Source: Sedimentisphaerales bacterium
Lineage (GTDB): Bacteria > Planctomycetota > Phycisphaerae > Sedimentisphaerales > SM23-30
Assembly: GCA_016928435.1 (NCBI GenBank)
Contig: JAFGKT010000008.1
Location: 16,419-80,418, forward strand
DNA length: 64,000 bases
Direction: 5' to 3'
Positions 1 through 64,000 of this stretch are shown here, one piece after another (position 1 is the stretch's first letter; each line of letters opens with the position of its first letter). Under the pieces are notes generated by a model, which did no database searches, was not told the origin of the DNA, and saw only the letters and a program-made list of their open reading frames with translations. A program made the position numbers and the translations under genes.

Positions 1-1146
1 ACGGACGAAAATAACGGTTTGACGAATCTGATGGTGCATTTGAGTACTCGAGGCACCGAGGACATGAACGCACAAGAGATCGCTCAGTATTTTGACAGTA
101 TAGGAGGGGCGTTATCGGCAGGCTGCGGAAACAATACGTTTTTCTATACGAGTGAAGTGCTTTCGGGGGATTTCGCGGAGGCGTTTGGAGTTTATAGTGA
201 AGTGATATTGTCGCCGACGTTTCCGGAGAATGAGTTGGAAATGCTGCGCGAACAAATTTTGGCGGGTATAGCGCAGATATCGAACTCATGGGGCGCGGCG
301 GGTGACCGGTACTTTAGAGAGCATTTCTTTACGCGGAGTCCATACCATAGACTGCGGTACGGGACAGCGGAAGCGGTTGGAGCGATAGAACGTGATGACA
401 TATTGGCGTTTCATAGTGAGCATTTGGTGGGGTCGCGGGCGGTGCTGACGATATTCGGTGATATTGATTTGGAGGCTACAGAGGCATTGGTGCGGGATAC
501 GTTCCAGTATATGGCTCGTGGTGAGGCGTTTGATACGCAGCGTTTTGCGGTGGATTTGCCTAACGAGGAGCCGCGATTGTTTGTGTCGGAGACGCCGAAA
601 GAAGGCGCGGTTTTGCATGTTGGATTTCCGGGGATAACGTTGAGTAATGTTGAAGATAGGTACGCGTTGGATGTGATGCAGCAGATAGTGGGCAGCAATA
701 CCGGTTGGCTTCACGAAGAACTGCGGGGGCGGGGTTTGGTGTATTATGCTTGGGGGATTAATTTCGCGGGTTTGGTGCCGGGCTATTTCGCGGTGACTTC
801 GCAGTGCGAAGCGGATCAGGTAAGCCAGGTTATATCGGTGATACAAGAAAATCTGAACCGCGCAGCACGGGGTGAGTTTACCGAAGCGGAAGTTGCACGG
901 GCAAAAAGCCAGTTGGTGAACTCGGAAGTGCTGGATAAGCAGACAAACGCGGACATGGCGACGAGCGCGGCGCTGGATGAACTTTATGGGTTTGGTTACG
1001 ATTGGGGCGAGCATAACGCCGATCGGATAATGGCGGTGACATTGGCGGATGTGCAGCGGGTGGCGAATCAGTATTTGAATTCGGTGCCGGCCACGATAAC
1101 GATATTGACCAGTGATCCGGATGCGCTGCAGGAAGATGTGGAATAA
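1..1146 (+). CDS. M16 family zinc peptidase (insulinase/processing-peptidase-like), 5' truncated by window edge
   Basis: Frame open from base 1 (TDENNGLTNLMVHLSTRGTEDMNAQEIAQYFDSIGG); M16-like pattern incl. C-terminal-half domain; ends TAA 1146. Confidence 0.85.
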   Translation, partial: TDENNGLTNLMVHLSTRGTEDMNAQEIAQYFDSIGGALSAGCGNNTFFYTSEVLSGDFAEAFGVYSEVILSPTFPENELEMLREQILAGIAQISNSWGAAGDRYFREHFFTRSPYHRLRYGTAEAVGAIERDDILAFHSEHLVGSRAVLTIFGDIDLEATEALVRDTFQYMARGEAFDTQRFAVDLPNEEPRLFVSETPKEGAVLHVGFPGITLSNVEDRYALDVMQQIVGSNTGWLHEELRGRGLVYYAWGINFAGLVPGYFAVTSQCEADQVSQVISVIQENLNRAARGEFTEAEVARAKSQLVNSEVLDKQTNADMATSAALDELYGFGYDWGEHNADRIMAVTLADVQRVANQYLNSVPATITILTSDPDALQEDVE

Positions 1147-1232
1147 ATGCGGAATACGAACCACGAATGGGCACTAATATTCGCGAATAGGAATTAGTTT
1201 GCCAAAGGCGGGTTGTTGGAGTTGATGGTTTT

Positions 1233-1970
1233 ATGGTTAGTGGAGGGTTGGCGTTGCGGATTGGGATAACGATGAATTTGCGAGGTGAGGGGACGGGGGA
1301 TGAGCAGGTTTATTTGGATCAGCGTTATGTTGATTATGTGCATGGTGGGGGCGCGACGGTGGTGCCGATTATTGTTAGTCGGGACGCGGAGCGGTTGGGG
1401 GCGGTGCTGGATGCGGTGAGCGGGGTGGTGTTTAGCGGGGGGTATGATTTGGATGCGGCGCTTTGGGGTGAGACGATGCACGAGCAAAGTATTCAGGTGT
1501 CGCGAAAGAGGCAGGAAGGGGAGTTATTGCTTTATGAATTGGTGCGGCGGCGGGGGTTGCCGGTGTTGGGGATATGTTTGGGAATGCAGTTGATGAATGT
1601 GGCTGAGGGTGGGAGTATTCATCAGCATGTGCCGGACTTGGGGCTGGGGGTGGTGCATCAGGTGGAAGGTGAGAAAGTGACGCATGAGATTGAGTTAGCG
1701 GGGAAGCTGCGGGATTGGTTGGGATGTAAGCGGGCAACGGTGAACAGTTATCATCATCAGAGTGTGAATAAGTTAGGTAAGGGATTGAGGGGGGCGGCGT
1801 GGAGCGGGGATGGTTTAGCGGAGGCGATTGAAGGTGAGGGCGATGGTTTCTTATTGGGACTGCAGTGGCATCCGGAACGGGATATGGATGATGAGGTGAG
1901 CAGGGTGATTAGGGCGAGGTTTTTGGCGGCGGCTGCGGAGAGAGAACCACTAATTGGCACTAATCACTAA
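1233..1970 (+). CDS. Class I glutamine amidotransferase-like, gamma-glutamyl-GABA hydrolase family (peptidase C26)
   Basis: GICLGMQLMNVAEGG nucleophile elbow, SGGYDLDAALWGE, GLQWHPE motif. Confidence 0.88.
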   Translation: MVSGGLALRIGITMNLRGEGTGDEQVYLDQRYVDYVHGGGATVVPIIVSRDAERLGAVLDAVSGVVFSGGYDLDAALWGETMHEQSIQVSRKRQEGELLLYELVRRRGLPVLGICLGMQLMNVAEGGSIHQHVPDLGLGVVHQVEGEKVTHEIELAGKLRDWLGCKRATVNSYHHQSVNKLGKGLRGAAWSGDGLAEAIEGEGDGFLLGLQWHPERDMDDEVSRVIRARFLAAAAEREPLIGTNH

Positions 1971-2181
1971 TTTAAGATTAGCTGCCACGCGAAGGTACAG
2001 GGGGCATTAGTCGAGGGGGCAGAGGGTGGTTATATGAGGATAAAGGGGGATATGGTTAAATTGTGATTATAAATGCGAACTTTGCTTGCCTGAGAAGGGT
2101 TTATAAGTTATATTGTAGGCTTATTGTGGCAAGGTGTAGGTTAGTTAAAGTTTGGGGTGTCGGCAGCGATGCTGACTGGTT

Positions 2182-3555
2182 TTGAAGCGGGGGAAGTGGA
2201 TTATTATTCCAAGATATATGAAAGTTAAACGGTATAACAATATGCCTGGAAAGATACATAATTGGATACGGGGGCTGCCTGGTGGGGTGGCGAAGCTGGA
2301 CAAGCAGGTGCGTAAGCTCAACAGCAATTTGAGCAGTGTACATACGACGACGCAGTTGCTGACCGGGCCTATGCAACTGGAGCAGGTTTTGGAAATCGTA
2401 TCGAAGACCATTACTGACGCTTTGGGAGTTGACGCGGCTGCTATTCGTCTGCTGGACGCTGAGCATGGTACGTTGGAGTTGAAGGCGACGTATGGGCTGA
2501 GCGAGGCTTACCGGAACAAGGGGCCTGTCAGCGTAGCGCAGAGTGAATTGAATTTGCGGATACTGAACGGCGAGACGGTTGTGGTTTATGACATGCAGTC
2601 GGATTCTCACTTTCAGAAGTACCATGACCAAGTGGTAGCTGAGGGGCTGGTGAGCAATCTGAGCATACCGCTGCGTTATCACGATAGGGGCATAGGCTTT
2701 TTGCGGCTGTACACGAGACGACCTCGGCGTTTCAGCAAGAATGATATTTCGCTGGCGCAAACAGTGGCGATGCAGTCGGCCGCGGCGATAGAAAACGCGC
2801 GTTTGTACAGCGAAGCGCTGGAAGGCGAACGCATGGCACGGCAGGTGCGCTTGGCGGGGGTGGTGCAAAGGCATCTGATACCTAAGTCGTCTCCGAAGTT
2901 GGAAGGTTACGACTTGGCGGGGCAGTATGTGCCTTGTTACGACGTGGGGGGCGATCTGTATGATTACGTGGTAACAGGTGACGGCAGGTTGGTGTTGATT
3001 ATCGGTGACGTGATGGGCAAGGGTGTGCCGGCGAGTTTGGCGATGGCGTCGGTGCGTTCGAGCATTCGGGCGTTTTCGGAGTTTTTGAAGTCGCCTGAGG
3101 AGATGGTCAAGCGAGTGAACCGGATGTTCTGCCGGGACACGATAGAAGGGGAATTCGCGACGCTTTTTTGCGCGAATTTGGAATTGGCGACCGGTAAAAT
3201 GAGCTATTGCAACGCGGGACACAATTATCCGCTGTTGTTTAGGGGCGATGAGGTTATCGAACTGCGAACGGGCGGAACGATTTTGGGTGTGAACCGAGAG
3301 CTGGAATACGAAGCTGGGGAGATTGAGATGCAGGGCGGGGATTTTCTGCTGCTCTATACGGATGGTTTGGCGGAGGCGGTGAATTTTGAGCGGGAACCGT
3401 TCGGGGTGGAGCGGATAGTGCAGGCGGTGCGGGATTCGCGGCATCTGCCGGCGGAGCAGGCGACGCGGAATATTCTTTGGACGATGCGGAAGTTTACGGG
3501 TCTGACGCGGCGGTTTGACGATACTGCGGTGATCGCGTTGAAGCGAGACGAATAA
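2182..3555 (+). CDS. GAF domain + SpoIIE/RsbU-type PP2C serine phosphatase
   Basis: GAF-like N-terminal part, then GGDLYDYVVTGDGRLVLIIGDVMGKGVPASLAMA and LLLYTDGLAEAVN. Confidence 0.88.
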   Translation: MKRGKWIIIPRYMKVKRYNNMPGKIHNWIRGLPGGVAKLDKQVRKLNSNLSSVHTTTQLLTGPMQLEQVLEIVSKTITDALGVDAAAIRLLDAEHGTLELKATYGLSEAYRNKGPVSVAQSELNLRILNGETVVVYDMQSDSHFQKYHDQVVAEGLVSNLSIPLRYHDRGIGFLRLYTRRPRRFSKNDISLAQTVAMQSAAAIENARLYSEALEGERMARQVRLAGVVQRHLIPKSSPKLEGYDLAGQYVPCYDVGGDLYDYVVTGDGRLVLIIGDVMGKGVPASLAMASVRSSIRAFSEFLKSPEEMVKRVNRMFCRDTIEGEFATLFCANLELATGKMSYCNAGHNYPLLFRGDEVIELRTGGTILGVNRELEYEAGEIEMQGGDFLLLYTDGLAEAVNFEREPFGVERIVQAVRDSRHLPAEQATRNILWTMRKFTGLTRRFDDTAVIALKRDE

Positions 3556-3826
3556 CGTAAACTTTTTTATGACAGACACTAAGGGAGGTCAGGGAGCTTA
3601 GTCGGCAGATTTCGCAGATTTTAGATTTGCCAGAGGCAAGTATTAAGCACAGGGGGACTGGTCGTGAATATAATGGGGGCGATTGGTCGGGGATTTTTTC
3701 ATGACGGGTGGAGTGGTTTGGGGTATATTAATTAGTTTGCTCGGGTTTTGTTGAATTTCCTTGGAGATTCGTGAGTTCACTCGGATTTTGAGTCAAGTTT
3801 TGACATTTGTGATATAGGAGTTAGTT

Positions 3827-5494
3827 ATGCGATCAGATGCAGTCAAGAAGGGTTTTGAGCGGGCGCCGCATAGAGGGTTGTTGAAGGCTTGCGGGATCAA
3901 AGATGAAGATATGGGTAAGCCGTTCATCGCGATTGCCAATAGTTATGTTGATATCATCCCGGGTCATGTGCATCTGAACGAGGTGGGGCAAGAGATGAAG
4001 CGGATTGTGCGCGAGGCTGGGGGCGTGCCTTTTGTGTTCAATACAATTGGAATTTGTGACGGGGTGGCGATGGGGCACACGGGTATGAAGTACTCGTTGG
4101 CCAGCCGGGAGATCATCGCGGATAGTGTAGAGACGATGGTTCGGGCCCATTGTTTTGATGGGATGATCTGCATACCGAACTGTGACAAGATTATACCGGG
4201 TATGGTAATGGCGGCGATGCGGCTTGACATACCGACGATATTTGTGAGCGGCGGGCCGATGATGGCTGGCAAGATGCCTGACGGTAAGACGGTGGATTTG
4301 ATCAGTATTTTTGAAGGGGTGGCGAAATACAACAAAGGTGAAATAAACGACAAGCAGTTGAAGGAACTGGAAGACAATGGTTGTCCGGGTTGCGGAAGCT
4401 GTTCGGGGATGTTTACAGCTAATAGTATGAATTGTTTGTGTGAGGCGGTGGGCTTGGCGCTGCCTGGCAATGGTACGATACCGGCGGTGGATCCACGGCG
4501 TAAGGAGCTGTACAAAGCGGCTGGAAGTAAGATAATGGAGCTGGTGGAAAAGGATATTAAGCCGAGTGATATTGTGACTTTGGATTCGCTGGATAACGCG
4601 CTGGCTTTGGATGTGGCAATGGGCGGTTCGACCAATACGGTGCTGCATACGCTGGCGATCGCGCACGAAGCGGGTATCGCTTATGATTTGGATCGTATAA
4701 ATGGCATCGCGCAAAAGTGCCCGAATATATGTAAGGTTTCGCCCTCTTGCGATTATCACATTGAGGATGTGGACAAGGCTGGAGGTATAAGCGCGATTCT
4801 GCATGAGATTTCACAGATCAAGGGTTTGCTGCATACCGATTGCCTAACGGTAACGGGTAAGACGTTGGGCGAGAATATCGCCGGCGCTGAGAGCAAGGAC
4901 CGTGATTGCATTCGCAGCTTGGATAACGCGTATTCAGCTAAGGGCGGTTTGGCGATACTGAAGGGTAACCTGGCGCCGAACGGCGGGGTGGTAAAGAGCG
5001 CCGGCGTCGCTAAGAGTATGTTGGTGCATTCGGGGCCCGCGGTGATATTCGAGAGCCAGGAAGAAGCCTGCGAAGGGATATTGGCTGGTAAGGTGAAGGC
5101 TGGCGATGTGGTTGTGATTCGCTACGAAGGGCCTCGGGGCGGTCCTGGTATGCAAGAGATGCTTAGTCCGACGAGTTATATTATGGGCGCCGGGCTGGGC
5201 GAGAGCGTGGCGCTGATTACAGATGGTCGTTTCAGCGGCGGTACACGCGGGGCGTGCATTGGGCATATTAGTCCGGAAGCGGCGGCGGGTGGCCCGATCG
5301 GGTTGCTGCGCGACGGTGACATTATCGAGATCGATATACCGAATAATAGTTTGTCGGTGAAGCTGACGGACGCGGAATTGGTGGAGCGCAAAAAGAGTTG
5401 GAAGGCGCCGCAGCCGCGGATCAATTATGGTGCGTTGGGTAAGTACGCTTCGATGGCTTGTTCGGCGGATACCGGCGCGGTGGTTCAATGGTGA
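3827..5494 (+). CDS. ilvD: Dihydroxy-acid dehydratase
   Basis: Full-length IlvD pattern: [58 protein letters not shown]. Confidence 0.96.
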
Positions 5495-5540
5495 TCGCAC
5501 TGATAGATTGATCAACGATTGCTGAATAGGAAATGATGTT

Positions 5541-7088
5541 TTGCAGTTAACGGTAATACTGGCTGTGATGCTGGCGATGTTGGTCGGCTATGGTGTGGAC
5601 TTGGATGCGCCGCCGAGCTTGGGTTGGCATCAGGTGGTCAGCGCCTTGGCGGGGGTGCTGTTCATCGCTTGGGCGATGTTTCGCTGGTCGAGTCAGCGGT
5701 TGCTTAAGTATTTGGTTCGGCAGGAAGAGTCTGAAGAAGGCCCGGGGCGGTTGCCCGGCAGGGTGGAGTTGGGGATGCGGGCGTTGAATTTGGCGGCGTT
5801 CGTGATGCTGCTGATTTACGGGGGTTGGGCGGATTGGGTGGTGCGTTATTGCCAACCGAGGCAAGTTGAGATATTGGTGATTAGGGCGGTGATACTGATT
5901 GGGCCTTTTGTGCTTTTGGAATTGTTGCGGTTGTGGTGTTTTTATCCGGTGAATCGTCATATTCGCGAGCATGTGGTTTTTGGTCAGTTGAGCATGGGGC
6001 TGGCGGCTCGGCCGGTCTGGTCGAGGGGGCAATATATGTTGTTCAACGTGCGGCATGGTGTTTTGATTTTGTTGCTGCCGATCTTGTGCATGTTGGCTTT
6101 GCAAGATGTGATATCGGTTTTTGGGCCTTGGCTTTACGGGGCTGTTACGGGGCGGACGGGCGATAGGACTTATGAGGTTGTGTCGAATGTGGCATCGGGC
6201 GGAGCGATAGTGATGGTGTTTGTGTTGGCGCCGTTTATTTTGCGGTTGGTTTGGCAAACGAGGGCGCTGCCGAGCGGGCCTTTGCGGAGGAAGTTGGAGA
6301 GTTTTTGCCGAAGGCTGTCGTTGCGGCATCGTGATATTTTGCTTTGGGATACTTACAGCGCGGTGGGTAACGCGGCGGTAATGGGCGTTTGGGGCAAGGT
6401 GCGGTATGTGCTGCTGAGTGACGCGTTGATCGAGAATATGCCGGACGAGCAGATCGAAGCGGTGTTTGGGCATGAAGCGGGCCATGTGCGTTATTGGCAT
6501 ATTCCGTTTTTGGTGGGATTTGTGGCGGCTTCGAGCTTGTTGGCGGGGGCGGTAATGGAAGGGCTGCTGCAATTGAGGGATCAGCTGGCGGAGCATGTCA
6601 GTTGGGTGGCGGCATGGGGTGATTGGATGTTGATATTGCCGGCGGGGTTGTTGGGAATCGGTTGGCTGCTGCTTTTTGGTTGGGTATCGCGACGGTTCGA
6701 GCGGCAGGCGGATGTGTACGGCGCGATGGCGGCGGGGGCGTTGGCGGAACAGGCTGACAATAATGAGAGCGATGATGAAAGTGAGAAGCCTTTGCGGTTG
6801 GTCGAGACCGACAAGACGTTGAGCCAATATGGCGCGGCAGTGATGGCGGCGGCTTTGCGACGAATCGCGCTGCTGAACGGGGTGGCGATGGAGGCACGGT
6901 CGTGGCGGCACTCGAGTATTAGTTCGCGGATGAAGTTTTTGCAGGGATTGGCGCAAGAGCCGGGAGCGCTGGGGCGGTTTATGCGATTGGTGGTTCGTGT
7001 GAAAGTGGGGATTATTTTGGCGTTGGCGGCGGGGATTGTGGTTTGGGTTTTGATGTATAAGTATGTGCCGGGCGCAGCGGGGGAATAA
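5541..7088 (+). CDS. M48-family membrane zinc metalloprotease (HtpX/Ste24-like)
   Basis: VFGHEAGHVRYWH (HExxH) with multiple TM segments; TTG start. Confidence 0.85.
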   Translation: MQLTVILAVMLAMLVGYGVDLDAPPSLGWHQVVSALAGVLFIAWAMFRWSSQRLLKYLVRQEESEEGPGRLPGRVELGMRALNLAAFVMLLIYGGWADWVVRYCQPRQVEILVIRAVILIGPFVLLELLRLWCFYPVNRHIREHVVFGQLSMGLAARPVWSRGQYMLFNVRHGVLILLLPILCMLALQDVISVFGPWLYGAVTGRTGDRTYEVVSNVASGGAIVMVFVLAPFILRLVWQTRALPSGPLRRKLESFCRRLSLRHRDILLWDTYSAVGNAAVMGVWGKVRYVLLSDALIENMPDEQIEAVFGHEAGHVRYWHIPFLVGFVAASSLLAGAVMEGLLQLRDQLAEHVSWVAAWGDWMLILPAGLLGIGWLLLFGWVSRRFERQADVYGAMAAGALAEQADNNESDDESEKPLRLVETDKTLSQYGAAVMAAALRRIALLNGVAMEARSWRHSSISSRMKFLQGLAQEPGALGRFMRLVVRVKVGIILALAAGIVVWVLMYKYVPGAAGE

Positions 7089-7119
7089 GGCGACGACGGC
7101 GATACGATATAGGTGGATT

Positions 7120-7533
7120 ATGCGAGTTATTTGTCACGGAATAGATTTGGTGGACTGCAAGCGGATCGCGGAACTCAAAGAGCGACACGGCGCGCGGTTT
7201 ATCGATAGAGTTTATACTCCGGCGGAGCAGGCGTACAGCAGGAAACATCGATACGAGATCGAACGGCTCAGCGGACGGTTCGCGGTGAAAGAAGCAGTGA
7301 TGAAGATGATCGGTACCGGTTGGCAGAATGGTGTTAGCTGGACGGATATCGAGACGCGTAACGACCCGTTGGGTAAACCGGTGGTGGAGCTACGCGGGGT
7401 GATCGCGGAGCTGGCGGCAGAGATGGGGATTAAACAGATTAGCGTGAGTATTACACATACGAGTGATCTGGCGGTGGCGTCGGCGATTGCATTGGGAGAG
7501 GATAACGGCGGCGAATCGCCGCGGATAGATTGA
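7120..7533 (+). CDS. acpS: Holo-[acyl-carrier-protein] synthase
   Basis: ICHGIDLVDCKRI...YTPAEQAYS...RFAVKEAVMKMIGTG; internal ATG 7120 preferred over 7063. Confidence 0.92.
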   Translation: MRVICHGIDLVDCKRIAELKERHGARFIDRVYTPAEQAYSRKHRYEIERLSGRFAVKEAVMKMIGTGWQNGVSWTDIETRNDPLGKPVVELRGVIAELAAEMGIKQISVSITHTSDLAVASAIALGEDNGGESPRID

Positions 7534-7710
7534 CCAACGGTGGTTGGTTGGAGAAAGACGCTTCCGTTGGGCGCTGCGGCAAGAAAGCATAAGAGTTAAG
7601 ATAGTTTTGATGACGGTGGCGAATCGCCGCGGATAGATTGACCAACGGTGGTTGGTTCGAGAAAGAAGTTCCAGTTGGTCACTACCGCAAGGAATTAGAA
7701 GATATATTTG

Positions 7711-9525
7711 ATGACGAGCAGTGATAGACATTATGATGTGATTGTGGTGGGGGGCGGACACGCTGGTGTGGAAGCGGCGAACGCGGCGGCGCGGATGGGG
7801 GCGACTACGGCGTTGGTTACGATGCAGGGTGATAATATCGCGCAGATGAGCTGCAACCCGGCGATAGGGGGGTTGGCTAAAGGACAGATCGCGCGGGAAG
7901 TTGACGCGATGGGGGGGCTGATGGGGTTAGCGACGGATTTGGCGGGGATTCAGTTTCGGATGCTGAACCGGTCGAAGGGCCCGGCGGTTTGGGCGCCGCG
8001 GGCACAAGCGGATCAGGATGACTATAGTCGGCAGATGACGCGGTTGCTAAAGGCGGTGGCGAACTTGGATATTGTGGTGGGGACGGTTGATGGGTTGAAG
8101 ATCGCTGATGGAGCGGTGCAAGGAGTGGTTTTGCAGGATGGCGGAGTGTTGGCGGCTTCGGCGGTGGTACTGACGGTGGGTACGTTTTTGCGGGGAATGA
8201 TGCACACAGGCGAGAAGCAGTGGGCCGGCGGTCGCTATGGGGAAGCTGCGGCCGAGGAGCTGTCTTGCGGGTTGAGCGAGGCGGGGTTGAGACTGGAGCG
8301 ATTGAAGACCGGTACGCCTGCGCGGATCGATGCGAATACTATAGATTATAGCGGGTTGGGTGAACAACCGGGAGATGACGATCCAAGGCCTTTCAGTTTC
8401 ATGAATGACCGGATTACACAGTCACAGGTTAGCTGTTGGGTGACATATACGAATAGTCGGACGCATGAGATTATACGGTCGGCGTTGGATCGGGCGCCGT
8501 TATATACTGGGCAAATCAAGTCGATTGGGCCTCGCTATTGTCCGAGTATCGAGACAAAGATAATACGTTTTGCTGATAAGGATCGGCACCAGATTTTTTT
8601 GGAACCGCAGGGGCGGGATACGAATTGGATTTATTGCAATGGGATTAGCACTTCGTTGCCTTGCGATGTGCAAGAAGCGATGATTCATTCGATCGAGGGT
8701 TTGGAGCAGGCGAAGATTCTGCGGTACGGGTACGCGATCGAGTATGATTATATACCGCCGGACCAGATTTACGCGACGTTGGAGACGAAAAAGGTGGCGG
8801 GGCTTTTTCTGGCGGGGCAGATTAACGGTACGAGCGGCTATGAAGAAGCGGCCGGTCAGGGTTTGCTGGCGGGAGTGAACGCGGCAAGGCGGGTGGCGGG
8901 ACAAGAGCCCGTCATGCTTAGGCGGGACGAAGCGTACATTGGAGTAATGATAGACGATTTGATTACCAAAGGTGTGGATGAGCCGTATCGTATGTTTACG
9001 TCGCGGGCAGAATATCGGCTTTTGCTGCGGAGTGACAACGCGGACGGGCGCTTGACCGCGAAGGCGCACGATTGGGGAGTGACGACGGCGGAGCGTTGGG
9101 AGCGGTTCCAGAAAAAAGAGCAACAGAAGCAGGAGCTTGCGGAGGAGTTGGAGGCGAGGCAGATCGATGGTAAGCCTTTGGTGCAGTTGCTGCGTCAGCA
9201 AGGACGGGGTGTGGATTGGCTGATGGAGCAAGTAAGTGATTTGGTGGAGCGGGGGTATATGGCGGACGCCTGGGAGACGGTGGTTAACGATTTGCGTTAT
9301 GAGGGGTATGTTCAGAAGCAGCAGCGTTTGGTTGAGCGGTTCGCCAAGGCTGAGCGTGTGAAGCTGCCTGCGGATTTGGACTATAGGCAGATACCGCAGT
9401 TGCGTTGTGAGGCGCAGGAGAAGTTGGAGGCGGTTCGGCCGATAACCTTGGGGCAGGCGGCGCGAATCAGCGGAATTAATCCAGCGGATATTACGGTGTT
9501 GATGGTGCATCTGAGGCGGAAGTAG
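7711..9525 (+). CDS. mnmG: tRNA uridine-5-carboxymethylaminomethyl(34) synthesis enzyme MnmG (GidA)
   Basis: YDVIVVGGGHAGVEAANAAARMGA, CNPAIGGLAKGQIAREVDAMGG, FTSRAEYRLLLRSDNAD. Confidence 0.96.
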   Translation: MTSSDRHYDVIVVGGGHAGVEAANAAARMGATTALVTMQGDNIAQMSCNPAIGGLAKGQIAREVDAMGGLMGLATDLAGIQFRMLNRSKGPAVWAPRAQADQDDYSRQMTRLLKAVANLDIVVGTVDGLKIADGAVQGVVLQDGGVLAASAVVLTVGTFLRGMMHTGEKQWAGGRYGEAAAEELSCGLSEAGLRLERLKTGTPARIDANTIDYSGLGEQPGDDDPRPFSFMNDRITQSQVSCWVTYTNSRTHEIIRSALDRAPLYTGQIKSIGPRYCPSIETKIIRFADKDRHQIFLEPQGRDTNWIYCNGISTSLPCDVQEAMIHSIEGLEQAKILRYGYAIEYDYIPPDQIYATLETKKVAGLFLAGQINGTSGYEEAAGQGLLAGVNAARRVAGQEPVMLRRDEAYIGVMIDDLITKGVDEPYRMFTSRAEYRLLLRSDNADGRLTAKAHDWGVTTAERWERFQKKEQQKQELAEELEARQIDGKPLVQLLRQQGRGVDWLMEQVSDLVERGYMADAWETVVNDLRYEGYVQKQQRLVERFAKAERVKLPADLDYRQIPQLRCEAQEKLEAVRPITLGQAARISGINPADITVLMVHLRRK

Positions 9526-9798
9526 GGGCGGGCGTGCTGTATTAATCGGGGATGCGGGAGGAAAATAGGGTTGGTTGGGGCCACAATAATGTAGTATTTG
9601 TGCATCCAGAAGATTGGCATTGGGGCAAAAAGAGGGCTTGAGGGGTGACGGGGGATTATTGGGCGTGTATTGGGGGTTTTTGAGGGAGTATTGTAGTTGT
9701 TGGATGTAATCTTCGGGTTGTTCGGCACAACCGCTACATTTGGCATAACCGCTCTTAAGCATTTTATAACAGTATTTTATGTGATTCTTGAATTTAAG

Positions 9799-9827
9799 TT
9801 GACAAAATGCGGTGTCGATAGTTAAAC
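9799..9827 (+). promoter_or_regulatory. Possible sigma70-type promoter TTGACA-N17-TTAAAC
   Basis: TTGACA at 9799, 17-bp spacer, TTAAAC; about 95 nt upstream of the HTH-REC gene. Confidence 0.4.
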
Positions 9828-9921
9828 TAGGCATTATGGGCAAGGTACAGAGTTGTGCTTTGGCTCAGGTCAAGCTTAGAAGCGAGCAAGCCAATAACAT
9901 ATAAAGCTGGAGAATTTTATT

Positions 9922-10485
9922 ATGAAAAGCGTTTATTCCACGGGTGAGGCGGCGGCCATCTGCAAAGTTAGTCAGCAAACGATCATTCGTTGTTTTGACG
10001 CTGGTAAGCTACAGGGGTTTCGGGTGCCGGGCTCGCGTTTTCGCCGGATACCGCGTGAAAGTCTTATCAAGTTTATGAAGGAAAACGACATACCATTGGA
10101 TCTGCTGGATTCGGGTAGGCGTAAAGTGTTGGTTGTGGATGACGATCCGGAAATTGTGGAATTGATGGTTGATGTTTTGGAGCGTGACGGTCGTTTTGAC
10201 GTTCGCACGGCGGGCAGCGGTTACGACGCTGGTGTGATGACGCAGGAGTTTCAGCCTGACATTATTATTTTGGATTACATGCTGCCGGACGTTAACGGCA
10301 ACGTTGTATGCAAGACGATTCGGCAGAACCCGGCGTTTGAGCACATGAAGATAATCATCGTATCGGGCGTAGTGAACCCCGATGAAGTATCGCAGCTTAT
10401 AGAGGCAGGCGCAGATGAGTTTTTGCAAAAGCCCTTCAGTATCGATGAGCTGGTGAGTAAAATGACGTCGCTTTTGGCACTTTGA
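9922..10485 (+). CDS. Response regulator with N-terminal excisionase/MerR-like HTH and C-terminal REC domain
   Basis: YSTGEAAAICKVSQQTIIRCFDAGKLQGFRVPGSRFRRIPRESL followed by KVLVVDDDPEIVELMVDVL...IIILDYMLPDVNG...IIIVSG...KPFSIDEL. Confidence 0.9.
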   Translation: MKSVYSTGEAAAICKVSQQTIIRCFDAGKLQGFRVPGSRFRRIPRESLIKFMKENDIPLDLLDSGRRKVLVVDDDPEIVELMVDVLERDGRFDVRTAGSGYDAGVMTQEFQPDIIILDYMLPDVNGNVVCKTIRQNPAFEHMKIIIVSGVVNPDEVSQLIEAGADEFLQKPFSIDELVSKMTSLLAL

Positions 10486-10576
10486 TTTTAGTTACTGAGA
10501 GAGCGGATTGTGCTGTGGTCGCGCAAGGGTGAGGGATCCGGGCGCACGAAATATATTTTGATATGCGAGTATAACC

Positions 10577-12880
10577 ATGTCTGAGAGTCAGCAATCAGAA
10601 CAGGCCAAGAGTAAACGTATTGAACTTATCTTACAGCAGCTCAATATGCTGCCGACGCTCCCGGCGGTGGCTGCTCGTCTGCTGCAAGTTACGGTACGAA
10701 GCAACAGTCAAGCGTCGGAAGTAGTCAGGCTTATCGAGTCTGACGCTTCGCTGGCGAGCAAGATTGTTTCGATGGCGACACGGGGTGGAACAGGCCTGAA
10801 ACGACAAGCGGTTTCGGTGAGCAAAGCGGTGGTACTGCTGGGGTTTGACGCGGTTCGTAACGCGGTTCTGAGTATCAAGGTTTTCGAGACGTTGTGCGAC
10901 AGCGATGAGAATCGGCAATCAGAGCTTGATCCGCGGGGGTTATGGAAATTCAGTTTGGCTGTGGGGTGCGGAGCAAAACTGCTGGCGGAAAAGATAGACC
11001 GTCATATCGATCCGGAAGAGGCTTTTCTTTGCGGCTTGCTGCATAATATGGGTAAACTGGCCCTTTTGGCGGCACTGCCGAAGAGCTATGCTCGGGTTGT
11101 CCAAATTACCGAAAACACCTTAGCTGACATTGCTGATATAGAGCAGCGGGTTTTAGGGGTTGATCATTGTATCGCGGGCAAGCGTTTGGCTGAGCGTTGG
11201 CAGTTGCCTGAAGCTGTGGTGGAGACGGTTTGGCTCTATCAAGAGGGCCTGGGAACTCTGCCGGAAGCGGTGAAGAATCGTCGCTTGGTTGAGATTGTAC
11301 ACGTGGCTGAGGCTTTGGCTCGTCAGCAGCGTTTGGGATATTCCGGGAACCATCGGATTGGTGAAAACGCGGCGGATTTGGCGGAGCAACTTGGTTGTGA
11401 CCGCAATACGTTTGAAAAAATCAGTCTGCAATTGTGCGAATCGATCAGCGAACGGGCGATGATGGTTGGCATTGACGCGGTTGAGCCGGCTTCGCTGTAC
11501 CATGAGGCTTTGGGCGAGGCCAACAGTGAGCTGGCGCGTTTGAACAACCGTTTGCAGAATCAGAACCGACAACTGCAACTGCGCAGTTGTTATTTCGCTT
11601 TGCTGAATCAATTAAGCGAAGGTTTGTCGAACTGCCGTACGGTGCAGAATACTTGCGATCTGATAGCGGGTATTTGGCAGAGACATATAGGCGGGCGGGC
11701 GTGCGCGGTTACGGCGCTGTCGGCGGATGGAAGTATTTTTGAAGGGGTTGTCAAAAAGAGCGCTGACGAAGGGGCGACACCATTTGTGATAGACAACGAC
11801 GATGAAGTACAATGTTTCACGGATTTGATTCATCAGAACACAGCAGGTTTTGTGGTTCGCACTTGCGGCACAGAAGAAGCTTCGCTTTTGGATATGATAT
11901 CGGGTGATTTCCCGGTGGAAGAATCATTGGTGATGCCTTTATTGAGCGGAGATCAAGTGATTGGGCTGCTGTTCTGGGTCGGCGACGCTGAGAATGCGGA
12001 TTACAGCAGTCAAATAAAGGAGCTTCAGGGATTTAGCAACGGTGTTGGTTTGGCTATTACTCGCAGTCAGCGTACCGAGCAGCAATCATTGCTTTGCGAG
12101 CAATTGGCGCGAGTGAATCGTCAGTTGCGCAGTTCTCAGGCGGAGCTGGCGCAGAAGCAGAGCATGGCTTCGGTTGGTGAAATGGCGTGTGGCGCGGCTC
12201 ATGAGATGAACAACCCTTTGGCGGTGATTGTGGGTCGGGCGCAGTTGCTGGCTTCTACGGAAGAAGACGGAAAGCGCAAGAAGATGCTGGACGCTATTAG
12301 TGAGCGGGGCGCGGAACTGAGTGATATAATCTCGGGGATGCTGGAGTTTGCCAAGCCTGAGGTGCCGAATCCTTCGCCGGTGGACTTGAGCGGATTCGTA
12401 AGCAATTGCGTGACGAGTCATAGCGAGCGAGCGGAGCAGGCGAAGGCTGCGATAGCTGTTGACGTGAGCGATAGTTTGCCGGCGGTTTATGTCGATCGGG
12501 GGCAGATGGTGGAAGTGGTTGGCGAGATATTGAAAAACTCGATAGAGTCTTTCGGGGAAAAAGGCGGTCGGATTGAGATTTCAGCCAGTTACAACGAATG
12601 GGATGATACGGTAATTCTCAAGATAACCGACAACGGCTGTGGGATGGACGCGGAGACATTGAGCAAGGCGCGAGATCCATTTTTCTCGGCGAAGAAAGCC
12701 GGTCGCAAGCGAGGCTTGGGGCTTAGCCGCAGCAACCGTTTGGTGGAAGGCGTTCATGGTCGAATGACCATTACAAGCGAAACGGGCAAGGGCACGACGG
12801 TGCTATTGGCGTTGCCGGCCCACGACGAGAGCAAAACTCCGGACCACGATAACGCTGGGCAGAAGGTTTCGTCTTTATGA
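10577..12880 (+). CDS. HDOD domain + GAF-like + histidine kinase (HisKA/HATPase)
   Basis: HDOD N-term (LPTLPAVAARLLQVT...IESDASLASKIV...KAVVLLGFDAVRNAVLS), H-box GAAHEMNNPLAVIVGRAQLL, ATPase DNGCGMDAETLSKARDPFFSAK. Confidence 0.9.
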   Translation: MSESQQSEQAKSKRIELILQQLNMLPTLPAVAARLLQVTVRSNSQASEVVRLIESDASLASKIVSMATRGGTGLKRQAVSVSKAVVLLGFDAVRNAVLSIKVFETLCDSDENRQSELDPRGLWKFSLAVGCGAKLLAEKIDRHIDPEEAFLCGLLHNMGKLALLAALPKSYARVVQITENTLADIADIEQRVLGVDHCIAGKRLAERWQLPEAVVETVWLYQEGLGTLPEAVKNRRLVEIVHVAEALARQQRLGYSGNHRIGENAADLAEQLGCDRNTFEKISLQLCESISERAMMVGIDAVEPASLYHEALGEANSELARLNNRLQNQNRQLQLRSCYFALLNQLSEGLSNCRTVQNTCDLIAGIWQRHIGGRACAVTALSADGSIFEGVVKKSADEGATPFVIDNDDEVQCFTDLIHQNTAGFVVRTCGTEEASLLDMISGDFPVEESLVMPLLSGDQVIGLLFWVGDAENADYSSQIKELQGFSNGVGLAITRSQRTEQQSLLCEQLARVNRQLRSSQAELAQKQSMASVGEMACGAAHEMNNPLAVIVGRAQLLASTEEDGKRKKMLDAISERGAELSDIISGMLEFAKPEVPNPSPVDLSGFVSNCVTSHSERAEQAKAAIAVDVSDSLPAVYVDRGQMVEVVGEILKNSIESFGEKGGRIEISASYNEWDDTVILKITDNGCGMDAETLSKARDPFFSAKKAGRKRGLGLSRSNRLVEGVHGRMTITSETGKGTTVLLALPAHDESKTPDHDNAGQKVSSL

Positions 12881-12982
12881 TGAGCCTTTAATAGCTCGGG
12901 TGGATTGGCGTTGCATCCTTGGTAGATTTGGACTTTCTGTTATCATTTAGTAGTAATTTCATATATATTGGAGAGACTTAGA

Positions 12983-14053
12983 GTGTTAGGGGCAGAAAAG
13001 AAGAATATAACTATCCTTTCATTGCTGAATACGCGGTTGGACCAACAGTTGCGGGATCAGTTGCGGGGCCGGTCGCGGTTTGCGTATCGGCGGGGACACG
13101 GGCTATTCAACTCGGCGCGGTTGGAACAACTGCAGGACAGTAACTTTTGGACGATGGCGCCGGTTGATCGGTTTGACGTGATTTTGGTTCAGGTTATGCC
13201 GGAAGATTTGGCGCGTTTGACAGCCAAAGAATCTGTTGGCCCGGAAGCGGGCTTGGCACGGCGGTGGTCGTCGGTTCCGGCGGCGGTGGTTGCGGTTTTA
13301 GAAGACGGCCAGTTGGACTCGGCGGTGCAAGCGGCAATGCTGGATTTTGACGGGATATTAGCCAGTTCGTACGACATTGGCAGCCTGGAGCAAACGGTGA
13401 CGCGGGCGATGCAGCGGCATCGGGATCGTAATTATTTAGCTCATCGGTATGGGAAATTGCGCAGGGTTTGCCGGGAGGTTAATAAGCGCAGGCGGCATCT
13501 GCGGCAAAAGGTGGATTTGCTTTGCGGCGATATGGTGGACTCGAATATGAATCTGGCTGAGACTGTACGGCGTTTGCGGGACGCGTATGGTTTCCAAAGC
13601 AGTCTGCTGGGTGAGTATGACATGGGTTGTATGCTGCACAAGGCGCTCCGCGAGATCAGCGAAAAGAGCGAAGGAGCCAACACGGCGTTTTACAGTTGCG
13701 CAAGCGGCGCGTTCGAGGCGCATATTGTGGCAGACGGCGGTGACTGCGCAGAGATAGGCTGGACGGAACGGGCTTTTACGCATAGCGTTGTTGAGGAAGT
13801 ACGCAGGGTTAGGGGGAATGTGTGCGTCAATAACGCGGGGGTGTGGGAAACTGATGATGCGGACAGTGTTCTGGCGGGTTTGAAGGTTTTGGCTTGTCCG
13901 GTTTGCGATGACGGGGTTTTGGTTGGTGTTTTGGTTTTGTATCGCTTGGAGGAGGCGTTTAGCAAGGTGGAGATCAACCGGGTGGAAAGTTTCTTGGCGC
14001 CTTTGGGACGGGTACTGACGGCGTTGGAAAAACTGGTGACGATAGTGGGGTAG
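12983..14053 (+). CDS. Hypothetical protein: degenerate receiver-like N-terminus, coiled coil, GAF-like C-terminus
   Basis: GTG start 12983 preferred; DFDGILASSYDIGSLEQTVTRAMQRHRDR resembles end of REC fold; follows kinase gene. Confidence 0.6.
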   Translation: MLGAEKKNITILSLLNTRLDQQLRDQLRGRSRFAYRRGHGLFNSARLEQLQDSNFWTMAPVDRFDVILVQVMPEDLARLTAKESVGPEAGLARRWSSVPAAVVAVLEDGQLDSAVQAAMLDFDGILASSYDIGSLEQTVTRAMQRHRDRNYLAHRYGKLRRVCREVNKRRRHLRQKVDLLCGDMVDSNMNLAETVRRLRDAYGFQSSLLGEYDMGCMLHKALREISEKSEGANTAFYSCASGAFEAHIVADGGDCAEIGWTERAFTHSVVEEVRRVRGNVCVNNAGVWETDDADSVLAGLKVLACPVCDDGVLVGVLVLYRLEEAFSKVEINRVESFLAPLGRVLTALEKLVTIVG

Positions 14054-14058
14054 TTGAC

Positions 14059-14087
14059 CGCGTGTGCAAACGAGTTGTACACCCTAC
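14059..14087. repeat. Stem-loop repeat family B, copy 1 (CGCGTGTGCAAACGAGTTGTACACCCTAC)
   Basis: 27/29 match to the reverse complement of 40169-40197; internal inverted repeat GTGTGCAA/TTGYACAC. Confidence 0.8.
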
Positions 14088-14299
14088 GGCTCGATGTTAG
14101 TTAGGGGGTATAGGGGGCAGGGATTTAATCCCGGCGGTGCGAGCCGCACTGGCAGATATTACGCTTGGGGCTCGGATTGGGGGTTTTGGGGCGGATTGGG
14201 GAGTTTTTTCATTTTTTTGTAACATTTTGGGCCGATTATGCATCAAATATACAGTTATGAGCGAAAGCCCCGCGTCAGTTATACCACGGCCGAGCGTTG

Positions 14300-14788
14300 A
14301 TGCCGAGTCTGGAGGTGCGCCGTGAAGCCATTGAAGAAAGGATTGCTGAGACGAGAGATAATATTAGGAATCAAACAGAACAAGACAGAATCTGCAGCGA
14401 GCTCGAGGAAATCGTGGCTTTGCGGCAATATGAACTAGAGAGCGGTAGGGACGCGCGTATAGAACTGGTAAATGCCCGTATCGCTGTTGCTGAACGACAA
14501 GAGATGGTCAGGCAGCAGAACGGCGGGGCGCAAGTGGATGCTTGGACCAATGAGTTGTCGGATATGGCGATCGAGATTGCGAGCATAGAGGGTTCTCAGC
14601 GGTTCACGTGGAGTCAATTGTCGCGGGTGCGCAATGTACAGCCGTTGGCGGAGGAGTTTGCGGAATGCCAACGGGAGTTGGAGATTGCGGAGTATCAATA
14701 TAATCAAGCCCGTCAAGAAGTTGCGGAGATGCAAGCGAGGATAGACCGTTTGGCGGCGCCGGTAGTTGTTATTTTGAGCGGGGATTGA
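14300..14788 (+). CDS. Hypothetical coiled-coil protein
   Basis: Glu/Arg-rich heptad-like sequence REAIEERIAETRDNIRNQTEQDRICSELEE. Confidence 0.55.
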   Translation: MPSLEVRREAIEERIAETRDNIRNQTEQDRICSELEEIVALRQYELESGRDARIELVNARIAVAERQEMVRQQNGGAQVDAWTNELSDMAIEIASIEGSQRFTWSQLSRVRNVQPLAEEFAECQRELEIAEYQYNQARQEVAEMQARIDRLAAPVVVILSGD

Positions 14789-14860
14789 ATTGTGGAAATT
14801 ACTTGCGAATAGAGGCTGAGTCGAGGATAATACGGGGAATGTAGTAGGTTTGGATCTATT

Positions 14861-15358
14861 ATGCATTGTAAGTTTCACAATTTGAAGATGGAGGACTCGG
14901 CAGTGAGAGCAGATAAAACCAATGTGGCTGTGGGTACTTTTGTTAAAAGCGTGAGTAAAATTGTTTTGGTGTTGGTACTATTGGCTAGTGCAGCATTGCT
15001 AACTTCGTGCCAAACACCATCAATGCCTGTTGATGAGAATCTCACAGGAACCTATACGCTGGTATCAGTCGATGGCTATGAAGTACCGGCTGTGGTTACA
15101 CACGGCGATACGGATATTCGCGTGGAGTCGGGCAGATTTGACATTAATCCTGATTATACATGCCGTAGTACCACGCTTTTTGGCCGGGCGTCCAGTACTG
15201 ATTTAATCACACGAGAGGTGGACGCTACTTACACTTTGCAGGGTTCGACATTGCACATGCAATGGCAAGGGGCCGGTCGAACGATAGGAACCGTCGAAGA
15301 TAACACATTCACGATGAACAACGAGGGAATGGTATTCGTGTACGAGAAACTGCCCTAG
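14861..15358 (+). CDS. Hypothetical lipoprotein, small beta-barrel/lipocalin-like
   Basis: Signal with lipobox LLTSCQ followed by LTGTYTLVSVDGYEVPAV... Confidence 0.65.
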   Translation: MHCKFHNLKMEDSAVRADKTNVAVGTFVKSVSKIVLVLVLLASAALLTSCQTPSMPVDENLTGTYTLVSVDGYEVPAVVTHGDTDIRVESGRFDINPDYTCRSTTLFGRASSTDLITREVDATYTLQGSTLHMQWQGAGRTIGTVEDNTFTMNNEGMVFVYEKLP

Positions 15359-15463
15359 TTATTCACGTCACGAAAAAGTGGGCGTGTTGCCCAGCGTAAC
15401 TCAAGCGTTTCTGCTTGAGATTTATGGCTGGGAAAATTCTCACGTTTATGCTTGATTGGTGGT

Positions 15464-17974
15464 TTATGGGGTGATGTTATCAATTGGTATTGATTCGTTG
15501 GGGTCGGGTGTTTGGTCGGTGGGGGGTTGCGGCGGTGTTAGTGGTTGGGTGGGCCAAGGCTGATTTAAGAGTAAGAGGGCTTGGCGTTGGAGCAATCCGT
15601 TGGCGTCATGCTCAGCGGTCCACTGAAGGTAATCGGTTAGGTCAACGATATCGTTGAGGGTTTCAACGGCCATGAATCGCACGAACCAATGGGGATCGTT
15701 CAACATTTGGGTAAGCTGCGTAACGGTGGCGGATGAGCTGCCCATGGGGATGCCCTGTAAAGCGTTGGCGGACCAGGCGCGTATCAGCGGGGACTCGTTT
15801 TGCAGATTGGCTACGATTCTTTGATAGATTTGGACATGATCGACGGGGCTGGGGCGATACTGCAATCGGCCTTGATGAGCGCTAAAGGCTTCGTGGAGCA
15901 AGCCTGACAGAAGACGGATGGATTTGATGGTTGCAACGACATTGGAATTTCGCAATTGCTGGAAATGATAGCGCATACGATCGGCATCTGGATCGAAACC
16001 TCTGCGGGTGACAACGACGGTCGTGACGGGCAGTTCGGGTATGGCGTTGGCGAAGGTATTGGTTTGGGGATCGTAAACGGGATCGAGATACATTCTAAAG
16101 GTGACGCGATAATCCATTTGGGGATGGCTGCGCAGTCTTTGGCGCAGCGGCCCTACGTTTAGCACCAATTCTTGTCGATTCGCCAGTCCCGGTTCGAGGG
16201 CTCTTCTTTGGCCGAGATGACCTAAGGTGACGGGTTGTTCGGCATCCTCGCTGTTGATTTGGGCGGTTATGAGGATGTTGGGGTTGACGGCATTGCCGGG
16301 GCTCAGGACCAGCGGAATGTCGCTGGTATTGGCGAGCGAGATTTCCGCGGTCATATCATCGCCGTAACTAAAGATGTCGCTGCGTAGGCGCAGGGAACAA
16401 CGGATATATTGCTGGGGATTATCGACAAAACCAAGATCGTGATTGTTGAAGTTTTGGATGAGCATGTTGCCGAGCATATCGGGCGGGGAGCCAAGAGCGG
16501 CGTTGGGATCAGGAGTTGGAGGGGGCGACAATTGAGCGAGGAGCTGCTCGAAGTCGCGGGCGAATACACCGGCGGCTCCCGGAACCATGGTGTTGAGGGT
16601 CGCCAGGGCGTTTTCGTTGTCGCCTTGCGCTTGATACAATTTCGCTTGAGTGAGGACTACCAAAGGATCGGAAACTGCGCAGGGGTCGATAGCGGCAAGG
16701 ATGGCTGCGGCATCATCAACGCGGTCGTTCATCAGGTGGGTGTAAGCTGACATTGCCTGCATGCGAACTTCATCAGGGGCCTCTTGCAGAGCTAGAGAAG
16801 CGTATTGCAGGGCAACTTGAGGATCGCTCTGGATGAAACTATAGAACCAGGCAGCCAAAGCGATGTATTCGGGATCAGAGTTGTTTTGCTCGGCGAGTCG
16901 CTGAGCGATGATTTGATTGGTATTGTTTAGGAGAGTTTGGCCTTGTTGGACTTGTCCGAGTTGGACGAGTGCTTGGCCTCGCAGGGCATTAGCGAGGAGG
17001 TTTTGGGGGTCTTGGGCTAGGATTTGTTGGGCGACATTGGCGCAGACATCGTAGCGACGACCGGCGTAGGCGCCTACCAATTGCGATTCCATCAGGTCTT
17101 GCATTAGAGCTTGGTTATCGGCGGATCGAGCCAATATGCGGTAAGCGTGGGCATAATAAGGATCGGTCAGGTCGTATCGGCTGATATCCTCCAATAAGCT
17201 GATGATGTTCAAGGCGGCATCTAAATTATAAGGGTTCTGGTACAAACGTACGCGCCAAAGATAGACCGAATTGACATAACGCATTTCGATCATATTGATT
17301 CGGGCGCGTTCGATTTGAGTGTCGGTTAGATTTGTTTCGTCGATTTCGGGCAGGGGCAATTCGAGGAAGCGAGCCAAGGCGTTGTCGTTATAAGGGAAGA
17401 TGGCAAAACTGCGCTGCAGGAGTTGACGGGCGGTTTCTCGGTCGGCGGTTTCCAACGAGAAAGTAGCCAACTGGTCCATAACTTCGCTTAGTATACTGGG
17501 ATAATCGCGCAGAGTTTGGATTTGCGATCGAAGGAACTGCTCTCGATCGGGGCGACTTTGGAGTCTGTTGAAATGATAGCTGATCCAAGCGCGGATGACC
17601 TGCTCATCCTGAATACCGAGCATGGCGTATTGATTGAGTGCCTCATCGGCGCGGGTAATATCGTCGATTGGTGCTGACGCGACTGTGGTTACGAGTTCAC
17701 GCCAAGCGGGGGCATATTGATTGTCCAACGCGACGGCAGATTCAAGATACAGCGACGCTTGACGGATTTGCTGTTGGATTTGCTGGGGGCTCTGCTGGGA
17801 CTGGGTATAACCAGCCAGGGCCAGTTCGGCTGGGGCCAAAACAGCGCGCGCCTCGGCAAACATCCATTGGGCATCGGTAAGGTTTCTTTCGCTTGCGACT
17901 TGGGCGCTGCTGACAGCAGTCGCGGCCAAGAGCAGCAATACGGTAAAGCTTATCTTATACAGGTATCTGGTCAT
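15464..17974 (-). CDS. Secreted TPR-repeat protein with C-terminal HEAT-like segment
   Basis: Signal peptide MTRYLYKISFTVLLLLAATAVSSA; TPR-like helices; SANALQGIPMGSS...HWFVRFMAVETLNDI HEAT-like. Confidence 0.75.
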   Translation of the reverse strand: MTRYLYKISFTVLLLLAATAVSSAQVASERNLTDAQWMFAEARAVLAPAELALAGYTQSQQSPQQIQQQIRQASLYLESAVALDNQYAPAWRELVTTVASAPIDDITRADEALNQYAMLGIQDEQVIRAWISYHFNRLQSRPDREQFLRSQIQTLRDYPSILSEVMDQLATFSLETADRETARQLLQRSFAIFPYNDNALARFLELPLPEIDETNLTDTQIERARINMIEMRYVNSVYLWRVRLYQNPYNLDAALNIISLLEDISRYDLTDPYYAHAYRILARSADNQALMQDLMESQLVGAYAGRRYDVCANVAQQILAQDPQNLLANALRGQALVQLGQVQQGQTLLNNTNQIIAQRLAEQNNSDPEYIALAAWFYSFIQSDPQVALQYASLALQEAPDEVRMQAMSAYTHLMNDRVDDAAAILAAIDPCAVSDPLVVLTQAKLYQAQGDNENALATLNTMVPGAAGVFARDFEQLLAQLSPPPTPDPNAALGSPPDMLGNMLIQNFNNHDLGFVDNPQQYIRCSLRLRSDIFSYGDDMTAEISLANTSDIPLVLSPGNAVNPNILITAQINSEDAEQPVTLGHLGQRRALEPGLANRQELVLNVGPLRQRLRSHPQMDYRVTFRMYLDPVYDPQTNTFANAIPELPVTTVVVTRRGFDPDADRMRYHFQQLRNSNVVATIKSIRLLSGLLHEAFSAHQGRLQYRPSPVDHVQIYQRIVANLQNESPLIRAWSANALQGIPMGSSSATVTQLTQMLNDPHWFVRFMAVETLNDIVDLTDYLQWTAEHDANGLLQRQALLLLNQPWPTQPLTPPQPPTDQTPDPNESIPIDNITP

Positions 17975-18217
17975 AAATGCTCCCTGACGAAAAATCTGAT
18001 TAGGGATTCCAGGCAATTCTAGTTAACTGTTATTATTATCGGCCTGTGCGAAAGTACAAATGATTTTTGCTGGGAAATGACTTGGTTTTTTACTTATAGG
18101 ACGTTGCGGGGCGGTTTTTGGCTGAAAAATTTGCTTTGACGCTGCTTATATTTTACGCTTGAGGCAGGAATTGTACATTGAAGTTAGAGACCTAGAAGAG
18201 CTTTAGGAAAAGAATTT

Positions 18218-18868
18218 ATGTTATTGAACAGATCGAATTTGGCGATAGGATTTTGTGTTTTGGCGGCTTTGGGCTTTAATTACGCCTGGGCGCTGCAGGT
18301 GGATATTGGCAGCCAAGAAAGCGCGCGGGATGATTCCGGTGAGGGGGTATTTCAGACGCAACTCAGTGATGGTGATCTTGATTTTTGGTATGAGAGTGAC
18401 CCGAATGACCCTAACGGGTTTGCGGCATCGCCGGGCGAGTGTTTGGGCTCGAACCGCCGTTTCGGATTTGGCGGGGGCGGCGTAGCGGATGTGGGTGAGC
18501 GAGAGAATCCGCAACGGTATTTGGATAACCACTACAGCAACGTGAACAGTGGATATGCACCCCGGAGTTTCAGCTCAAGTTCCGGTGATATTGATGACAG
18601 GGGCAGACCATGTGATTGGCCGGGCAATCCCAATGCTCGTTGGAGTCGTCAAAGGCACAATTGGGAATCCAGCGGCGTTGATGGTGACTATCCGGAACCG
18701 GCGGCATGTTTTGGTGAAGGGGCAGTTGAGGATGGATGGGATCCTTTGCAATATCCGCAAGAGCCGGACGATGAGATTACCACGGCAATAATTCCCGAGC
18801 CGATTGTGGTCGGCATGTTGGCGGTAGGAGGCGGGGTGTTGCTGCGGCGGCGTCAATATTGTGCGTAG
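18218..18868 (+). CDS. Small PEP-CTERM-type secreted protein
   Basis: Signal peptide and C-terminal IPEPIVVGMLAVGGGVLLRRRQ. Confidence 0.72.
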   Translation: MLLNRSNLAIGFCVLAALGFNYAWALQVDIGSQESARDDSGEGVFQTQLSDGDLDFWYESDPNDPNGFAASPGECLGSNRRFGFGGGGVADVGERENPQRYLDNHYSNVNSGYAPRSFSSSSGDIDDRGRPCDWPGNPNARWSRQRHNWESSGVDGDYPEPAACFGEGAVEDGWDPLQYPQEPDDEITTAIIPEPIVVGMLAVGGGVLLRRRQYCA

Positions 18869-18911
18869 GATTGTCTTGCCGGCGGGAGGTCTCGGCGAAA
18901 TCGACTGGTTA

Positions 18912-19784
18912 TCAGGGTTGGAATAAGCTGTTGTTGTCGGGGCCGAACCAGCCTACTGTGAATTTATCCAGTAGGCCGGAATCATAATCGGGGTGGCTAA
19001 AAGCGAAATGTTCTTGGCTGATATGGCCGTCAACCCAAGAAACATTGGCGTTTTCAAGATGACGAAAATGCACTGACGGGATAGTCCTGGCGGTTGCCGC
19101 AAAATCACTGCTGGTATTTAGATCAACTCTGTAGGGGGGTTCACAAAATGAATACTCGATGATGTATGGTGTGGTTATTCCTTGCCCTTGTACGAAGCAG
19201 CAGTCAGCGAACATGACGGTTTGGCCGGGGTTGGAAATCTCGTGAGTTTTCATGCTGGTTCGCATGGCTTTGTCACAGTATCCGTCGATGAAGCTTCTTG
19301 ATCCCACGCCGGCGCCATTATAGCCGTATCCGCCGCAGCCGGCCTCGAACGCGTTTTGTGAGCCGTCGGTGATGAAGTGAACGATTTGGGGACATTGTTT
19401 TACTTGGCCCTCGGCGAGATAGTTGTTGAGGGGCCCTAGGGTGGGGTCAAAGGTGTTGTTGGCTGGGTCGGGATCGACACCGGCTGAGAGTCTTACGCCG
19501 TGCCAGCGGTTCTTGCCTCCGAAACCATCAAACAAATCAAATGCAGCCCGCACATAAAAATCATCATTTTCAAGGGCATAGCCGGTATTCGCCAAGTGCA
19601 ATTGATGCAGATTACTACGACAAACAACAGAACGCGCCTGTTCTCTCGCCCGCGACAGCGAAGGCAATAGGATGCTAATCAACAAAGCGATGATGGAAAC
19701 GACCACCAATAACTCGATGAGTGTAAAGGCCGCCGATCTAATCTTCGCAGCGGCACAGGGGCATTTTATTGATGTTTTAATCAT
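18912..19784 (-). CDS. Type II secretion/pilin-like protein (prepilin N-methylation motif, H-x9-DG-like tail)
   Basis: [36 protein letters not shown]-terminal [17 protein letters not shown] lies 5 nt after the upstream gene's stop (19790-19792). Confidence 0.88.
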
Positions 19785-19789
19785 GGCGA

Positions 19790-20971
19790 TTACTGTCGGC
19801 TCCACGCCCAGGCAAAAAACGCGAAATCGTCAAGATTTACGATATTATCGACAACACAGTCAGCGGCGGGGTAAAAGTCGCCATTGGGCGCGTGAGTGAG
19901 CCAGGCCTCGGCAAAGAGTGCCAAGTCAACGGCATCCATATTGCCATCGCAGTTGAGGTCAGCAACGGGCCTGACGTCGGCGACGGCGTCAATCTCAGCG
20001 GAGATATCACCAACATCACTGAATCGCGCATCCACAGCGGTAGTTATGCGAATGTATCTAAAGGACGTGAGGTTGGCTGGGGCAAAGGTATCGGGGTCCA
20101 CGGCCCATTTGATATCGAATGCGTCGCCTCCACCGCTTCCCTGGGTAATGCCGGTTTTAATGGGGTCATCGGGAATTGTATAGAACAACTCGGCCGGCAT
20201 ATCGCAAGCGTCGCCAAACGAGCCGGTGGTATCGTCCGCGTCACGATCACCGAGCTTCAGGGTCGGGGAGTACTCAGCGTAGCCCCAGTAGCCTTCGGTG
20301 TTGGGGTCCGTCAGGCGGTTGGGATTGGCGAGGGCATGGATATTGTTCACAATGACATAGGTGGCAGCGACTTCGTATGCCGCGGTGTCGTAAGAGTCCG
20401 GCCAGCCGGTAAACGTTGGATAGTCATTAGCCGGCTGGGTTGCGCCGCCTCGAATCCAAGTTTTACTGCGATATGTTGAGGTGTCGCTGAGGTGAGAGCC
20501 GGCGATTAGAAACCATCTCTCGCCGGGATCATCGCCGGGAATTTCGTTGTCGTTCAGTTCCGGCATGATTTCGATAGTGGCCGGCTCCGCGAAGTGATAT
20601 TGCGGGTTGTATAGCACCAAAAAAGCATTGCCGAATACGATGGCGTCCATACCCATTGAATTGGCGGGGTCGTCCAGGACATCGTGATCGAACGCTAACA
20701 CAATTTGGCCTCCAAACGCGCCCAAGCTGACGACTGATTCTTCGCTGCTTTGGTTGAGGCCGGCGCCTATCGGCGCTCCTAGAGCGACATTTGGTTCGTT
20801 AAAATCAGAGTCCTTGATCCACTGGCCAGGTGCGGGGCAATACGCTGGTGAGTTTGGTTCATTAAGACTTATGTCAATGACCGCCGCGGCAAAAGGATTG
20901 TATTCAGCGATGGCAGGGCGGACCGCAACACACAGAACAAGACACACACTAATGCGAATTAACATCCGCAT
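19790..20971 (-). CDS. Surface protein with Bacteroidetes B12-locus-like 'GNAF/AEP' domain and C-terminal dockerin-like repeats
   Basis: [38 protein letters not shown]...[56 protein letters not shown]...[15 protein letters not shown]. Confidence 0.8.
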
Positions 20972-21096
20972 AGTCTTTCTGCTTTCTGTGTTTGTCAGAT
21001 AGTGCGTTGGGTTCATCACGGCCCTTATAAAACCGATTGGGCATTTGTCCTCACGTGTAAGCGAGAACAAATGCCTATGATCGGTTTGTTTATATT

Positions 21097-22152
21097 CTAT
21101 AGACGACGTTTGCGTATTAGCATTCCTGATCCAAGCAGCAGCAGTGTTACCGTGATGGGTTCCGGTACTGCCGACAGTTCGGCGATGCCGTTATAATAGA
21201 AGTCTGCTTGGTATATTGAGCCATCAACGGTGACGTTGCCTTGGGAGTCGATTAGGCTGATCCAGTCGCCCCATGGTCCTTGCGCGGTAGCTAACACATC
21301 GTAGTTTGTTCCTGATCCAACATTGCCATTCCACATTGCGACGTAGTGAGATTCGGGCTCGGTATCGCTGCCTGAGTAGTTGGCGTTGCAGATGACATTG
21401 TCGGCCTCATCGACGGTGGTGTCGTATCCGCCGCCTAAGAGGTCAGAAAGTATTGTCGCATCGTTAATATCCATAGAGCTTGCTCCGACGGCAGCGGCAA
21501 CCTGGGCGGCACTGAAGCTAATAAGCGCGTTGTCAGCCAGGCCGTTGGTCGCGTAATACACATTGCCCGCGGAGTCGAAAGCAAACCCGGCAGAATAGCC
21601 GCCGATCGCCGCGATGCAATCGTGATCGTTTGAGCCGGACGTGTCCAAAAGCCAAATCGAAGTTGGATCAAGCCATGAGGTGCTGTTCAGGCCGGTGACA
21701 TAAGCATTGCCGCCAGAAAACTCCATCTCAAAATTTCCAGCCATGGTCGCTTTGTAGGCCCATGATTGGGTAGCTAGATCAACTTGATAGATTCGGTCAT
21801 CGGTGTTGCCATCGACCGACATGCCGACCCATACGGAATCGCCCGATGGGTCAAGTCTGACAAAGTTATTCCAGCCGTAATCATATCCGGCCGGGGTGCC
21901 TAGATCGGAGATTACAGTGCCGGAAGTATTCATGAGTTTCAAGCTGCCGCCGTTTACGTAATCGTTTATCCATGCAATCACATTGTCCCCTTGGACATCG
22001 TAGCCGGCCACGGATTGCGATGTTAGAATGTCCGAACTTTGATAACCGGGCTGAGCGACGAGAAAAGTTGAATCAGCATAAGCTGTGCTTAGAACTGTTA
22101 GAACAGTGAGCGTAACTAGTGAGAGTAGGTGCGATTTTCCTTTTTGTGACAT
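21097..22152 (-). CDS. PEP-CTERM surface protein with beta-propeller-like repeats
   Basis: Signal peptide; blade-like DSVWVGMSVDGNTDDRIYQVDLATQSW, SAGFAFDSAGNVYYATNG; C-terminal AVPEPITVTLLLLGSGMLIRKRRL. Confidence 0.8.
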   Translation of the reverse strand: MSQKGKSHLLSLVTLTVLTVLSTAYADSTFLVAQPGYQSSDILTSQSVAGYDVQGDNVIAWINDYVNGGSLKLMNTSGTVISDLGTPAGYDYGWNNFVRLDPSGDSVWVGMSVDGNTDDRIYQVDLATQSWAYKATMAGNFEMEFSGGNAYVTGLNSTSWLDPTSIWLLDTSGSNDHDCIAAIGGYSAGFAFDSAGNVYYATNGLADNALISFSAAQVAAAVGASSMDINDATILSDLLGGGYDTTVDEADNVICNANYSGSDTEPESHYVAMWNGNVGSGTNYDVLATAQGPWGDWISLIDSQGNVTVDGSIYQADFYYNGIAELSAVPEPITVTLLLLGSGMLIRKRRL

Positions 22153-22200
22153 TTGTTGGTCCTTCTTCTGAAATTTCTGTTTTCCTGCTCCTGGCATTCA

Positions 22201-22328
22201 GGAGGATCTAGAGGCCGAATCCGACTACGATGACGCATCATAGCGGTTTGGAATTGGTCCATAGTTGCGAATAACACATTCGCATTGACGCAATTCCTAA
22301 TTACAAAGTCGGGCGGTCTGGATCCTCC
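22201..22328. other. Nested palindromic element (candidate structured RNA or MITE-like) in the B12-operon leader
   Basis: Nested exact pairs: 22201-22208/22321-22328, 22221-22226/22307-22312, 22250-22256/22291-22297, 22266-22272/22278-22284; near-exact 22225-22232/22236-22243. Confidence 0.7.
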
Positions 22329-22393
22329 GTGGTTTAGCTAGCATGTCCCGGCTGACTTAACCATCCGACTGATAAACGGAGAAAAATGGAAGG

Positions 22394-22425
22394 GTAGGCG
22401 AGTCGCGGTCAAACATCTCGCCTAC
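22394..22425. other. 9-bp perfect-stem hairpin GTAGGCGAG-N14-CTCGCCTAC in leader
   Basis: Exact inverted repeat 22394-22402/22417-22425. Confidence 0.65.
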
Positions 22426-22516
22426 TCTGTCCTATTGCGAGGTCGAAATTGAATCCCCCAGATTTCTTTTGTGTCCCGGCAATTGTTACTCTAGTAAACA
22501 ACGCTCGGTCCGGGCA

Positions 22517-22552
22517 TAAAAAAACCTCGTCCTTCATGGAAGAACGAGGTTG
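22517..22552 (-). terminator. Intrinsic terminator of the cobalamin riboswitch expression platform
   Basis: Minus strand AACCTCGTTCTTCCATGAAGGACGAGGTTTTTTT; alternative ACGAG-aaaccaac-CTCGT overlaps its 5' arm. Confidence 0.88.
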
Positions 22553-22667
22553 GTTTCTCGTAAGAGCAGAATTGGTTATCGCCTGTTGCGGTGTTTTGCG
22601 GATCATCCACATCAGGCGGCAGCCTTCGCTGTCTCGACTCATTCCACGAAGTCGTTTTCTCAGCTTT

Positions 22668-22828
22668 TGACATTGGTAGGTCTTCTGGCTCTCGGCTGAC
22701 TACTCTCCAGGCCTTCCCATCTATTATAGATAGTGGCATATTCCGGATTTCGATACCGATTACAGCGGCGGGTCCGCGACGGTTTCGCACCGTCTTCCCT
22801 TTTTCAGGCTCTCACGAGCCACCAAAGT
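22668..22828 (-). promoter_or_regulatory. Cobalamin (B12) riboswitch
   Basis: Minus strand GGTGGCTCGTGAGAGCCTGAAAAAGGGAAGACGGTGCGAAACCGTCGCGGACCCGCCGCTGTAATC...GATGGGAAGGC...GTCAGCCGAGAGCCAGAAGACCTACC: conserved core and B12 box. Confidence 0.95.
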
Positions 22829-22862
22829 CATTTGCGTTCTGCTATTGTCAAAGAACGTCCGA

Positions 22863-22891
22863 ATTGTATTGAAGCGATCCGGATAAGTCAA
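22863..22891 (-). promoter_or_regulatory. Promoter TTGACT-N17-TACAAT upstream of the B12 riboswitch
   Basis: Reverse complement reads TTGACTtatccggatcgcttcaaTACAAT. Confidence 0.75.
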
Positions 22892-23417
22892 CGGCGTTTC
22901 AATAGTTTTGCGAATAAATTTACGATGAGTCAGAGCGATTGTTGGCTTGGGAGTTCTGGACCAGAGAGGCAGATTGATGACCCGGCACGCGGATGATGGA
23001 GCGTATTTTGGGTGGTCGGCTTGGGGGCATACCAGCGGGTCGGGGGACAGCAAGGTCCTATAACTCTATTGATGGTCGTAATTTACCCTTCGCAGCCGCC
23101 TTAAGTCCATATAGATAACCACGCTAACTCGTAATATCCTTGACTGCACTGAGTCCATATATTTATAATGAAGATGTCATATATGCTATGGGCAGAGAAA
23201 CCTCATTTCCGCAGAGCTCCTCTGGTGTTTTCAAGTGGCGTCGAGTTTTGCGTTGGGTCTCTTTTTGCGCAGGTCGTTACGCGGAGAAGAACGAGCTTAA
23301 CAGGAGTATATATAGCGTTTAGACACAGAAGAAGTGTTGATTGACTGCGGCCCTGTGATGGTCATGGTTTTTCAGCGAATGAGATATGGGCAGGCTGTTT
23401 TTTTTGGAGGTGCTATT

Positions 23418-26363
23418 ATGATTCGGTTTAGAAGTCTATTGGTATTGGCGATGGTGGTTGGATTATTGGGAGCGGGAGTTGTTTTGGGGCACTGGGATGA
23501 GGGGGATTCAGCCAAGTGGATCCAATTGCCGGACCGAACCACCAACGGCGTGGACGTCGAAATGGATAATCGAGACGACATCATGCGAGTTTTGGGTGAT
23601 GATTTTCTCTGTACAGAAACCGGGGCCATCACTGACATTCATTTGTGGTGTTCGTATTATCGTGATCTGGATGTATCGATTGATTGGATCGAACTGAGCA
23701 TTTGGAGCGATGTTCCCGACGATCCTCAAGAACCAGATGATTACAGCCATCCTGGTATGATGTTGTGGTCGAAGCTTTTTATGGCTTCCGAGATACAGAC
23801 ACGTCTCTATGCGGACCTTGAACCTCAGTATGAATGGTTCTGGGACCCTTACACGGGATTTCAAATGCCAAACGGTGATCAGAAGATATGGCAATTAAAT
23901 TTTCACATTGAGGATCCGCAGTTTATCCAAGAAGGCACCGAACAAGAGCCGATTGTATATTGGCTGGTAGCCAGGGCTTATTTGATACCCTCGGCCCTGG
24001 ACCAACGACTGGGTTGGAAGACTCGTCAATGGCCCGAGCATTACAACGATGACGCGGTACGCGGTGACATATTGAATTGGCCGACGGTCAATTGGTATGA
24101 GCTGCGATATCCGTTTGGTCATGAATATGAAACCCAGTCAATGGATTTGGCTTTTGTTATTCAGGGTGAAGGACCGGATGAGGAGTTTGACTGGGGCGAC
24201 GCGCCGGATCGGCCTTACCCTACGGTGTCAGCTAACAACGGCGCCAATCATTATATTGTTCCTGGTCTGCTGATGGGGGCCTTGATTGATCCCGAACCGG
24301 ACGGTCAGCCTGACCCAGCCGCGTTGGGTGATGACAACGACACAATCTATCCTCAGCCTGCGCCCAACGATGACGAAGACGGCGTGACGTTCTCGACGAT
24401 GAGCCCCGGATTGCCCGCCACGATGACAATTGATATGACCGCCGCGACAATGCCTGGGTTTATTGACGCGTGGATAGATTTCGATGGCAGTGGTGTTTGG
24501 GGTGATAATATTGGCGAACAAATAGCAGCTTCTGCACCTGTGAACCCTGGACTGATGAATCTGATCAACTTTAATGTTCCGCCATATACGACCATTGGTC
24601 AGCAAACCTTTGCTCGCGTTCGTTTGAGCAGCTATGGCGGATTGCCTCCTACAGGCTCCGCCCAGGACGGCGAAGTTGAAGACTACGAGGTATTGATCGA
24701 AGAAGAGGTCGAAGACCCGTGCGCTGATTTGGGTGACGCGCCTGACAGCACTAACACCAGCGGCAATCAGATGACAACTTACGGCGGGGCGGCCAATGCC
24801 AATTTCCCGACGGTTTTTGCCGCGGGTTCTCCGCCTTATGGTCCTTTGCACCGCAACCCGCTCAGTGTGGCGTATCTTGGCACGGCTGTTTCACTTGAAA
24901 ATGAAGCTGATATTTACCCGCCGGATCAAGACCTTATGCCGAATATCGATCCGCCGGCAAATGCCGCCGATCAAGACGGTGTGGATGACTCGGTCAACCC
25001 GCTTGGCGCTGACATTCACCAGATGCAGAATTGCCATCCTTCGGAGTTTGACTACACGGTTACAATCGTCAACCCGGCAATTCCGATGTACGTCAATGTG
25101 TTCTTTGACTGGAACCTCGACGGTGACTGGGACGACTCGTTTGTATGTCCGCAGGGTATCGCTGATGAACACGCTGTGAAAAATCAGATGATTCAGTTCG
25201 CCAGTCCGGGCACCTACACTGTAACCACTCCTCGATTCCTTCCTTATAGTCCTGCCGGTATTGGTGTCAGCCACTATCTGTGGATGCGTATCACGCTGTC
25301 GGAGCAGCCTTATAGTCCCAGCGGTGGGGCCGGGACAATAGGCGGCGGCGGTTCGGGGCCTTCAACGGGTTATCAGTACGGCGAAACCGAGGACTTCTTG
25401 GCTTATTTCTGGGGTGATGCCGATCACGACGCTGAACTTGGCGATGCGCCGGACAGCACCAACAATTCCGGCGTACCGATGACCGCTTATATTAGCGGTG
25501 TTCCAGCGAATTTCCCCACGGTTTACACTGATTTCGCCAATCCAGGCGGGCCTTTTGGTCCTATTCATATCTATCGTGGTCCGATCGCGAATCACGGTGC
25601 GGAATTGGGTATCACCCTAAGCGAAGAACAGGAAGCTGACAACGGCCCCGATAACGACACGGTAAACAACATAGATCCACCTAATAATGTCGCCGATTTG
25701 GATGGCGCCGATGACGCTTTGAGTTCGAGTACGATAACGCTGCCTGATTGTGACATGATGACCTTGAACTACAACGTCAACATTATTATTCCGCAGCCTT
25801 ATTATGTGAATATGTGGTTTGATTGGAACCGTGACGGCGACTGGGATGACACGTTCGACTGCTGCGGCGTACCAGCGCCGGAACACGCGGTGGTGGACCA
25901 GTTGCTGAATCTTACGGCTGGTCCGCACACGGTTACGACTCCGTCGTTTATTCCTTGGCATTTGCCGGGAATTCCTGCGGATCCTTGTGATGATATTTGG
26001 ATGCGTATAACACTGGCGGAACAGCCTTACAGCCCCAGCGGCGCGGGCGGTTCAGGCCCGGCAATGGGTTATATGCTGGGTGAAACCGAAGACCATTTGC
26101 TCTCGCAGACTCCGACCTGTTGGGACTCATTCGCGTGCGGCGGTCAACAGTCAGGTGACGCTGAGTGCGATGGTGATGTGGATCTGGATGATTTCTTGCT
26201 GTTGGCGAATTCCTGGAGAAAATCCGCAGGTGCTGCCGCGTATAATTGTTGTGCTGACTTTGATCACGACAGCACGGTAGATATTGTTGATTTGGCGGTT
26301 ATGGCCAGCAGTTGGCTGGACACGGGGCTTTCCCCAGCTACCAACAACTCCACTTGTCCGTAG
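23418..26363 (+). CDS. Secreted GEVED-domain protein (three related modules) with C-terminal dockerin-like repeats
   Basis: RBS ggagg then MIRFRSLLVLAMVVGLLGAGVVLG; DWGDAPDRPYPT...DGEVEDYEV; LGDAPDSTNTSGNQMTTY...GETEDF; LGDAPDSTNNSGVPMTAY...GETEDH; DAECDGDVDLDDFLLLANSW...DHDSTVDIVDLAVMASSW. Confidence 0.85.
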   Translation: MIRFRSLLVLAMVVGLLGAGVVLGHWDEGDSAKWIQLPDRTTNGVDVEMDNRDDIMRVLGDDFLCTETGAITDIHLWCSYYRDLDVSIDWIELSIWSDVPDDPQEPDDYSHPGMMLWSKLFMASEIQTRLYADLEPQYEWFWDPYTGFQMPNGDQKIWQLNFHIEDPQFIQEGTEQEPIVYWLVARAYLIPSALDQRLGWKTRQWPEHYNDDAVRGDILNWPTVNWYELRYPFGHEYETQSMDLAFVIQGEGPDEEFDWGDAPDRPYPTVSANNGANHYIVPGLLMGALIDPEPDGQPDPAALGDDNDTIYPQPAPNDDEDGVTFSTMSPGLPATMTIDMTAATMPGFIDAWIDFDGSGVWGDNIGEQIAASAPVNPGLMNLINFNVPPYTTIGQQTFARVRLSSYGGLPPTGSAQDGEVEDYEVLIEEEVEDPCADLGDAPDSTNTSGNQMTTYGGAANANFPTVFAAGSPPYGPLHRNPLSVAYLGTAVSLENEADIYPPDQDLMPNIDPPANAADQDGVDDSVNPLGADIHQMQNCHPSEFDYTVTIVNPAIPMYVNVFFDWNLDGDWDDSFVCPQGIADEHAVKNQMIQFASPGTYTVTTPRFLPYSPAGIGVSHYLWMRITLSEQPYSPSGGAGTIGGGGSGPSTGYQYGETEDFLAYFWGDADHDAELGDAPDSTNNSGVPMTAYISGVPANFPTVYTDFANPGGPFGPIHIYRGPIANHGAELGITLSEEQEADNGPDNDTVNNIDPPNNVADLDGADDALSSSTITLPDCDMMTLNYNVNIIIPQPYYVNMWFDWNRDGDWDDTFDCCGVPAPEHAVVDQLLNLTAGPHTVTTPSFIPWHLPGIPADPCDDIWMRITLAEQPYSPSGAGGSGPAMGYMLGETEDHLLSQTPTCWDSFACGGQQSGDAECDGDVDLDDFLLLANSWRKSAGAAAYNCCADFDHDSTVDIVDLAVMASSWLDTGLSPATNNSTCP

Positions 26364-26421
26364 CAGCAGATTAAAATTTCATAAGGCCCGTTTTCGGGAA
26401 AATGAAGTGAAAATTGGTTTT

Positions 26422-26467
26422 AAGCTCTGTCGCGAGCCTATTTCGGGCTCCGGCAGGGCTTTTTTTA
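26422..26467 (+). terminator. Rho-independent terminator after GEVED gene
   Basis: AAGCTCTGTCGCGAGCC-tatttc-GGGCTCCGGCAGGGCTTTTTTT, about 60 nt after stop. Confidence 0.85.
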
Positions 26468-26989
26468 TGGCGGGGCGAATTAATCAAACAAAATTAGGCT
26501 GGTGAACGTAATGATAACAGTGCCGACTTAAGTTGTTTTTTTGATGCTTAAGATTTCGCGCGATACGTGATTTACCGGGGGCGGCTGATTATACCTCATG
26601 AAAACTGTTTTATTTGGGCTTGCGGATTCCATCAGCGGTTATTTCAGGGGGAATATCCCTGCAAACACATGGGCGGCCCAAGTAAATGCCTTTGGATAAA
26701 ATTTGCCTAGTTTGACATGCCATGCGACTGTTTCAGGCTCGTCCAACAGTCTGTTCGGAGGGGGCGATAATTAGACTTGACGGGCCATAACAAACCGAAT
26801 ATATTGGTTTTAGGTTTTCGGCAGGCAGCCGAGCTTTTATTTATCCTCAGCCTACGTGACTGCGTAATGGCCTACTCCTGTATTGGGCCGCGGTCACACC
26901 CGCAAGAAATCAGGATTGCCTACCCCTATATACCAAACCATGGGCTGCCGTCGCATAGATTATATGGCTATTTTCATAGGAGACTTGGT

Positions 26990-29900
26990 ATGTCACACAA
27001 AGTACGCCGACGCTTCTCAAGGTTAGCTCTCCGGTCCAAATCGCGTATTTTGCCCAAAGCTGATTTGAAACTGGAGCCCCTGGAACAGAGGCTATTGCTT
27101 GATGTTTCCGGTTGGTGGGATGAACTGGGTTTCCGCAGCGGCAGCGGCGGTGGTATAACCTGGGATCCGATTGATGTCGCCGGTGAGTCGCAGCTTGTTC
27201 TCAGCAGTGACGGTGACCCGATCGCGGTTTGGGTTGAAGGCACTTTCATCGAATATAATGAAGATCCGATCCCGTTCCATTGGGAAATTGATGGTGACAT
27301 ATACGTGCGTCAATATGCCGGCAGTACCGACCCGGCTTATCAGGGTCTGCCTGGCTGGTGGGATTTGAGCGACGGCAGCGCCGACGGGCTTAACAACGTC
27401 GATACCGGGGAAGGTGAGGGTGATGATGAAGATGGGTATGTCGAACCAGTCCATACTGGTTCTGTGAACCGCATAGGCACCGGCCGACAGATTGCCGCAG
27501 CGGCGGGGCCAAACGGCGAGGTGGCGGTGGTCTGGGTGACAAATGGCAGCAGCGACCCTGAGGAACTCAATTATACTGGTGGTGACAGCGAGATTTATGG
27601 TCGGATATGGGACGGCTCGGAATGGGTCCAAATGGATTGGTCGGAGACTTACGGCGGTATCAGTAATGACGCCGTGCTGAACGAAAAGCCCAGCGTTGTT
27701 ATTTCACCGGTCGGTGAGGTTTTTGTTTCCTATACCGCCATACATCCCGGCACGGATCAACGAGAAATCGTGGTAAAACGTTACGGGTACAACTATCCGG
27801 AGACTTTTGTGGGGGTTCCTCATCCGGACGATCGGGTTTGGGTGGAGCTGACCGACGAAACAATAGGCGAATTTGCGGAACGTCCTCATAGTGGTGTATC
27901 GCACGACGAAGCTACTTCTTTTGATTCTTCGATAGTGGTTGACCTTGAAGGCCGACCGATCGTGGCGTGGAGTTCGATGTTGGGCCAGGACCAAGCGGAA
28001 ATCTACGTCAAACGTTGGACCGGCGATACATGGATCGAGATTAATAATTCTAATTCCGCCAGCGACCCTGATGACGATGGCCGCAGCGGCGTAAGTAACG
28101 ATTCCGGTATGTCGCTGCAGCCTGACTTGGCCATAACGGATAGTGGTGACTTGATTGTCACGTGGGTGAACTGGGCTGATTGGGCCAATTATGATAATCC
28201 TCTCACCGATGGTGGCCAAGCGGGTATATTTGTACGCGAGTTGGCGGACGGTAGCAGCACCTGGACGACATTCGACACCCAACACGTCGGCCAAGACAGC
28301 GCCACCAATCGAGGCTTGGCGCCGAGTTTGGGCTGGTACTACACCCCGAAGATAGACGTGGATAGTGCAGGCAATCCAGTGGTAAGCTGGCAGGGGTTTG
28401 GCGCTGGCGAACGTTATGTTGCCGACCGAGACGGGGATACTATTGTCGATGGAGTAGAGGTCCACACTCCTGATTTGCCGGGCAATCAGGACCTCGAATC
28501 ACCCGTCATGGCAATCTACGCCGGTGCGTATAACGGAACAGCTTTTGGTCTGCTGACCACCAATGCACGCAATTCTATCAGCCCTACGGTGGATATGTGT
28601 TGGATGCCCGACACTCTAATAGGCGAAAACGACGAAATCCTGGTTTCCTATACCTGGCGTGACAGTCAATTTGATCCATCAAATCTCGACTATGAAGTGT
28701 TCGTACAAGAATGGGACACCACGAACCTACAGTGGACGGAGCATGGTCGGGGCAGCAATTCCAACGGCAATGATGTGATTGGGCCGACACTGCGCGATTG
28801 GAGAAGTACCGGTTACTCGGTAGATGAGAATGAGACACAAATTGGACTGGTTGACTATAATGACAACCCCGAAGACCCGGATGTAATGCTTGCCAGTCCG
28901 AACAAGGCAGTTAATAACGGCGGTCATATTTACCATTACAGTCGTGTGGATGACACATGGTACACCGGCGATGTAGATATAAGCTTTGGTTACACTTTCG
29001 ACCTGGAAGGCGAACCCGATATTGAGTTCAATCTGGACGCCAATCCGCTATTGGCTTATCTGGATGATGTAAGTGGTTTGCCTTATGTTTATGAATGGAT
29101 ACCAAATGCCACGACAACCGGGGGTACGTGGACGCTTGTGGGTGGCGGTCCCGCCTCCGGCACAGTGGGCAACACCGAGTTTAACGATGTTGACGGCGAC
29201 GGAACTAACGGCAATCGCAATATCGGTATATCCGTACAAGCAGGTCCATACAGTCAGATACTGCTTACCTACCTGACCCACACCAACACCAGTGCAGAAG
29301 GCGTCACCAACGGAAATCCCAATAACAAGATCGGCGGTCATTATGGCGGCGGCAGTGACGATCTGGTAACTCTACTGTGGGACGGCAATACTTGGAGCAA
29401 TGTCGGTGATGGCTTTCTGAAGAAGCAGCCCGGCATGGGGGTCGCGTACTACTCTGATTTTGACGGGTTTGATTTCACCGAAGACAATATCGCCGAAGCC
29501 AAGGATGAAAATGACGATGGTGATATCAACATCGATGACTACGAAGAAAGTTACGATACCCTTTTCTATGGGAAAAACTCCGATCAGGTGGAGATCAGCA
29601 TAGAAGAAGGTAATGCTGACGCTACCAGCCCCGAGCCTGGTGCGGGTTATACCGGAAATCCGGGCGACGCGGGTATGGTCATACAATTTAATATCCCATC
29701 CCAGGAAAACTCGGCCGACTGGCCCTTTGACGCATGGCCCGGAAATGACGAGTGGCCTGGAGGCCAGCCCGATCCTCTGCCGCCAAACTGGGCTATTAAT
29801 TTAAATTCTCCGCCCAGGCCGTTCATGGGTATGGCTATAGGATATGTGGACTACTTTGTCAACCTGGATTCGTGGGTTGACGATCTTACTTTTCAATTCT

Positions 29901-32900
29901 CATACGCGGCCCAAACGCTGTTTTACGTAGAAACCGCGCTCTTTGTGATGGTGGATCGTCAGTTTATCGATATGGATACCACCACGGCTATGGTTATAGA
30001 CCCGGTTTTCCTTCTGAACAATCCTTTCCAGACTGAGATTGAATACAACGAGGATACCCAGGTTACTGTTGACCTTTCAGCCCAGATGGCCGCGATGCGA
30101 GCCAATCTTGATCTGGATCCTGGATTTTGGAGCGGTCCGGGCGAACATACTATTTCGCTGGTCGCAGTTGCAAATCCACTATTGTTCCCAACTGGCGAAG
30201 AAGGCGGCATACCGGTGCCGGCAGATGAAGAAATGCCCAAGGTGTATCTAGATAATTTCGTTGTCTATCAGCGCCTAGAGGGCGAAACCGGCTATTACTC
30301 AGGCGTAACACCCACTTATCCGCGCGTGGATAGTGTAGTTGCTGCTAACTTTGATGCGAACAAGAACGGATGGGAATCTTCACACGACGGCTACATTAAC
30401 GGAAACATTTACACTTATCGCGACGCTACCGGCGGGTTCACCGGCGCTACCGGCGACGGCGGACTGGTTATCAGGCTCGGTAACGGCACAGATATCGAAA
30501 ACAACCTCTTAGGCACACATTCTTACGAATTCACCCCGGCCCTCGCGGGTCTATATACTCTTGATTTGGATTATTCGCTATTGCTGGGTACCGATGTTCC
30601 CAATGGACAAAGTATCACTCTGCAATACCGCATTGACGGCGGTGGTTGGAATCCGATCGACACTTTGACCAAACCGCCGGCCGGCGCAGCATACCAGCCT
30701 GCGGCTACGATACCCCTCGGCGCCCTCACCGCGGCCACTCACAAGCTAGAAATAAGCGCGGAGCTCAGCCAAAGTGCTGAAGGTCTAGCTGTAGATGATG
30801 ATTTTGAAGGTGCTAATCCGTTGCCTGGACCGGTTTGGGATTATAGGCCCGAGTACTTAGGTCGTACTAGTCTTGCCACCGGTGTATGGAATGATGCCGC
30901 AAACGATACATTGCGTATAACATTGGGAGATGATACTACGCATGCCCTATTACTAGAAGCGGCTTTCGAATGCAATTTTACCGCCGGAGCCACCAGTGAC
31001 TTTTCTGTTTCTTTTGACTATGCACTCACCAACGGAAACGGTTTAGGTACAGAAGCACTGAGCTATATGATCGTTTCGATTATAGATAACAGCACTAAAG
31101 TCCAGACTTTCCTAGATGGCATGGCCCTGGAATATGCTGCGGAAGGTCCAAGTGCCACACGTTCTGGTACTGTTACGATAGATATTAGCAATGTTCTGGG
31201 CGACCTGCCGGCGGGGGTCAGTTACACATTGCTGTTCCACGGTGGCCTGACCGAAACTCTAGACACGGCCAATAGTACTGCAACTGTAGACATTGATAAT
31301 GTAAAGATTTTTGAGCAGGATCGCGGTCGCGGTTATGCCTATCTGGACAACATTGTTCTCACCGCGTTAGGAGGCGGAGGGATAGAAATAAAATCTACCG
31401 CTGATTGGCGCATCAAGGCTGATCCGGAACAGGGCCATGACAGTGCTACGGTCGGCTACAATGATCAGGTCGGGCCCGAGTATGATCAAACTGAGCACAA
31501 GCGGCTGTTTGATTTTGGTGAATGCATGACCCTGAGTGTAACCGGCAACGGCGCCGGCAGCACCGTCATGGACACCTTGAAAATAGATAACGTATATAGC
31601 GATGAAGACGGGCCCATGGTTATCTCTTTTCGCTATCGTCTGCAAACAAGCAGCAGCGATCCGATTTTCAATCCAGCCGATCCAGCCAATACCAACCTGG
31701 CTGTGCGTATCGACGGTACTTTATACGACGCCGTCAGCGCCAATCAGTTTGTATCTACGCCCACGCCCGCTTTCGGACAGTGGTACAGTTTCACCGGTGA
31801 CAGCGGCTGGTGGAACGGTGACGAGAACAATCCGGAATATACTTATGTGTACGTGGTAGCCAATGATATCGAGGCCGGTCCCCATACGGTACATGTGGAA
31901 CTAAACGTAGCCAACGAACCTACTACCGTCACCAGTCAATTGTGGATCGATAACCTGGCCGTCATCGTCTCACGCCCGACCAACGCCGCGGATCCTAAAG
32001 CGATCCTTTTGCCCAATCGTAATTTTGCTGTGGGTGTAACCAACAAGTCTTTGGACCAGTCGCTTGATATGCCGCTCTATGGTGACGATGATGCCGATCC
32101 CCATCCGGACGACTTCTTGACTTTCTTTGATTATGGGCTTATCGATTTCGACTCGTATTACTATACCGCTTCGGTCTGGGAACAGAATCCCGGTGCCAAC
32201 AAATGGCAAATCTATGGTGACAACCTAGGCTTCACTCAAGAGATTGACTTTTTGGGCTTTTCGCTCAAGGAGAATCTGCAGAGCGGAAGTATTGGCGACG
32301 TGGTCGGGCTGGGTTTCTATACCTATGGCATGCCCGCTCCGGAATTATATAAACTCTCTGACCTTTGCATAGGTCCTAACGGCGTGGTCTGGGCGGGTCT
32401 GCAGCACGCGGAGTCTGAATGGGTTGACGTTAATGGCGATGGTGAACTAGATGCTTTCCACGCTCACCCATGGAACATAAATATCCGGCCTTATTGGGGA
32501 CCAAATACCGACCTGGATATCGAAGTCTGGCGGTGGCAACCATATAACGATCCTCTCAATGTCAAGAAGGACGCTGACCAATGGGTGAACACAAACTTGG
32601 TGCCCAATGCCGTCTGGAATGCCTATACCAATCTCCAGATGGTCAGCAGCGGCGGACAATTGCCTTCAGTTGCTTGGACCCTGCGCGGCGACTTAGGTAG
32701 TTACGCCGACGCCGGGGCTCAGCGTTATCAAGAAGATAAAACTTGGGGCGTGATGAATACCGAGAGTATTCAAAACAATGGGGAAATGGCTATGTGGAGT
32801 GCGCTGTGGGTGGACGATATGATCGTTCGCCCCGATGGCTTCCCGATAGCGTCTTTCTACATGGGTCACTTGGATGCCAACGGTATAAGGGAATTCAATA

Positions 32901-35900
32901 CTTTCGGTACCATGCCCGACCTCACCATTACCGAGCAATCAGGAATTCCCAATGACGACCTGCTCGATTTCGGCAGCACCTCGGGCAATCTGGTAGATCG
33001 CGCGTTCTCCATTAATAATATCGGAGGCGGTGACTTAACCGTTTACTCCATAGAAATCGGCGGGACCGGATCGCTTCCAACCTGTCCGTTCAGTCTAAGG
33101 GATGACTTAAACTTCCCGTTCACCCTGACGGGCAACGCGCTGACTGGTCAAGGCGGGAGCGTTAGTGTCGCGGTTCGCTTTGATCCTGAGGGAATTCCCG
33201 ACGGCGATTACTCAGCCGTGCTTATTGTACACACCAACGATCCACGCCATCCGGACCATCCATTCTCCCACTTCTATGACGTAATCTTACGTGCCACTTC
33301 GCAGAACGATGCCGAGATGACCGTCTCGCCACGCCAATTGGTTTTCCCAGATACCGTTATGAACACGGTTAGCACCACCCGCGATACGGTTGTTCGCAAT
33401 CGTGGTGACGAGGACCTAACTATCAGCGAGTGGTTTTTTGCCGGCGTGAATTTCTCCGTTGACAGTGCCTATATCACCGATGGCGACGTTGTTACACCTG
33501 TTGCTAATATCAATAACAAAGGCAGTCTTGATGATATCGTGCTGGTGCCCAACGCTTATCTTACTTTTTCCATCGAGTTCGCTCCGCAGAGAGTCGATGA
33601 CATTATCGACACCTTCTACATCCATAGCGATGATCAAAATCTGGAATACGCTCCGGTGGCGCTGTTCGGTACCGGTATCAGCGGCGCGAGCATGGAAGTG
33701 ACGGAAAACGTGGGTACGCCCAACAATGACACCATAGAATTCGGCAGCGTCATTCAAGATCATCAAGAAACACAAAGCTTCACCATTACCAACACTGGTT
33801 CAACTGACCTAACCATCATCAGTATCACAGATATCAACAATGTTTCAGCGATCACCATGATGCCCTATGTCGAGAACCTGGTGTTGGCTCCAACGGAATC
33901 AATTGTAATTGACGTGACTTTCTCTCCTGAAGGTCCGGAACCTGGTCATATTGCCGTTCCGGAAGAACTCGATACCATTTTGCGTATTCTCAACGACGAT
34001 CCTATCGAGGCCTTGCGGTCATACGAAGTGTCTCTAACCGGTTTGTCGGTTCCCGAAATACCGATTATCTCCATCGAAGAGGTCGCCGCGACCAACGACG
34101 CCAGCGACAATATGGTGCTTGATTTCGTCAATACCAATATCAATGCGACAGTCTCCCGTCAGCTCCATATCACCAATTTGGGTGGCGCCGACCTGACGTT
34201 GGACAGCTTTGTGCTTTCCAATACCATCGACTTCAGTGTGGAGCCGGTGAACCTGAGAAATAACGCCGCTGACGACATCGTCTTGCCTTACGATTCCGCG
34301 GCCCAAACTGTGACAGTCACATTCAATCCTACCCACGCTGGGTATTATGACGAGACTCTGCGCATCTACTATTATAATGAAAACAATGAATTGGTCTCGC
34401 AGACTCTAACGATGCAGGCGCTGGCTCTTAACGCGAGCTTGCAGATTACGGATTCTCAAGGCGCCGCCGGCGATCAGTTGATCAATTTCGGTCCGGTATC
34501 GCAAGGCTTGCAGTCCACCACTGAGACCGTTACCCTCACAAACAACGGCACCTCGGCTCTTAGCATTACCAATTGGGCTTTGACTACCGGCGATACCGAC
34601 ATCTTCCAGGTGCAGGCATTTGCCGCAGCGCCAATTGTGGTAGCCCCCGGCGCCAGTACTTCCTTTGATGTACTTTTCTCCCCTGAACAGGCGCAAGCTT
34701 ACGGCGGACAGATCACCATCACTAGTGACGACCCCAACAACCCGACTATGACGGTGGACCTGCTCGGCCAGGGTTCGGCGCCAGGCTTAGTCAGCGTACT
34801 GGACCAGTCCGGAGCGGTGGTCGTAGCGGTTGATTTCACCCCTGTTACACCTTTGGTATTTGGTATCGGCCAAAGTGTGACACAGTCATTCACCGTGCGA
34901 AATATCACCGACGTGGATCTATTGCTCAAGGGCCTTACAACCGAATCATCTCTGTTTATCCTTAATCATCCGCTCAACCCCAATAATGCCAATGACGATA
35001 TTGTTCTGCCGGTGGGCGGTGAATTCGCGTTTACCATTACTTTTGACGCAGCCAATATGTTTGACGGCAGCGTCGATCTGATTATGGTCACTAATAACGC
35101 CGAGAATACCGGCACGGACGTTACTTCCACAGTGACACTCGAAGCCGAAACCGTCTATGCTCCTCGCGTGGGTGGCGCAGGCTCTTCTATCACCTTGCCT
35201 TGGATAGACGAACACGGAAATACCGTTACGTTCATTATGTTCGGCGGCGGGTCGGCGGTTATCATCCCCGAAACCCCCAACAGCACCGGCGGCGCCATCG
35301 ACACCATTCAATTTATCGGCACGACTTCCAGTTCGTTCTTCATGGCCAGAACAACGGGATCGCTCGATGTCGGATCCATTACCGGAACAGCGGTCGGCAG
35401 TCTCTACCTGACCAACGTAAACCTCGTGGGCGATGGCATAGATATTCAAGGCCTGACCAGCTATCTGTCCATGGGCAATCTCGAAAACGGAGCCGACATC
35501 AATATCGGCAACACTTTCGGCCGAGCCCCGATCATTCAATTGGGCAACGTCGGTGACGGAAGCGATATCGACGTCAACGGTGATGTGCTGATGTTCCGCC
35601 CGGCAACGTTCGGAAACGCCACCTTCAACGCCGATGATGTTACCATACTAAATCTTGGCGGAACAACCACCGACGGCAGCGTGAATCTAACCGGTAACCT
35701 CAACATCGCCACTACTTCAGCGGCCAATGTAAATACGGACTTCATCGTCCAAGGTAATATCAATTTCATCGCGGCCTCTCGTTCCAATTACACCGGTGCC
35801 GTGCGGGCCGACAACATCAGTTTTGCCATGTTCCGCAATCTTGAAGGCGCCGCGATCAGTGCCTCCAGACGAGTGGGTTATGTAATGTCGTCCACCAATC

Positions 35901-36244
35901 TGTTTGATTCGCTTATCCTTGGTGGTTACGATCTTGGTAATGATGGGCGACTCGGAGGCGGTGACGATGTTCTTGTCGCCGGCGGCCAGGTAGGCTATGT
36001 CTCAGCCCCAGGCAGCATACGCGACAGTTTTGTAGCTGCCGGTATCGCTCCGACCGGTGCGGACTTCTTCAATCCTTCCGCTACAGCCAATGGAAGTATC
36101 GGCTCGGTACGGTTCGGTAACGCCCTGGCCGGTGCGGACGCGTTTGGCGTCGCGGCCCATACCAATATTACTTCGGTACTGCTGGGCAACAAGAGCATGG
36201 GCTCCGGACAGATTCACGGCGATTTCGAGGTACACCTGATCTAG
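26990..36244 (+). CDS. Giant (about 3,084 aa) LEPR-XLL-type surface protein with choice-of-anchor-D-like repeats and C-terminal beta-helix-like region
   Basis: MSHKVRRRFSRLALRSKSR...LKLEPLEQRLLLDVSG; repeated LDFG/IEFG...FTITNTGxxDLTI modules; start at 26990 preferred over 26777. Confidence 0.85.
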   Translation: MSHKVRRRFSRLALRSKSRILPKADLKLEPLEQRLLLDVSGWWDELGFRSGSGGGITWDPIDVAGESQLVLSSDGDPIAVWVEGTFIEYNEDPIPFHWEIDGDIYVRQYAGSTDPAYQGLPGWWDLSDGSADGLNNVDTGEGEGDDEDGYVEPVHTGSVNRIGTGRQIAAAAGPNGEVAVVWVTNGSSDPEELNYTGGDSEIYGRIWDGSEWVQMDWSETYGGISNDAVLNEKPSVVISPVGEVFVSYTAIHPGTDQREIVVKRYGYNYPETFVGVPHPDDRVWVELTDETIGEFAERPHSGVSHDEATSFDSSIVVDLEGRPIVAWSSMLGQDQAEIYVKRWTGDTWIEINNSNSASDPDDDGRSGVSNDSGMSLQPDLAITDSGDLIVTWVNWADWANYDNPLTDGGQAGIFVRELADGSSTWTTFDTQHVGQDSATNRGLAPSLGWYYTPKIDVDSAGNPVVSWQGFGAGERYVADRDGDTIVDGVEVHTPDLPGNQDLESPVMAIYAGAYNGTAFGLLTTNARNSISPTVDMCWMPDTLIGENDEILVSYTWRDSQFDPSNLDYEVFVQEWDTTNLQWTEHGRGSNSNGNDVIGPTLRDWRSTGYSVDENETQIGLVDYNDNPEDPDVMLASPNKAVNNGGHIYHYSRVDDTWYTGDVDISFGYTFDLEGEPDIEFNLDANPLLAYLDDVSGLPYVYEWIPNATTTGGTWTLVGGGPASGTVGNTEFNDVDGDGTNGNRNIGISVQAGPYSQILLTYLTHTNTSAEGVTNGNPNNKIGGHYGGGSDDLVTLLWDGNTWSNVGDGFLKKQPGMGVAYYSDFDGFDFTEDNIAEAKDENDDGDINIDDYEESYDTLFYGKNSDQVEISIEEGNADATSPEPGAGYTGNPGDAGMVIQFNIPSQENSADWPFDAWPGNDEWPGGQPDPLPPNWAINLNSPPRPFMGMAIGYVDYFVNLDSWVDDLTFQFSYAAQTLFYVETALFVMVDRQFIDMDTTTAMVIDPVFLLNNPFQTEIEYNEDTQVTVDLSAQMAAMRANLDLDPGFWSGPGEHTISLVAVANPLLFPTGEEGGIPVPADEEMPKVYLDNFVVYQRLEGETGYYSGVTPTYPRVDSVVAANFDANKNGWESSHDGYINGNIYTYRDATGGFTGATGDGGLVIRLGNGTDIENNLLGTHSYEFTPALAGLYTLDLDYSLLLGTDVPNGQSITLQYRIDGGGWNPIDTLTKPPAGAAYQPAATIPLGALTAATHKLEISAELSQSAEGLAVDDDFEGANPLPGPVWDYRPEYLGRTSLATGVWNDAANDTLRITLGDDTTHALLLEAAFECNFTAGATSDFSVSFDYALTNGNGLGTEALSYMIVSIIDNSTKVQTFLDGMALEYAAEGPSATRSGTVTIDISNVLGDLPAGVSYTLLFHGGLTETLDTANSTATVDIDNVKIFEQDRGRGYAYLDNIVLTALGGGGIEIKSTADWRIKADPEQGHDSATVGYNDQVGPEYDQTEHKRLFDFGECMTLSVTGNGAGSTVMDTLKIDNVYSDEDGPMVISFRYRLQTSSSDPIFNPADPANTNLAVRIDGTLYDAVSANQFVSTPTPAFGQWYSFTGDSGWWNGDENNPEYTYVYVVANDIEAGPHTVHVELNVANEPTTVTSQLWIDNLAVIVSRPTNAADPKAILLPNRNFAVGVTNKSLDQSLDMPLYGDDDADPHPDDFLTFFDYGLIDFDSYYYTASVWEQNPGANKWQIYGDNLGFTQEIDFLGFSLKENLQSGSIGDVVGLGFYTYGMPAPELYKLSDLCIGPNGVVWAGLQHAESEWVDVNGDGELDAFHAHPWNINIRPYWGPNTDLDIEVWRWQPYNDPLNVKKDADQWVNTNLVPNAVWNAYTNLQMVSSGGQLPSVAWTLRGDLGSYADAGAQRYQEDKTWGVMNTESIQNNGEMAMWSALWVDDMIVRPDGFPIASFYMGHLDANGIREFNTFGTMPDLTITEQSGIPNDDLLDFGSTSGNLVDRAFSINNIGGGDLTVYSIEIGGTGSLPTCPFSLRDDLNFPFTLTGNALTGQGGSVSVAVRFDPEGIPDGDYSAVLIVHTNDPRHPDHPFSHFYDVILRATSQNDAEMTVSPRQLVFPDTVMNTVSTTRDTVVRNRGDEDLTISEWFFAGVNFSVDSAYITDGDVVTPVANINNKGSLDDIVLVPNAYLTFSIEFAPQRVDDIIDTFYIHSDDQNLEYAPVALFGTGISGASMEVTENVGTPNNDTIEFGSVIQDHQETQSFTITNTGSTDLTIISITDINNVSAITMMPYVENLVLAPTESIVIDVTFSPEGPEPGHIAVPEELDTILRILNDDPIEALRSYEVSLTGLSVPEIPIISIEEVAATNDASDNMVLDFVNTNINATVSRQLHITNLGGADLTLDSFVLSNTIDFSVEPVNLRNNAADDIVLPYDSAAQTVTVTFNPTHAGYYDETLRIYYYNENNELVSQTLTMQALALNASLQITDSQGAAGDQLINFGPVSQGLQSTTETVTLTNNGTSALSITNWALTTGDTDIFQVQAFAAAPIVVAPGASTSFDVLFSPEQAQAYGGQITITSDDPNNPTMTVDLLGQGSAPGLVSVLDQSGAVVVAVDFTPVTPLVFGIGQSVTQSFTVRNITDVDLLLKGLTTESSLFILNHPLNPNNANDDIVLPVGGEFAFTITFDAANMFDGSVDLIMVTNNAENTGTDVTSTVTLEAETVYAPRVGGAGSSITLPWIDEHGNTVTFIMFGGGSAVIIPETPNSTGGAIDTIQFIGTTSSSFFMARTTGSLDVGSITGTAVGSLYLTNVNLVGDGIDIQGLTSYLSMGNLENGADINIGNTFGRAPIIQLGNVGDGSDIDVNGDVLMFRPATFGNATFNADDVTILNLGGTTTDGSVNLTGNLNIATTSAANVNTDFIVQGNINFIAASRSNYTGAVRADNISFAMFRNLEGAAISASRRVGYVMSSTNLFDSLILGGYDLGNDGRLGGGDDVLVAGGQVGYVSAPGSIRDSFVAAGIAPTGADFFNPSATANGSIGSVRFGNALAGADAFGVAAHTNITSVLLGNKSMGSGQIHGDFEVHLI
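32910..35150 (+). repeat. About six tandem choice-of-anchor-D/ASH-like modules within the giant protein
   Basis: LLDFGSTSGNLVDRAFSINNIGGGDLTV; LVFPDTVMNTVSTTRDTVVRNRGDEDLTI; IEFGSVIQDHQETQSFTITNTGSTDLTI; LDFVNTNINATVSRQLHITNLGGADLTL; INFGPVSQGLQSTTETVTLTNNGTSALSI; LVFGIGQSVTQSFTVRNITDVDLLL. Confidence 0.8.
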
Positions 36245-36369
36245 TACCGTGTAGGTTTGAATGCACCGGGCGAAAGATGCCTGTTAGTATCAAGAAATGA
36301 CAGGCTTGGTCCGCGCTAACTATTATTCAGCATAGTTTTACCAACTGAACAATGCATGGGGTTCTGGCT

Positions 36370-36999
36370 ATGAGGATCATTGCCGGCTCACGAGCCCGAA
36401 CCAACATTTTACCGCCGCGAGACCTGACGACCCGACCAATAACCGATCGCGTCAAGGAATCGCTTTTCAGTATTATAAACGACCGGCTCGCTAATGCCCG
36501 CGTGGCGGATTTGTTCTGCGGTACCGGTTCAATGGGACTCGAAGCGATCAGTAGGGGGGCAGCGCATGCCATAATGGTCGATAAAGATCGTGATGCGATT
36601 GCGCGTTTGCACAAAAACATCGCCAAGTTGAGATTCGAGCACCAAACCACCGTTCGATGCGCTGATATCTTTCGCTGCGGCATTCCTATCTCACCAGCGG
36701 TTGATACTGCAACAAAGCAAGTTTCCAATAACGAGATTCCGGTAGTGGCAACGGAAGATAAACGCTGCGATTTGGTTTTTGTTGATCCGCCTTACAGGCT
36801 GTCACTCGAGACTGCTCCGGAGTCCAAACTGGCTTTGTTGCTCTGTAAAATCGCCGAGCAGGTGGCGCCGCGGGCGATGGTTATTGTGCGTCAACAAAAG
36901 CAAGCACAAGGCCTGGCTGATCAATACGCGTCGCTGTGCCTCACGCAAACCCGGCAATACGGCAGCATGATCCTATCGTTTTTGGAGAACGTCTTGTGA
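36370..36999 (+). CDS. rsmD: 16S rRNA (guanine(966)-N(2))-methyltransferase RsmD
   Basis: MRIIAGSRARTNILPPRDLTTRPITDRVKESLFSII...VADLFCGTGSMGLEAISRGA...LVFVDPPY. Confidence 0.93.
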   Translation: MRIIAGSRARTNILPPRDLTTRPITDRVKESLFSIINDRLANARVADLFCGTGSMGLEAISRGAAHAIMVDKDRDAIARLHKNIAKLRFEHQTTVRCADIFRCGIPISPAVDTATKQVSNNEIPVVATEDKRCDLVFVDPPYRLSLETAPESKLALLLCKIAEQVAPRAMVIVRQQKQAQGLADQYASLCLTQTRQYGSMILSFLENVL

Positions 37000-38249
37000 G
37001 CAAAACGCAGGCATCGTCTAAGCACCCGAAACCTTCAGCTCACCAAGTGATGCTCAGGGTTGTCCAATATCTGCGCGATGCCGGCTTTGAGGCGCTGCTG
37101 GCCGGCGGATGCGTGCGCGACATGCTCCTGGGCCAACAACCAAACGATTATGATATCGCCACCAATGCCACTCCTGATTCCATAACCAAGATTTTTCGCA
37201 ATACCCTCAGCGTCGGAGCGCAGTTTGGGGTGGTTGTGGTGTTGATGGGGGGGCATCAAATCGAAGTAGCCACGTTTCGCAGTGACGATTCGTATCATGA
37301 TGGACGCCGGCCCGCCTCGGTGGTGTTCACTGATGCCGAACATGATGCACAACGGCGCGATTTCACCATTAACGGCATGTTCTTCGATCCGCTAACCGAG
37401 CGGGTAATCGACTATGTCGGCGGCACAGCGGACCTGCGCGGCCGTGTTATCCGCGCCATAGGCAATCCCGATGAGCGATTCGCCGAAGACCATCTGCGTA
37501 TGTTACGAGCCCTTCGGTTTGCCTGCCGGTTGGGTTTCACAATAGAGTCGGCAACCTACCAAGCCATTTGCGATCACGCGCTCAAGATCGCCAAGATCAG
37601 CGCTGAACGCATCGCAGGCGAACTCGAACAAATTCTAACCGACCCCAGCCGGGTCCAAGGCGTTGAATTGGCGCAAAAGACCGGATTGCTCGCTGCGTGC
37701 CTGCCGATATTATCGGACCAAAAGGTTCACGCCGGTCTAGCCGTCTTACAGCAGCTTCCGGAAGTGCTGCCGTTCCACCTGGCTTTGGCGGCTTTGTTGG
37801 TCGATTGCACCCCGAGCGAAGCCGCTCAAGTGTGCCGAAAACTCAAAACCAGTAATGATGTGCGTCGTCATACCGTGTTTCTGCTGGAAAAGCGAGAGGC
37901 GCTATTGCAGGCTTTGCCGCTGACGCCCGGCAGGCTCAAACGATGGCTCGCGGAACCGCTTTTTGAAAACCTGTTCTGTTTTACCGCTGCGCAGTTGCGC
38001 GCCACCGGCCAAAACGAAGACTCCTTGCAGCAATTGCGCAATCAAATCGAGCAATTGGGCGATGCCCCGATCGCGCCGCCGCCTTTACTGGATGGCCACG
38101 CGCTGATTGGTTTAGGCGCACCGCCGGGACCAATAGTAGGGCGGTTGGCTGAGGAAATGTACTTAGCTCAGCTTGAAGGTGAAATCGCTGATACCGACCA
38201 AGCCGCTGGCTGGGTCAAAGCATGGCTTCATCGCCATCATACCGACTAA
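36996..38249 (+). CDS. CCA tRNA nucleotidyltransferase / poly(A) polymerase family
   Basis: GGCVRDMLLGQQPNDYDIATNATPDSI...RRDFTINGMFFDP...RFAEDHLRMLRALRFACRLGF; GTG overlaps rsmD stop. Confidence 0.92.
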   Translation: MSKTQASSKHPKPSAHQVMLRVVQYLRDAGFEALLAGGCVRDMLLGQQPNDYDIATNATPDSITKIFRNTLSVGAQFGVVVVLMGGHQIEVATFRSDDSYHDGRRPASVVFTDAEHDAQRRDFTINGMFFDPLTERVIDYVGGTADLRGRVIRAIGNPDERFAEDHLRMLRALRFACRLGFTIESATYQAICDHALKIAKISAERIAGELEQILTDPSRVQGVELAQKTGLLAACLPILSDQKVHAGLAVLQQLPEVLPFHLALAALLVDCTPSEAAQVCRKLKTSNDVRRHTVFLLEKREALLQALPLTPGRLKRWLAEPLFENLFCFTAAQLRATGQNEDSLQQLRNQIEQLGDAPIAPPPLLDGHALIGLGAPPGPIVGRLAEEMYLAQLEGEIADTDQAAGWVKAWLHRHHTD

Positions 38250-38282
38250 ACCAGCCGCGTTTTCGCACCTCATCAAACGCCA

Positions 38283-39437
38283 TCAGCGCAAACCATTACC
38301 GCGCCCCCGGGCAACTGCATCTACAAAGGCTTGGTCATATTCCCCAGCCAATTGCCCCCAACTGTAGCTTCGAACATGCTGAGCCAGATCGCACGCGGCA
38401 GCTTGAGGCCAATTCTCACACAACCACGCCAGCTTAGCACGCAAATCCCGACCGTCGTCGTAGAAATGTACTGCACTTGCCTCACTCGGCATTAGTTCCG
38501 GATAGCTCAACCGACGAGGCAACAGAGGATAACAACCACGCGCTGTCGCCTCCAATATCGACAAACCAAAAAACTCGTGGATTGCCGTGGAAACCACAAT
38601 ATCCGCTCGACTCAACAACGCCAGATACTCAGCCCTATCCGCCACGTAACCAAAATGCTCCAAACGATGAGCCAATGATTTCTCTATCGCGCCGAAGATA
38701 GGGGGGCTGTCCCGGAATTGCTCGCCCGCGACAATCAGCCTGAAGTTCACTCCCTGCCGATCCAAATCCAATAACGCTTCAAAAAAATCGTCCGGGTTCT
38801 TGTCGTATTCCCAACGATGGTTCCAGAGGATTATCGGTACAGCGTTTTCTCGATTAGCTGTCCCTGGTTTATACGCAGCAAAAACTTCGTCCGGCAGACC
38901 CAAGGACCGCACAACCGCCCGACGTTCGATTTCTTCCGGTAAGCCTTCCGGTACGTAGTCCGGCATCTTCGCCAGCAGCTTACGCGCCGCCTCCAAGAAC
39001 GTCCGAAGATGATAACACGAATTGAACCATATTGCATCCGCAGCCAAGCAAGTGGTGATATTAGTGAACCCGTATTGATAATCCCGCTGAGATTCGTCCG
39101 GCAAAGGATACGTCAACTGGTTTTCATGGAAATAACAGACAATCGGCTTGTTCTGCCAATCGCCCGGCAGCAAGGCCCGCAGATCCGCAACCGAGGTCAT
39201 GTCCGAAGTGAATATCAAATCGGTGTTTTCGGGTCCGCCGATTTCGTTGCTGCGACGTTGGAGTTCTTGAGCAAAGTATATCCCCGCCCCTCGCATCCGC
39301 CATTTCCATTTACGCGGCGGTAAACCCCAACGAGTAAACCTATGCCCACTGGACGCGATCAACCCATCCAAAAACGCGCCATGACTGCCCCCGTCGTACG
39401 CCTCCATCGCCAAGATGTGCAGCCGCGCCTCGCTCAT
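38283..39437 (-). CDS. DUF3524 + GT4 glycosyltransferase, homologous in pattern to tRNA-queuosine alpha-mannosyltransferase (GTDC1/QTMAN)
   Basis: ILAMEAYDGGSHGAFLDGLIASSGHRFTRWGLPPRKWKWRMRGAGIYFA; WNHRWEYDKNPDDFFEALLDL...STAIHEFFGLSILEATARGCYPLLPRRLSYPELMP. Confidence 0.85.
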   Translation of the reverse strand: MSEARLHILAMEAYDGGSHGAFLDGLIASSGHRFTRWGLPPRKWKWRMRGAGIYFAQELQRRSNEIGGPENTDLIFTSDMTSVADLRALLPGDWQNKPIVCYFHENQLTYPLPDESQRDYQYGFTNITTCLAADAIWFNSCYHLRTFLEAARKLLAKMPDYVPEGLPEEIERRAVVRSLGLPDEVFAAYKPGTANRENAVPIILWNHRWEYDKNPDDFFEALLDLDRQGVNFRLIVAGEQFRDSPPIFGAIEKSLAHRLEHFGYVADRAEYLALLSRADIVVSTAIHEFFGLSILEATARGCYPLLPRRLSYPELMPSEASAVHFYDDGRDLRAKLAWLCENWPQAAACDLAQHVRSYSWGQLAGEYDQAFVDAVARGRGNGLR

Positions 39438-40106
39438 CTACCGCTCACCGTAGAAATACGCTTCGATCATCTTGCATAACGCGTGATATAACGGCAATTG
39501 GTTTTCCTGAATATCAGCCGTTGTTGCGCCCGGCACACGCCAATCAATATCGCTCAACTGAGCAATCACGCCGCCCTTGGGCCCGGTAAAACTGATTGTC
39601 GTCAGTCCATACGCTTTAGCAAGTTTCATTGCCGCGGTCACATTCGCCGCGTTACCACTGGTGCTGATCCCCAAAAGTACGCCACAGCGAATTCGCTCAG
39701 CGAAGGAATTCAGCTCTTGGGCATAAATTAAAGCCGCGTCGCGATCATTGGCGTACGCGCTGCGCAGCGAATGAGATTCACCCAGCACCACAACAGGCAA
39801 ACCCCGCTCCAGCCCGCTGAGCAATTCACTGCCCCCGTCCATCTCCTTCAGCGTTTTACATACCTTTTCATCTACCATCGGACGAGGCATTTCAAAACTC
39901 TTGGCGAGTTCGCCTTTAATATGTACCGCGTCAGCGAAGCTGCCCCCGTTACCGCACACATACAAAATCCCGCCTTCCTCCAAAACTCCCACAATGCGCT
40001 CGCAAGCCGCCAGCAATCCAGCGCGAGCATCAGCCAAATGCCCATGGCGACTCAACAAAACATCCGCTTTGTCCATCACTCGTTGCGGTAGGGGGGTGTT
40101 ACTCAT
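39438..40106 (-). CDS. SIS-domain phosphosugar isomerase (GmhA-like)
   Basis: VCGNGGSFADAVHIKGELAKSFE...LLGISTSGNAANVTAAMKLAKAYGLTTISFTG. Confidence 0.85.
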   Translation of the reverse strand: MSNTPLPQRVMDKADVLLSRHGHLADARAGLLAACERIVGVLEEGGILYVCGNGGSFADAVHIKGELAKSFEMPRPMVDEKVCKTLKEMDGGSELLSGLERGLPVVVLGESHSLRSAYANDRDAALIYAQELNSFAERIRCGVLLGISTSGNAANVTAAMKLAKAYGLTTISFTGPKGGVIAQLSDIDWRVPGATTADIQENQLPLYHALCKMIEAYFYGER

Positions 40107-40168
40107 TTTTCTTCCTATATCAAGGCTTGGTTTGGGCTGTTTCAATTATCCGGTTATCACACAGTCGG

Positions 40169-40197
40169 GTAGGGTGTGCAACTTGTTTGCACACGCG
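40169..40197. repeat. Stem-loop repeat family B, copy 2 (inverted relative to copy 1)
   Basis: GTAGGGTGTGCAACTTGTTTGCACACGCG; hairpin GTGTGCAA-acaag-TTGCACAC on the minus strand. Confidence 0.85.
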
Positions 40198-40218
40198 TGT
40201 AACTGCGACAGCAATTTA

Positions 40219-40255
40219 TTAGTGAAAATTCGTGTCCATTAGTGGTTCTCTTTCC
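40219..40255. repeat. Repeat family D copy (TTAGTGAAAATTCGTGTCCATTAGTGGTTCTCTTTCC)
   Basis: Reverse complement resembles 1158-1197 and 1941-1972; partial copies at 54423-54440 and 54538-54554. Confidence 0.65.
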
Positions 40256-40278
40256 GGTTATCACAGTCGCGCCGGCGG

Positions 40279-41139
40279 CTACGGTTGTCTAAACTGATTC
40301 GGTTCCACCGCTACAATCGCGGCATCCGGCTGAACATAACGAATCGAACTTAAACCATCCATCGCCTCAGCGTAATTGGAATATCGCCCGTAGCGTACAG
40401 CGTACAAAACATTGCTGCCGCGTTGGATGGGCGTCCAATCAGCCGTTATGCCCGATTGACTCAGTTCATCAATATGGGCCGTCGCCCGCGCCAAGTTGGA
40501 ATAAGCCGCCAACTGTACGCGGAACTGCCGGGCGCCGAAACGTATACGCGACGCCTCAGCAAAACCAGACTCGGGAAATTCATTCATGCACTGCGATAAA
40601 TATCTATCCGCCTGGCTCCACTGCCCCAGATTCTGTGACGCCACCGCCAAGCGATACAGCAACGCGTCTTTCGGCGCCGTATCGGGCAGGTTCGGCAAGG
40701 CCTGCTGATAATAGTTTATCGCCTCCAATTGCGATGACGCGGTATTCCGCTCGAACATAATATGCCCGATAGCCAGTTCCGCCATGCTTCGCGCCGCTGA
40801 GTTCTGCGTACAAAGATTGGCCGATCGTCGTAGGTCAACCAATGCCGCTTCGTCATTGGCCGGCTCGCTGCGCCGATAACTCAAACCTCGCAAATACAGA
40901 GCCTCGGATCGTTCAGCCGCTCGGGGATAGTCGGTCAAAAACTCTCCCGTCAAATCTATCACCGTATCGTATTGACCGTATTCGAAGTTGCGATAGGCCT
41001 GCGACAGCAACGATTGTCCTGCAGTGTCCAAAGGTGTCTGACAACCGCTCAGCAACCCCAAGCCAAGCAGCATTGCCAAAGTCGCGAACCACCGAAAACC
41101 TATTCCCCGTAACGATCTTGCTATTTTTTTCATCATCAT
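40279..41139 (-). CDS. Lipoprotein with TPR-like repeats and C-terminal SPOR-like domain
   Basis: MLLGLGLLSGCQTPLD lipobox; C-terminal FRVQLAAYSNLARATAHIDELSQSG...YAVRYGRYSNYAEAMDGLSSI. Confidence 0.75.
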   Translation of the reverse strand: MMMKKIARSLRGIGFRWFATLAMLLGLGLLSGCQTPLDTAGQSLLSQAYRNFEYGQYDTVIDLTGEFLTDYPRAAERSEALYLRGLSYRRSEPANDEAALVDLRRSANLCTQNSAARSMAELAIGHIMFERNTASSQLEAINYYQQALPNLPDTAPKDALLYRLAVASQNLGQWSQADRYLSQCMNEFPESGFAEASRIRFGARQFRVQLAAYSNLARATAHIDELSQSGITADWTPIQRGSNVLYAVRYGRYSNYAEAMDGLSSIRYVQPDAAIVAVEPNQFRQP

Positions 41140-41263
41140 TCGCCTGTCATACATTACTTATCTTAGGGTGGGTAATTTTGAACATCTTGTTCAAAGCTAT
41201 CCATGTGGTTCCTTAGCAAAAGGGTGGTTGAACATCAACCAAGTTCCATTTTCCAACCACCTA

Positions 41264-41299
41264 CCGGGTGCCCGCCCTTTCGCGCAGCTAAAGGGTGGT
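41264..41299. repeat. Repeat family A, copy 1
   Basis: CCGGGTGCCCGCCCTTTCGCGCAGCTAAAGGGTGGT. Confidence 0.8.
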
Positions 41300-41356
41300 C
41301 GTCAGCCAATACCTGCCTTTGGTAAATCTATAACTGCGATTCTCGCTACACTATAT

Positions 41357-42250
41357 TCATTCATCGACCTGCACAATACGCTTACGAACGCGACTTGCGG
41401 CAGTCTTGGCGGTGGGTTTCCGTTTGGCCGAAGTCTTTTTCTCGCTGCTCTGACGTTTTTCCCCAGCCTTGCGCGTGTACTTTCTTTTCTTGGCGGGGGT
41501 CTTCTCCGCGGCAGCTTGCTCAGCCTTGGCTATCAGTCGGCAAAGGTCCGTAACTTCCTGCTTGGTCAATTGACGAAACTTACCAGGCCCCAAACCGCGC
41601 AAGTTTAATTTCCCAATTTTAATCCTGGTCAGCTTTCGCACCGGATGCCCAAGCCGCGCCAACATACGCCTGATTTGCCGATTGCGACCCTCGCGCAGTT
41701 CAATCTCCAAAAGCGATTGATTGGGCCCACGCCGCAAAACCTTAATATGTTCTATGGTCGCTTTGCCTTCGTCCAGATACACACCGCGTTTCAGCGTTTC
41801 AATCGTTTCGCCCGAAACCGATCCCGAAACCTCCGCCACGTACTTCTTTATCACACCATAACGTGGATGCGTCAATCTATTGGCCAAATCTCCGTCATTG
41901 GTCATTATCAGAAGGCCCATGGAATCAGCGTCCAATCGGCCCACAGGGTACACACGCTGACGCACACCCACCAACAAATCAATCGCACGCTTGCGACCCT
42001 CGGGGTCGTTGTTCGTACACACCACGTTTTTGGGCTTATGCAGCAGATAATAGACCTTCTGCTCCTGCGCCAATTTTCGGCCCGCGACCACAATCGTATC
42101 CACTGCCGGATCCACCAGCACGGGCAATTTGCGCACAACCCGGCCATTAACCTTAACCTGTCCGTCAAGGATAAGCTCTTCGCAGTGCCGCCGACTGGCG
42201 ATCCCAGCCTCAGCCATAACTTTTTGTAAACGTTCGCCTTTGTCGCTCAC
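41357..42250 (-). CDS. RsuA/RluB-family pseudouridine synthase
   Basis: S4 domain RLQKVMAEAGIASRRHCEELILDGQVKVNG; VGRLDADSMGLLIMTNDGDLANRLTHP; basic C-terminal tail. Confidence 0.92.
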   Translation of the reverse strand: MSDKGERLQKVMAEAGIASRRHCEELILDGQVKVNGRVVRKLPVLVDPAVDTIVVAGRKLAQEQKVYYLLHKPKNVVCTNNDPEGRKRAIDLLVGVRQRVYPVGRLDADSMGLLIMTNDGDLANRLTHPRYGVIKKYVAEVSGSVSGETIETLKRGVYLDEGKATIEHIKVLRRGPNQSLLEIELREGRNRQIRRMLARLGHPVRKLTRIKIGKLNLRGLGPGKFRQLTKQEVTDLCRLIAKAEQAAAEKTPAKKRKYTRKAGEKRQSSEKKTSAKRKPTAKTAASRVRKRIVQVDE

Positions 42251-42254
42251 CAGC

Positions 42255-43325
42255 TTAATCCTTTTCTGATCCGCCGCCTAAGCAAGCCAGCAATAGCTCG
42301 CCGCTGTGCGTAATGTCCACCGTTCGGCCAACACCGCCGGGCAACAATAACGTGTCACCCTTGACGAAATCGGTCTTGATAAAGTCACCATCATCATCCA
42401 CCGTAACGCTGCCGCCGCCTTCCACACAAATCATAACCATCGGACCGTTATCTGCCAATTTGTGTTTGCCAACCTCTGTGTCATTAACGCTCACTACAGC
42501 GAAATACTCACAGTCAGCTAACAGCTTCGCTTTGCCCAATCGCTCAGCCGCATCACGCAACGCCGTTGCCTGGTCGGAAATCTTACTAATATCGGTAGGG
42601 GGGGTGCAACTCCCATCAGCCTGAAAATTAATCGAATCCAAGCCTTCTTCAATGTGCAGTTGCCGACTCTTACCAGCGCTGTCCACGCGGTTCCAGTCAA
42701 ACAATCGGTACGTCGTGTCGGACGGAATCTGAATCTCAGCGACAATCACTCCCGCGCCCAAGGCATGCACCGTACCAGCCGAGACAAAGAAAAAATCACC
42801 TTTCTTAACTTTATGTCGTACCAGCAACTCATCCACAGTACCAGCTTCCAACGCCTTCTTCATTGCTGCCCGGTCCACACCCGATTGCAAGCCGTAATAA
42901 ATCTCCGCGCCCGGTTTGGCGGACATAACATACCAGCACTCGCTTTTCTCAGCCGCGCCGGGCCAACGCCCAGCCGCCTGTTCGTCCGGATGCACCTGCA
43001 CGCTCAAAACGTCGTTGGAATCCAATAGCTTAACAAACAGTCCAAACGGTTGTTTGCATTGATCCGCGGTGAACCCAAAATCCTGACCGGATTCCTGAAG
43101 CACAGTTCTAAGTGTCTCACCAGCCCAAGGACCGCTCGCGACGATACTAAAGTCACCTTCCAGATCGCACAATTCCCAACTTTCGCCAATGGCCACGCCG
43201 ACCGGCACCGCCTTGCCAAAAGCCTTAAGATTGTCCGATCCCCAAATCCGCTCCTTAAGCCGCGGCTCAAATTTCAACGCACAAATCGATCTCACGTAAA
43301 CATAACCTTTGCAAAAGTATTTCAA
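42255..43325 (-). CDS. manA: Class I mannose-6-phosphate isomerase (exact start uncertain)
   Basis: KFEPRLKERIWGSDNLKAFGK...GESWELCD...KLLDSNDVLSVQVHPDEQAA...GTVHALGAG. Confidence 0.87.
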   Translation of the reverse strand: MKYFCKGYVYVRSICALKFEPRLKERIWGSDNLKAFGKAVPVGVAIGESWELCDLEGDFSIVASGPWAGETLRTVLQESGQDFGFTADQCKQPFGLFVKLLDSNDVLSVQVHPDEQAAGRWPGAAEKSECWYVMSAKPGAEIYYGLQSGVDRAAMKKALEAGTVDELLVRHKVKKGDFFFVSAGTVHALGAGVIVAEIQIPSDTTYRLFDWNRVDSAGKSRQLHIEEGLDSINFQADGSCTPPTDISKISDQATALRDAAERLGKAKLLADCEYFAVVSVNDTEVGKHKLADNGPMVMICVEGGGSVTVDDDGDFIKTDFVKGDTLLLPGGVGRTVDITHSGELLLACLGGGSEKD

Positions 43326-43405
43326 ACAGCCTTAAGCCGCGTGTACCAGCCGACAGCAATCTAACCCGATAACCTAGCAATCATGCTCCTACAGATTGAC
43401 CGTAC

Positions 43406-44620
43406 TCATCTAATGTGTATGTCATCAATCCAAGCACAGTCTTCACCATGGTTAACAGAACCATCCTTGGAATAGCTCCAAACGAAATCATGACTGCCTT
43501 CTGTAACTGGATATGAAACCTGATTCCAGCCGCCGCTTTCCCTAAACACAGCAATCTCATTGCCGTCGATGTAAAATCTCAAATGATCGCAGCATGACTC
43601 GCTGGACAGCTTCCATGCGAAACTGATCGCCTCAAAGTCCGTCGTATCAGCGGTAAATCCCATTGTTGTTCTCTGACTGTGTCCAATAGATCCGCTTCTG
43701 GCACAGTAGGAACCTTCCGCTGCGCCGCCGACAATACTCCAAGCTGCCGCGTGAGGAAAGCCCCAGCCTAGATCTGAAAAATCGCCGCTCTCAAAATCCT
43801 CATCAATCGATCTCGGTATACCGCTGAGCCGCGCCAATATATCCTCAGGAATAAAACCCGTCCGACAGTAAAGCGTATTTATCCTGTCCTGATATATTCC
43901 AACCTCATCACCTATATCGAGATCAATATTGATATCTTCAGTCTCGAGAACTCCCTGGATAACGTCGCCATTGACCATTTGCACGGTCGTCAAGGGCCTG
44001 TCGCCTCCAATCATCGTAAGTGACTCGACAGTACCAAGATCTATCGGAACCCTGGCATACGTCGTCGCGACGTCTAGATTGTCATTCAAAATCCGCCCGC
44101 TGAAATAATCACCATTGTTAAGAATCACAAATTGATTCTGCGGAATATTTCGTCTCTCAGCTTCACGCAATCGAAAGATAATCGTCAGTATTTTCTCTCT
44201 GCGTATCTCGATTTGCGTGCCCGACTGCAGTCGAAAAACCACCATCGGATCATCAATGAACCCGGAAAATCTGTTGTTGTTCACCGTAATGATAGACTCG
44301 ATATTGTTCTCGCCGCCTTCAAGGTCAATCCCAGCAATGATCCGATTATTCAATGTCAACGAAGCGTATGAGGTCCGAATACTGAAACTCTCATTCAGAA
44401 CCGTACCGGTCAGCCTGTCGCCGTTACGCATCAAAATAATATCGGTGTCGCTCGGACGTTCCAGATCAAGCACTATGCTCACGTCTGAGAGAGCTGCTTC
44501 ATTATCGGTATTTACCGCTGATCCATCCGGATCTTCCGCGGGCTTTGCCGGCTGCGCCACCGCGCAGTTCGCCGCCCAAAGCAGACCAAACATCGCCGCT
44601 AACAAAATCTTCTTCATCAT
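43406..44620 (-). CDS. Secreted protein with repeated 'NGDxxxG' modules and C-terminal jelly-roll-like domain
   Basis: Signal peptide MKKILLAAMFGLLWAANCAVA; repeats RNGDRLTGTVL, NNGDYFSGRIL, VNGDVIQGVLE. Confidence 0.7.
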   Translation of the reverse strand: MMKKILLAAMFGLLWAANCAVAQPAKPAEDPDGSAVNTDNEAALSDVSIVLDLERPSDTDIILMRNGDRLTGTVLNESFSIRTSYASLTLNNRIIAGIDLEGGENNIESIITVNNNRFSGFIDDPMVVFRLQSGTQIEIRREKILTIIFRLREAERRNIPQNQFVILNNGDYFSGRILNDNLDVATTYARVPIDLGTVESLTMIGGDRPLTTVQMVNGDVIQGVLETEDINIDLDIGDEVGIYQDRINTLYCRTGFIPEDILARLSGIPRSIDEDFESGDFSDLGWGFPHAAAWSIVGGAAEGSYCARSGSIGHSQRTTMGFTADTTDFEAISFAWKLSSESCCDHLRFYIDGNEIAVFRESGGWNQVSYPVTEGSHDFVWSYSKDGSVNHGEDCAWIDDIHIR

Positions 44621-44816
44621 GATTCTCCATTAGTTAAAAATATCAGGCTTTTCCTATAAAACATTGATGGTAGCAAACAACCGCATACCCAGCAAGCGAT
44701 TTCATCACAAGACGATATGCGTATGCCCAAAGCAATCACATAAGCCCAAAAAGTACACTAAAATACGCTCAAGCCTAAAACGCCGGCCTTGCCCACCCCC
44801 TATCGCCTAATATCGA

Positions 44817-44844
44817 AAGTCCGATAATATATATTATGTTTCAT
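44817..44844 (+). other. dif: Candidate dif site (XerC/XerD recombination site)
   Basis: AAGTCCGATAA TATATA TTATGTTTCAT; 19/28 identical to E. coli dif, conserved centre and XerD arm; intergenic. Confidence 0.6.
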
Positions 44845-44942
44845 TCAGGCTTATATCCACGAAATACCATTTCTCGCACCAAAACCCCTCTAATTAGCTC
44901 CCAACGCCGTTTTCCCGGGTTTCGTGCTGTTTCCAGTTGGGA

Positions 44943-45869
44943 TCACTTTCCCAGCATTGCCTCCACCCGGTCCGCCACCCGCTCAACCGTATCATCCACA
45001 GCCGCATCCACCCAAAGCACCTCCGCGAAACTTCTAAACCACGTTCGCTGACTCTTAGCCAATCGTCGGGTGTTGATCTTTATCTTTTCCACAGCGTCCT
45101 GCAGTTCACCGCCGTGCCGCAAGTAATTTATGATCTCAGCGTAACCGACCGCCTGCGACGCTTGCTCACTCAATCCTTTAGGTTCAGCCAGCAATGATTT
45201 AACTTCCTCAACCAAACCTTCAGCGACCATCTTTTTAACGCGTTGATTAATCCGTCCTGAAGCGTCGGCCGGTTCACGACGCAGCCCGATCAGCCGCCAA
45301 GGATGACGGTATTTGCCGCTGCGAAACTGCCCGTGATACGATGAAATCGGCTTGCCCGTCAATTCCCATACCTCCAAGGCTCTGACGATCCGTTTTAGGT
45401 CATTCGGGTGTATTTTCCCTGCCGCTTCCGGGTCAATCTCTGTCAATCTCCGGTGCAGTTCATGGGTACCCTCGGTTTGGGCCTCCGTCTGCAGGCGGTC
45501 GCGAATCTCAGCGTTGGCTGGCGGCCCGTCGAACAGCCCTTCCAGCATCGCCCTAATATATAGAGCTGTCCCCCCTGCCGATATTATCGGACGTTGCCTG
45601 TCCTGAATCTCCGCCCGGGCTTTGTCCGCCAATTCAACATACCTGCCCACGCTGAACGATTCCCAAGGCTCAACGACATCGATAAGATGATGCGGCACTT
45701 GTTCACGCCGATCCATGCTCGGCTTGGCGGTACCAATATCCATCCGTCGATACACCTTCATCGAGTCGATACTGATGATCTCCGCGCCCCATCGACGCGC
45801 CAACTCAAACGCGAGTTTGCCCTTACCACTGGCGGTACAACCCATTATCAGCGTTAGTTGCGGTATCAT
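44943..45869 (-). CDS. miaA: tRNA dimethylallyltransferase
   Basis: LIMGCTASGKGKLAFELARRWGAEIISIDSMKVYRRMDIGTAKP; GGTALYIRAMLEGLFDGP. Confidence 0.94.
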   Translation of the reverse strand: MIPQLTLIMGCTASGKGKLAFELARRWGAEIISIDSMKVYRRMDIGTAKPSMDRREQVPHHLIDVVEPWESFSVGRYVELADKARAEIQDRQRPIISAGGTALYIRAMLEGLFDGPPANAEIRDRLQTEAQTEGTHELHRRLTEIDPEAAGKIHPNDLKRIVRALEVWELTGKPISSYHGQFRSGKYRHPWRLIGLRREPADASGRINQRVKKMVAEGLVEEVKSLLAEPKGLSEQASQAVGYAEIINYLRHGGELQDAVEKIKINTRRLAKSQRTWFRSFAEVLWVDAAVDDTVERVADRVEAMLGK

Positions 45870-45999
45870 CTTTTCCTTGACAATTGCCGTTCAAGGCGGT
45901 TACAAAAAGGTATAAAAAAATGCCCGTTTACTCGACTCTCCGGGCTTGGCGGTACTAGAATCAGGTGTAAATGTTGACAAACTAAAGGAGTTGACAACT

Positions 46000-46362
46000 A
46001 TGGTCAAATTATCCGCTGCAGTGTTACTTGTACTTGCTGTTTCTTTTATTGCCGGCGGCTGCGTGCAAGTCGGCGGTGACCGACCACTGGTTGACTTCGC
46101 GGGATTTGCCGGTAATGGCGATTGTGAATCATGTAATGATGATGACTCCAGCCAAGTGCATGATCCAGCCCCAGGCGTGCCGGACAGCGAACTCAGCGAC
46201 TCGCAATTGATGCAGCGAGACCTGGCCGATTGCCAGCGAGATTATGAGTCACTCCAACGCCGCTATCGCGAACTTGAAACCCGCTACAATCAGCAACGCG
46301 AATCTTACGAAGATTATATCGATAATCTCGAAGAACAACTCCAAGACCTGCGCGACGATTGA
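46000..46362 (+). CDS. Small lipoprotein with C-terminal coiled coil
   Basis: AAAGGAG RBS, MVKLSAAVLLVLAVSFIAGGCVQ lipobox; DYESLQRRYRELETRYNQQRESYEDYIDNLEEQLQ. Confidence 0.65.
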   Translation: MVKLSAAVLLVLAVSFIAGGCVQVGGDRPLVDFAGFAGNGDCESCNDDDSSQVHDPAPGVPDSELSDSQLMQRDLADCQRDYESLQRRYRELETRYNQQRESYEDYIDNLEEQLQDLRDD

Positions 46363-46443
46363 TCTTTTCAAGGCCGGCGAAAACTTCACGGGAACAAACG
46401 TCTCGTATTGTCGCCCTTGCCCCCCTACCGCCCTACCGTTCGA

Positions 46444-47991
46444 TTATTCGCCGGACCCGATCGCGTAAGCAGCTTCGCGGGCTAGCTCAGCCTGTTCAGA
46501 GAATTCTTGCTGCATGCTGGCTACGGTATCCGCTACTTCCGGAATACTTTCCGCTATCGCCAAAATGGTACTCATCGTATCGTAGTGCAACGCGTCAGCC
46601 ATCCACAAATCGGATAAAGCCGTCTGGGCCGAGATCGCCAGCGTTTCAGCGTAGTCCTTGGTGTTCCCGCGAGAAACTCGTGCCGCACCGTTGAAATCGT
46701 CGATGGCTTGTGTGTATAAGTTCACCGCGTCAACCCGCAAAATACGATAGGCGTTTTCACCGGCGCGTATGTCTGTGTTAAGCACTTCCCGCAATCGCGC
46801 CAGTAAATCGGTTCGTTCGCTGTTAATAGAATCAACCCGATCCGCTGACAGAGCAAACATGCTCGAACCGCGTAGGCTCTGCAAACGTTGTTCCAGATTC
46901 CGTATAGATTCCGCCAAACGATCCCGCCTGAGCAGAGCGTGTTCCAGTTGCTCTTGGACAATCGCCAGATTACTCGATGCCAGCTCGTATTGCGCCTCGT
47001 AATAAGAAGCCCCGCTCGTGGCGTCCTCCGGATTGCCAACATCACCCACACGCAAAGCGTAAGCTTGTTCGCTCAGATCAAAGCGTTCCTGACCCCGCGT
47101 TTCTTCAGCTTGTTGCAGCGTGCTGTGGTATTGTTGGTTCAACTGCGTGAACTCAACCTGGTACTCATCAGCTTCTCTTTGCAGACGTTGTCTCTCTTGG
47201 TCCAATTCCTGCACCGCGCTTTGCGCCTGCTCCAATTGCTGCTCTAATCCCTCATAGTCGCCGTCCCCTTGCAGCCATCGCTCCAACAGCGTAATCGCTT
47301 CGCTGGGAGGATAGCCCGCAACTTCCGTGGCTGAAGTTGCCCGCCTGCTCAGCGTCGAAATCAAGCTGGAAAGCTCCTGTTGAACCGATTCGGAAGCTAT
47401 AGCGGCCTGCAAAACTTCCACACTAACACTGCTTGCCTGCATCTTGTGCAGAGTACCCAACATGAGTTTCGGACCAGCCTGCTGTTCCCGCGAAGCCCCT
47501 GACAAAGCCTGGTTCAAAATACTCTCAGCCCTGCGTAAACGATCTGCCGCTTCCACAGCCGTGACGTTGTCGGCCTGGTCCTGAGCCGTCGCCATTTGAT
47601 TGCATGCCGCCGCCAAACGCTGCGACAATTCACGCAACTGCCCCAGACTCTGTTGATCCACAGCGCCAATAGCTTCCAATTCCGCCTGCAAAGCATCAAA
47701 ATCCGCTTCTCGCGTATGGCGCTCCATAACCTGCTGAGCGACTCGAGTCTGACCGCCGCTAAGGGCGTCGTCGCCCACACCGCCGCGCGGACCGGCAGTC
47801 TCAGCGGAACGCTCAAATTCCGACTCGTTCAATATGATCTCTTGGTTACTGCTTAGTATCAGACGCCCTGATTCATTAACCGCACCGCTGCCGGTTTCTT
47901 CTCCGTCATCGCAACCGGTCCAACAGGCCAGGCAGAACGCTATGCCGCATAACACCAATATACGATCAAGCTTAAAAACACCTTTTAGCAT
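46444..47991 (-). CDS. Hypothetical coiled-coil lipoprotein
   Basis: ILVLCGIAFCLACWTGCDD; long Glu/Gln-rich helices. Confidence 0.7.
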   Translation of the reverse strand: MLKGVFKLDRILVLCGIAFCLACWTGCDDGEETGSGAVNESGRLILSSNQEIILNESEFERSAETAGPRGGVGDDALSGGQTRVAQQVMERHTREADFDALQAELEAIGAVDQQSLGQLRELSQRLAAACNQMATAQDQADNVTAVEAADRLRRAESILNQALSGASREQQAGPKLMLGTLHKMQASSVSVEVLQAAIASESVQQELSSLISTLSRRATSATEVAGYPPSEAITLLERWLQGDGDYEGLEQQLEQAQSAVQELDQERQRLQREADEYQVEFTQLNQQYHSTLQQAEETRGQERFDLSEQAYALRVGDVGNPEDATSGASYYEAQYELASSNLAIVQEQLEHALLRRDRLAESIRNLEQRLQSLRGSSMFALSADRVDSINSERTDLLARLREVLNTDIRAGENAYRILRVDAVNLYTQAIDDFNGAARVSRGNTKDYAETLAISAQTALSDLWMADALHYDTMSTILAIAESIPEVADTVASMQQEFSEQAELAREAAYAIGSGE

Positions 47992-48332
47992 ATAAAATGC
48001 CGCCTTCCGTATAAAACTTAGCTATATAATGATATATTCTCTCGGATGACCCCACGGCGGGTTCGTATTTAACGCATTTCTACCAGAGCGCCGCTGCTAT
48101 GTCAAGCAGCTTATATCTTTTGTAACATCCAGCCCCAACAAAGCTTATATGCTCCAGACAACAAAGGCCCGCAGCCGCCCTTCCGCTGACCACCCAGCCC
48201 AGGCCCGCAACCATCTGACCCAAACAATCCAGCCTATTCCCACCATTATACCTCCCTGGGCCGACCTCGGGAAATTGTCTGCCATACCGACTGGGGCAAT
48301 ACCAGAGTACACGCGATTTAATATTACCTGCC

Positions 48333-48361
48333 TTGACAGGATTATGGACCGTCTATAATAT
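48333..48361 (+). promoter_or_regulatory. Near-consensus promoter TTGACA-N17-TAATAT
   Basis: TTGACAggattatggaccgtctaTAATAT. Confidence 0.7.
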
Positions 48362-48661
48362 GATTTCTTGACAGGTTTTGTGCTGCGCTGCCAACCGATA
48401 GTTCTTGCTATGGGTTGACGCCCCCACTAGTGCCGAAATCGCTGAGCTTTTCACAGAAGCATGGCGAATCACGCCCTTTATTACTTGGTTCATAAGCCGG
48501 TTGTACTTTTCCGCAGCCGACATATTGAATACCAAAATAGGGCCCTCCGGAAGTCCTTCCGTCATGCTTGAAAACCTGTCTTACCGTACTGAGTGGTCAA
48601 TCACGCTGATTGATTTTGATATTTCGTGGATATTATTTTGTGAATAAGGAAATGTGTCGTC

Positions 48662-50764
48662 ATGCTTGAATCTCTGTTGCATCCCAAGGCCGTGGCTGTT
48701 TTTGGCGCCTCACGCACTCCCGGAAAGGTAGGGCATGAGGTTGTTGCCAACATGAAACAGGCCGGCTTTGAAGGCCCCATTGTCCCAATCAATCCATCTG
48801 CCGACGACGTTTTAGGCCTCAAGTGTTATCCTGACCTGCGAGCCTATGGCCAACCAATCGACCTAAGCGTAATTGCGGTTCCCAATAAATTCGTTATGTC
48901 AGCCATCGAGAGTTCCGTCGCCGCCGGAGCCAAGGCGGTAGTCGTTATAACCGCCGGCTATAAAGAAGTCGGTGCCGAAGGGGCCGCTGAAGAAAAAAAG
49001 ATGGCCAAGTACTGTGCCTCGCACGGCGTAAGACTCTTGGGACCCAACTGTCTCGGTTTGCTCAATACCCATCATAAAATGAATGCCTCCTTTGCCGCTA
49101 AAATGCCCAAGCCGGGTAATATTTCGGTTTTCTCTCAATCCGGCGCGCTGGCCACGGCCATCCTCGACTGGTCCGCCGCTCGTTCATTGGGTCTGGGCAA
49201 ACTCATCAGCATAGGCAACAAAGCCGACCTTAACGAAAACGATTTCCTCAAAGCCCTCGCTGCTGACAAAGAAACTCACGTGATTGTGGGTTATCTCGAA
49301 AGTATCATGTCCGGCGACACCTTTATCAAAGCCGCTGAGTCCGCCGCGTCGGTCAAACCCGTGGTTATTCTCAAAGCGGGTACTACTACCGCTGGTACCA
49401 AAGCCGCATCGTCGCACACCGGCAGTCTCGCTGGTGCCGATATCGCTTACGGCGCCGCGTTCAAACGCTCCGGAGTTATTCGCGCTGACACATTCGAGGC
49501 TTTATTCGATTACGCCACCGCCCTTTCCATGCAGCCACTGCCCAAAGGCAAAAGAGTGGCGATCATCACCAACGCCGGTGGACCCGGTATCATGGCCGCC
49601 GATGCCGTCGAAAACGCCGGGATGGAAGTCACCGCCCTAACCGACAGTATCGCCAGCGCTCTCAAAGCCAAACTGCCCGCCGCCGCCAGTGTCGGAAATC
49701 CCATCGATGTACTCGGTGACGCCGAACCAGACCGCTATGTCGAAGCCGTTAATGCCGCTCAGGATGACGATGCCGTGGACGCTATCATCGTTCTGCTCAC
49801 CCCCCAAGCCATGACCAAACCCGCTGAGACCGCCCGCGCCATCGCTAATTGTGTGCGAGGCGAAAAACCCATCTTGGCTTGTTTCATGGGCGGCTCCGAC
49901 GTAATGCCGGGCCGAGAAGAACTCGTCGCCTGCAACCTGCCCGACTACCCCGCCCCAGAACGAGCCGTAGATGCCCTCCGAGCGATGTATGAATACGCCA
50001 CATGGCGCCGCAGACCACCACGCGTCGTAACGCGCTTCCCCGTCAACCGCCGTCGCGCCGAACGTATCATCCAACGTCATAATCGCAACAACCAACTGCA
50101 GATCGGCGAAGCCAAAGCCAAAGACATCCTTCGGGCTTACAACTTCAACGTGCCGCCCGGAGATTTGGCGCGATCCGTCGATGAAGCCGTCGAAGTCGCC
50201 GACCGCATCGGATATCCTGTCGCTATCAAGATCGCTTCGCCCGATATTCTCCATAAGTCCGATCTGGGCGGAGTCAAACTCAATCTCGTCAACGCCTACG
50301 CCCTCCGCGATGCTTACGACCTCATGATGCTGCGAATCAACCAGAAAATGCCCGAAGCGAGGATCGAAGGCGTTTACGTCGAAAAAATGTGTTCCAGAGG
50401 ACGTGAGATTATCATCGGTATGACTCGCGATCCATCCTTTGGCCCAATGCTTATGTTCGGCCTTGGAGGCATCTTCGTCGAAGTTATGAAGGATGTCACC
50501 TTCCACTTGGCTCCCATTACCTCTGATGAAGCCTTGCAGATGCTCGCCGGTACGCGCAGCTACAAACTCCTCACCGGCGTACGCGGACAAAAGTCCGTCG
50601 ATCTCGCCGCCATCGCCGACGGCATCCAGAGAATGAGCCAATTGGTTACCGACTTCCCTCAAATCGTAGAAATGGACATCAATCCCTTTATTGTCGGCGA
50701 AATAGGTACTGAACCCGTCGCCGCTGACGCCCGCATGACACTTTCAGGAGTTCCCGTCAAATGA
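48662..50764 (+). CDS. ADP-forming acetate/acyl-CoA synthetase (fused alpha/beta, ATP-grasp)
   Basis: LLHPKAVAVFGASRTPGKVGHEVVANM; VSVFSQSGALATAILD-like NISVFSQSGALA; SHTGSLAGADIAYGAAFKRSGVIRADTFEALFDYA; PVAIKIASPDILHKSDLGGVKLNL. Confidence 0.93.
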   Translation: MLESLLHPKAVAVFGASRTPGKVGHEVVANMKQAGFEGPIVPINPSADDVLGLKCYPDLRAYGQPIDLSVIAVPNKFVMSAIESSVAAGAKAVVVITAGYKEVGAEGAAEEKKMAKYCASHGVRLLGPNCLGLLNTHHKMNASFAAKMPKPGNISVFSQSGALATAILDWSAARSLGLGKLISIGNKADLNENDFLKALAADKETHVIVGYLESIMSGDTFIKAAESAASVKPVVILKAGTTTAGTKAASSHTGSLAGADIAYGAAFKRSGVIRADTFEALFDYATALSMQPLPKGKRVAIITNAGGPGIMAADAVENAGMEVTALTDSIASALKAKLPAAASVGNPIDVLGDAEPDRYVEAVNAAQDDDAVDAIIVLLTPQAMTKPAETARAIANCVRGEKPILACFMGGSDVMPGREELVACNLPDYPAPERAVDALRAMYEYATWRRRPPRVVTRFPVNRRRAERIIQRHNRNNQLQIGEAKAKDILRAYNFNVPPGDLARSVDEAVEVADRIGYPVAIKIASPDILHKSDLGGVKLNLVNAYALRDAYDLMMLRINQKMPEARIEGVYVEKMCSRGREIIIGMTRDPSFGPMLMFGLGGIFVEVMKDVTFHLAPITSDEALQMLAGTRSYKLLTGVRGQKSVDLAAIADGIQRMSQLVTDFPQIVEMDINPFIVGEIGTEPVAADARMTLSGVPVK

Positions 50765-52638
50765 CCAGCAACACCAATTTCGATCCTCAATGGCAAACCA
50801 AATACAGCAACATGGTTCTCTCTGCCGAACAAGCCGCAGCTAAGATAGAGCCCGGACAACGTGTCTTCGTCGGTACCGGTTGCGCCAGCCCTCAAGCGCT
50901 GCTGCACGCTCTGGTCAAACGCGCTGATAATCTCGTTGATGTCGAGATCGTGCATCTGCTGACCTTCGGCGACGCTCCTTATGCCGTCAAAAGCCTGGCC
51001 GAAAACTTCCGCATCAATAGTTTCTTTATCGCCGAGAACGTGCGCGATATGATCCAAGAGGGACTGGGAGACTACACCCCCATTTTCCTCTCTGATATCC
51101 CGCGACTGTTTTCTTCCGGACAATTACCTTTAGACGTCGTACTGCTTCAGGTTTCACCACCGGACAATGGCGGAATGTGCAGCTTGGGTATCTCCGTTGA
51201 CATCGTTCGCAGCGCCGCCCAAAACGCGTCGTTGGTCATCGCGCAGGTAAACCCCCAAATGCCTTATACCCTTGGTGACAGCTTCATCAATGTACAGGAA
51301 TTGGATGTCCTTGTGCCCGCCGATGAACCGTTGCACGAAATTTCTCCGCCCGAGACCACCGAGGAAACCCGCCGTATCGGCGAAAACATCGCCGCCCTCA
51401 TCGAAGACGCTTCCACTGTCGAGCTAGGCATCGGACGCATCCCTCAATCGGTCCTGCCGTTCCTCAAAAACAAAAAAGAACTCGGCATCCACACCGAAAT
51501 GTTCACCGACGCTATTATTGATCTCATCGAATCCGGCGCCATTACCGGCTCGCGCAAATCTATGGACCGCGACAAAATCGTCGCTAGTTTCTGCCTAGGC
51601 ACCAAACGGCTCTACGACTACATCGACAACAATGAAATGTTCTCTTTCCGCCCCACCGAGTACGTCAACGACCCATACGTTATCAGCAAACAGCACAAAA
51701 TGGTCGCCATCAACGTCGCGCTCGAAGTCGATCTCACCGGACAAATCTGCGCTGATTCGATCGGCAACCGTTTCTTCTCCGGCATCGGCGGACAAGTGGA
51801 CTTTAATCGCGGCGCAGCCCGTTCCGCCGGAGGCAAAGCTATCATCGCCCTGCCCAGTACCGCATGTGATGGCACAGTCTCACGCATCGCTTGTCAGCTC
51901 AGTCCCGGAGCCGGAGTCGTTACCACCAGAGGCGATGTCCATTATGTCGTCACAGAATACGGAGTCGCCTATCTGCACGGAAAGAGCGTCCAGGAACGCG
52001 CCATGGCGCTAATCAGCATCGCTCACCCCGATTTCCGCGAGCAACTGCTCAAAGATGCTATAGCTGCCAAGTATATCCGCTCCGATCTATCCGCCATCGA
52101 AGGCAAAATCAAAACCTCGCCCGGTGAATACCGCGCCACCCATCTGCTCGACGATGGTGTTCAGGTCAACTTCCGCAACATCGCTCCCACTGATGAACCA
52201 CTTATGCGCGAACTATTCTACGACCTCTCACAGCAAACAATATACTATCGTTTCATGCAGGAGCTAAAGCGAATCCCAGCCAAACAGGTCCAAGACTTCG
52301 TTTATATCGACCATCGCACCGACGTAGCTATCGTCGGAACTCTCCCTGAAGCCCACGGCGAGGACATCATCGCGATTGGACGTTATTATCTCGATAAGAA
52401 AACCAACCGGGCTGAAGTAGCATTCGTTGTCCGCGATCAATGGCAAAACCGAGGCATCGGCCATTTTCTGCTCAAAGAACTCATGACTACCGCCAAGGGC
52501 CACGGCATCGGCGGATTCACGGCCGAAGTACTCCCCGAAAACAAAGCAATGCAGCACGTCCTAAATCAGGCCCCCTGCCACGTACAAAGCCAACTCCGCG
52601 AAGGCGTTTACCACTTTGAACTCGACTTCGCTGTCTAG
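50761..52638 (+). CDS. Acetyl-CoA hydrolase/CoA-transferase fused to C-terminal GNAT acetyltransferase domain
   Basis: CoA-transferase motifs (VELGIGRIPQSVLPFL, GIGGQVDFNRGAARSAGGKAIIALPST) then EVAFVVRDQWQNRGIGHFLLKELMTTAKGHGI; ATGA overlap with upstream gene. Confidence 0.92.
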   Translation: MTSNTNFDPQWQTKYSNMVLSAEQAAAKIEPGQRVFVGTGCASPQALLHALVKRADNLVDVEIVHLLTFGDAPYAVKSLAENFRINSFFIAENVRDMIQEGLGDYTPIFLSDIPRLFSSGQLPLDVVLLQVSPPDNGGMCSLGISVDIVRSAAQNASLVIAQVNPQMPYTLGDSFINVQELDVLVPADEPLHEISPPETTEETRRIGENIAALIEDASTVELGIGRIPQSVLPFLKNKKELGIHTEMFTDAIIDLIESGAITGSRKSMDRDKIVASFCLGTKRLYDYIDNNEMFSFRPTEYVNDPYVISKQHKMVAINVALEVDLTGQICADSIGNRFFSGIGGQVDFNRGAARSAGGKAIIALPSTACDGTVSRIACQLSPGAGVVTTRGDVHYVVTEYGVAYLHGKSVQERAMALISIAHPDFREQLLKDAIAAKYIRSDLSAIEGKIKTSPGEYRATHLLDDGVQVNFRNIAPTDEPLMRELFYDLSQQTIYYRFMQELKRIPAKQVQDFVYIDHRTDVAIVGTLPEAHGEDIIAIGRYYLDKKTNRAEVAFVVRDQWQNRGIGHFLLKELMTTAKGHGIGGFTAEVLPENKAMQHVLNQAPCHVQSQLREGVYHFELDFAV

Positions 52639-52670
52639 AAAAATCTGGCATTCCGTTTTCCCAACAATTA

Positions 52671-52696
52671 GCCCCCTGACCTGTCAGGGGGTTTTA
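52671..52696. terminator. Intrinsic terminator hairpin CCCCCTGAC-CT-GTCAGGGGG-TTTT
   Basis: Perfect 9-bp stem after stop of the CoA-transferase gene. Confidence 0.85.
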
Positions 52697-52754
52697 TCCA
52701 TGGGGACAAACCGATTTGCCAGATAGCTATACACACCGTAAGAAACCAAAAAAC

Positions 52755-52799
52755 AAAGCCTGCCAAGCCATAATAACTATGACTAAGCAGGCTTTTTTT
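52755..52799. terminator. Bidirectional intrinsic terminator AAAGCCTGC...GCAGGCTTTTTTT
   Basis: 9-bp stem, T-run on + strand, A-run on - strand. Confidence 0.7.
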
Positions 52800-52911
52800 C
52801 GACGTTGCCGTTTACTGTTCATATGGTTCAAGTAATGCCCAAGCCTGTGGGAAATGTGGCCCAAACATCCCTGCCGAAACAGCTCAACGTTCAACGAAGG
52901 GGTTTGCTATA

Positions 52912-53172
52912 TCACCTTCTCAAGCACTCCTCAAATGCTTCATCTGTAGACAAACCACTATCTGACAGTAAACGCATATCACTATAGTCTTCCAGCGCCA
53001 AACACTGCTTGCGCCAGCGACAATTCATTTTGTCACATCTTATCCCTTGGCCAAAACACTCCCATTCACCGGCGGCACGCTGCATTTCCCAGATGAACTC
53101 AACCTCAGGCATCTCACCATCCAAGACGCCCATCAGCATCGCTCGATTTTTAACCATAGTTCGCGATATCAT
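52912..53172 (-). CDS. Hypothetical small Cys/Trp-containing protein
   Basis: RBS-like GGAG upstream of ATG; RCDKMNCRWRKQCLALEDYSDM. Confidence 0.4.
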   Translation of the reverse strand: MISRTMVKNRAMLMGVLDGEMPEVEFIWEMQRAAGEWECFGQGIRCDKMNCRWRKQCLALEDYSDMRLLSDSGLSTDEAFEECLRR

Positions 53173-53199
53173 TCTAGAGAAAGCTCCTTGACTGCAAAA

Positions 53200-53388
53200 C
53201 TACACAGCCCGCGCACATTCCCCTTGTCCCGACCTATAGCTAATCTTTTGCCGCTCCTTTTTCCTGCCTCCATCTACAGCAAAAACGATCATACCCTCAT
53301 GGTCCCATAACCATATCGTATATTCAAAGTATACCACAGATTCATCTTTTTCAAAGACATGAATGGGTATCTTCCCCCAAAAAACCAC
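53200..53388 (-). CDS. Hypothetical small protein (GTG start)
   Basis: Plausible composition (VFEKDESVVYFEYTIWLWDHEGMIVFAVDGG); same frame as following ORF. Confidence 0.3.
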   Translation of the reverse strand: MVFWGKIPIHVFEKDESVVYFEYTIWLWDHEGMIVFAVDGGRKKERQKISYRSGQGECARAV

Positions 53389-53457
53389 TTTATGTTTGAT
53401 GGGCCTACATCCCTGGCTTCTTGTCCTAACAATCTAGCCCTAAAATCCAGTTTGCCC

Positions 53458-54372
53458 CTACTCAACCCCGGCTACCAACTGCGCAGCCTTGCTCAATTCT
53501 CCCCCACGACTCGACCAATATCCACCCATAACCCCCAAACAACCAAAACCAATATACTGAATCGGCAATACCGTCGCCCAACTGCCCCATCCTTGTACCG
53601 CCGGGCCTACCACTTCGCCGCCCTCAACAAACCCCAATCCACCCACGCTAGCTGACAAATAAGCGATAATAGCCACAATAATCGGCCCAAGCAGCAGCCA
53701 CAGCAACCCCGCTTCTACAAGCTGTCGCGCCAGCACCACCGCCAGATAAAACGCCACGATACACGCGAATACCGCTTGGCCCGTCTTTACCGGACAACCA
53801 ACCACCCCTGTTCGTATCAGCGCCGTTCCTGACCGGGCCGTGAACAGCAGAATCACTATCGCTGCACCCGCACTTACACCCAAACCCAGCAACCCCTGTT
53901 GCCAATTTCGCAGCTCGCTCTTGAAGGTATCCTCTTTAGCGATTGGTGCCCCGCCCCGCTGTGCCCACCAATTAGCTGTGAGATACGCCAAAACCACCAC
54001 GATACCCAAGAATATCGTATCGCCTATCAACCCTTGAAACATGGCTGAGCGACTCTCAGCCGTGTTATTCATTAGTGCCGCGATCCGCATATTGTTGCTA
54101 AACATCGCCCAAAAAGCAAATCCTGCCGGAGCCGCGAAGCCCGCCAGCGCCATTCGGTGCAATCCTTTGCCCCCCAAGAGCCCCCCTACCAGCGTCGCTG
54201 CCGCCGCCAAACCAACAACCAGCCCCGCCAACATCAATGGTTGTGCGTGGCCAAACACCGTAAAAAAAGCACCAGGCCCCTGCGGAGCCGCAACGCGCCA
54301 CCCCAGCACCCCGAATAGCACACCCACGATAGTCACTATCAACGCCAATCTTACTTTTGTGGAAATAGACAT
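53458..54372 (-). CDS. Multi-pass membrane protein of unknown function
   Basis: Seven or more hydrophobic segments. Confidence 0.7.
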   Translation of the reverse strand: MSISTKVRLALIVTIVGVLFGVLGWRVAAPQGPGAFFTVFGHAQPLMLAGLVVGLAAAATLVGGLLGGKGLHRMALAGFAAPAGFAFWAMFSNNMRIAALMNNTAESRSAMFQGLIGDTIFLGIVVVLAYLTANWWAQRGGAPIAKEDTFKSELRNWQQGLLGLGVSAGAAIVILLFTARSGTALIRTGVVGCPVKTGQAVFACIVAFYLAVVLARQLVEAGLLWLLLGPIIVAIIAYLSASVGGLGFVEGGEVVGPAVQGWGSWATVLPIQYIGFGCLGVMGGYWSSRGGELSKAAQLVAGVE

Positions 54373-54595
54373 GCTAATAGCCTAACTTCACCAACCACTC
54401 CGGTCAAGAAATTATAGTGTCAACTAGTGGTTCTTTTTCCTGTGAATGCTTACGGCCATTTTAGAATCCTGCTCATCCTGTAATCCTGTCAAGAAAGTCT
54501 CTGAACAATCGGTTGCGGTTTAACCGCCCGACGTCCCCTAGTGGTTCTAATTCCCCGCTGGACTTTCCCGTCACTCTGACCATAATAAAACTATT

Positions 54596-56938
54596 ATGAC
54601 CCAACCTCGTTCACAAACTCCAGGCCTGTTCGGCCCCATCGACGACACCCAACCCAAGCACAGTCTTGTCGATGCCCGCCAGTCCCGCATCGTACGCTTG
54701 GCCTTCGAAACCGCCGGCGATAATCTATTCGATTACGCCCTGCCCCACGAATTGGCTCACCAAGTCCGGCTAGGCCAACGCGTCCGCGCCCCGTTGGGTC
54801 GAGGCAACCGCCCGGAAATCGGCTTCTGTGTCGAGTTCCCCCAGCAGTCCGACGTCGAACGAGTCAAAAACATCACTGAGATTATTGACCCTGAACCTTT
54901 GCTCAGTGCCGAAATGATCGAACTGGCACGCTGGATCAGTCAATATTATTGCTGTCCTCTGGGTGTCACTCTCTCAGCTATGGTGCCCGCCGCTGTCAAG
55001 CATCAGATAGGCCTGCGCCCGCGAAGTTACGTTTGCCTAACCGAATCTTTCTTGGCTCAAGACGATGCGTTCAAAAACTTGCGCCTCAGTGCCCCAGGTC
55101 GCGCCATTGTTGACTATCTAATCGCCCTGCCCCACCACGGCTCCACCCCCGTCGCTATCGACGACATTACCCAAAAGCTAGGCTGCACCGCCGCGCCGTT
55201 CAAAACCCTACAAAAACTCAGCGTCGTACATCTCTCGCAACGCCAAGAACTCCCCTTGCCTCCAGGCCTAGAACGATGCAGTTGTTTTAACACTCCTGGC
55301 TTCCCGCTCAACAACGATCAAACCCAAGCTCTCGCCCAACTCCTAAATATTATCAACCAGCCCACCTTCAATGCCGTCCTGCTGCACGGCGTTACCGGGT
55401 CAGGCAAAACCGAAGTTTATATCCGCGCCATCCAAGCCGTCGTCCAGGCTGGCGGACAAGCACTGGTACTTGTCCCTGAAATTTCACTCACCCCCCAAAC
55501 CGTTTCCAGATTCCTTCAGCGGTTCGAGTGCGTCGCCGTCCTGCATTCAGGCCTAACCAACAGCCAACGTCATCAGCAATGGCAATTGATCGCCCAAGGC
55601 AAAGCGCAAGTAGTCGTCGGCGCGCGTTCCGCGATCTTCGCTCCGCTGCCCAAACTAAAACTCATTATTGTCGATGAGGAACACGAACCATCCTATAAAC
55701 AAGACAAAGCCCCGCGCTACCACGGCCGCGACGTAGCCGTCAAACGCGCCCACCTGCTCAACGTCCCCGTCATCCTCGGCTCAGCAACCCCCAGCCTAGA
55801 AACCTACAATAACTGCAAAACCAAAGACCATTACCACCTAATCAATCTGCCCCGCCGCGTACTCGACCTGCCCATGCCCAAGGTCCACATCATCAACATG
55901 AAACGCGAATTCGTCGAACGAAAAGGCAACCATATCCTCAGCCGCGCCCTCGAAACCGAACTGCGCCGCTGTCTCCAAGAACACCATCAAGCCATCCTTC
56001 TCCTCAATCGCCGAGGCCACAGCAGTTATCTTTTCTGCCCGTCCTGCGAATTTGTCGTCACCTGCCCTAACTGCGACATCAGCATGACCCTGCACAAACG
56101 ACGACGCGACGGCAAAGAACAAGCGTGGATGATGTGCCACTATTGTCTGCATTCCACCCGCGTACCAACCGTCTGTTCCGTCTGCGGCAAAAAACTCCTC
56201 CGCATCAGCCCCGGAACCCAGCACGCCGAAGAAGAATTGGCCCGCAAAATGCCCGATGTCCGTTTCTGCCGAGTCGATAGCGATTCCATCAAGCCCGGCC
56301 AATACGAACGAATCCTCTCCGACTTCGCTGCCGGCAAATACCAATTGCTCCTCGGCACCCAAATGATCGGCAAAGGCCTCGACTTCCCCAACGTCGCTCT
56401 GGTCGGCGTCATCAATGCCGACACCGCACTCAACCTGCCCGACTTTCGCAGTTCCGAGCGAACCTTCCAGCTCGTAGCCCAGGTCGCCGGCCGATGCGGC
56501 AGAGCCGCCGACACCGGACGAGTCATCGTCCAAACCTTCCTGCCCGACGATCCCGCCATCGCCCTATCATGCCAACACGATTACGAAGCGTTTGCCCAAG
56601 GCGAACTACGTATCCGAGAATCTTGTGAAATGCCCCCATACCATCGCCTGGCCCGTATCGTCCTACGCGACACCAAGCTCAACAAAGTTGAATCCGCCGC
56701 TGCACAACTCCGCCAAGCCATCGACACTCTGCTGCCTGGCCTATCAGCCCCCCTGGCCATTCGAGGCCCAATGCCCGCGCCTATCGCCACCATCGAAAAT
56801 TACCACCGCTACGAAATCCTCCTCAAAGCCGCTCAACCCGCCCCCATACATCAACTCCTAAGCCAACTAAGAACCGACCATCTGCCCAAGCTCCCAGTCC
56901 ACACCATCGTCGATGTGGACCCCCTAAACCTGCTCTAA
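54596..56938 (+). CDS. priA: Primosomal protein N' (replication restart helicase)
   Basis: LLHGVTGSGKTEVYIRAIQ, VDEEHEPSYKQDKAPRYHGRDVA, zinc-binding CPSCEFVVTCPNCD...CHYC...CSVCG. Confidence 0.96.
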   Translation: MTQPRSQTPGLFGPIDDTQPKHSLVDARQSRIVRLAFETAGDNLFDYALPHELAHQVRLGQRVRAPLGRGNRPEIGFCVEFPQQSDVERVKNITEIIDPEPLLSAEMIELARWISQYYCCPLGVTLSAMVPAAVKHQIGLRPRSYVCLTESFLAQDDAFKNLRLSAPGRAIVDYLIALPHHGSTPVAIDDITQKLGCTAAPFKTLQKLSVVHLSQRQELPLPPGLERCSCFNTPGFPLNNDQTQALAQLLNIINQPTFNAVLLHGVTGSGKTEVYIRAIQAVVQAGGQALVLVPEISLTPQTVSRFLQRFECVAVLHSGLTNSQRHQQWQLIAQGKAQVVVGARSAIFAPLPKLKLIIVDEEHEPSYKQDKAPRYHGRDVAVKRAHLLNVPVILGSATPSLETYNNCKTKDHYHLINLPRRVLDLPMPKVHIINMKREFVERKGNHILSRALETELRRCLQEHHQAILLLNRRGHSSYLFCPSCEFVVTCPNCDISMTLHKRRRDGKEQAWMMCHYCLHSTRVPTVCSVCGKKLLRISPGTQHAEEELARKMPDVRFCRVDSDSIKPGQYERILSDFAAGKYQLLLGTQMIGKGLDFPNVALVGVINADTALNLPDFRSSERTFQLVAQVAGRCGRAADTGRVIVQTFLPDDPAIALSCQHDYEAFAQGELRIRESCEMPPYHRLARIVLRDTKLNKVESAAAQLRQAIDTLLPGLSAPLAIRGPMPAPIATIENYHRYEILLKAAQPAPIHQLLSQLRTDHLPKLPVHTIVDVDPLNLL

Positions 56939-56959
56939 CCCCCCGCAAAACGCCAGCCA

Positions 56960-56994
56960 CCGGGTGGCACCCTTTCGCACAGCTAAAGGGTGGT
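56960..56994. repeat. Repeat family A, copy 2
   Basis: CCGGGTGGCACCCTTTCGCACAGCTAAAGGGTGGT. Confidence 0.85.
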
Positions 56995-57083
56995 AGCACA
57001 CCAACCAAGCCTCATTTCCCAACCGACAATCATCAGTTAATCTATCCGTTCAAGATTCGCACCTCTGGCAGCTAGTTTTTCCG

Positions 57084-59339
57084 TTATTGCACCGGCATCG
57101 CGTCATTCTCAGTCCGCTGCACATAAACATTGTCTTCGCCCAGCGATCCCGCCAAGACCCCGGCTCGCAGACACAACGCCGCCAAATCCAATTGCGGATC
57201 GCTGGCCAGCAAATCTTCCGCCGTATAGACTGTCCAATTACCCTCAGCGGGCCCGCTAAGATGCAGCACGCCCGCTTCACGCAGAGCCTGTGTTGAATCG
57301 ACACGCTGCTGGGCCGTCAACTCCAGGTTCACATGAGGCAATACGCCATAGTCTTCATTTGCTTTGTCCTGCGGGTCGCGATGCACTCGTCGCCCGCTCG
57401 GCAGATAGTAATACGCTATCGTTATCTTTAATTCCGCTTCGTAGGCTGTAAACTGCTGAATCTGCTGCACACTGCCCTTGCCATATGTCTGCGTTCCCAC
57501 TATCAAAGCCCGGTCATGGTCCCGCAAAGAGCCCGAAACAATCTCCGATGCGCTCGCCGAGGTATTATTTACCAATACCACCAACGGAATATCTTCCAGC
57601 GTACCGCGCTCGCGGGCATAGTCGTGATTGCCAAACTGCGGGAAACGAGCCGACCGTGTACTAACAATCACCCCCGACGACACAAACGTATCAACAATCT
57701 CCACCGCCGAACTCAAATACCCACCCGCGTTGTCCCGCAAATCCACAATCAACCCTTGCATACCTTGGTCAATCAGATCATCCACGACGCTACGAAAACG
57801 CTGCGACGTCTCCGCGGCAAAACTCGTAATCCGCACATAGCCCAGCGTATGGTCGTCGTCGATAAAATATTCCCATTCGCCGTTCTCGTCGCGGTACAAG
57901 CCTTTGATCGTCTGCACCACAATCCGATCACGTGTAATCGTATAATCCCGCGGCTCATCAAAGCCTTCCCGGTCAATCGTCAGCACAACATCAGTACCAC
58001 GCGGGCCGGTGATACGATGCACCGCCATCTCCAAAGTTATTGTCGCTGTGCTTTCGCCGTCCACCGCTACTATCACGTCCCCCGCGTCTAATCCCGCCCG
58101 CATCGCCGGCGAATCGTCCAGCAGCGAATCAACCGTTAGAAGTCCGTTCATCTTGTTGATTACTATCCCCACCCCGCTGAACTCATTGGTCATGTCCTTC
58201 CGGAAGTCCGCCACTTCGCCCGGCCAAATCAAATAAGTATAACTGTCCAACGCGCTGAACGCCCCCTCAGCAAATTCCGCTATCACCACTTCTTCCGGAA
58301 AATCCAACGTCGAACCGTTCAACCGCAGCATATCACGAAAACAAGCGGTTAGATCATCCTTGTCATACGCATCCCCCAATTCTGCCACGTTCTCATTCAA
58401 CGCCGCCAAGCCCTCGCGGTACTCCGCCACCAAATCAGCATCCTCTAACGAAGCAAACGTCTCCGCCAACCGGTCCGTATCCGCCAGAACCTGACAGTTA
58501 CGCAAACCCAACTCTGCCATCACACCATAGTCCGGCGTCTCAACAAAATCATGTTCGACCATGCTCAAACCCGCGTAGAATATATCACGCGTTATGTTCG
58601 CCCGCCTCTCCTGCCACGTCACACCGTCCTCGTTCGGATCGTTTACATACATCTCGCTCGTCGTCGCCTGACGTAGCAGATAATTCATATGATCATCGTA
58701 TTCTTTACTCTGATTGTCCAGGGCCGACAGATAGTAATACACATTCCCGTAGGCCTCCAGCCACTGTTGCGACTGCTCATATTCAGTTCCTATCGCCAAC
58801 GCACGCGAAACAACTTCTTCCCGCAAAACCGCGTCTATCGTATCATCCAAATCCATCCGGTCCGCCAGATTATGCGCCGCCGTCATCTGCGCCAAAGCCG
58901 CAAGCCAATCTTCATCTATCTCACTCCGCAGACTCTCCTCCATATCAGTCTTCGCGTCACTATCCCAAGTGTCCGCTTCGCTGGCGCCCAACAGACTGCC
59001 GCGCCAACGCGCGTTACCCACCGACTCTTCCATACCATCAATATATTCATTGTAGGCTTCCTCACGCGCAGCCTCGCATACCTCCATCAATCCCGTGTAA
59101 TCTTCCCAAACCTCCGATAGAATCTCACTGTCGCCCGTCGCCCCACTAGACGAACTCCCAGCCATATACTCCCCCGCCTGCGAAAAATCGCCCCGCCATA
59201 TCGCCATGGCTGCCTGCCGAACATCGGCGTCCGATACAACAGCACCATACGCTGCGCCGTCCACCACCAGCAACCCCGCTGCCAACGCCGCCAAAAACAT
59301 CCGTGTCAATATCGCAGAGATTCTAGGCAGTCCGCTCAT
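57084..59339 (-). CDS. S41 family C-terminal processing peptidase with PDZ domain
   Basis: GVGIVINKMNGLLTVDSLLDDSPAMRAGLDAGDVIVAVDG; LIVDLRDNAGGYLSSAVEIVDTF; VNNTSASASEIVSGSLRDHDRALIVGTQTYGKGSVQ. Confidence 0.93.
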   Translation of the reverse strand: MSGLPRISAILTRMFLAALAAGLLVVDGAAYGAVVSDADVRQAAMAIWRGDFSQAGEYMAGSSSSGATGDSEILSEVWEDYTGLMEVCEAAREEAYNEYIDGMEESVGNARWRGSLLGASEADTWDSDAKTDMEESLRSEIDEDWLAALAQMTAAHNLADRMDLDDTIDAVLREEVVSRALAIGTEYEQSQQWLEAYGNVYYYLSALDNQSKEYDDHMNYLLRQATTSEMYVNDPNEDGVTWQERRANITRDIFYAGLSMVEHDFVETPDYGVMAELGLRNCQVLADTDRLAETFASLEDADLVAEYREGLAALNENVAELGDAYDKDDLTACFRDMLRLNGSTLDFPEEVVIAEFAEGAFSALDSYTYLIWPGEVADFRKDMTNEFSGVGIVINKMNGLLTVDSLLDDSPAMRAGLDAGDVIVAVDGESTATITLEMAVHRITGPRGTDVVLTIDREGFDEPRDYTITRDRIVVQTIKGLYRDENGEWEYFIDDDHTLGYVRITSFAAETSQRFRSVVDDLIDQGMQGLIVDLRDNAGGYLSSAVEIVDTFVSSGVIVSTRSARFPQFGNHDYARERGTLEDIPLVVLVNNTSASASEIVSGSLRDHDRALIVGTQTYGKGSVQQIQQFTAYEAELKITIAYYYLPSGRRVHRDPQDKANEDYGVLPHVNLELTAQQRVDSTQALREAGVLHLSGPAEGNWTVYTAEDLLASDPQLDLAALCLRAGVLAGSLGEDNVYVQRTENDAMPVQ

Positions 59340-59583
59340 ATTTAAGACCTTCCTTAACAACTTTATTATTGTCTTATGTAATCCGCTATTTATTATAGAC
59401 CGTTAGCCCCCGAACTTCATGTTCGGGGGTTCGAACCCATTGCCCATACTAACTCCCCCCCAACCGCCTGTCCCTGCTTACGCTCCCAATCGGCCATGCT
59501 CGCCCCGAACAAACCCCCAAAGCACAGTCCGTCTGGTCACTGTTCTTACAATCGGCTCTATTCGGTGCCGGCTTGAGCTACCC

Positions 59584-61383
59584 TTAAGACAAACCGCCCC
59601 GACGTGGCCGATCCTTCTTCTTTTTGTCCTTTTTCTCGGGAGTTCCCCCGGAAGGCTCCACACTCGAATGACCGATTTCACTGCTTTCAAACGACGCGCC
59701 GCCGCTATGCTCGTGAACCCCCTTTATCGACAACGCTATTCTCTGCTCGGCAGTGTCCACCGACAAAATCTTCACTTGTACCTCTTGACCCTCTTTCACC
59801 ACGTCACTGGCATGGTTCACCCGATGCGCTGCCATCTCCGAAATATGAACCAAACCATCTACACCAGGCTCCAAAGTCACAAACGCGCCAAAATCAGTTA
59901 CACGCGCCACCGTACCGGTGTGTATTTGATCCGGAGCATATCTGCTTGTGATATTTGCCCAAGGATTCTCTTGCAGGTTCTTCATACTCAGCGAAATCCG
60001 GCGTTTTGCCACGTCGATGCTCATAATCTCGACTTCCACCATCATGCCGCTCTGCACCACGTCCGAAGGATGCCGAATCCGCCCCGCCCAGGTCATCTGG
60101 CTTATCGGTATCAGCCCGTCTATTCCGCTTTCCAATTCCGCGAACGCCCCAAAGTCCGCCAGATTCTTTATCTGCGCTTGATGACGAGAACCAACCGGAT
60201 ATTTATGTTCCGCCGTCGTCCAAGGATCGCCACCCGCCTGACGCAGACTCAAAGCAATACGCTGCTTCTCTCGATCAACACCGACCACCACCACATCAAT
60301 ACCCTGACCAACCGTCAAAATATCCTTGGGGTGTTTCACATGAGCCCAGCTCATTTCCCGAACATGCAGCAAACCGTCAACACCCCCGATATCAACAAAC
60401 GCGCCATAGTCCATCAAGCTGCGCACTACGCCGTGTTTCAGTTGCCCTTCTTCGATCTCCGTCCACGCATGGTCGCGCTGTTCTTCACGTTCGCGCATCA
60501 GCACATTTCGCCGGCTGACCACAATATCTTTGTCGCCGCGCTCCACCTGCGTCACTTCACAAACCATCTTTTCGCCCATGTAAGGCTCTAAGTCCTCTAC
60601 CCGGCCCAAATCGATCTGACTGATCGGCATAAATGCCTTCAGCCCTTTGATATCCAGTTCCAACCCGCCTTTGTTCGTGCCCACGACCCGGCCTTCAACC
60701 AAAACGCCCTCTGCCAAATTACTCACCAATAACTGCTGCTCCGCCGTCTTACGCGACAACAGCAACAATCCGTCCCGTCGATCGTAATTAACAATGGCGA
60801 CTTTGATTTCACTGCCGACCACGGGCTCTTCGCCTTCTTCCAATTCCTCCAAAGGCAGCAAACCTTGCGATTTACCCCCTAACTCCACAAACACCCCGTC
60901 CCTGCTCACACTCACAACATAACCGCTGCGTATGCCTTCCGGCGCCTTTTCTGTTTTTTCTTTAGCGCCCCCGGTTGCCGCAGACGCAGCGTCCGCTTGT
61001 TCGTCCAGGCCGTACAAGTCCATCAGACTCATATCGCCCAGCGCCGCTTCGATCTCTTGATTCACGTCAACATCATCCGCGCGTGGAATCTCGACCGGCT
61101 TGGGTGCGCTGCGCTGACGCGACGCGGTTTGCCGCGCCGTACTCAATCCGCTCGCCGATCCCTGTTGCTCAACGCTATCCGATTTGCTTTGTTGTGGTTG
61201 CGTTCCTGCCTGGATGCCGGTAATGGGCTCAGCAGGCCCCGGAGTTGGCTGACCTGCCGACGCGACCGGATTGGTTGCGGGCGAATCCGTATTCGTTTGA
61301 TTATTCTGATCTACCGAATCCGTTGAAGAACTCGGCAACGCATTGTCCTGAGCGCTATCGCTCGGTTGTCTTTCGCTCATCAT
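59584..61383 (-). CDS. Multi-S1-domain RNA-binding protein (30S ribosomal protein S1-like)
   Basis: Four or more S1 repeats, e.g. GVVRSLMDYGAFVDIGGVDGLLHVREMSW, GTVARVTDFGAFVTLEPGVDGLVHISEM. Confidence 0.92.
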   Translation of the reverse strand: MMSERQPSDSAQDNALPSSSTDSVDQNNQTNTDSPATNPVASAGQPTPGPAEPITGIQAGTQPQQSKSDSVEQQGSASGLSTARQTASRQRSAPKPVEIPRADDVDVNQEIEAALGDMSLMDLYGLDEQADAASAATGGAKEKTEKAPEGIRSGYVVSVSRDGVFVELGGKSQGLLPLEELEEGEEPVVGSEIKVAIVNYDRRDGLLLLSRKTAEQQLLVSNLAEGVLVEGRVVGTNKGGLELDIKGLKAFMPISQIDLGRVEDLEPYMGEKMVCEVTQVERGDKDIVVSRRNVLMREREEQRDHAWTEIEEGQLKHGVVRSLMDYGAFVDIGGVDGLLHVREMSWAHVKHPKDILTVGQGIDVVVVGVDREKQRIALSLRQAGGDPWTTAEHKYPVGSRHQAQIKNLADFGAFAELESGIDGLIPISQMTWAGRIRHPSDVVQSGMMVEVEIMSIDVAKRRISLSMKNLQENPWANITSRYAPDQIHTGTVARVTDFGAFVTLEPGVDGLVHISEMAAHRVNHASDVVKEGQEVQVKILSVDTAEQRIALSIKGVHEHSGGASFESSEIGHSSVEPSGGTPEKKDKKKKDRPRRGGLS

Positions 61384-61465
61384 TACCTCTGTTAACCCAT
61401 ACAAAAAAAGAAACTTCAACTACAACCACAACAACTGCCCAAATAGGACAGCTAAACGATTAATT

Positions 61466-62164
61466 TTACATAATACCGTCCTGTCTGTCCACACCAACTA
61501 TACTACGCAATTTTGTTACTTGCTGGTGTGCCCTACGCGTCGGCTCCGGCAAACGGTAACGACCACAGCACCGCAGTGTCAAATCCACCGCCTGGCCCAA
61601 TTCTATCCGATGCCCTACCGAAATATACAGACATTTTACCTTATCCCGGGTCCGCAAAACCGTCCCGATCACCTCATTATCATCCATCAGGGCTGCAAAA
61701 TCCCCTTTTTTTTCTCCTACCTCCTCGTGAACACCTATTAATCGGCTTTTGGCGCAGCCGATCGTCGCGATATCCAACTCCACTCCTAAGTGGCACGCCA
61801 GCCCGCACCGACGCGGATGAGCCAACCCTTGACCATCCACCAGCACCACATCAGGCCGATTACGCAGCTTCTCCAACGCCGCCAGCATCACTGGTGCCTC
61901 TCTAAATGACAGCAAACCAGGCACATAAGGAAATTCCACCACCCCCGCAGCCCAAACGCTTTCAACCAATTCCAGCGTCTCAATGTCCAGTACCACCGCC
62001 GCCGCCAAACACCTCTCCCCCTTACCTGGAAACGAAACATCCACACCCCCAACCAACCCAACCTTACCAACCGACAAAGGCTCAATTCGCACCCGCTCAG
62101 CCAGTTGCCGCTGTAATTCCTTGGCATAAAGGATTTTATCTGCTGAAAACCTGTGTGTACTCAT
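61466..62164 (-). CDS. nfi: Endonuclease V
   Basis: VGGVDVSF, YVPGLLSFREAPVMLAALEKL, VLVDGQGLAHPRRCGLACHLGV. Confidence 0.93.
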   Translation of the reverse strand: MSTHRFSADKILYAKELQRQLAERVRIEPLSVGKVGLVGGVDVSFPGKGERCLAAAVVLDIETLELVESVWAAGVVEFPYVPGLLSFREAPVMLAALEKLRNRPDVVLVDGQGLAHPRRCGLACHLGVELDIATIGCAKSRLIGVHEEVGEKKGDFAALMDDNEVIGTVLRTRDKVKCLYISVGHRIELGQAVDLTLRCCGRYRLPEPTRRAHQQVTKLRSIVGVDRQDGIM

Positions 62165-62210
62165 CTGTCTTTTTCCCCTCTACCTTATATTTGCCACTGG
62201 CGAATCTTAA

Positions 62211-62370
62211 AATCTATGTTAATCTGCGAAATCTGTTAAAAATTCCCTGACCGATCGATCTCACCGCCGTTAAGATTACCCCCCCCCCTCTCTATCCTCG
62301 TCATGCCTTTGGCAAACTAGTCTTTTCTCCTTTATAAATCTGCGTTAATCTGCGAAATCTGCGGATCAAG
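62211..62370. repeat. Phased short-word repeats family C (AATCTGCG words at 9-10 bp spacing), two clusters
   Basis: 62211-62242 AATCTATGTTAATCTGCGAAATCTG and 62336-62370 AAATCTGCGTTAATCTGCGAAATCTGCGGATCAAG; related reverse copy at 3604-3640. Confidence 0.75.
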
Positions 62371-62508
62371 CTCACTGACCTCAAAAAAACTTCCCTAACC
62401 CCCGCCTCTTACCTTATTTCATTGCTTGACAACCTCGGAAATTTCGCTACACTAAATGTTTACATACTTGGTCAGTGATAGCAACACTGTCATTATGGAG
62501 CTTAGCAC

Positions 62509-63162
62509 GTGGCTCAGATAAAGAAAACTACAATATTGGCATCTACGCTTCTCATTACCCTTCTTGGGACCGCTTTTGCTGCGCCTAAGCCCGCTTTGGT
62601 TCCCCAGGAAGGTGTCTGGCAGCTCGATATCGAATTTCATGGCCAACCCCGCCAGATCACCATCACCTTGCCAGGCGACACCCAGCCCCGCAGCTTCTGG
62701 TACCTGCCCTACACTATCACAAATAACACCGGCCAAGAAGTCCGCTTCTATCCCCAGTTCGATCTCCTGACCGACACCCTCAGACTATACCACGCCGGAG
62801 AAGGCGTTCGTCGTCCCGTTTTTGAGGCTATCCGCCAAAGGTACGGCAACACAATTCCACTGCTCGAACCCGAAAGCATGGTCACCGGACGTATTCTTCT
62901 CGGTGCCGATAACGCCCGCGATTCCGTCGTAATCTTCCCTGATTTCGACCCCGAAGCTACTTCTGTCAGCATCTTTATCGCCGGGCTCAGCAACGAAAAC
63001 GTAACCGTACCGCATCCCACTACCATCGATCAACGCACCGGCCAAGCAAAGCAAATACTGCTCCGAAAAACCCTACAATTGCAATACCGAATCGTCGGCG
63101 ATGCTATTACTCCCCGCCAGAGAGTTATGCTTTATCATTCCATGAATTGGATTATGCGGTAA
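62509..63162 (+). CDS. Hypothetical secreted protein (GTG start)
   Basis: Signal-peptide-like KKTTILASTLLITLLGTAFAAP. Confidence 0.65.
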   Translation: MAQIKKTTILASTLLITLLGTAFAAPKPALVPQEGVWQLDIEFHGQPRQITITLPGDTQPRSFWYLPYTITNNTGQEVRFYPQFDLLTDTLRLYHAGEGVRRPVFEAIRQRYGNTIPLLEPESMVTGRILLGADNARDSVVIFPDFDPEATSVSIFIAGLSNENVTVPHPTTIDQRTGQAKQILLRKTLQLQYRIVGDAITPRQRVMLYHSMNWIMR

Positions 63163-63238
63163 AACTTTTGAAGTATCACAGTTTGGGGCCCCGCCCTAAA
63201 GTGGGTTCCACAAAACACAAGTTGAATTATCATAGTTT

Positions 63239-63270
63239 GGGTGGCACCCTTTCGCGAAGCTAAAGGGTGA
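63239..63270. repeat. Repeat family A, copy 3
   Basis: GGGTGGCACCCTTTCGCGAAGCTAAAGGGTGA. Confidence 0.85.
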
Positions 63271-63388
63271 TGTTCTCCAAAGCACTGTATGAATTATCAC
63301 AGTTTGTTCCGGGCCCGTCAAAAAGGCCCTTCGTCGTTAAAATTTAAATCGTTTTTTCTAAACTACAGGTAAATGTCAGAGGTCGATT

Positions 63389-63622
63389 ATGGCTCATAAA
63401 AAAGGTCAAGGTTCATCACGTAACGGTCGCGATAGCAATCCCCAATACCGCGGCGTAAAAGCATACGGCGGACAGGCGGTTAAAGCTGGCTCAATTATCG
63501 TCCGTCAATGCGGCACAAGGTTCAAGCCCGGCCAAAACGTCGGCGTAGGCAAAGACTACACCCTCTTCGCCCTCACCGAAGGCCAGGTAGTATTCCACGG
63601 CCGAAAGGTATCTGTACAATAG
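63389..63622 (+). CDS. rpmA: 50S ribosomal protein L27
   Basis: [62 protein letters not shown]. Confidence 0.97.
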
Positions 63623-63677
63623 ATACCAAAAACGCCTCCAAAGGCTCAAGATAAAGTGTGACTGAAGCATCAACGAG

Positions 63678-63706
63678 AGTGGCGTTCGCGCGCCACTTTT
63701 TTTTTA
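63678..63706 (+). terminator. Intrinsic terminator after rpmA
   Basis: AGTGGCG-ttcgc-GCGCCACT followed by T-run. Confidence 0.8.
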
Positions 63707-63808
63707 AAGTTCATCTGCGAGTTTCGCCGGATCATTCCACCTTGTTTTTCATTGCTCACACAACAAATTAGCCCCCTGACCTGGGTTTTATCTCAAGACT
63801 TCCCAACG

Positions 63809-63841
63809 CCGGGTAGCACCCTTTCGCGAAGCTAAAGGGTG
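63809..63841. repeat. Repeat family A, copy 4
   Basis: CCGGGTAGCACCCTTTCGCGAAGCTAAAGGGTG. Confidence 0.85.
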
Positions 63842-63916
63842 TTTGCCCACTAACAAACAGCCCAAGGTAGGATGGGCTCATCAGCCCATGCTGATTCTAA
63901 CAATAAGGTCTATATA

Positions 63917-64000
63917 GTGTTCATCGATACCGCCGAAATCTTTGTAGCTGCCGGCGACGGAGGCAACGGCTGCGTCAGCTTCCGCCGCGAAAAGTTCATC
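63917..64000 (+). CDS. obgE: GTPase Obg, N-terminal fragment (runs off window)
   Basis: GTG start; [28 protein letters not shown]. Confidence 0.92.

Follow-up and report, generated by a model that had tools for sequence, protein, structure and literature searches.

Three kinds of described system come close to the locus analysed here: cobalamin riboswitch leaders of the Rfam family RF00174, B12-scavenging loci of Bacteroides and mobile palindromes of the MITE/REP type. The RF00174 model describes no structures beyond the terminator. In Bacteroides, B12-scavenging loci carry riboswitch-regulated surface-protein genes, among them the propeller gene btuG (PMC6143338) and the DUF4465 gene btuJ (PMC13398666), and the DUF4465 family has members that bind B12 (PMC13398666). 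The window investigated in this work is a stretch of 64,000 nucleotides (C9:16419-80418) from a Sedimentisphaerales genome of 3.07 Mb (80 contigs, 85% complete), which encodes PEP-CTERM and dockerin proteins and is planctomycete-like in its gene content. An earlier note had drawn attention to a nested palindrome on the minus strand (22201-22328), situated between a riboswitch and the first gene of an operon; its sequence, coordinates and stems, as well as the ATG at 22152, are as described there.

A cobalamin leader upstream of a surface-protein operon

The upstream part of the leader is a member of RF00174: the aptamer (22658-22841, minus strand) has a covariance score of 112.9 bits against a gathering cut-off of 31.5. 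It is followed by the hairpin CGACT-TCGTGGAAT-GAGTCG (CGACTTCGTGGAATGAGTCG; 22635-22654, minus strand), which, judged from its letters, is probably P13/L13 of the riboswitch; a hairpin resembling it stands directly 3' of the aptamer in most leaders. A computed intrinsic terminator (22523-22551, minus strand) comes next, and a spacer of 365 nt separates it from the first gene. The Shine-Dalgarno sequence GAAGGA (22165-22160) precedes the ATG, lies outside the palindrome fold and is largely free according to the partition function (~0.55-0.96 unpaired). A tRNA/tmRNA search returned nothing. In its aptamer, the hairpin after it, the intrinsic terminator and the surface-protein operon downstream, the window's leader equals other RF00174 leaders; the palindrome sits beyond the expression platform and is no part of the family.

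Sequence and structure model together predict that the first gene (21097-22152, minus strand) encodes a secreted beta-propeller PEP-CTERM protein. The product was modelled at pLDDT 74, and its Foldseek matches are assorted beta-propellers only, so that a kinship with BtuG is unsupported. No match was found in a sequence search against PDB chains, and a single-protein search of the relatives' contigs found no relative. The second gene (19790-20977, minus strand) is, by comparison of loci, that of a dockerin-type surface protein; such a gene directly follows the propeller gene in all five loci compared, and a cobalamin riboswitch precedes the propeller gene in G001, G118, G081 and G095. In riboswitch operons of other relatives a DUF4465 domain is found in the first gene (L078:1899-2705, L070:1175-1963, L148:582-1109); in the window the beta-propeller PEP-CTERM protein takes this place. 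The operon probably serves corrinoid capture at the cell surface, given the riboswitch upstream and the B12-binding members of the DUF4465 family that occurs in relatives' operons, and the modelled propeller is a candidate B12-related or B12-binding surface protein. The Bacteroides loci likewise place surface-protein genes under riboswitches, with DUF4465 recurring in the relatives' operons and a propeller in that of the window, but the proteins of the window are of PEP-CTERM and dockerin type and its propeller has no sequence match among solved chains.

Fold, copy number and origin of the palindrome

The palindrome is predicted to form a three-way fold on the minus strand, in which a closing stem (outer arms 22201-22212/22317-22328, complementary at 11 of 12 positions) surrounds two hairpins. 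Hairpin A (22247-22300) has outer arms GGAATTG/CAATTCC that pair at 9 of 10 positions over 22247-22256/22291-22300, and within it is nested TGCGAAT-gtgtt-ATTCGCA, whose arms (22266-22272/22278-22284) match exactly. Hairpin B, CTATGATG-cgt-CATCGTAG (22225-22243), pairs 22225-22232 with 22236-22243 and includes one G-U. The four helices that had been called exact do exist, although the word was slightly generous, since one of them is exact. The closed fold of about 128 nt is borne out by computation: the exact 128 nt reach -50.5 kcal/mol (z -5.3), a value that none of 1000 dinucleotide shuffles attained, and the closing-stem pairs have probabilities of at least 0.99. Since the fold of the plus strand is just as good (-53.3 kcal/mol), strand bias does not identify the element as an RNA or single out the minus strand as the functional one.

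An accidental structure or an assembly artefact would be conceivable in a draft genome of 80 contigs, and in a rough scan of the 64 kb two coding windows came out with z near -5. With more shuffles, however, these moved to -3.6 and -4.8 while the palindrome stayed below -5. Among 998 windows of a minus-strand scan none had a z below that of the palindrome, whose boundaries were chosen to fit, and the element lies inside an 80-kb contig. We regard this explanation as highly improbable.

The earlier note also saw a competing hairpin, CTCCTG-aatgc-CAGGAG (22188-22204, minus strand), and with it two mutually exclusive folds. The hairpin is present as letters, but it is predicted not to form: its pair probabilities do not exceed 0.01, a fold forced to contain it is 5.8 kcal/mol less stable, and the closing stem remains at 0.99 or more. 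A switching RNA with two comparable folds was accordingly rejected, the alternative fold being worse by these 5.8 kcal/mol.

A mobile palindrome of MITE or REP type that landed in the leader had been offered as the alternative to an RNA. Imperfect terminal inverted repeats are indeed present, as are the nested hairpins and an extra block relative to related leaders that characterize such elements: homologous leaders do not have the palindrome, and the window's spacer is longer by about its length. Within the window's own genome, which is 85% complete and, like any draft, may have lost repeats, BLASTN, a covariance model and a pattern of the end repeats found one copy, so that the multi-copy prediction of the MITE reading was not borne out. 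BLASTN in plasmids and 60 relatives gave short chance matches only, and the flanks (...TAAACCAC / TGAATGCC...) contain no direct repeat, i.e. no target-site duplication. No obvious transposase was seen when the ORFs of 15000-28000 were inspected by eye. With its single copy and missing duplication setting it apart from MITE/REP palindromes, we think an origin of this kind quite unlikely.

Of the proposal of a new structured RNA, the strong fold stands, whereas a homologue was found in none of 149 relatives. Comparison with all Rfam 15 families yielded no score reaching a gathering cut-off, and at permissive thresholds only sub-cut-off matches appeared outside RF00174. The palindrome's covariance model, limited in reach by being built from a single sequence, found nothing at E <= 1 in the 149 relatives (12 of the same family, none of the same genus), nor at E <= 10 in 22 loci of relatives, the majority of them cobalamin leaders; homologues with covarying stems were found in no relative beyond genus level. 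The earlier note had stated beforehand that a lack of the element in relatives possessing this operon would argue against function, and this is what we observe: reading the leaders of G001 and G118 base by base, we found that their homologous operons have riboswitch and gene but no palindrome. The distance from terminator to ATG is 365 nt in the window, 237 nt once the palindrome is removed and 236 nt in the nearest relative, G001, the one relative on which this match rests. In other leaders of the family this spacer, which varies widely in length, holds additional, unrelated hairpins.

Taken together, the single copy, the absence from relatives and the spacer length that matches G001 after removal suggest that the palindrome is a lineage-specific insert and not a conserved regulatory RNA or a multi-copy MITE. 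By everything testable here it is private to its lineage, and selection within that lineage might account for how strong and closed the fold is. The reading we favour, with moderate confidence, is that of a lineage-specific structured 5'-UTR insert with a passive role in a surface-protein operon controlled by a cobalamin riboswitch. At low cobalamin, RNA polymerase would continue past the terminator (22523-22551) into the palindrome, which presumably arose by insertion; once transcribed, it would fold as a stable, branched hairpin whose end lies ~35 nt before the Shine-Dalgarno sequence. Its effect would most likely be passive, e.g. that of a barrier to RNA decay or of a spacer, rather than ligand sensing or switching.

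Conserved post-terminator elements in related leaders

The suggestion of a structured RNA at this leader position holds for relatives: what they conserve there, with covariation, is another element. In a set of ~90 cobalamin leaders of the same order, several spacers folded more strongly than that of the window (z down to ~-9, 30 shuffles). The strongly folded spacers of family f6 have in common UAUUUCCA, a hairpin and a second, GC-rich hairpin whose loop reads UCUGCC. A model named R2, built from seven f6 leaders and searched against 149 relatives, found the element once each in 16 genomes (E < 2e-5; 9 outside the model set), adjoining the cobalamin riboswitch. The members (L163-L178, e.g. 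L163:1501-1599 and L166:1501-1602) lie behind the riboswitch terminator at ~140-255 nt from the riboswitch, mostly 207-228 nt (computed by hand), and the riboswitches were confirmed for several. Beyond these 16 there is one more member, G044:C47, which is near a contig start and for which no riboswitch was seen. A second match in G077 seems to be the same element once more, at a contig break, G073 has a fragment at a contig end, and a few weaker matches (E > 0.002) may be due to chance. Across the 16 members, changes on both sides occur in 18 of 23 pairs (covariation score 0.475, compared to 0.195 in shuffled and at most 0.10 in slid controls; 0 of 500 shuffles reach 0.475), counts that lean to the model because the alignment was fitted to it.

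A second element, R3, occurs once each in eight f2 genomes, in every case with a riboswitch upstream (L187-L194, e.g. L187:1501-1598). It consists of CCAAUUCCACA, an A/U-rich hairpin and then GGUCUGCC...AGACC enclosing a GC-rich hairpin, and 6 of its 23 pairs covary. Neither R2 nor R3 matches Rfam, R2 was not found in a sample of the class outside the order, and a limited literature search did not reveal any earlier account of an element of this kind behind the terminator.

The motif UUUCCA is conserved in R2, and base pairing between this strand and the stretch immediately upstream of the start codon is predicted in 10 of 14 leaders bearing UUUCC (2.5-6.9 expected pairs by partition function, native leaders only), while 4 of 14 lack such pairing. 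These predictions suggest the hypothesis that an R2 closing helix around the two hairpins sequesters the Shine-Dalgarno sequence. This conserved structured RNA of the leader type is a different object from the palindrome, found in the relatives, and it is the more interesting result.

GCCCUCGCGNNAAGGGC, a further short hairpin whose loop resembles L13 of the riboswitch (UCGCG), was noted after the terminator in ~20 leaders, e.g. L113 (G137), L139 (G082) and L161 (G095). In most cases a near-perfect AAGGAGG comes after it, and a suitably spaced start codon is often missing; the hairpin may serve as a second kissing partner or as a stabiliser bound by ribosomes.

A possible counterpart in the window and implications for cobalamin leaders

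The palindrome shares with R2 and R3 the position behind the terminator and a similar topology (closing stem plus two hairpins), and strongly folded spacers at this position recur in many relatives. It might hence be a far-diverged or replaced R2/R3, i.e. a functional regulatory RNA that adjusts how read-through transcripts are translated or how stable they are; the window also has CCAATTCCA with a hairpin after it, as seen in R3 (5.5 bits). However, the best matches in the window are non-significant (R2, 2.9 bits, E 0.98; R3, 5.6 bits, E 0.53), the two models find nothing in the window's own genome, and the Shine-Dalgarno sequence is not sequestered in the predicted fold of the window. On these scores we rejected the palindrome as a member of R2 or R3, and a regulatory role of this kind seems unlikely to us.

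The position of R2 is matched better by another structure of the spacer, the hairpin at 22391-22444 (minus strand), ~210 nt from the aptamer. It comprises GACCTCGCA (22436-22444) and a stem of 9 bp (arms 22391-22402/22417-22428) with GACCG in its loop. The leaders of G001 and G011 have the same nonamer and a hairpin whose stem sequence is entirely different; elsewhere among all relative loci compared, GACCTCGCA occurs at one unrelated chance site. An invariant GACCTCGCA followed by unrelated but well-paired stems is thus seen in three genera of the family (the window; L033 from 1286; L071 from 2005). In the G011 and G001 leaders this hairpin is the best R2 match (5.9 and 4.2 bits), and in the window it ranks third (2.4 bits). 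The resemblance is suggestive of hairpin 22391-22444, not the palindrome, as the likely counterpart of R2/R3 in the window, with homology scores that are non-significant.

A lineage-specific insert, as we read the palindrome, is by itself a curiosity: a stable leader structure private to one lineage. The comparison of leaders matters more, as it reveals covarying RNAs outside Rfam behind the cobalamin riboswitches of at least 24 relatives. We tentatively entertain, while holding it to be rather doubtful, the wider idea that the cobalamin leaders of this order contain a second, uncatalogued RNA after the terminator, whose UUUCCA hides the ribosome site and adds a translational layer to the control of B12-scavenging surface proteins; in the window this RNA would be represented, in diverged form, by the 22391-22444 hairpin and possibly the palindrome as well. 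Among the genes downstream of R2 and R3 are some with DUF4465, a domain for which B12 binding has been shown in certain members. If R2 sequesters the ribosome site as predicted, two RNA controls would act in series on one B12-uptake operon.
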